From Planctomycetota bacterium (lineage in GTDB: Bacteria; Planctomycetota; PUPC01; DSUN01): DNA of 11,453 nucleotides. Both the position numbers and the translations under genes were made by a program. The stretch is taken from positions 1-11,453 of the forward strand of contig VGYW01000273.1 of NCBI GenBank assembly GCA_016872875.1, given 5' to 3'. The notes beneath the pieces are model-generated. The model was not told where the DNA came from. It saw only the letters and a program-made list of their open reading frames with translations, and made no database searches. This document shows positions 1 through 11,453 of this stretch, in pieces; position 1 is the first letter of the stretch; each line of letters opens with the position of its first letter.

Positions 1-104
1 GGCGCAATGACGCGAGGCCTCGAGAGAGATGAGCCCGCATCGGACCGACACTCCTGCCGACCTCGAAAAGCCCCGCTCTGCGGGAGCCCAGGGGATCCGT
101 CGTG

Positions 105-118
105 AAAAAAACTTGACT
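105..118 (+). promoter_or_regulatory. Possible -35 region with A-tract upstream of the kinase
   Basis: A run of seven A (105-111) is followed by TTGACT (113-118), like an UP-type A-tract plus a sigma70-type -35 box. No convincing -10 hexamer follows 16-18 bases later; the sequence there is pyrimidine-rich (TCTCTTCTCTTTTC). Just upstream, 72-84 can form a short CCCGC/GCGGG hairpin. The rest of 1-201 shows no gene I can support. Confidence 0.25.
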
Positions 119-154
119 TTCCACATGGCGGCTTCGCTCTCTTCTCTTTTCTTC

Positions 155-180
155 TTTCGCGCCTTTTCGCGTGTTTCGCG
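155..180 (+). repeat. Three direct TTTCGCG copies in the kinase leader
   Basis: TTTCGCG occurs at 155-161, 165-171 and 174-180, spaced 10 and 9 bases, about one helical turn apart. It lies 22 bases upstream of the kinase start, within the presumed 5' leader. It could be a regulator site or simply a biased pyrimidine/CG tract. Confidence 0.4.
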
Positions 181-201
181 GGCAAATCCTGGAGACTTCC
201 G

Positions 202-1227
202 ATGAACCGCAAGCGCCTGGAAGAACTGCTGGCCGCCTTCCCGTCCAAGCGGATCGCCATCATCGGCGACTTCTGCATGGACATCTACTGGCACGCGGAC
301 ATGACCCGCTCGCTCCTCTCGCGCGAGACGCCGCACTTCCCGCGCCCGGTCATCGAGGAGAAGTTCTCCGGCGGCGCCGCGGCCAACGTGGCCTGGAACC
401 TCCGCGAGCTCGGCGTCGGAACCGTCCTGCCCATCACCGTCTTCGGGGACGACTGGCGCGGGCGCGAGCTCTGCCGCATCCTCGAGGGGCGCCACGGCTG
501 CGACCTCCGACACGTCGTCCACGCCCCTGGCCGCCTCACCCCCGCCTTCGCCAAGCCCATCCTCCACGGCTTCAACTCCCAGCAGGAGGACGCCCGCCTG
601 GACTTCGAGAACGCCGACCCCACCCCGCCCGACATCGAGGACATCGTTCTCGCCAACCTGGCCGAGGCCATGCCCACGCTCGACGCGCTCCTGATTGCGA
701 ACCAGATCAACAACAGCCTCATCAGCGCCCGCGTGCGGAAGGGCGTCCTGCGCCTCGCCGCGGAGCACCCGAAGGTCGTGGCCATCGCGGACTCGCGCAG
801 CGAGATCGGCAAGTTCACAGGCGTGGCCCTCAAGCCCAACGAGATCGAGGCCGCCAGGGTCTTCCACCCCGCCATCTCGCCGGCCGAGATTACCGACGCT
901 GTGATCCGCGACAGTGGCCGCCGCCTGAGCCAGCGCGCGGGGAAGCCCGTCTTCCTCACCGTCGGCGAGCGGGGGGCCTTCGTCTTCGGCGGCAAACGCT
1001 GCGACCACGTGCCCGGCTACCGGGCCGAGCCGCCGATAGACATCGTGGGTGCGGGCGACACCTTCATCGCGGCCCTGGCCGCGGCGCTGGCGAGCGGCGC
1101 GAGCAACGTGGAGGCCGCGGACCTTGCCTGCCTGGCCGCGGCGGTCACGGTGAAGAAGATAGGGATAACGGGCGCGGCGAGCCCCGAGGAGCTCCTTACG
1201 AGGCACAGCAATGCGCTGGGCGCGTGA
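202..1227 (+). CDS. PfkB-family sugar kinase, RfaE/HldE kinase-domain type
   Basis: This 341-residue protein looks like a ribokinase/PfkB ATP-dependent carbohydrate kinase, closest in layout to the kinase half of HldE/RfaE (D-glycero-D-manno-heptose-7-phosphate kinase). Visible landmarks are IIGDFCMDIYW (about 20-30), the Gly-rich PfkB signature SGGAAANVAWN (56-66), RLDFE (132-136), ADSR near 196-199, the KPNEIEA segment (211-217), and the C-terminal signature DIVGAGDTF (280-288), whose Asp286 is the expected catalytic base. There is no cytidylyltransferase domain, so it is kinase-only. The ATG at 202 is preceded by GGAG (191-194) at 7-base spacing. The HAD phosphatase downstream is on the same strand, which suggests a shared sugar-phosphate pathway, possibly activated heptose. 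The substrate is inferred; another sugar kinase of the family is possible. The stop codon overlaps the left arm of an inverted repeat. Confidence 0.85.
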   Translation: MNRKRLEELLAAFPSKRIAIIGDFCMDIYWHADMTRSLLSRETPHFPRPVIEEKFSGGAAANVAWNLRELGVGTVLPITVFGDDWRGRELCRILEGRHGCDLRHVVHAPGRLTPAFAKPILHGFNSQQEDARLDFENADPTPPDIEDIVLANLAEAMPTLDALLIANQINNSLISARVRKGVLRLAAEHPKVVAIADSRSEIGKFTGVALKPNEIEAARVFHPAISPAEITDAVIRDSGRRLSQRAGKPVFLTVGERGAFVFGGKRCDHVPGYRAEPPIDIVGAGDTFIAALAAALASGASNVEAADLACLAAAVTVKKIGITGAASPEELLTRHSNALGA

Positions 1228-1265
1228 ATGTTGAATGTTGAACGCTGAATGATGAATGTTGAATG
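1226..1265 (+). repeat. Left arm of 40-bp inverted repeat, GAATGTT heptamers
   Basis: Six GAATG pentamers (one as GAACG) recur every 7 bases, joined by TT, TT, CT, AT and TT. The arm starts within the stop codon of the kinase (TGA 1225-1227) and ends just before the ribosome binding site of the four-helix-bundle gene. It is the reverse complement of 1720-1759 at 37 of 40 positions. After a 2-base offset the match continues for AAGAA (1266-1270) against TTCTT (1713-1717). Confidence 0.9.
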
Positions 1266-1282
1266 AAGAAAGGAGAGCGGCA

Positions 1283-1699
1283 ATGGCCGATGCGGGACGG
1301 CAGTCGCGGAGTTTCGACCTGGAAGATCGGCTCATCAACTTCGCGGTGCGCATCACGAGGGTCGTCGAAGCATTGCCGGACACAAGGGTTAGCAACCACG
1401 TGGGGGGGCAGTTGCTGCGGTCCGGGACATCGCCAGCCTTTCACTATGGGGAGGTGGAAGGGGCTGAGTCCAAGGACGACTTCATCCACAAGATGAAGGT
1501 GTGCCTGAAGGAATTGCGCGAGGCGCGCATCGCACTCCTCATCGTCGAGAGGCGAGAACTATTGCCCCCGCGGAAGGTGGCCGGCGTTCTCGCCGAGTGC
1601 GAGGAACTCATCCGGATATTCCGCTCGGGCATCACCACCGCGGAGCAGAATCGCGCGAGACGCCCCGCGTCCCGGCGGTCACACGCAAGGGAGACCTGA
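1283..1699 (+). CDS. Four-helix-bundle protein, 23S rRNA intervening-sequence protein (IVP/S23) family
   Basis: The 138-residue product matches the pattern of IVP/S23 four-helix-bundle proteins: an N-terminal FDLEDRLINFAVRI helix, the conserved GGQLLRSGTSPAFHYGE turn, DFIHKMKVCLKELREAR, and a last helix of charged and aliphatic residues. The Arg/Lys-rich tail (RARRPASRRSH) is probably disordered. Family members were first known from insertions in 23S rRNA genes and resemble the Avd accessory proteins of diversity-generating retroelements; most copies outside these contexts have no known function. ATG 1283 is chosen because AGGAG (1271-1275) lies 7 bases upstream; an in-frame ATG at 1256 lies inside the repeat arm and has no ribosome binding site. 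The gene is enclosed by inverted repeats and splits a kinase/phosphatase pair, which suggests it arrived as a unit. Confidence 0.85.
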   Translation: MADAGRQSRSFDLEDRLINFAVRITRVVEALPDTRVSNHVGGQLLRSGTSPAFHYGEVEGAESKDDFIHKMKVCLKELREARIALLIVERRELLPPRKVAGVLAECEELIRIFRSGITTAEQNRARRPASRRSHARET

Positions 1700-1719
1700 T
1701 GACGACGCTCCCTTCTTCA

Positions 1720-1759
1720 CATTCATCATTCAACATTCAGCGTTCAACATTCATCATTC
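1720..1759 (+). repeat. Right arm of 40-bp inverted repeat, CATTC heptamers
   Basis: CATTC pentamers recur every 7 bases (one as CGTTC), the reverse complement of 1226-1265 with three mismatches. A transcript across 1226-1759 could pair the two arms into a long stem with the four-helix-bundle gene in the loop. This would be analogous in shape to intervening sequences in 23S rRNA, though no rRNA is present here. Confidence 0.9.
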
Positions 1760-1786
1760 CGCTCCGCTCAGCAGAGGAAGCCTATC

Positions 1787-2623
1787 GTGGATAGCCTGTG
1801 CCAGGCGAATGTCGAAGTCCTCAACTCATCCATCGGGCGTGCCCCCTTCCACCACGCGCTCTTCGACTTCGACGGCACGATCTCGGTGATCCGCGAGGGC
1901 TGGGAGCGGGTGATGGCGCCCCTGATGACCGAGATGATCGCGGGTCAGGCGGGCGACCCCGACGGCTCCGTCCGCCGCGAGGTGGAACGCTACGTGGACG
2001 AATCCACCGGGCTCCAGACCATTCTCCAGATGGACTGGCTGGCCCAAACCGTGGCCCGACGCCGCGGGGCCGACAATGCGCTGACCGCCGAAGAGTACAA
2101 GGCTCTCTACAACGAGCGGCTGATGCGCCACATCCACGACCGGCTGGCGCGGCTCACGAGCGGCCAGACGCCCCGCGAGGAGATGATGCTCGCCGGCGCC
2201 GAGCCGTTTCTCCAGGCGCTCGCCGGGCACGGCGTCACCCTCTACGTGGCGAGCGGCACGGACGTCGGGGACGTTCGGCGCGAGGCGGCGGCGCTCAGCG
2301 TGGCCCGCTACTTCCGAGGCGGCATCTTCGGCGCCGTGGGCGCCTCGCGCGCCTGCTCGAAAGCCGCGGTCGTTCGTGATATTCTGGAGTCTCACCGGCT
2401 CGAAGGCCCCGAGCTCCTCGTCGTGGGCGACGGGCCGGTGGAGATTCGTGAGGGGAAGGCGCGGGGGGCGGTCGCCGTGGGCGTCGCCAGCGACGAGGTC
2501 CGCCGCCGCGGCCTCAACCCCCGCAAGCGCGAGCGGCTCGTCGCGGCTGGCGCCGACATCATCATTCCCGATTTCACCGCGGCCGAGGCCCTCCTCGCCC
2601 TCCTGTTCCCGACCGCCTCGTGA
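1787..2623 (+). CDS. HAD-superfamily hydrolase, probable sugar-phosphate phosphatase
   Basis: The 278-residue protein has all four HAD motifs: motif I FDFDGT (Asp27 nucleophile, Asp29 acid/base), motif II VASGTD (Ser156), motif III Lys192 in CSKAAVV, and motif IV VVGDGPVE (Asp215). The roughly 120 residues between motifs I and II, predicted mostly helical, would be a C1-type cap, as in phosphoglycolate-phosphatase-like enzymes. This is not the capless GmhB type that acts in the ADP-heptose pathway, so a heptose role is only suggested by the upstream kinase. The start is GTG 1787, preceded by GAGGAAG (1774-1780) at 6-base spacing. The gene begins 27 bases after the right arm of the inverted repeat. 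It was presumably next to the kinase before the four-helix-bundle unit arrived. Substrate unknown. Confidence 0.85.
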   Translation: MDSLCQANVEVLNSSIGRAPFHHALFDFDGTISVIREGWERVMAPLMTEMIAGQAGDPDGSVRREVERYVDESTGLQTILQMDWLAQTVARRRGADNALTAEEYKALYNERLMRHIHDRLARLTSGQTPREEMMLAGAEPFLQALAGHGVTLYVASGTDVGDVRREAAALSVARYFRGGIFGAVGASRACSKAAVVRDILESHRLEGPELLVVGDGPVEIREGKARGAVAVGVASDEVRRRGLNPRKRERLVAAGADIIIPDFTAAEALLALLFPTAS

Positions 2624-2716
2624 GGGGAAGCTGTGGACTAGAAGAATTCAGCGACTGCCCCGGGTGGCCCCCCAGGGTCGCCCTTCCCGGCGCAAGTCCC
2701 CTGCGCAGAGCGGCGC

Positions 2717-3001
2717 GTCATTCTCACATTCTTGAGAATGTGGGAATGACGCTGGGAGCGGGGCCAGCGGTGGGGTGGCGGGAGCGTCAGGCAGCCCGCC
2801 CGCGTGCAGAACTCAAGGAGCGCGGACGTTTCGGAAGGAGCGTCATTCTCACATTCGTGAGGATGTAGGAATCACGACCGAGGCGGAGGCCAGGGGTGCG
2901 GCGGCGCGGGGGGACCAGGCAGTGGCCCAGCGCGCGGATGCACGCCCTGTGGACTGCTCGGAGGGTTGTCCTTCTCACATTCTTGAGAATGTGAGAATGA
3001 C
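2717..3001 (+). repeat. Upstream part of palindrome array: three 34-bp palindromes, ~126-bp period
   Basis: Palindromes lie at 2717-2750, 2842-2875 and 2968-3001, with start-to-start distances of 125 and 126. The consensus is GTCATTCTCACATTCT, a 2-base centre (TG here), then AGAATGTGAGAATGAC. The first has one change (GTGGG in the right arm, wobble-compatible), the third has one (GTCC at the left end), and the middle copy is degenerate. The 91-92-base spacers resemble those downstream (shared GGAGGCCAGGGG-like blocks and TTTCGGAAGG/TTTGGGACGG-like ends) but have diverged more. No T-run follows, so these are not ordinary terminators, although the first lies 94 bases after the HAD stop. Apart from these units I see no gene in 2624-3117. 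Confidence 0.9.
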
Positions 3002-3117
3002 AACTCGGGCCCCGCTGTGGCTCTAGAGGCAGTGGCGCCGTTTTGGAAGGAATGGTAGAACGGTGGCGGCCCGGACCGGGTGTAGGTAGTGGAGGCAGGC
3101 AAGCAGGAGGCACAGCG

Positions 3118-3399
3118 ATGGAGAAGCCGGAGAAGGAGGAACGCCAGTTGGAGCGGATCATCAAGGGGTTCGCCAACCATAGGCGGATCGAGATGATGCG
3201 CCTTCTCCAACAACGCCCGGACCTCTCGTTGCTGGAAGTCTGCAAGTCTCTCCGGATCGGCATCAAGACCGGCTCGGAGCACATGCGGCGCCTCGCTCTC
3301 GCCGGACTGGTGGCAAAGAGGAACGACTGGCGCTGGGTCCGGCATCGGCTGACCCAGCGAGGGGTGGACATTCTGGCCTTCCTGAGGACGCTCGCATGA
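3118..3399 (+). CDS. Small winged-helix DNA-binding protein, ArsR-like
   Basis: The 93-residue product reads as one winged helix-turn-helix domain of ArsR type. It has HRRIEMMRLLQQRP (21-34, helix and turn), LSLLEVCKSL (37-46, first HTH helix), a recognition helix about 50-62 (KTGSEHMRRLALA), GLVAKRNDWRWVRHRLTQRG (63-82) as the beta wing, and a short closing helix. I see no metal-binding Cys pair; the single Cys is at position 42. ATG 3118 is chosen for AGGAGG (3105-3110) at 7-base spacing; an in-frame ATG at 3043 would add a Gly/Arg-rich stretch with no ribosome binding site. It is flanked on both sides by 34-bp palindromes, which are natural candidate targets, but no binding is shown. With so short a domain the family assignment is fair, not certain. 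Confidence 0.75.
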   Translation: MEKPEKEERQLERIIKGFANHRRIEMMRLLQQRPDLSLLEVCKSLRIGIKTGSEHMRRLALAGLVAKRNDWRWVRHRLTQRGVDILAFLRTLA

Positions 3400-3579
3400 T
3401 CAGCCCATCTCAGCACGGGCCGGCAGCTCGCGGCCGCGGGGAGCGGCCAAGCGGGCCCCCGGGTGCTGACGGGCGGGGCCGGCCGGGGCAGCGATCAACG
3501 AGGGGACGGCACACACCCGCGTCGAGCCGTGTCAGACAACGGCAGACCGATGCGGAACTGGAGGGGTGGGACCGATGGC

Positions 3580-4117
3580 CTCATTCTCACATTCTCAAGA
3601 ATGTGAGAATGACGAGCGGAGGAGCCACGGGCACGGGCGAGGGAGCCTGGGGCCGCGGCCCGCCTCTTGGTGCGGCGGCTCCGTCGCTCTTTGGGACGGC
3701 GCGGCTCATTCTCACATTCTCAAGAATGTGAGAATGACCAGCGCAGGGGCCAGGGGCGCGCGGGCGAGGGAGCTCGGGGCGGCGGCCCGCCTCTTGGTGC
3801 GGCGGCTCCGTCGCTCTTTGGGACGGCGCGGCTCATTCTCACATTCTCAAGAATGTGAGAATGACGAGCGGAGGGGCCAGGGGCGCGCGGGCGAGGGAGC
3901 CTGGGGCCGCGGCCCGCCTCTTGGTGCGGCGGCTCTGTCGCTCTTTGGGACGGCGCGGCTCATTCTCACATTCTCGAGAATGTGAGAATGACCAGCGCAG
4001 GGGCCAGGGGCGCGCGGGCGAGGGAGCCCGGGGCGGCGGCCCGCCTCTTGGTGCGGAGGCGATGCGGCTCTCTGGGAAGGGGTCTCATTCTCAGATTCTC
4101 AAGAATGTGAGAATGAC
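3580..4117 (+). repeat. Core tandem array: five 34-bp palindromes in ~126-bp units
   Basis: Palindromes lie at 3580-3613, 3705-3738, 3832-3865, 3959-3992 and 4084-4117 (steps of 125, 127, 127 and 125). The arms match the upstream copies except that the first base is C; the centre is CA, or CG at 3959 where the palindrome core is fully symmetric. One arm base differs in the last copy (CAGATTC). The spacers are 91-93 bases and nearly identical, containing GCCCGCCTCTTGGTGCGG and GTCGCTCTTTGGGACGG. Spacers 1 and 3 start GAGCGGAG and carry GGCCGCGG; spacers 2 and 4 start CAGCGCAG and carry GGCGGCGG, so the units alternate ABAB. Before the array, 3400-3579 shows no gene I can support. Confidence 0.95.
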
Positions 4118-4230
4118 GCAGGGGCGGGGGGACAGGGACGCGCCGGCAAGAGCGCCGGGCGGTCCGCGGCAGGCAACGGCCATGAGTGCGAGTGGGCATG
4201 CCCCATGGGTTGCCGGGAAGGGGCGTCGGT

Positions 4231-4386
4231 CTCATGCTCGTGGGGATATGGCAGCGATGACGGGAGGGCGGCGCGGGACTCGGGGGCACCGGGGCGGGTG
4301 GAGGTGGTGCCACGCGCAAGTGTGCGTGTGATGCGTGTTTCTCAGATGGGGCGTTGTTCTCACATTCTTGAGAATGTGAGAATGAC
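4231..4386 (+). repeat. Decayed palindrome and final intact palindrome upstream of secreted-protein gene
   Basis: An intact copy lies at 4353-4386 (centre TG, with two left-arm changes, both wobble-compatible in RNA). A strongly decayed copy can be seen at 4231-4261 (CTCAT at the left, GATGAC at the right). The unit period persists in other landmarks: GCAAGTGTGCGTGT at 4316 and GCAAGTGTGCATGT at 4442 are 126 bases apart, and a weaker related TGCGAGTGGGCATG starts at 4188, 128 bases before 4316. The array therefore seems to run nearly to the ribosome binding site of the next gene. I see no separate gene in 4118-4490. Confidence 0.8.
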
Positions 4387-4490
4387 GGCAGCGGAGGTGT
4401 GGGGTGCACTGGCAGGGGCATGATGGGCAATGGTCCCGTGTGCAAGTGTGCATGTCCGGCCAGTGCCGAGGAGTGAAGGAGAGAGCTTTG

Positions 4491-6389
4491 GTGCGAGTGA
4501 TGTTGGCCATGGTAGTTGTGTGGGGAGGCGTGGCACTGGCGGGCGTGGGCGACCCGCAGACGAAGACCGACCACCCCTGGTATCCGGGCGAGCTGTCGTG
4601 CTCGACCTGGGAGCGGCTCTTCAAGAGCCAAGCCGAGCTCTATGAACGGGTCACAGGCAAGAAGGTCACGTCCGATGAGGACAAGGCTCTCGCATCGTGG
4701 TACTGGCGGAACCTCAACGTCCACCACTGCACGACGGCCAACGAGGACTTCTGGGGCAAGGGGATCGAGAAGGGCGAGGAGACCCGCGAGTACTGGGCGG
4801 GCCTCTTCGCCTACGGCTTCGGGCTCTGCTACGCCACGCACCACCAGATGGCGGCCGAGTTCATCAAGCTCCTGGGCCCGGAGCGCTCGCGGGCGATGGG
4901 CGTCGCAGGGCACACGACCTTCGAGGTCTGGCTCACCGGCGGCCCCTACGGGGCGGGCCAGTGGGCGCTCCTCGACCACGACGTCTCCACCGTGGTCTTC
5001 ACCCCCGACGGCTCGCGGCTGATGGGCCTGATGGAGGTGAGCAAGGACATGTCGAGCATCAAGAAGAGCAACCGCGAGAGGGGCTTCATCCCAGGCGGCC
5101 TCCACCCCAGCGACCCCGGCGCCTACAAGAGCGTGAACTGGGCGGGCTACACCACGGGCTACGCCGGGCCGCCGCCGCTGGTGAACCTGCGTTCCGGCGA
5201 ATCCGTCCGCCGAGTCCTCAAGCCCGGCCTCGACGACGGCAAGACCTTCGCCTACTGGGGCATCAACTACATGACAGGCGGCATCCCCGGCCCAGAGCGC
5301 GCCCACACCTGGGTGAACCAGCCCGACAAGATGTACAAGAGCGGGCGCGACTCCGGCTACAAGCCTGGCCAGGCCCGCTACTCGAATGCCGTGTTCACCT
5401 ACAAGCCCGACTTCGCCTCGGGCAAGTACCGCGAGGGGATCATTGACGAGTCGGAAAAGCACGTAACCTTCGAGTGGCAAAGCCCTTACGTCGTGGCCGC
5501 CACCCCGCCGCCCGCAAGCGTGAAGGAGAAGTACGGCATCTACAAGCCCGGCTGCACGAACGGCCTCGTCCTCAAGGGCAAGATGACGTGTCCCGTGGAG
5601 GTCTCCACCGACCAGGGCGCCACCTGGCAGAAGGGGGGCGAGGCGAAGGACGGGTTGGACCTCACCGATCTGGCCAAGGGCCACCTCCAGTACTGGATTC
5701 GGTTCGGCGCGGGCGCGAAGGCCCTGGCCGATTCGGGCCTGACGATGATCACGGTCTGCCAGTGCTCGCCCGCCGTCACACCGCGCCTCAAGCCGGGCAC
5801 CAACAAGGTCACATACGAGGCGTCGGGCCGCGCCGCCATCTCGGCTGGGCCGAACATCCCCCAGGCCAAGGCACACATGGTCGAGGGCGCCTTCGATTCG
5901 CCGAAGGTGACCCTTGAGTTGGCTGCCCCACGCAAGGCCAAGGCCGTGGCCGTCTACGCCGCCGACTGGGTCTCCTGTGGCGCGCCCCCCAGGCCGTCGA
6001 AGTACAACATTGACTACTCGCTCGACGGCGGCAAGACCTGGAGGCCCATCGTCAAGGACCGCGAGGTGGTGCAGCGTCCGCCCGAGCCGAACGACTGGTG
6101 GAGCCAGACCCTGAACCAGGGCGATGCCCCCCTCGATGGCGTCCAGGGGCCGGTCCGCGTCCGGTTCACCAACACTGGCGGTCGCCCCTACCGCAAGGCC
6201 GAGGCGCACCTCGTCTACGCCGTCGAGAACACCAGCCCGCTCAAAGTCACCTTCGCCTGGAAGGACGGCGGGCAGGTCAAGCAGGCCAGCCACACCTACA
6301 AGACGGCTGCGGGCCAGGCCGATGCCTCGTGGAGCTTCGACGCGGGGGCGAACCCGGAGACCCTCTGGGTGGAGTACGCGGCGGAGTGA
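4491..6389 (+). CDS. Secreted protein with transglutaminase-like domain and Asp-box repeats
   Basis: This 632-residue protein starts with a signal peptide (hydrophobic MLAMVVVWGGVALA, probable cleavage after Ala17), so it is likely exported. Residues about 108-170 follow the transglutaminase-like order: Cys113 in GLCYATHHQMA, His141 in GVAGHTTFEVWL, and Asp162 or Asp164 in WALLDHDVS. This order fits a papain-like cysteine-protease or transglutaminase fold. C-terminally, STDQGATW (372-379) and SLDGGKTW (510-517) are Asp-box motifs typical of beta-propeller or sialidase-like sheets, within regions that look like beta sandwiches. Activity and substrate are unknown. Start GTG 4491 is chosen because AAGGAGAG (4476-4483) lies 7 bases upstream; GTG could be replaced by ATG 4500. 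Its leader is made of the palindrome array, so regulation through that array is possible. It appears monocistronic. Confidence 0.7.
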   Translation: MRVMLAMVVVWGGVALAGVGDPQTKTDHPWYPGELSCSTWERLFKSQAELYERVTGKKVTSDEDKALASWYWRNLNVHHCTTANEDFWGKGIEKGEETREYWAGLFAYGFGLCYATHHQMAAEFIKLLGPERSRAMGVAGHTTFEVWLTGGPYGAGQWALLDHDVSTVVFTPDGSRLMGLMEVSKDMSSIKKSNRERGFIPGGLHPSDPGAYKSVNWAGYTTGYAGPPPLVNLRSGESVRRVLKPGLDDGKTFAYWGINYMTGGIPGPERAHTWVNQPDKMYKSGRDSGYKPGQARYSNAVFTYKPDFASGKYREGIIDESEKHVTFEWQSPYVVAATPPPASVKEKYGIYKPGCTNGLVLKGKMTCPVEVSTDQGATWQKGGEAKDGLDLTDLAKGHLQYWIRFGAGAKALADSGLTMITVCQCSPAVTPRLKPGTNKVTYEASGRAAISAGPNIPQAKAHMVEGAFDSPKVTLELAAPRKAKAVAVYAADWVSCGAPPRPSKYNIDYSLDGGKTWRPIVKDREVVQRPPEPNDWWSQTLNQGDAPLDGVQGPVRVRFTNTGGRPYRKAEAHLVYAVENTSPLKVTFAWKDGGQVKQASHTYKTAAGQADASWSFDAGANPETLWVEYAAE

Positions 6390-6400
6390 GGCCGTCCCAT

Positions 6401-6504
6401 GTTGCCGCCGGGCAACACGGCGTTGCCAGGACGCAACGTTCCTAAGCCCGTGGCATTGCTTGACTTAGGTGCCCAGAGCCGAGAGGGCGTTGCCGCGTAG
6501 CAAC
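6401..6504 (+). repeat. Three GTTGC/GCAAC short hairpins after the secreted-protein gene
   Basis: Three similar stem-loops lie between the two secreted-protein genes: 6401-6416 (6-bp stem GTTGCC/GGCAAC), 6421-6438 (CGTTGC/GCAACG, 6-base loop) and 6489-6504 (GTTGC/GCAAC). A CCTAAG/CTTAGG pair (6441-6446, 6464-6469) lies between the second and third. The first two could serve as a weak terminator for the preceding gene, but no T-run follows. No gene is seen in 6390-6654. Confidence 0.55.
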
Positions 6505-6654
6505 ATCGCCTCAAAGCGAATCCCGACTTAAACACTCGGCTTTGCGTACAAGTCTTTGTAAGTCCAAGACATGAATATACATGCAATTCCTCGGCTCGGC
6601 CGGCACACCAGTTGCTACTGTCATCAACGAGTCGGGACTGAAGGAGAATGGTCT

Positions 6655-7257
6655 ATGCGGTCTTGTTGGTTCCAGGCGGGGGGAGGAGGTGGCGGCATCT
6701 GGGGCCGAGTTGCGCTGTGGCTCGCGGCGGCCCTTGCGCCGTTGGCGGCCCTGCCGGCAGCGCAGGCGTCCATCTTTCTGCCCGATCTGGGCGGCACGGT
6801 GCCGATGGGCGACGTGCTGAACAACCCACTTGGCGGCGGCTTGTACTCGCGGCCTCTGGTGATTCCCATCCTACTCGACGGCCTGCCGCCGGGCACACAA
6901 GTCATCGGCTCGATAAACCTGCGCGACTATGTGCTTCTGGACAGCACGCCCGGCGGCCCCTTGGGCGGCCTGGTGGAGAACTTTGCGAGCAACATGCGCG
7001 TGCAGATGTTCGGCACCGCGACCATGGCCGGCTGGCAGCGCGACATCACCATCCCGAACGTCCTCTCCCAGGTGCAATCCGGCCCCAGGCTCCCGGGCAC
7101 ACCACCCTCACCCAGCAGCCGTCGGGCAGGTGGGCCGTTGACAGCTTCTTCGACATCACTTACAGAATCGACTTCGTTGGAAGGGCCGGCGGCCAGTTCG
7201 CCGGGATGTCTGGCTCCACGACCTCCACCCAGCGCTTCGGGCCGGGCGAACGGGTGA
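6655..7257 (+). CDS. PEP-CTERM secreted protein, 5' part (frameshifted gene)
   Basis: This frame holds the start of a secreted protein that continues in another frame after about 7080-7100. The ATG at 6655 follows AAGGAG (6641-6646) at 8-base spacing. Residues 1-38 form a signal peptide: a short N region, a Gly run, a hydrophobic core LWLAAALAPLAALPAA, and probable cleavage after AQA. The mature part to about residue 145 (IFLPDLGG...NVLSQVQSG) looks normal. Beyond the shift point this frame becomes Pro/Ser-rich out-of-frame sequence to the stop at 7257, so a protein ending there would lack its sorting signal. An ATG at 6648 in the other frame is only one base from the ribosome binding site and is unlikely to be used. 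The function of the intact protein is unknown. Confidence 0.7.
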   Translation: MRSCWFQAGGGGGGIWGRVALWLAAALAPLAALPAAQASIFLPDLGGTVPMGDVLNNPLGGGLYSRPLVIPILLDGLPPGTQVIGSINLRDYVLLDSTPGGPLGGLVENFASNMRVQMFGTATMAGWQRDITIPNVLSQVQSGPRLPGTPPSPSSRRAGGPLTASSTSLTESTSLEGPAASSPGCLAPRPPPSASGRANG

Positions 7258-8102
7258 AGCCCGGAACCGACTGCTTCCGCACCGAATCGGGGGAGTTCCG
7301 CTTCGGCGTGGAAAACTCGATCCCGGCCGGCTTCTTCGAGCCGGGCTCCGACCCGTTCGCAGGGGTGGTGCGGCTCGGGGGGCGGCTGCTTGGCGACCCA
7401 CTCCTGGGCGACACCGACACAGTGGTGCGGCGGCCATCTGAGGCGCTCCTGCCTCACGAGGGGACCAGCGTGGACGTGCCCATCGAGCTCGTCGCCCTCA
7501 GCCTCGTCTCCGTCGCCCCCATCACCGTGACAGGCCCGTCGGGCGACAGCCAGTGGGACGTCAGCGTCATGCTCTCCCCGCTGCCCCCGCCCCCGGGGAG
7601 CATGACCATCATCCGCGGCACCAGCAGCGGCGGCACTTTCGATGCCACTTTCCCGGTCACTCCCCGGTTCACGTTCACGGAGGTCGGCAATCCTGGCAAC
7701 GTGAGGGTGCTCGACTACTCGGACCTCTACGGCCCCATCATGCTCGACCCTATTGTGCCCTGGGACTACTTCGTTGCGCCCGGGGACGGCCCGATGCCGC
7801 AGGCCTCCGCCGACAACGAGTTCTACGCCCAAACGGGCATCCTCTACACGAGCCTGGAGTTCGACCTTTCGCTGCGGAACGCTGCGGAGACGGCGGCGAT
7901 ACCGGAGCCAGCCACGGCGGTGCTCGTGGCGCTCGGCCTGCTCGCCGTGCTGCGCAGGCGGAGGCAGCGGCAGGGGCAGCCCTTGTGGCTGCCTCCGGGC
8001 GGCCGCCAGGGCCACCCCTACAAGTGTGTGACCCCGCGGACCCTTGCGACCCGGCGCGATCCCGGCCCCGCGCTAGGTTGGGGTCCGCGGGCCACCTCTT
8101 GA
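7098..8102 (+). CDS. PEP-CTERM secreted protein, 3' part with sorting signal (frameshifted gene)
   Basis: The reading frame one base back from the 5' part carries the rest of the protein, from about HTTLTQQPSGRWAVDSFFDI onward. There is no own start codon or ribosome binding site at the junction. Near the end lies a PEP-CTERM signal: IPEP (7899-7910), a hydrophobic stretch, then RRRRQRQ up to 7973. In known PEP-CTERM proteins this signal is the very C-terminus and is recognised by an exosortase that anchors or releases the protein at the envelope. Here about 42 further residues (Gly/Pro/Arg-rich) follow before the stop, which is unusual. Joined across the shift, the product would be about 480 residues. 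Residues beyond 7973 overlap an inverted repeat (8033-8091), so the tail is probably former non-coding sequence. Confidence 0.65.
   Translation, partial: HTTLTQQPSGRWAVDSFFDITYRIDFVGRAGGQFAGMSGSTTSTQRFGPGERVKPGTDCFRTESGEFRFGVENSIPAGFFEPGSDPFAGVVRLGGRLLGDPLLGDTDTVVRRPSEALLPHEGTSVDVPIELVALSLVSVAPITVTGPSGDSQWDVSVMLSPLPPPPGSMTIIRGTSSGGTFDATFPVTPRFTFTEVGNPGNVRVLDYSDLYGPIMLDPIVPWDYFVAPGDGPMPQASADNEFYAQTGILYTSLEFDLSLRNAAETAAIPEPATAVLVALGLLAVLRRRRQRQGQPLWLPPGGRQGHPYKCVTPRTLATRRDPGPALGWGPRATS
8033..8091 (+). repeat. 11-bp inverted repeat at the 3' end of the PEP-CTERM frame
   Basis: CCCGCGGACCC (8033-8043) is perfectly complementary to GGGTCCGCGGG (8081-8091), with 37 bases between them, and pairing can extend by GTG/CAC outside a small bulge. 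It lies in the unusual coding tail after the PEP-CTERM signal, which fits a 3' untranslated hairpin. No T-run follows. Confidence 0.6.
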
Positions 8103-8198
8103 TGGAACTGGGCGCGGAGCAAGCCCTGGCGCGGCGCCGATGCCGCAGGTCGTGAAACCCTGGGGGGAGAACCCGGCCCCTCCTCCCGGGGAACGCAA

Positions 8199-8243
8199 GC
8201 GGGGCGCGGCAGCCAGTCTGCCGCGCCCCGCTGCTCTTTCCTC
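8199..8243 (+). terminator. Strong intrinsic terminator after the PEP-CTERM gene
   Basis: A perfect 14-bp GC-rich stem, GCGGGGCGCGGCAG (8199-8212) with CTGCCGCGCCCCGC (8218-8231), encloses a 5-base loop and is followed by a pyrimidine-rich, T-containing stretch (TGCTCTTTCCTCTT). This is a typical Rho-independent terminator for the rightward PEP-CTERM transcript. The rest of 8103-8402 holds only this hairpin and the promoter of the next operon. Confidence 0.75.
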
Positions 8244-8346
8244 TTCGCCGAGACCGCTCACCCCATCGTCAGCGAAGTGCAGGCCCGCTGCCGGGCCAAG
8301 CTCAAGTCGCGCTGAGGGCCAGGCCGGCAGGGGCGAGTTGGCGCGC

Positions 8347-8376
8347 TTGACTGGTACACAGGTGTAGATGTATAAT
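8347..8376 (+). promoter_or_regulatory. Near-consensus promoter of the toxin-antitoxin operon with internal operator-like palindrome
   Basis: TTGACT (8347-8352) and TATAAT (8371-8376) are separated by 18 bases, close to a sigma70 consensus, 26 bases before the antitoxin start. The spacer contains a 12-bp palindrome TACACAGGTGTA (8355-8366). Such a site between -35 and -10 is where antitoxin or toxin-antitoxin complexes often repress their own operon; that role is inferred from location. Confidence 0.75.
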
Positions 8377-8402
8377 CACACAAGAAAGGAGGGAGGAAGA
8401 AG

Positions 8403-8702
8403 ATGGCAGCTCTTCACCGCACACAGATACTGCTCGAACCCGAGCAACATCAAGCGCTTGCCCAGATGGCCCAGGACGCCGGCCGGAGCGTGTCTGACAT
8501 CGTTCGGGAGATTCTCCGCGAACGCCTGGCGCGGGAGACCAAGGAGGCGAAGCACCGAGAGCTCATGGAGACGCTTGCCAGGCTCAAGAAGTTCTGCGAC
8601 GAGGTGCAGGCGAAGCACGGGGTCATTGACTTCGACCCGGTGGAGGAGGTGAGAGAGGAGGCGGACCGCGAGATGGAGCGCGTGTTGAGGGGCGAAGGGT
8701 GA
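8403..8702 (+). CDS. Antitoxin with ribbon-helix-helix N-terminus (VapB-type)
   Basis: This 99-residue protein has an N-terminal ribbon-helix-helix pattern: a short strand (HRTQILLEP), then helix QHQALAQMAQDAG, turn RSVSD, and helix IVREILRERL (to about residue 42). It is followed by a charged, probably extended or helical C-terminus rich in Glu/Arg that would wrap around the toxin. It should bind DNA as a dimer and neutralise the PIN toxin encoded next. ATG 8403 has a strong purine ribosome binding site (AAAGGAGGGAGGAAG, about 8385-8399). The stop overlaps the toxin start by four bases, the usual antitoxin-first order with translational coupling. The near-consensus promoter with an internal palindrome fits autoregulation. 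Confidence 0.85.
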   Translation: MAALHRTQILLEPEQHQALAQMAQDAGRSVSDIVREILRERLARETKEAKHRELMETLARLKKFCDEVQAKHGVIDFDPVEEVREEADREMERVLRGEG

Positions 8703-9145
8703 GTGTCGTGGTGGACGCAAACCTTGTGACGGCGCTCCTCGTGCCTTTGCCCTATAGGCCGCAGGCAATGGCTAAACGTGCCGCCTGGAGCGAGGCACAG
8801 GAGACGCTGGTTGCCCCGATGCTGGTGGAATATGAGGTGTGCAGCGCCCTGTGGAGGCTGGCGACCGCCGGGTGGTTCCCAGTAGAGGCGCTGCCCGGGC
8901 TGCTCGTGGAGATGCGGCGGCTGGACATTCAGATGGCGCCCCCGACAGTGGCGCTTCATCAGGCGGCGTTCAAATGGGCGCAGCAGCTTGGCCGGAGCAA
9001 GACGTACGATGCACAGTACATGGCCCTTGCTGAGGAACTCCGAGCTGACCTCTGGACCTCCGACCTGAGGCTCTTCAACAGGGCGAAGCAGCTCGGCCTA
9101 TCCTGGGTAAACTGCATCCAGGAGCCCTCGTCGCAACCCTCCTGA
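8699..9145 (+). CDS. vapC: PIN-domain ribonuclease toxin, VapC family
   Basis: The 148-residue protein carries the acidic residues of a PIN nuclease: Asp6 in VVVDANLV, Glu46 in LVEYEVCSAL, Asp104 in TYDAQYMALAEEL and Asp122 in TSDLRLF. These bind the divalent metal ion used to cleave RNA; VapC proteins usually cut tRNA or rRNA, and this one's target is unknown. The YDAQYMALAEEL segment is typical of the VapC group. The start is GTG 8699, overlapping the antitoxin stop (GTGA), preceded by a GAGG-rich stretch in the antitoxin's end. The domain is complete, so the toxin is probably active. It converges with the flotillin gene on the other strand. Confidence 0.9.
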   Translation: MSVVVDANLVTALLVPLPYRPQAMAKRAAWSEAQETLVAPMLVEYEVCSALWRLATAGWFPVEALPGLLVEMRRLDIQMAPPTVALHQAAFKWAQQLGRSKTYDAQYMALAEELRADLWTSDLRLFNRAKQLGLSWVNCIQEPSSQPS

Positions 9146-9169
9146 GGGACAGGCGAGCCGCCCGTCCCT
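9145..9169. terminator. Hairpin between converging genes
   Basis: AGGGACAGGCG (9145-9155) pairs with CGCCCGTCCCT (9159-9169) with one A/C mismatch and a 3-base loop. It begins at the last base of the vapC stop codon and lies 21 bases from the flotillin stop on the opposite strand. No T-run is seen on either side, so a terminator role is inferred from the convergent position; it could also be a dispersed repeat. Confidence 0.45.
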
Positions 9170-9189
9170 ACGCCCTTGCGTAACAGGCA

Positions 9190-11118
9190 CTACTTGGCCG
9201 GGGCTTCGGCCTGCGCCGGGGCAACGGCTTCTTTCGCCTTCGCTATCGCCTCGACGAGTGCCTGTTCGAGGACCTTCGGGTCTACGTCCATCTGCTTGCC
9301 GACGAAGCGCGCCACGAGGTCGCGGAGGGCCTGGCCGGTGCCGCCGACGAGCCGCAGGGCGGCGTCGCGGACAGGCTCCGGCGTGGAGGCGAGCAGCCCA
9401 TCCACCGTGAGGCCCCAGCCGACGCTCTTGAGGAACTGGCCGTAGATGCTCGACAGGGTGCTCGGGTCGCCGAAAATCTGCATCTTGGCGTTGGCGAGCA
9501 TGGAGCCGACGGCGGTGGCCATGTGGACCTGGACTTCCTTGTTTGCGACGATCTGCTGCTTCTTGAGCTCGAACTCGAGAGCGGCGCGGGAGTACTTCTC
9601 CTGGTTTTCGAGGCTCTGGCGCTGGACCTCCACGCGCGCGGCCTCGACGTTGACCTTCTCGCGGTCGACCTGGACGGGGACCATGGTCTTGGCGCGCTCG
9701 CCCTCGGCGATCTTCTTGTTGGATTCGGATTCGGCCTCGGCGAGGATGAGCTTGGCCTCCTTCTGCTTCTCGGCGGCCTGGAGGTCGCCGTCGGCCACCT
9801 TCACCGCGGTGTAGGCCTGGATGTCCGCCGCCACGTTCTCCTGGTAGCGGTGGATGTCCACCTGCTGCCGCTCGGTGATCATCTTCTGCTGCGCGCGGCG
9901 GTCGGCGTCGGCCGTCACCTTCACCGTCTCGATCCGCTGGTTCTCCTCCTCGCGCTTGGCTTCGGCGGCGCGGGTCTGGGCCTGGGTCTCGGCGCGCTTC
10001 GTCTCGCGCTCGGCCACGGCGATTTCGGCCTGGCGCTTGGCCACCTCGACGGCCTGGAGGCGGGCGACGTCGGCCTCCTGCTGCGCCTTGTCGCGTTCCA
10101 CCTGGGCCAGCCGCTCCGCCTGCTCACGCTTCGCCTGGGCCACCGACAGGTTACGGTCCCGGTCGATCTCGGAGTTCTGGACCGTGAGCTCCTTCTGGAC
10201 ACGCGCGAGCTCGACCTCGCGTTCCTGCTGGATTGCGAACTCGCGCTTCTCGCGGTCGCGGTCGACCTGGACGTTTGCCACGTCGCGGCCCTGGTTGGCC
10301 TCGGCCACCGCGCGGTCCTTGTCGAGGTCGAGGATCTGCTTCCGGGTCGAAACGTCCTTCGTCCTGATGTCGCGCTCGGCGTTGCGGGTGATCTCGTTGC
10401 GCTTGACCAACTGGTCCTGCGTCACCTCCGTGATGCGCCGCTTGCCCTGGGCGTCGAAGACGTTGTCGTCCTTGAGGAACTCCAGCGGCGTCTGGTCCAG
10501 GCTCGATATGGTCACGGTCTCGAGGGTCAGGCCGTTCTCCTGGAGGTCGTTGGTGACGATGCTCTGGACGGCGGAGGCGAACTCGTCGCGTTTCGTGTTG
10601 AGCTCCATGAGGGCCTTTGTGGCGGCGACGGTGCGGAGGGAGGAGACGAGCTTCTCCATGACGAGCTCGCGGATGCTCTCCTCCGAGATGCACTTCTCGC
10701 CAAGGGAGCGGGCGGCGTTGAGGATGTCGTCGGCCTCGGGCTGCACCTTGATGTAGAACTCCGCCGCGATGTCCACCCGCAGGTTGTCGCCCGTGATGAG
10801 GGCCTCCTCGCCGCGGCGGGCCACGTTGAGGCGCATGGTTTCGAGGGAGACGGGCACGACGCGGTGGATGATGGGCACGACGAATGCGCCGCCGTCGAGC
10901 ACCACCTTGGCCTTGCCCATGCCCGTGCGGACGAATGCCTCGTTCGCCGTCGTCTTCCGGTAGAGCTTCGTGATGGCCGTCAGGATCGCCGTGATGAGCA
11001 AGATGAACGCGCCGGCGGCCACGAGGAGCAGCGAGGAGAGGAACCCCACCTTCTCGTGGAAGCCCACTCCAGCGCCAATCAGTGCCAGACCGATCAGGAT
11101 GCCCAGGAAGGCGGCCAT
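9190..11118 (-). CDS. Flotillin-like membrane scaffold protein (SPFH/band 7)
   Basis: The 642-residue protein has two hydrophobic segments at the N-terminus (about 3-19 and 26-50), an SPFH/band 7 domain (about 55-240, with NEAFVRTGMGKAKVVLDGGAFVVPI at its start), and a long Ala/Glu/Arg/Gln-rich coiled coil (about 240-530) with many heptad-like blocks. A globular C-terminus ends in an Ala/Glu/Lys tail. This is the layout of bacterial flotillins (FloT/YuaG, YqiK), which assemble at membranes, organise lipid microdomains and affect secretion and fluidity. Start ATG 11118 is preceded on its strand by AAAGGAGG at 5-base spacing. The frame stays open upstream to GTG 11304, adding 62 mostly Pro/Arg-rich residues, but without a ribosome binding site. 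The NfeD-like gene end just upstream supports the usual flotillin-NfeD operon. Confidence 0.9.
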   Translation of the reverse strand: MAAFLGILIGLALIGAGVGFHEKVGFLSSLLLVAAGAFILLITAILTAITKLYRKTTANEAFVRTGMGKAKVVLDGGAFVVPIIHRVVPVSLETMRLNVARRGEEALITGDNLRVDIAAEFYIKVQPEADDILNAARSLGEKCISEESIRELVMEKLVSSLRTVAATKALMELNTKRDEFASAVQSIVTNDLQENGLTLETVTISSLDQTPLEFLKDDNVFDAQGKRRITEVTQDQLVKRNEITRNAERDIRTKDVSTRKQILDLDKDRAVAEANQGRDVANVQVDRDREKREFAIQQEREVELARVQKELTVQNSEIDRDRNLSVAQAKREQAERLAQVERDKAQQEADVARLQAVEVAKRQAEIAVAERETKRAETQAQTRAAEAKREEENQRIETVKVTADADRRAQQKMITERQQVDIHRYQENVAADIQAYTAVKVADGDLQAAEKQKEAKLILAEAESESNKKIAEGERAKTMVPVQVDREKVNVEAARVEVQRQSLENQEKYSRAALEFELKKQQIVANKEVQVHMATAVGSMLANAKMQIFGDPSTLSSIYGQFLKSVGWGLTVDGLLASTPEPVRDAALRLVGGTGQALRDLVARFVGKQMDVDPKVLEQALVEAIAKAKEAVAPAQAEAPAK

Positions 11119-11287
11119 GCTTCCCTCCTTTCGGGGTTGCGCGCCTGGGGAACGATGCGGGACAGGGGAAGGAATCTCCTTCTCAATCATAGCGTCCAGC
11201 TCGGCGAACGGGGGCCGTTGCGGCTCGCGCCGCACCTGCGGCGGCACGGGCGGCGGCTGAGCGCGGCCCGGCGGCCTCGGAGGAGGC

Positions 11288-11453
11288 CTACGTGGTTGGG
11301 ACACTGTACGGCTCCACGATGTAGTACCCGCTCGCGCGCCGGCCCGGCTCCTTCACTGGCACGAAGCGCACGAGGAGGACGGTTTGCTCCCTGGGGATGG
11401 ACGTGGCACCCTCGGGCACGCGGCACGTGACCTTGTGGAGGGTGCCGTATTCG
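11288..11453 (-). CDS. C-terminal end of an NfeD-like membrane protein (partial)
   Basis: The minus strand holds an open frame entering from the window's right edge and ending with TAG at 11290-11288. The 54 visible residues begin EYGTLHKVTCRVPEGATSIP and end GYYIVEPYSVPTT. The pattern (short strands, a Pro/Gly turn before REQTVLLVRFVPV, then YYIVEPYS) resembles the OB-fold end of NfeD-type proteins, which in other bacteria lie next to flotillin genes and act with them at the membrane. The start and any membrane helices are outside the window. The stop lies 169 bases before the flotillin start. The family call rests mostly on position and this short pattern, so it is moderate. Confidence 0.5.
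   Translation of the reverse strand, partial: EYGTLHKVTCRVPEGATSIPREQTVLLVRFVPVKEPGRRASGYYIVEPYSVPTT

Follow-up and report, generated by a model that had tools for sequence, protein, structure and literature searches.

The window analysed here, a stretch of 11,453 nucleotides from a little-studied Planctomycetota bacterium, contains an array of nine 34-bp palindromes placed around a small gene on the forward strand (3118–3399, +), which encodes a 93-residue ArsR-like winged-helix regulator of the KGFANHRR family, with its predicted recognition helix at residues 49–61. The nine palindromes begin at the positions given in a previous sequence-only reading of the window (2717, 2842, 2968, 3580, 3705, 3832, 3959, 4084 and 4353), and the regulator gene does lie inside the array as that reading had it. 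Three palindromes, which like the other array features carry no strand assignment, lie upstream of the gene: palindrome 1 (2717–2750), a putative operator whose centre is 384.5 bp before the regulator start; palindrome 2 (2842–2875), the most altered of the nine, with a score of 27/34; and palindrome 3 (2968–3001), the nearest upstream site, with its centre 133.5 bp before the start codon. The 3' block begins with palindrome 4 (3580–3613), centred 197.5 bp after the gene end, and continues with palindromes 5 (3705–3738), 6 (3832–3865), 7 (3959–3992), 8 (4084–4117) and 9 (4353–4386), of which palindrome 7 has a fully symmetric core and scores 34/34, while palindromes 5, 6, 8 and 9 each match the 28-bp core. 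At up to three mismatches the core has eight matches in the window, a count that leaves out the more altered copy at 2842, compared with none in 200 dinucleotide shuffles. A decayed tenth copy, earlier placed at 4231, is also present, with its best score (17/34) at 4228–4255; in register with the other copies it is listed as D2 (4214–4269). The description of each site as two 16-base arms around a 2-base centre stands, and that of ATTCT occurring twice per arm at 8-base spacing is true of most arms and not of every one.

The proposed period of about 126 bp is found at most steps of the array, but not at all of them: the start-to-start distances are 125, 126, 612, 125, 127, 127, 125 and 269 bp, of which 612 and 269 are the larger gaps. 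At 10.5 bp per turn of DNA, 126 bp amounts to 12.0 turns, and spacings of 123–129 bp were also seen at five other places. A general spacing rule of about 126 bp was considered and rejected, because no neighbouring pair of sites at 120–132 bp was found in genomes G004, G005, G086 and G206. Within the 3' block the spacers repeat one another in tandem, and the stretch 3631–4080 is a tandem duplication (family D1) with a 127-bp unit that carries palindromes 5–7 and repeats that are 94–95% identical. The period is at least partly the product of tandem duplication. It might be supposed that nothing more is involved, and that replication slippage of a two-site locus simply left extra copies without function; the recent origin of the 3' repeat and the absence of the 126-bp spacing from those four genomes both favour this. 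The 5' spacers, however, now show little more resemblance than expected by chance (z 2.7 between the two and 0.0 to 3.0 to the 3' block, from 200 mononucleotide shuffles each), whereas the palindromes between them are recognisable and mostly intact. This suggests selection on the sites, though concerted copying or independent insertion would account for it as well, and plain slippage appears improbable to us as the whole account.

Other features of the window may be noted briefly. The kinase gene at 202–1224 has relatives at 85% and 67% identity, the one at 67% bearing a name that begins Planctomyce-. A 54-nt inverted repeat (1226–1279 and 1706–1759, 83% complementary, with GAATGTTGAATG-like units) flanks a four-helix-bundle gene (1283–1699) of the TIGR02436/23S rRNA intervening-sequence protein type, which lies between sugar-kinase and HAD-hydrolase genes, and the arrangement looks like a separate insertable unit. 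A secreted-protein-like gene seems to be split, its N-terminal part lying at 6571–7257 and its C-terminal IPEPATAVLVALGLLAVLRRRR end in another frame (6648–8102), which points either to a frameshift or to a mistake in the assembly around position 7085; the IPEPATAVLVALGLLAVLRRRR end is of the kind named PEP-CTERM. The overlapping ribbon-helix-helix (8403–8702) and PIN-domain (8699–9145) genes resemble an antitoxin-toxin pair.

The AlphaFold2 model of the regulator (pLDDT 93.6) has helices at residues 4–18, 21–32, 38–45 and 49–61, two strands, and a final helix at 80–92, which is the helix-helix-helix-helix-wing-helix arrangement of the ArsR/SmtB fold; the best Foldseek matches of the model are ArsR-family chains, and, among chains of solved structure, HlyU proteins are the closest in sequence (E 1.1e-11). 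The family alignment profile likewise matches ArsR-family chains, and precomputed Pfam assignments give PF01022 for many of the 119 relatives found by protein search at an E-value of 0.001 or better. The curated winged-helix and ArsR models nevertheless match the regulator only weakly, below their cut-offs (Pfam HTH_5, 18.5 bits against 22; NCBIfam HTH_metalloreg, 38.9 against 55). The conserved pair of cysteines that would serve metal or thiol sensing is absent, 44 of 91 family proteins having no cysteine and 40 of 91 only one, as in the window regulator, where it is at position 42. A cysteine at alignment column 89 is present in 36 proteins and is encoded by the palindrome itself: in L055, L064 and other genes with TTTTGC sites it matches the central TGC of the palindrome inside the gene, and a residue of the protein thus seems to be set by the DNA site.

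Among the 119 relatives, those that are named belong to Planctomycetota, to groups of Patescibacteria and to unassigned bacteria, with one relative at 68% identity. An alignment of 53 of the 119 was used to search a genome collection, and the best 80 of 93 confirmed loci were retained for analysis: 58 of these carry names of Patescibacteria groups, six are Planctomycetota, four are of Verrucomicrobia type, one each is from Omnitrophota and Deltaproteobacteria, and ten are without a phylum. The family is thus found mostly in Patescibacteria and is patchy in Planctomycetota. No relative of the regulator was found in viral contigs, and a viral origin is unsupported.

The palindrome accompanies the regulator gene throughout this family. 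After removal of identical proteins and of a divergent match without a site (L102), 91 family genes were examined. An upstream site is present in 84 of them and a 3' site in 77, with 70 having both; 88 have a site at the 3' end or in the near-downstream region. Eight of the 91 (the window and loci fetched through their palindromes) did not come from the protein search alone, and were set aside. The other 83, which protein similarity alone had brought in, include 76 with a site 15–150 bp upstream, 75 with one overlapping the last codons, 68 with both, and 82 with a 3' or near-downstream site; an upstream interval of the same width, displaced by 400–1200 bp, catches only 0 to 3. In the 578,081 bases of the best 80 of the 93 loci there are 180 sites scoring at least 27, against none in the reversed sequence. 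The 3' site is centred at one fixed offset, 15.5 bp before the gene end, in 75 of 77 cases (73 of 75 among the 83 genes), so that the palindrome spells out the last residues of the regulator. In 12 of the 14 genes that lack an intragenic site, the window gene included, a site lies no more than 200 bp downstream, the exceptions being L073 and one gene of L130. In the window, the segment 3370–3397 over the last codons scores 22, against 7–10 at six neighbouring offsets, and this is a degraded palindrome at the very offset where the relatives have an intact one; the protein ending ILAFLRTLA has been kept. The nearest upstream site of the window is also the farthest from its gene among the 84 nearest upstream sites, whose median distance is 33.5 bp. 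With nine sites the window array is the largest among the 91 genes, the next highest number being five and the usual one two (60 of 91).

The sequence of the site is further linked to that of the protein. Mutual information was calculated for 81 of the 84 upstream sites, three having been dropped at 90% protein identity, and the highest values were obtained for protein columns 89, 50, 51, 48, 90, 49, 58 and 54. Columns 85–93 are trivially coupled to the site, because they are encoded by the 3' palindrome, but columns 48–58 fall at the recognition helix predicted by AlphaFold2 (49–61); column 82 is also high (z 17.8), and lies outside both the helix and the palindrome-encoded end. Once whole-protein distance had been corrected for, the top six single columns were 50, 51, 54, 49, 58 and 48. 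Together these six helix columns give a partial r of 0.57, compared with a best value of 0.245 for 500 entropy-matched column sets outside the helix; they were chosen from the same data as the partial correlation, the ranking of single columns giving exactly these six. The site sequence varies with six residues of the predicted helix and hardly with the rest of the protein. Residue 50 is lysine in 47 of 50 proteins whose sites have a TTCT centre and in only one of 34 with a TTTT centre, the other 33 having other residues; where the centre is TTTTGC, residue 50 is mostly glutamate. The window combines Lys-50 with a TTCT centre.

These results lead us to regard it as probable that the ArsR-like protein encoded within the array binds the palindromes; it would be autoregulated, and its sites would have multiplied around its own gene. 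Of the possibilities originally raised, a multi-site operator is the best supported, given that in more than one phylum the palindrome occurs together with this regulator family, and that its sequence changes in step with the recognition helix. Two features of the window count against it: the nearest upstream site is unusually far from the start codon, and no sigma-70-like promoter was found between 2600 and 4550. Dimers of the regulator would bind the sites, and upstream occupancy would repress the regulator's own transcription; the site at the 3' end would strengthen repression, either by allowing the DNA to loop over the gene or by acting as a barrier to elongation. For the window it may be supposed that the intragenic site decayed in a G+C-rich background while the copies outside the gene multiplied, partly by the 127-bp tandem duplication, which would account for the regulator gene now lying inside a nine-site array. 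Many dimers could bind near one another there; the array could also make autoregulation sharper and serve to store the protein or titrate it. As no conserved pair of sensor residues was seen, the signal for this apparently sensorless regulator may be its own level, rather than a ligand.

The sites are not confined to the surroundings of the regulator gene. Nine regulator-bearing genomes contain from 8 to 43 sites each at up to two mismatches (three in the case of G007), with one control match overall. Among 392 Planctomycetota genomes, searched at up to one mismatch, G086 has 29 sites, G206 has 10 and G001 has 8, and these three are the only ones with a strong regulator match, G001 being the centre of the search and present in the set by design. 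Seven others have one or two sites, mostly poor palindromes, the backwards control giving one each in two genomes; in G108, whose regulator match is weak (6.7e-13), there is no site. No additional regulator came from another 397 genomes, all of one class. In 192 Patescibacteria genomes, seven have the regulator at an E-value of 1e-15, and at up to one mismatch five of the seven have sites and two have none; 14 of the 185 without the regulator also carry sites, most of them one or two. G476 (loci L234–L238, 0.6 Mb) carries 11 sites at up to one mismatch and no family protein at an E-value of 0.001, reflecting either an incomplete assembly or a different reader; this genome, the two regulator-bearing ones without sites and G108 count against the operator reading. 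The sequence-only reading had held that a common REP-like repeat, dispersed in this genome without association with this locus or a regulator, would count against its interpretation: the dispersed copies do exist in related genomes, but the association with the regulator is not lost.

The dispersed sites are largely intergenic (26 of 30 in G086, 9 of 11 in G206 and 36 of 44 in G008, against some 16–20% of random positions). That they are promoter operators was considered and rejected: in these three genomes, and unlike classical operators, they are distributed over convergent, divergent and co-directional gaps in much the same way as intergenic positions drawn at random, the gap classes being approximate because the script-made gene calls missed short regulator genes. 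Nor was a coherent regulon found: out of 47 candidates in G001 and G008, 20 genes adjoining sites in G008 were compared with Pfam, and the 17 that had domains (including GAPDH, malic enzyme, glutamine synthetase, riboflavin synthase and Obg) pointed to no common pathway. A MITE was rejected too, as the flanks of the sites are mostly unrelated, apart from local duplicates and three sites in G086 that share about 100 bp at 74–77% identity. Comparison of the Patescibacteria genomes G004, G005 and G008 gave 175 reciprocal gene pairs; 48 have a site touching both members, 35 a site at one member only and 92 none, the shared placement being inflated because the compared stretches were centred on sites. 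Alignments show the place of the site kept while both arms have changed type at genes for a hydrate dehydratase (in three genomes), Obg and malic enzyme; a fourth case, inositol phosphatase (Inositol_P), gave no alignment as a shared site. It is tempting, if rather unlikely to be correct, to see in this a chromosome-wide addressing system, in which a sensorless, phylum-crossing winged-helix protein reads long palindromes that stay at the same intergenic positions as species diverge, their two arms changing type along with the paralogue reading them, the window array being its nucleation or storage centre.

Another reading is that the palindrome is a REP-like dispersed repeat and the winged-helix gene its companion; RAYT transposase genes are flanked by two REPs, as described in a passage of PMC2817692. 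The regulator genes too are flanked on both sides by the palindrome, copies are dispersed through the nine regulator-bearing genomes in the numbers given above, and these copies are intergenic without promoter bias and have mostly unrelated flanks. The companion would, however, be a protein with a one-domain ArsR fold and no features of a transposase; the covariation of site and recognition helix is also against it, as are the positions conserved between species (48 of 175 pairs in both against 35 in one, with the inflation mentioned) and the three alignable cases in which the place is kept while both arms change type. We consider such a repeat quite unlikely. Less probable still is a partition or chromosome-organising array, in which the protein would nucleate on the palindromes and then spread along or bridge the DNA like the winged-helix AspA of plasmid pNOB8. 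According to PMC5120986, AspA recognises a palindrome of 23 bp that precedes the gene encoding it, and spreads over 200 bp. AspA chains are indeed found by the family profile (E 5e-5 to 7e-5) and share the fold (4rs8), and a dense array with promoter-neutral intergenic sites would suit this role; but no ParA or ParB domain was detected in the nine window proteins scanned, HlyU, CadC and ArsR/SmtB chains match the profile better than AspA does, and the relatives usually have two sites per gene.

The palindromes could in principle act in RNA, as a chain of hairpins serving as attenuators, stabilisers or processing sites. Three of the nine copies, when folded, formed a stem of 14–15 pairs closed by a loop of 4 bases, with energies of −18.6 to −20.9 kcal/mol, but any such palindrome would fold so; and although mismatches in the 3' intragenic sites lean towards sense-strand G-T (86, against 23 A-C), this excess can follow from conserved coding of the right half of the site. 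Upstream sites have no such lean (49 G-T, 42 A-C and 75 others), as expected for DNA recognition, no Rfam match was obtained, and no terminator-like site was found between 2600 and 4550, in agreement with the original remark that these are not standard terminators. A hairpin by itself gives no reason to expect that site and recognition helix should covary. RNA hairpins, though raised at the outset, are not favoured and we give them very little credence.

If the palindromes are indeed the operators of an autoregulated ArsR-like protein, then the regulator family, its site and its specificity residues can all be read from sequence alone, and the pairing of Lys-50 with TTCT and mostly of Glu-50 with TTTTGC amounts to a code that is open to test with purified proteins. 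Little is known about how Patescibacteria regulate their genes, and testing it is difficult. A site inside the stop-codon region of the regulator's own gene, and sites that keep their place while changing their type, also bear on the rewiring of regulatory networks. A surface search of the open-access literature found no account of sites for the KGFANHRR family, which is weak evidence of absence.

The window system fits only part of the definitions of HlyU-type ArsR regulators, of REP/RAYT and of AspA. With HlyU, a member of ArsR/SmtB, the window regulator shares the ArsR-type winged-helix fold (AlphaFold2, Foldseek) and aligned Lys, Asn, Arg-Arg, Ser and His residues, and changes to some of these abolished DNA binding by HlyU, according to a portion of PMC4330345. 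HlyU binds a 17-bp imperfect palindrome, whereas here the palindrome, whose binding is putative, is of 28–34 bp and has four ATTCT/AGAAT elements; unlike HlyU, the family has one site inside the end of the regulator's own gene, and no conserved pair of cysteines. The likeness to REP/RAYT lies in short, dispersed, intergenic palindromes and in a companion gene flanked by two of them, as seen in the relatives; here, however, the companion is a predicted DNA-binding regulator, no tyrosine transposase was found in Pfam, profile and fold searches, the consensus used here has no GT(A/G)G head, and positions are conserved between species. AspA-ParBA of pNOB8 likewise pairs a winged-helix protein with a palindrome lying ahead of the gene that encodes it, but it differs in that no ParA or ParB domain accompanies the present regulator (nine window proteins scanned), and in the fixed second site at the 3' end of the gene. 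The closest parallel in method is the study of covariation between GntR family regulators and their sites, which, as set out in part of PMC4494728, likewise used mutual information between protein and site columns; the method and the logic are the same, but here the family is a different one, and the pair of sites flanks the regulator's own gene.
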